Source: an uncultured Clostridia bacterium
Lineage (GTDB): Bacteria > Bacillota_A > Clostridia > Christensenellales > Aristaeellaceae
Length of the DNA: 9,484 bases
Direction of reading: 5' to 3'
Assembly: GCA_946408865.1 (NCBI GenBank)
Contig: CAMJTZ010000066.1
Span: 1 to 9,484 of the forward strand
Position 1 is the first letter of the stretch, and each line of letters starts with the position of its first letter. The notes under the pieces were generated by a model. It made no database searches. It was not told the origin of the DNA and saw only the letters and a program-made list of their open reading frames with translations. Positions 1 through 9,484 of the stretch are shown here, in pieces. A program made the position numbers and the translations under genes.

Positions 1-268
1 TAACATAGTCAGCGTGGCCGGGGCAGTCCACGTGAGCGTAGTGACGCTTCGCGGTTTCATACTCGACGTGCGCGGTGTTGATGGTGATTCCGCGGGCTTT
101 CTCTTCGGGAGCCTTGTCGATTTCGTCGTAACGCATGGCCTGCGCTTCGCCCTTCAGAGCCAGGGTCATGGTGATGGCCGCGGTCAGGGTGGTCTTGCCA
201 TGGTCAACGTGGCCGATGGTGCCGATGTTTACATGGGGTTTAGTCCGCTCGTAATGTCCTTTTGCCAT
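1..268 (-). CDS. tuf: Elongation factor Tu, N-terminal part (cut by window edge)
   Basis: EF-Tu is the cytoplasmic GTPase that carries aminoacyl-tRNA to the ribosomal A site. The 89 complete codons visible begin [20 protein letters not shown] and match the conserved N-terminus of bacterial EF-Tu. The P-loop GHVDHGKT is at residues 19-26, the switch I segment [14 protein letters not shown] at about 59-72, and the G3 motif DCPGH at 81-85. The ATG at 266-268 is supported by an AGGAGG ribosome binding site at 277-282, 8 nt upstream. The rest of the gene lies left of the window. It follows tRNA-Gly by about 74 nt with no convincing promoter between them, so a shared tRNA-tuf transcript is likely (inference). 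The identification is essentially certain. Confidence 0.98.
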
Positions 269-276
269 TGGGGTTT

Positions 277-282
277 CCTCCT
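277..282 (-). promoter_or_regulatory. Ribosome binding site of tuf
   Basis: A perfect AGGAGG on the minus strand lies 8 nt before the tuf ATG. This fits the very high expression expected of EF-Tu and fixes its start. Confidence 0.9.
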
Positions 283-342
283 CTTGTTATCCTCGCTCAA
301 AAGCGAATGCATATTATTTGCTTCCGAGTCATTGATGCGGGT

Positions 343-416
343 TGGAGCAGGTGATGGGAATCGAACCCACGTGACCAGCTTGGGAAGCTGGAGCTCTGCC
401 ATTGAGCTACACCTGC
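343..416 (-). tRNA. tRNA-Gly (anticodon CCC)
   Basis: Read on the minus strand this is a complete 74-nt cloverleaf. The acceptor stem is GCAGGTG with CACCTGC, the anticodon stem is CCAGC with GCTGG around the loop TTCCCAA, and the T arm contains GGTTCGATTCC. The discriminator is U and the CCA end is encoded. Loop positions 34-36 are CCC, which reads the glycine codon GGG. It lies about 34 nt downstream of the predicted start site of a near-consensus promoter and 74 nt upstream of tuf, so it is probably cut out of a tRNA-tuf precursor. Confidence 0.97.
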
Positions 417-456
417 ATGTTCCGCATCAAGCCTTGAAGACTCGCGAACAAAATTC

Positions 457-485
457 ATTTTATCCGTTTTCCTTTTGTATGTCAA
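457..485 (-). promoter_or_regulatory. Strong SigA-type promoter for tRNA-Gly and tuf
   Basis: On the minus strand TTGACA (480-485) is followed by exactly 17 nt and TAAAAT (457-462), giving 6/6 and 5/6 matches to the consensus. The expected start site is near 449-451, leaving a leader of about 34 nt before tRNA-Gly. The promoter lies wholly within the last codons and stop codon of araC. That stop, TAA at 460-462, is part of the -10 box. Confidence 0.88.
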
Positions 486-1380
486 TAGTTTTGGGGAAAC
501 TGGCCTGCCTCTGAAGCTTTGACCGGCAAGCCTGGCGGAACTGTCCGGGAGTGGTGTTCCGGAGCTTACGGAAATCACGGACAAGGTGGCTGCAGTCGGA
601 ATATCCGGTGTGTTGACTGATGTAGTTCAGATCACAGTCCGTGAACCGAAGATAGTGTTCCACACGATTAAGGCGGACTTTCTCGATATACTCCTTGCAG
701 CTGATGCCGTAGATCTGGTGGAATTTGCGGGCAAACCAGGGATAGCTCAGGCCGCAGTATTCGGCCAGATCCTCGACTTTCAGAGGCTCCTGAATATGCC
801 TGGCGATATGGGCCGGAAGAGTGTAGATCTCCGTGGTCGCCGTATCATTAAAAAAGGGAACGAAACCGGCGTCGATCCACCGGCGGATTACGCTGGTGAA
901 AACCAGATAAAGCAGGGCCCGGATCCGCAGATCGTAGCCATAGTTACGGTTGCGGTATTCCTGGACACACATGTCGATCATGTTGTCCACATGTATTTCA
1001 TGAAGCTCTCTGGCGGTGAAATGCATCGGCATGCCGCTGCGTTCCGCCTCCAGAAGCATTCCCCGCAAGTCCGGCGAATAGGAGGGAAGATCCCCGAACT
1101 GTTCCATATCCAGACGGATGACCTCATAGGATGCAGATTCGCCGGGCTGGCTGTAATCCAGGGAATGGGAAGTCAGCGGATTGAAAAAGATCGCGTCCCC
1201 TGGGGAAAGAATATGGACAGCGCTTCCGCGATGCACTTTCAGGGATCCCTTGTGAACGCGGACGATCTCGCCGTAATAATGCCAGTGCGGGGCGATCGGG
1301 AAGAGGGGATGCTCTGTTGTATACAGGGTGCATTCCACAGACGCGTAAAGCAGGGCATTCTGGAAGCCGTTGTTTTCCAT
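460..1380 (-). CDS. AraC-family transcriptional regulator (internal adapter-like segment)
   Basis: A 306-residue protein with the AraC-family layout. An N-terminal cupin-like sensor covers about residues 25-90, with HWHYYGE at 32-38 and LSPGDAIFFNP at 59-68. A C-terminal double helix-turn-helix domain covers about 190-285; the first recognition region includes LSYPWFARKF (211-220) and the second includes GYSDCSHLVRDF followed by TPGQF. Such proteins bind DNA and usually respond to a sugar or other small ligand; the ligand is unknown here. The ATG at 1378-1380 has AGGAGG at 1387-1392, 6 nt upstream, and lies 13 nt after queA, so it probably shares the ruv-queA transcript. Residues 176-188 (FFNDTATTEIYTL) are encoded by an Illumina P5-like sequence, so the true linker is uncertain. 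The family call is firm, but the integrity of the sequence is not. Confidence 0.9.
   Translation of the reverse strand: MENNGFQNALLYASVECTLYTTEHPLFPIAPHWHYYGEIVRVHKGSLKVHRGSAVHILSPGDAIFFNPLTSHSLDYSQPGESASYEVIRLDMEQFGDLPSYSPDLRGMLLEAERSGMPMHFTARELHEIHVDNMIDMCVQEYRNRNYGYDLRIRALLYLVFTSVIRRWIDAGFVPFFNDTATTEIYTLPAHIARHIQEPLKVEDLAEYCGLSYPWFARKFHQIYGISCKEYIEKVRLNRVEHYLRFTDCDLNYISQHTGYSDCSHLVRDFRKLRNTTPGQFRQACRSKLQRQASFPKTIDIQKENG
817..855 (-). other. Illumina P5 adapter-like insertion inside araC (probable assembly artefact)
   Basis: On the minus strand positions 849 down to 821 match the 29-nt Illumina P5 oligo with a single mismatch at 832. The match runs on through 817 into the read-1 primer part, so 32 of 33 bases agree. 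It is preceded on the coding strand by six T (850-855), as seen when reads run off an adapter end. Its translation, NDTATTEIYTL, is the recurrent adapter-derived peptide seen in contaminated assemblies. The adapter sequence is recalled from memory, not looked up. The araC frame stays open through it, and the one mismatch is synonymous (Thr). Confidence 0.85.
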
Positions 1381-1393
1381 AAAGCGCCTCCTG

Positions 1394-2422
1394 TCAGTCG
1401 ATCAGCATGGCGTCGCCGAAGGAGAAGAAACGGTATCGTTCCTCCACGGCGATTCCGTATACACGCAGCGCCTCCTCCCGTCCGGTCAGTGCGCTGACCA
1501 GCATCAGGAGCGTGCTCTGGGGCAGGTGGAAATTGGTAATCAGGGCGTCCACCGCCTTGATTTTAACGCCGGGATAGATAAAGATGGCGGTATCTCCGGC
1601 GCCGGATTGAACCGTCCCGTCCGGGGAGGAGAATGTTTCCAGTGTGCGGACGGATGTGGTTCCGACGCAGACGATGCGGCCGCCGGCAGCCCGGATTCCG
1701 TTCAGGGTCCGGGCTGCTTCCTCCGTAATCTGGCAGAATTCACTGTGCATCACGTGCTTTTCTGCGTCCTCGACTTTTACGGGGCGGAAGGTGCCGAGCC
1801 CCACATGCAGCAGCACCGGAACAACGGTGATTCCCTTCCGACGGATACGGTCAAGCAGTTCCGGAGTGAAGTGAAGTCCGGCGGTCGGCGCGGCGGCAGA
1901 CCCGTCCTGCTTCGCGTAAACCGTCTGATAGCGGGTGCGGTCCTGCAGCTTTTCATGAATATAGGGCGGAAGGGGCATTTCACCCAGCCGGTCCAGGATC
2001 TCCTCAAAGACGCCGTCGTAGATGAAGCGGACCGTACGTCCGCCGGTCTCCTCGACGTTGCCGAGAATTTCGCAGGTCAGGAGTCCTTCCCCGAAGGAAC
2101 AGCGGGTGCCCGGTTTCAGCCGACGGCCGGGGCGGACCAGCGCTTCCCAGTCCGTCGCGTTTTCCCGGCGGAGGAGGAGCACTTCGACCGGAACGCCGGT
2201 ATCCTCCTTGACGCCGAGCAGGCGAGCGGGGATGACCCGGGTTTCGTTGATAACCAGCGCGTCTCCGGGGTTCAGATAATCAATGATGTCGTAGAAATGC
2301 CTGTGTTCAATGGAATGATCCTTCCGGTGATAAACGAGCAGACGGCTGTGATCCCGGGGCTCCACGGGCGTCTGCGCGATCAGTTCTTCCGGCAGGTTAT
2401 AGTCAAAATCAGCAGTTTTCAT
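1394..2422 (-). CDS. queA: S-adenosylmethionine:tRNA ribosyltransferase-isomerase
   Basis: QueA transfers and isomerises the ribosyl group of S-adenosylmethionine onto preQ1 at the wobble position of tRNAs with GUN anticodons, forming epoxyqueuosine late in queuosine synthesis. The 342 residues are full length for the family. Conserved blocks seen are [10 protein letters not shown] (59-68), MPLPPYI (149-155), YQTVYA (165-170), [11 protein letters not shown] (176-186), [10 protein letters not shown] (206-215), [16 protein letters not shown] (296-311) and the C-terminal [11 protein letters not shown]. The ATG at 2420-2422 is 6 nt after the ruvB stop. Its best Shine-Dalgarno match, GGAG at 2435-2438, lies inside ruvB at a long 12-nt spacing, so translation may depend on coupling to ruvB (inference). 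queA beside ruvAB is a common arrangement in bacteria. No tgt follows here; araC comes next. Confidence 0.97.
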
Positions 2423-2428
2423 GCGGTG

Positions 2429-3457
2429 TCAGATCTCCATCCTGATTTGCGCTTCAGCGGCAGCAGGCATGCTCTTTTTCATATGGGCCCAGGCGGCGGG
2501 AGTGCAGATCCGGCCGCGCGGCGTCCGCATCAGGAAGCCCAGCTGCATCAGATACGGCTCATATACATCTTCAATGGTGACAGCATCCTCCCCGGTGGTG
2601 GCGGCCAGGGTATCCAGACCGACGGGACCGCCGCTGAATTTATCCATCATGCAGCCGAGCACATTCCGGTCCACCTTGTCCAGGCCCAGCTCATCCACAT
2701 CCAGCATGTTCAGCGCTTCGCGCGCGACGTCGCGGCTGATGTGGCCGCCGGCACGCACTTCCGCATAGTCGCGGACGCGTTTGAGCATGCGGTTGGCGAT
2801 CCGGGGCGTTCCCCGGCTGCGGCGCGCAATCTCCAGCAGGCCGTCCTCATCCGCGTCCACATTCAGGATGCCGGCGCTGCGGCGAACGATCTGCGCCAGT
2901 TCCTCCGGCGTATACATCTCCAGCCGGAAAAGCATGCCGAATCGGTCCCGCAGGGGAGCGGAGAGCTGGCCGGCACGGGTGGTCGCGCCGACGAGAGTGA
3001 ATTTCGGCAGATCGACTCGGATGCTCCGGGCGGTCGGTCCTTTGCCGATCATAATATCGATGGCATAATCCTCCATGGCGGGATACAGCACTTCCTCCAC
3101 CTGGCGGGAGAGACGGTGAATTTCGTCTATAAAAAGCACATCTCCGGCATTCAGGTTGCTCAGGATGGAGGCCAGGTCCCCGGGCCGCTCGATGGCCGGG
3201 CCGCTGGTGACGCGGATATTCTGCCCCATTTCGGCGGCAACGATGCAGGCGAGGGTGGTCTTGCCGAGGCCGGGAGGACCGTACAGCAGCATATGGTCCA
3301 GCGCGTCGTGGCGGGAGAGCGCCGCTTCGATATAGATTCCGAGACTGTCTTTCACGGCTTTTTGCCCGACATAATCCCGCAGGCTGCGGGGACGGAGCGT
3401 CTGCTCCACAGCACTGTCTTCCGCCAGGAAGGAACTGTTCATCAATCTGTCATCCAT
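2429..3457 (-). CDS. ruvB: Holliday junction branch migration ATPase RuvB
   Basis: RuvB is the hexameric AAA+ motor that pumps DNA through the RuvA-bound Holliday junction during recombination repair. The 342 residues are of normal length. The N-terminal [12 protein letters not shown] (21-32) is typical. Walker A GPPGLGKT is at 60-67, Walker B LFIDEIH at 108-114, and the conserved [18 protein letters not shown] at 157-174 includes sensor and arginine-finger residues. The C-terminal winged-helix region contains [10 protein letters not shown] and ends with RTPRGR. The ATG at 3455-3457 has AAGGAG at 3464-3469, 6 nt upstream, which overlaps the last base of the ruvA coding region. The gene is 12 nt after ruvA and 6 nt before queA. 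Nothing in it looks damaged. Confidence 0.98.
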
Positions 3458-3469
3458 TGTCTGCTCCTT

Positions 3470-4081
3470 TTACATTCCCGCCATGGCGCGCAGGGCGAGG
3501 CGGATCAGATCCTCCGGCGTGTCCGCCTGGTCGCGGATCTGGCTGATTGCGTTGCGGGCTTCCGTAGAGGAATAACCCAGGGCAATGAGCGCCTCCACAG
3601 CTTCGGAAGCGGAATCGCTGTTTGTGAATACTTCGGAAGCGGATGCCGGCACACTGCCGCCGGAGGCGGAGACGTCGGCCTGCGAAATCTTGTCCTTCAG
3701 CTCGAGAGCGATGCGCTGCGCCGTCTTCTTCCCGATGCCGGGAGCGCGGGAAAGGGCGTTGACATCTCCGAGGAGGATGGCAAGGTTCAGGTCCCGCAGG
3801 GGCATGGAACCGAGGAGGCCGAGCGCGGTTTTCGGGCCGATGCCGCTCACGGAGGTCAGCTGCAGGAAGAGCTCCTTTTCCTCCCGCGTGGCGAAGCCGA
3901 AGAGTTCCATCGCATCCTCCCGCACGGAAAGGAAAGTATGGCACCGCATCTTTTCACCCAGGGCGGGCGCGGCCTGCAGCGTGTTGTTGGAACAGTTGAG
4001 CAGGTAGCCGACGCCGCCGGCCAGGAGGGTGAGCGATCCGTTCAGTTTTTCGCAGACTTCGCCTTCAATAAATGCATACAT
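3470..4081 (-). CDS. ruvA: Holliday junction DNA-binding protein RuvA
   Basis: RuvA tetramers bind the four-way junction and load RuvB. The 203 residues match the three-domain plan. An OB-fold covers about 1-63 (start MYAFIEGEV). A domain with two helix-hairpin-helix motifs follows, SVSGIGPKTAL at about 77-87 and APGIGKKTAQRIALELK at 113-129. An acidic and serine-rich flexible linker covers about 131-158. The C-terminal RuvB-contacting domain (about 159-203) contains EAVEALIALGYSSTEA. The ATG at 4079-4081 has GAGGAG at 4089-4094, 7 nt upstream. The gene sits 13 nt after ruvC and 12 nt before ruvB, consistent with one operon. Confidence 0.97.
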   Translation of the reverse strand: MYAFIEGEVCEKLNGSLTLLAGGVGYLLNCSNNTLQAAPALGEKMRCHTFLSVREDAMELFGFATREEKELFLQLTSVSGIGPKTALGLLGSMPLRDLNLAILLGDVNALSRAPGIGKKTAQRIALELKDKISQADVSASGGSVPASASEVFTNSDSASEAVEALIALGYSSTEARNAISQIRDQADTPEDLIRLALRAMAGM

Positions 4082-4094
4082 GCGGATTCTCCTC

Positions 4095-4589
4095 TTATTT
4101 CATCAGGAACTGGTGCTTCGCCACGCCGGCCTGGCAGTGCGTGATCGCGCAGGCGATGGCGTCCGCCGCGTCGTCCGGGCGGGGAATCTCATCGAGCTTC
4201 AGCAGAAGCTTGACCATCTGCTGAATCTGTTTCTTGTCGGCTTTGCCGTAGCCCGTAATGGCCTGTTTAATCTGCATAGGGGTATATTCGTAAAGATTTT
4301 CGGTATATTCTGCGGCGGCGATGATCGCAGCGCCGCGGGCGGCGCCGACCATCAGCGCGGTTGTCACATTCCGGGCGAAAAAGAGTTCCTCAAACGCCAC
4401 GTCATCCGGCTTGTAAATGGAAAGCAGGTCGCGTACGCCGAGCTGCAGGGTCCGCAGCCGGTTCTGCATCGGGACGCCGGCCTTGGTTTCGATACAGCCA
4501 TAGGCGACCAGCTGCATCCGGCTGCCCTCTGACTTGACGACCCCCCAGCCCATCAGAGCGTATCCCGGGTCGATCCCCAGAACGATCAA
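4095..4589 (-). CDS. ruvC: Crossover junction endodeoxyribonuclease RuvC (TTG start)
   Basis: RuvC cuts Holliday junctions symmetrically as a dimer with a two-metal RNase H-like fold. The 164 residues are normal length. The four acidic catalytic positions are present: D7 in GIDPG, E67 in AFEELFF, and D140 and D143 in RPDDAADA. ITHCQ follows near the C-terminus. The start is TTG at 4587-4589. It directly precedes the conserved IVLGIDPG and has GAGG at 4597-4600, 7 nt upstream; no better ATG is seen. It is the first gene of the ruvC-ruvA-ruvB-queA-araC run, with a promoter about 33 nt upstream. The commonly linked yebC is not next to it; instead a divergent metabolic gene follows. Confidence 0.97.
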   Translation of the reverse strand: MIVLGIDPGYALMGWGVVKSEGSRMQLVAYGCIETKAGVPMQNRLRTLQLGVRDLLSIYKPDDVAFEELFFARNVTTALMVGAARGAAIIAAAEYTENLYEYTPMQIKQAITGYGKADKKQIQQMVKLLLKLDEIPRPDDAADAIACAITHCQAGVAKHQFLMK

Positions 4590-4621
4590 AAAACCGCCTC
4601 TTTTCCGTCTCCGTTACGGTT

Positions 4622-4650
4622 ATGGTAAACGTTCAAATAAAGAATGTCAA
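4622..4650 (-). promoter_or_regulatory. Promoter of the ruvC-ruvA-ruvB-queA-araC operon
   Basis: On the minus strand TTGACA (4645-4650) is followed by 17 nt and TACCAT (4622-4627), giving 6/6 and 4/6 consensus matches. The expected start site near 4615 gives a leader of about 25 nt before the TTG start of ruvC. I looked for a Gram-positive LexA/DinR box of the type CGAAC-N4-GTTCG and found none overlapping it. Confidence 0.75.
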
Positions 4651-4706
4651 GGCGAACAAAAGCCGAAAAAAGCAGGATTCCGGGGGTTCGGGGGCCCGGC
4701 TACCAC

Positions 4707-4741
4707 TTGCGAAAACGGGGGTTTCGTGTACAATGTACAAT
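4707..4741 (+). promoter_or_regulatory. Probable promoter of the mannitol dehydrogenase-family operon, with tandem TGTACAA repeat
   Basis: TTGCGA (4707-4712) is followed by 16 nt and TACAAT (4729-4734), giving 4/6 and 5/6 matches. The -10 lies in a tandem 7-bp repeat, TGTACAA twice (4727-4740), so a second TACAAT occurs at 4736-4741. Each repeat unit contains the palindrome TGTACA. A start near 4741 gives a leader of about 58 nt before the gene at 4799. Confidence 0.6.
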
Positions 4742-4747
4742 AAGGAA

Positions 4748-4770
4748 GTATGGGATCTGATCACCCATAC
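4748..4770 (+). promoter_or_regulatory. Inverted repeat in the leader (operator or RNA hairpin)
   Basis: GTATGGG (4748-4754) and CCCATAC (4764-4770) form a perfect 7-bp inverted repeat around 9 nt. The spacer contains the small palindrome TGATCA (4758-4763). It lies just after the predicted transcription start and 28 nt before the start codon. It could be a repressor operator or a 5'-leader hairpin; the sequence alone does not decide. Confidence 0.5.
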
Positions 4771-4798
4771 GCGACAGAGCGGAAAGGAAGCAGAAAAC

Positions 4799-6397
4799 AT
4801 GAAGCTGACAAACGCGGGACTGCAGCAGGCAAAGGCATGGGAGGAGCACGGCGTACGGCTGCCTTCATACGACCGGGAGGCCATGATCCGTGCGACGGCA
4901 GACGCGCCAATATGGGTGCACTTCGGCGCGGGGAACATCTTCCGCGGGTTTATCGCGGGACTGCAGCAGCGCCTGCTGAACGCCGGGCTTGCAGATCGCG
5001 GCATCCTGGCGGCGGAAACCTTTGATTACGAGATTATCGATCGGATCTACAAGCCTTATGATTCCCTGACGCTGATGGTATCCCTGAAACCGGACGGCGG
5101 TACGGAGCGGGAAGTTATCGCTTCTCTGGCCGGGGGACTGAAGGCTTCTTCCGCGGAGGAGGAAGACTGGGGCGAACTGAAACGGTTTTTTGAGGCCCCT
5201 TCCCTCCAGATGGTTTCCTTCACCATCACCGAAAAGGGATATGCCCTGCGGGACCTGAAGGGTGCATATTTCCCGGTGGTCCGCGCAGATATCGCGGACG
5301 GACCGGAAAAAGCGCGTCACGCCATGTCCATCGTAACCGCCCTGATGCGGCACCGCTTTGCGGCCGGAGCCGCCCCGATTGCCCTGGTCAGTATGGACAA
5401 CTGCAGCCACAACGGTGAAAAGCTGCGCAGCTCCGTTCTGGAAATTGCCGGGGAATGGGTGAAAGCCGGATACGCGGACAAAGCGTTCGCGGACTGGCTT
5501 GCGGATGAAAGCAAAGTTTCCTTCCCCTGGTCCATGATTGACAAGATCACGCCCCGTCCGGCTCCGTCCATTACCCGGATGCTGACGGACGAGGGATTTG
5601 AAGATATGGCGCCGGTGGAGACGTCGAAGCATACGTTTATCGCGCCGTTTGTCAATGCTGAAATCCCTCAGTACCTGGTGGTGGAGGACCGGTTCCCCAA
5701 CGGGCGTCCTGCGCTGGAAAAGGCGGGCGTCTACATGACCGACCGGGATACCGTGAACAAAACGGAACGCATGAAGGTGACCACCTGTCTGAATCCGCTG
5801 CATACCGCGCTGGCGGTTTACGGATGCCTGCTGGGTTATACGCTGATCGCCGACGAGATGAAGGACGCAGATCTGAAACGGCTCGTGGAGCGGATCGGCT
5901 ATACGGAAGGACTGCCGGTCGTGACGGATCCGGGAATCCTGAGCCCGGAAGCCTTCCTGAAGGAAGTGCTCGAGAAGCGTCTGCCGAATCCTTTTATGCC
6001 GGACACACCGCAGCGGATCGCCTGCGACACGAGCCAGAAGGTACCGATCCGCTTCGGCGAGACCATCAAAAGCCGGATGAAGAACGGCACCGCGGATCAG
6101 CTGGAAGGCATTCCGCTGGCCATCGCCGCATGGCTGCGCTATCTACTGGCGGTGGACGACGAGGGAAAGCCGATGGATGTTTCCCCGGATCCCATGAAGG
6201 AAAGCCTGCAGGAAGCGCTCGCCGCTGTCCGTTTCGGTGAACCGGAGACCGCGGAAGGCGCACTGAAGCCTGTCCTGTCCAATCCTGTGATTTTCGCGGC
6301 GGATCTGTACGGGACGCCGCTGGCAGCGAAGATCGAAGCGGCCTTCAAGGGCATGCTGGTTCCCGGAGGCGTCCGGAAATCCTTACAGAAGGTGTGA
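4799..6397 (+). CDS. Mannitol dehydrogenase-family protein, probable fructuronate reductase (D-mannonate oxidoreductase)
   Basis: The 532-residue protein belongs to the long-chain polyol dehydrogenase family that includes mannitol dehydrogenase and UxuB, which interconvert keto-sugars and sugar alcohols or acids with NAD(H). The N-terminal nucleotide-binding segment HFGAGNIFRG is at 41-50. Further family blocks are SMDNCSHNG (198-206), SFPWSMIDKITPRP (241-254) and MKVTTCLNPLHTALA (325-339), which holds the likely catalytic Lys326, Asn332 and His335. The Lys-Asn spacing is one residue longer than I remember for Pseudomonas mannitol dehydrogenase. The ATG at 4799-4801 was chosen because AAAGGAAG precedes it and the family fold starts here. 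The 59 extra in-frame codons upstream cross the promoter and look non-coding. Substrate is unproven: fructuronate, tagaturonate, mannitol or another polyol are possible. argH follows after 6 nt. Confidence 0.85.
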   Translation: MKLTNAGLQQAKAWEEHGVRLPSYDREAMIRATADAPIWVHFGAGNIFRGFIAGLQQRLLNAGLADRGILAAETFDYEIIDRIYKPYDSLTLMVSLKPDGGTEREVIASLAGGLKASSAEEEDWGELKRFFEAPSLQMVSFTITEKGYALRDLKGAYFPVVRADIADGPEKARHAMSIVTALMRHRFAAGAAPIALVSMDNCSHNGEKLRSSVLEIAGEWVKAGYADKAFADWLADESKVSFPWSMIDKITPRPAPSITRMLTDEGFEDMAPVETSKHTFIAPFVNAEIPQYLVVEDRFPNGRPALEKAGVYMTDRDTVNKTERMKVTTCLNPLHTALAVYGCLLGYTLIADEMKDADLKRLVERIGYTEGLPVVTDPGILSPEAFLKEVLEKRLPNPFMPDTPQRIACDTSQKVPIRFGETIKSRMKNGTADQLEGIPLAIAAWLRYLLAVDDEGKPMDVSPDPMKESLQEALAAVRFGEPETAEGALKPVLSNPVIFAADLYGTPLAAKIEAAFKGMLVPGGVRKSLQKV

Positions 6398-6403
6398 TTG
6401 AAG

Positions 6404-7777
6404 ATGAAACTTTGGGGCGGACGGTTCGGAAAAGCCACGGACGGGCTGGTGGATGATTTCCATTCCAGCATTTCCTTTGACCAGCGGCTGTTTGAACAGG
6501 ATATTACCGGATCCATTGCGCACGCGACCATGCTGGGCGAACAGGGAATCATACCCGCGAAGGACGCGGAGAAAATTGTGGAGGGCCTGAAGGGAATCCT
6601 GCAGGACGCCCGGGACGGAAAAATCACCTGGCATACCGACGCGGAGGATATCCACATGAATGTGGAGACGCTGCTGACGGAACGGATCGGAGAGGCGGGG
6701 AAACGTCTGCATACCGGTCGCAGCCGGAATGATCAGGTGGCGCTGGATACCCGGATGTACGCGAAGGTTGCCTGCCGGGAAACCGAAGCTATGCTGGAGG
6801 ATCTGCTGAACGCATTGCTGGAGATCGCGCAGGACAATCTGCATACGATCATGCCGGGCTATACGCATCTGCAGAAAGCACAGCCCATTACGCTGGCGCA
6901 TCATATGATGGCCTATGTACAGATGTTCCTGCGGGACCGGAACCGCTTCCGCCAGGCATACGCGGCGGCGGATGTCATGGTGCTGGGATCCGGTGCGCTG
7001 GCAGGCACCACCTATCCTCTGAACCGGGAGCGGGTGGCGGAACTGCTGGACTTTTCCGCGGTATCCGAAAACAGCCTCGACGGCGTATCGGACCGGGATT
7101 ACATGCTGGATTACCTGGCGGCCGCATCCATCTGCATGATGCATCTTTCACGCTTCTGCGAAGAACTGATCCTCTGGAATACGAATGAATTCCGCTTTGT
7201 GGAGATGGATGACGCGTTCTCCACCGGATCGAGCATCATGCCGCAGAAAAAGAACCCGGACGTCGCGGAACTGATCCGCGGAAAAACCGGACGGGTATAC
7301 GGGCATCTGATGGGTTTGCTGACTGTGATGAAAGGCCTCCCGCTGGCTTACAACAAAGATATGCAGGAGGACAAGGAAGCCTTCTTTGACACCCGGGATA
7401 CGCTGGTGAAGGGCCTGACGGTTTTCACCGCGATGCTGAAGACGGTAACCTTCCGGAAGGAAGAAATGGAACGGGGCGCTTCCGGCGGCTTCACCAACGC
7501 CACGGACTGCGCGGATTACCTGGTGAAGAAGGGCGTGGCTTTCCGGGACGCCCATCGGGTTGTCGGAGAACTGGTGGCATACTGCCTGGACAAAAAGAAA
7601 GCGCTGCTGGACCTGAAACTTGAAGAACTGCAGGAGTTCCATCCGGCGTTCGGACCGGATGTGTTTGACGATCTGAGCATGATTTCCTGCGTTGAAAAAC
7701 GGAGAATCCCGGGTGCCCCGGCACCGGAGATGGTGCAGCGCGCCATCGATTCGGCCAGGGAGAAGCTCAGCCGCTGA
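6404..7777 (+). CDS. argH: Argininosuccinate lyase
   Basis: ArgH splits argininosuccinate into arginine and fumarate, the last step of arginine synthesis, as a cytoplasmic homotetramer of the fumarase/aspartase superfamily. The 457 residues are full length and begin MKLWGGRFGK, the usual N-terminus. Conserved blocks are HTGRSRNDQVALDTRMY (103-119), GYTHLQKAQP with His155, SGALAGT (196-202) and the catalytic-loop signature GSSIMPQKKNP (275-285). The ATG at 6404 gives the typical start. An in-frame TTG at 6398, two codons earlier and 5 nt after AAGG, is a possible alternative. It follows the dehydrogenase gene by 6 nt from the chosen ATG, so they are probably co-transcribed. No argG is adjacent, which is unusual but not rare. 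Confidence 0.97.
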   Translation: MKLWGGRFGKATDGLVDDFHSSISFDQRLFEQDITGSIAHATMLGEQGIIPAKDAEKIVEGLKGILQDARDGKITWHTDAEDIHMNVETLLTERIGEAGKRLHTGRSRNDQVALDTRMYAKVACRETEAMLEDLLNALLEIAQDNLHTIMPGYTHLQKAQPITLAHHMMAYVQMFLRDRNRFRQAYAAADVMVLGSGALAGTTYPLNRERVAELLDFSAVSENSLDGVSDRDYMLDYLAAASICMMHLSRFCEELILWNTNEFRFVEMDDAFSTGSSIMPQKKNPDVAELIRGKTGRVYGHLMGLLTVMKGLPLAYNKDMQEDKEAFFDTRDTLVKGLTVFTAMLKTVTFRKEEMERGASGGFTNATDCADYLVKKGVAFRDAHRVVGELVAYCLDKKKALLDLKLEELQEFHPAFGPDVFDDLSMISCVEKRRIPGAPAPEMVQRAIDSAREKLSR

Positions 7778-7811
7778 GAAGCAGTTTCCGGACCGCGGGA
7801 GGAAGATCAGA

Positions 7812-8483
7812 TTGAAAAAGAGTACGGCGATTCTGTGGATTGCGGTGATGGGCATTATCGCAGCAGTTTTCTGTATTCTCTTTATCTCCGGAAGCATCCG
7901 CAATGATGCGCTGATTGAGGACCTGAAGGGGAAATCCGTGAATCAGGCGGCCCGGATTATGGAACTCGATGCGGATAACGCGCAGAAGGATACCCTGATC
8001 GGCGGTCTTTCTGCTGAAAGCCTGGACCGGGAAAGCCGGATGGAAGCGCTGAACCTGGAAATTGCGGAAAAGAAAAACGCCATGGAACAGAAGGAGAGCG
8101 AACTGACAGCGCTGAAAAACCAGAGCGCTTCCCAGCTGCAGACGATCAACGACCTGAAAGAGGAAAACAAGGAAAAAGCGGAACAGATTGAACAGCTGCA
8201 GGAGCAGGTGAACCAGCTGACGGCCGAAAAGGAATCCCTGCAGGCGCGTGTGGGTGAAACCGAAGGCAAATCCATCAACCGGCATGCTGTGACAAACGAG
8301 GACAAAGTCAGCCTGTGTCAGTCGCCAGACACGGAAAGCCACCGGATCCGGGAACTTCCCCTGGGGCAATCGGTGCTGGTGCTCAGGGAAATCGTTAACG
8401 GCAAACATGAAAAGTGGGCCGAAGCTGAAACGGACGGAGAGACCGGCTTTATCCTGATGCAGTTCCTGGATCCGGAAGAGTAA
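7812..8483 (+). CDS. Membrane-anchored coiled-coil protein with SH3-like C-terminal domain
   Basis: A 223-residue protein with three visible parts. A short basic N-terminus (MKKS) is followed by one hydrophobic helix at about 6-27 (AILWIAVMGIIAAVFCILFI), without a clear signal peptidase site, so probably a membrane anchor. Residues about 31-150 are rich in Glu, Lys, Gln and Leu with heptad-like spacing and should form a coiled coil. Residues about 158-222 resemble a bacterial SH3 domain, ending ETGFILMQFLD, a typical last strand. Bacterial SH3 domains often bind cell-wall peptides, so an envelope role outside the membrane is plausible; no enzyme domain is seen. The start is TTG at 7812-7814, supported by GGGAGG at 7797-7802, 9 nt upstream, and by the lysine-rich N-terminus. 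It lies 34 nt after argH. I do not recognise a named gene. Confidence 0.8.
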   Translation: MKKSTAILWIAVMGIIAAVFCILFISGSIRNDALIEDLKGKSVNQAARIMELDADNAQKDTLIGGLSAESLDRESRMEALNLEIAEKKNAMEQKESELTALKNQSASQLQTINDLKEENKEKAEQIEQLQEQVNQLTAEKESLQARVGETEGKSINRHAVTNEDKVSLCQSPDTESHRIRELPLGQSVLVLREIVNGKHEKWAEAETDGETGFILMQFLDPEE

Positions 8484-8497
8484 GGGAAAAGGCTGAT

Positions 8498-8519
8498 CCG
8501 ACGGGCGAAAACCCGGCGG
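8498..8519 (+). terminator. Weak candidate hairpin after the SH3-like gene
   Basis: CCGACGGG (8498-8505) and CCCGGCGG (8512-8519) can form an 8-bp stem with one A-G mismatch around CGAAAA. Only AAAATT follows, with no T-run, so this is a poor intrinsic terminator. The upstream operon may read through toward the tRNA genes. Confidence 0.3.
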
Positions 8520-8529
8520 AAAATTGTGC

Positions 8530-8558
8530 TGGACAAACCTGCCATGCTTTGATATAAT
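8530..8558 (+). promoter_or_regulatory. Consensus promoter of the tRNA-Thr/tRNA-Pro unit
   Basis: TGGACA (8530-8535) is followed by exactly 17 nt and TATAAT (8553-8558), giving 5/6 and 6/6 matches. The start site is expected near 8565, about 10 nt before tRNA-Thr. A strong promoter with a short leader is what a stable-RNA unit should have. Confidence 0.88.
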
Positions 8559-8574
8559 ATCCGTCGCTGGTTGT

Positions 8575-8650
8575 GCCGATGTGGCTCAGTTGGTAGAGCA
8601 GCCGATTCGTAATCAGCAGGTCAGGGGTTCGAGTCCCCTCATCGGCTCCA
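8575..8650 (+). tRNA. tRNA-Thr (anticodon CGU), with a C-A mismatch in the anticodon stem
   Basis: The 76-nt cloverleaf has acceptor stem GCCGATG with CATCGGC, D stem GCTC with GAGC, anticodon loop TTCGTAA and T stem AGGGG with CCCCT. The discriminator is U and the CCA is encoded. The anticodon CGU at 8608-8610 reads ACG (threonine). The anticodon stem GCCGA (8601-8605) faces TCAGC (8613-8617), leaving C8603 opposite A8615, a mismatch at the middle pair (29-41). Everything else looks functional. Confidence 0.95.
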
Positions 8651-8654
8651 GCGT

Positions 8655-8728
8655 CGAGGTGTAGCGCAGTTTGGTAGCGCGTTTGGTTCGGGACCAAAAG
8701 GCCGCGGGTTCGAATCCCGCCACTTCGA
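8655..8728 (+). tRNA. tRNA-Pro (anticodon CGG), CCA not encoded
   Basis: The 74-nt cloverleaf has acceptor stem CGAGGTG with CACTTCG (one G-U pair), D stem GCGC with GCGC, anticodon stem TTTGG with CCAAA around TTCGGGA, and T stem GCGGG with CCCGC. The anticodon is CGG, reading CCG (proline). The discriminator A at 8728 is followed by CTC, so the 3' CCA must be added by the nucleotidyltransferase. It lies 4 nt after tRNA-Thr and shares its promoter. Confidence 0.95.
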
Positions 8729-8730
8729 CT

Positions 8731-8774
8731 CCCGGAAGCGTTGATTTTCCTACGCTTCCGGGTTTTCTGTTTTT
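8731..8774 (+). terminator. Rho-independent terminator of the tRNA unit
   Basis: CCCGGAAGCG (8731-8740) pairs perfectly with CGCTTCCGGG (8753-8762), extended by one T-A pair, with a 10-nt loop. TTTTCTGTTTTT follows. The stem starts only 2 nt after the tRNA-Pro discriminator base. Confidence 0.92.
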
Positions 8775-9060
8775 GGCGAAAGTGCCGGTTTTTTCCGGTT
8801 TGCAACCTGCCGGGTTGCAGCGTGGCGGTGAGGCACCTTGCGGTGAACTTGAAAATACCACTTCCGTGAATTTCCGTAAATTTCCGGTTTTTTCCTCTGG
8901 AAATTTTGCCGGTTTGAAAAATGTTGGCGGTTTTCGACTGCCTCTTTAATATTTCTGGGCTGACCACAGTTCCCGTTGAACCGGGCTTGCAGTCGGCAGG
9001 GAGCTATAAGGTTCCGGCTGAGGATCTCGAACGGTTGATTGGCGACGGAATTTTGCCGGA
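8775..9060. other. Intergenic DNA with short repeats, no convincing gene
   Basis: About 290 nt separate the tRNA terminator from the next promoter. CCGGTTTTTTCC occurs twice, 99 nt apart (8785-8796 and 8884-8895). There is a 7-bp hairpin TGCAACC/GGTTGCA (8801-8807 with 8813-8819) and a perfect 8-bp inverted repeat AAATTTCC/GGAAATTT (8878-8885 with 8899-8906). A 67-codon open frame at 8921-9124 ends across the next gene's start but has no convincing ribosome binding site and contains that gene's promoter, so I do not call it. No duplicate of the tRNA-Pro 3' end was found here. Confidence 0.5.
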
Positions 9061-9089
9061 TGGACACAGCATGGTGGGTTTGATAATAT
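9061..9089 (+). promoter_or_regulatory. Probable promoter of the GNAT acetyltransferase gene
   Basis: TGGACA (9061-9066) is followed by 17 nt and TAATAT (9084-9089), giving 5/6 and 4/6 matches. GATAAT at 9082-9087 is an alternative -10. The start near 9096 gives a leader of about 25 nt containing the ribosome binding site. Confidence 0.6.
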
Positions 9090-9120
9090 ATTTCATAGAT
9101 AAAACCGAGGAGGCAAGCGT

Positions 9121-9484
9121 ATGAAGTGTGAACTATTAGCAGAACAAAATCTTGCACTGATGCTTGACTTTATAGATGATGAGAATACGAAATACGATGA
9201 GGCTGTGCTGAAGGCGTTTTTGAACGAAAAGAACACATACGGTTATATTGCTGCAGATAACGGAAAAGCAGTCGGATTTGCTTACGGCTATGTTCTGAAT
9301 GAACCAAACGGGCAAAAAGTATACTATCTTCACGCAATTGACATTATGGAAGGATGGCAAAATCAGGGTTACGGAACGGAACTTGTCCGGTTTATTCATG
9401 AGCATTCGAAAACCCTGGGCTGCCGCAAGATGTTTCTGCTTACTTATAAACACAATGCTTCTGCCTGCAGGTGTTATGAGAAAG
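9121..9484 (+). CDS. GNAT-family N-acetyltransferase, N-terminal part (cut by window edge)
   Basis: The first 121 codons start MKCELLAEQNLALMLDFIDD and remain open to the window end. The segment VYYLHAIDIMEGWQNQGYGTELVRFI (about residues 68-93) is a GNAT motif A: a beta strand followed by the acetyl-CoA pyrophosphate loop QNQGYG. NASACRCYEK near the end resembles motif B, where a Tyr often acts as general acid. GNAT enzymes transfer acetyl from acetyl-CoA to amines. The overall pattern recalls aminoglycoside 3-N-acetyltransferase type I-like proteins, but the substrate cannot be assigned. The ATG at 9121 has AGGAGG at 9108-9113, 7 nt upstream. GC content is about 41% by hand count (150/364), well below the upstream genes. 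With its place just after tRNA genes, this suggests acquisition. Confidence 0.85.
   Translation, partial: MKCELLAEQNLALMLDFIDDENTKYDEAVLKAFLNEKNTYGYIAADNGKAVGFAYGYVLNEPNGQKVYYLHAIDIMEGWQNQGYGTELVRFIHEHSKTLGCRKMFLLTYKHNASACRCYEK

What the first reader, a model, noticed from the sequence alone, without database searches (positions are those of the whole stretch)
817..855. Illumina P5 adapter sequence assembled into the araC gene
The coding strand of the AraC linker matches the P5 oligo at 28 of 29 positions, and 32 of 33 when extended into the read-1 primer, preceded by six T. The peptide FFNDTATTEIYTL is the familiar adapter translation. A chance match of this length is negligible. Either a chimeric read was assembled in, or real sequence was replaced. 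The open frame hides the error from gene callers, and the 306-residue protein would enter databases with a false linker. The retained frame and the single synonymous mismatch are the only points against a simple artefact.
Basis: partly seen in the sequence, partly recalled or inferred. Interest (0 to 1): 0.7.

Follow-up and report, generated by a model that had tools for sequence, protein, structure and literature searches.

The report
Sequencing-primer artefact inside an araC gene
Twenty-seven bases of a regulator gene from an uncultured gut-type bacterium appear to have been overwritten by the primer used on Illumina sequencing machines, so nine residues of the predicted protein are not real; the swap keeps length and reading frame, which is why it goes unnoticed.

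Summary
Confirmed artefact. The minus strand at 821-849 matches Illumina P5 at 28 of 29 bases, preceded by six T at 850-855. Relatives show that only 829-855 (27 nt, codons 176-184) is foreign. In an alignment of the window with 30 relatives, none of the 30 has FFNDTATTE there; they share a conserved linker of the same length. Against the nearest fetched genome piece (89.0% over 6364 bases), 829-855 is 22% identical, the lowest of 6338 windows; the next lowest is 59%.

The swap preserves length exactly. T10-P5 blocks do the same in a viral contig compared with nine others, an rmlA gene and an E. coli lac region; two further E. coli cases do not. In the window and lac blocks all seven departures from T10-P5 equal the compared relative's base. 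I infer that surface-bound P5 oligo misprimed at a native GATCTACAC-like site and was read, or called, in register over the real sequence. Which step did it (mixed cluster or consensus) needs raw reads. It is not biology.

The parts
460..1380 (-). araC-family regulator ORF, 306 codons, carrying the artefact
   Evidence: ORF; PF12833, PF00165, PF02311 and PF07883 above their cut-offs; 95-91% full-length homologues
829..855 (-). foreign block: 27 nt, codons 176-184 (FFNDTATTE), replacing native sequence of the same length
   Evidence: 22% identical to L001 where the 6364-base alignment is 89.0%; 9 of 9 residues differ from P0001-P0004; no gap in the alignment with 30 relatives
821..849 (-). P5 match, 28 of 29
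850..855 (-). six T, remnant of the 10-T spacer of a surface-bound P5 oligo
   Evidence: T-runs of 10 or more precede P5 in 42 of 45 viral matches with at least 12 bases upstream; spacer design in PMC11123353 (passages)
832..832 (-). only mismatch to P5; carries the base found in L117
821..829 (-). proposed annealing site of the P5 3' end (GATCTACAC), native-like
   Evidence: L117 has GATTTACAC here, 8 of 9
817..828 (-). native ATCTACACTCTT, resembling the P5/read-1 junction by coincidence
   Evidence: L117 ATTTACACTCTT; IYTL in relatives

Best explanation
Bases 829-855 are an Illumina artefact: surface-bound P5 oligo (10-T spacer plus P5) in place of 27 native bases, in register, so that length and frame are unchanged. 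Shown: the oligo match, the same-length replacement, and a native site resembling the oligo's 3' end in relatives. Inferred: the oligo annealed to native GATCTACAC-like sequence at 821-829 of library DNA and was extended. The confidence below is for the artefact and the in-register replacement, not for the route.
For: 28 of 29 P5 match, next best 17. 0 of 120 listed homologues (446 found) contain NDTATT. Columns 176 and 184 are Q and P in 30 of 30 relatives aligned. 9 of the 14 differences from P0001 fall in the nine residues. Lowest identity of 6338 windows. P5 absent from 398 phylum genomes within two mismatches. Same-length T10-P5 replacement in L027 against nine contigs, in L024 rmlA against two displayed solved relatives and in an E. 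coli lac region. Departures from T10-P5 equal the relative's base in 4 of 4 (window/L117) and 3 of 3 (lac).
Against: No raw reads. The native sequence of this very strain is not held; L117 is 83% identical in protein, and among the lined-up relatives the base at 832 is G only in L117 (L120 has GAA; most others have an Asp codon), with GAG and GAA equally used in this gene (10 and 10). Three of the four window departures are simply a T run of six instead of ten. Among five other cases compared, the hscC case is 2 nt longer than its relative and the yibL-side case is a complete Nextera-type adapter out of register; the lac case lacks a 9-base match at the oligo's 3' end and has one mismatch in 30 bases of right flank. 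In the corrected frame test only 4 of 12 internal viral cases have the same best frame on both sides.
Confidence: 0.95

Rival explanations
1. Same artefact by a software route: reads or contig ends tailed with T10-P5 were aligned to native sequence and won a consensus, contig-merging or polishing step.
For: T10-P5 sits within 60 bases of the upstream end of the fetched stretch in 96 of 113 viral matches, so adapter-ended contigs are common material for merging. The lac and hscC cases are in records labelled complete genomes, where such steps are usual (general knowledge).
Against: In a de Bruijn graph assembly without such a step, the left junction needs reads that span it; whether L027's assembly had such a step was not checked.
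Confidence: 0.35
2. A physical library chimera: an adapter-bearing molecule joined by ligation or PCR, with the matching length a coincidence.
For: Adapter chimeras are described for Illumina libraries (PMC3163567, passages); the yibL-side case carries a whole adapter out of register.
Against: Exact length in the window, L027, L024 and lac would be coincidence four times, and the T run points to a surface oligo rather than a library primer.
Confidence: 0.08
3. Genuine genomic sequence: the linker really reads FFNDTATTE in this strain.
For: The frame is open and the mismatch to P5 is synonymous.
Against: P5 is a synthetic oligo (recalled) and is absent from 398 phylum genomes within two mismatches; the block replaces columns invariant in 30 of 30 relatives and divergence stops at 27 nt.
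Confidence: 0.01

Closest known systems
Illumina adapter contamination of assemblies (P5, TruSeq or Nextera sequence left in contigs)
   Same: Same oligo, with the T-run seen before P5 in viral contigs; adaptors are listed among common contaminants of submitted genomes in PMC10898089 (one passage).
   Different: Most viral matches lie near the end of the fetched stretch (96 of 113); here the block is internal, replaces rather than adds, and carries no read-1 primer or index.
L027-type internal T10-P5 block in a viral contig
   Same: P5 joined directly to non-adapter sequence, same-length replacement, GATCTACAC at the 3' junction in relative L147.
   Different: L027 matches T10-P5 at 39 of 39; the window at 35 of 39.
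AraC-family regulators of uncultured Clostridia (P0001, L001/L117)
   Same: 83-95% identical to P0001-P0005 over the full length, and the same gene order as L001 over 15-6378.
   Different: Residues 176-184.

Membership tests
Illumina P5 adapter artefact | Sequence identity to P5 beyond chance | tested here: met
   28 of 29; shuffles reach 15-19
Illumina P5 adapter artefact | Absent from homologues and related genomes | tested here: met
   0 of 120 listed proteins; 0 of 10 lined-up loci; 0 of 398 genomes
Illumina P5 adapter artefact | Not supported by independent reads | not testable with these tools
   no raw reads; the window's own genome is not held
Surface-bound (flow-cell) P5 oligo as the source | T spacer before P5 and no read-1 primer or index after it | tested here: met
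   T6, fewer than the usual ten; the TCTT that follows is native
In-register replacement at a native priming site | Same length as native, and native sequence resembling the oligo's 3' end | tested here: met
   no gap in alignments; L117 matches 8 of 9
Mixed-cluster origin | Single reads that cross both junctions | not testable with these tools
   needs raw reads
AraC family | AraC-type HTH domain with N-terminal ligand-binding domain | tested here: met
   PF12833, PF00165, PF02311 and PF07883 above cut-off

The most novel reading that the evidence does not exclude
The window shows one case of a distinct, recurrent error class: flow-cell P5 oligo primes inside a cluster at native GATCTACAC-like sites, and the mixed cluster yields reads in which the oligo overwrites the genome in register. 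Such errors keep length and often frame, may be partly mixed with native bases, escape checks based on length or frameshift, and should recur at predictable genomic sites.
Probability: 0.4. Interest if true: 0.45.

Novelty: not a real feature. Interest (0 to 1): 0.22.

Why it matters
A protein with nine false residues in its interdomain linker looks normal: usual length, open frame, domains intact. Matches to the same oligo sit in viral contigs, phage records and finished E. coli genomes, including an E. coli chaperone gene annotated as frameshifted that carries such a block. If the priming idea is right, affected sites could be predicted from GATCTACAC-like motifs and screened for. No biological conclusion should be drawn from the linker of this protein.

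Tried and rejected
Genuine linker divergence: rejected because the nine residues replace conserved columns and spell P5. Insertion: rejected because the length equals that of relatives. Extension into the read-1 primer: rejected because 817-828 is native. The window's own genome is not held. P5 in 398 phylum genomes: none, so no second case near this clade was found. Exact right-flank searches for six internal viral cases found other contigs only for L027 (nine); for L024, L018, L081, L015 and L074 only the contig itself came back. A nucleotide search with L024 gave partial phage matches, none covering 80% of the query; with L015 in plasmids only the oligo part matched.

Frame test: one search was wrong for the reverse strand (it swapped the flanks there) and is superseded. 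In one search the best frame is the same on both sides in 4 of 12 internal viral cases (L018, L027, L033, L074; the left flanks of L033 and L074 are only 89 and 91 bases). L024 is not among them, because another frame is open slightly longer on one side; its case rests on the protein alignment. Seven others are uninformative or differ. One search puts L111, which has only 16 bases after P5, in the TruSeq class by a lax rule; it should count as unclassified.

Full report
What is there. The minus strand at 821-849 matches Illumina P5 at 28 of 29 positions; the second-best place has 17, and the best of 30 mononucleotide shuffles 19. Six T precede it and TCTT follows. The block lies in a 306-codon ORF, 460-1380(-), an AraC-family regulator whose ligand-binding domain matches at residues 23-159 and HTH at 192-283. 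Residues 176-184, between them, read FFNDTATTE. Adapter sequences are recalled; one search shows a 10-T P5-type immobilised primer in PMC11123353 (passages seen).

What relatives show. A protein search gave 446 homologues, 120 listed, the best at 95, 92 and 91% identity over the full length. None of the 120 contains NDTATT. I aligned the window with 30 of the 120; there is no gap at the linker. Column 176 is Q in 30 of 30, 184 is P in 30, 182 is I in 29 and 178 is Y in 28. The window differs from P0001 at 14 of 306 residues, 9 of which are residues 176-184. The next residues, IYTL, are native. So nine codons were exchanged, with none added or lost.

At DNA level the closest fetched genome piece is L001, from goat reticulum MAG RGIG3319. 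It is collinear over window 15-6378 and 89.0% identical over 6364 bases. The 27-base window 829-855 is 22% identical, the lowest of 6338; the next lowest non-overlapping one is 59%. All 45 genomes of the genus of G001 have some AraC match at E up to 0.001, many of them distant. I lined up the DNA of the 10 best at the linker and none has the block. P5 within two mismatches was found in 0 of 398 genomes of the phylum.

The foreign block is 829-855. Bases 817-828 are native: L117 has ATTTACACTCTT where the window has ATCTACACTCTT. The apparent run into the read-1 primer is coincidence. The same native stretch is what the 3' end of P5 could anneal to: L117 matches GATCTACAC at 8 of 9.

How common the oligo is. 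P5 was found in 110 stretches of viral contigs, 113 matches in all. All 113 have C at position 18, although the pattern allowed G. Of 45 with at least 12 bases upstream, 42 have ten or more T directly before P5. A rough script classed 69 as followed by TruSeq, 36 by Nextera-type sequence and 8 by other sequence directly (L111 is misclassed). 96 of 113 lie within 60 bases of the upstream end of the fetched stretch. T10-P5 matched 32 of 50,697 phage records, 3 of 72,556 plasmid records and 4 of 5426 E. coli genomes; several matches are partial.

In-register replacement elsewhere. Viral contig L027 carries all 39 bases of T10-P5. Nine other contigs with the same right flank have native sequence of the same length, and in L147 the last nine native bases are GATCTACAC; the others have one to three differences there. 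In L024 the block lies in a glucose-1-phosphate thymidylyltransferase frame, and both displayed alignments to solved relatives run across it without a gap. In an E. coli lacI-lacZ region the record and a relative are both 836 bases long. Over the 39 positions, lac has 36 oligo bases and 3 others, all equal to the relative; the window has 35 and 4 others, all equal to L117; L027 has 39.

Results against a simple rule. The hscC case is two bases longer than its relative and its gene is annotated as frameshifted, although the relative shares an 11-base stretch with P5. The yibL-side case is a complete Nextera-type adapter, not in register. The lac case has no 9-base match at the oligo's 3' end and one mismatch in the right flank. 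So 3 of 5 cases compared outside the window are in register. The five were chosen by availability of relatives and by leaving out virulence-related and host-range genes. In the corrected frame test 4 of 12 internal viral cases have the same best frame on both sides (superseding).

Mechanism. Shown: oligo identity, same-length replacement, a native site resembling the oligo's 3' end, and departures from the oligo that equal a relative's bases. Inferred: surface-bound P5 primed on library DNA at that site. A mixed cluster explains register, return of native sequence after the spacer, the shortened T run and the base at 832 together. A consensus or merging step that lays adapter-tailed reads over native sequence can explain them too. 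I favour the first at about 0.5 and the second at about 0.35; raw reads would decide.

Literature. Searches for two adapter-derived peptide strings found no paper. The exact T10-P5 string is in one paper. Searches aimed at flow-cell mispriming, internal priming and in-frame adapter artefacts listed no paper whose title or abstract start, as shown, describes in-register replacement. I read passages of five papers only. The library lacks most subscription journals, so this does not show that the effect is unreported.

Verdict. A common contaminant in an instructive, length-preserving form; not a biological feature.

Noticed in passing
NZ_CP010150.1 836444-836482 (L156): T10-P5 match of 37 of 39 inside hscC of E. 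coli D7; the gene is annotated as a frameshifted pseudogene and the compared stretch is 2 nt longer than in a relative.
   Followed up: partly
NZ_OZ040716.1 3735199-3735234 (L157): P5 block between lacI and lacZ of a finished E. coli genome, in register with a relative.
   Followed up: yes
NZ_CP071328.1 3147791-3147827 (L158): Imperfect P5 followed by index-like and Nextera-type sequence near yibL in a record labelled complete genome.
   Followed up: partly
L024:6104-6973: rmlA-like frame in an IMG/VR contig with eleven or so residues encoded by reverse P5 and the spacer.
   Followed up: partly
L018:5141-5179: Internal T10-P5 in a viral contig within a reverse-strand frame open 567 and 491 codons on the two sides; no relative found by exact flank.
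   Followed up: partly
window 1394-7777: Ordinary neighbours: queA, ruvB, ruvA, ruvC on the minus strand, a polyol/fructuronate-type dehydrogenase (below family cut-offs) and argH on the plus strand; tRNA-Gly, -Thr and -Pro elsewhere in the window.
   Followed up: no
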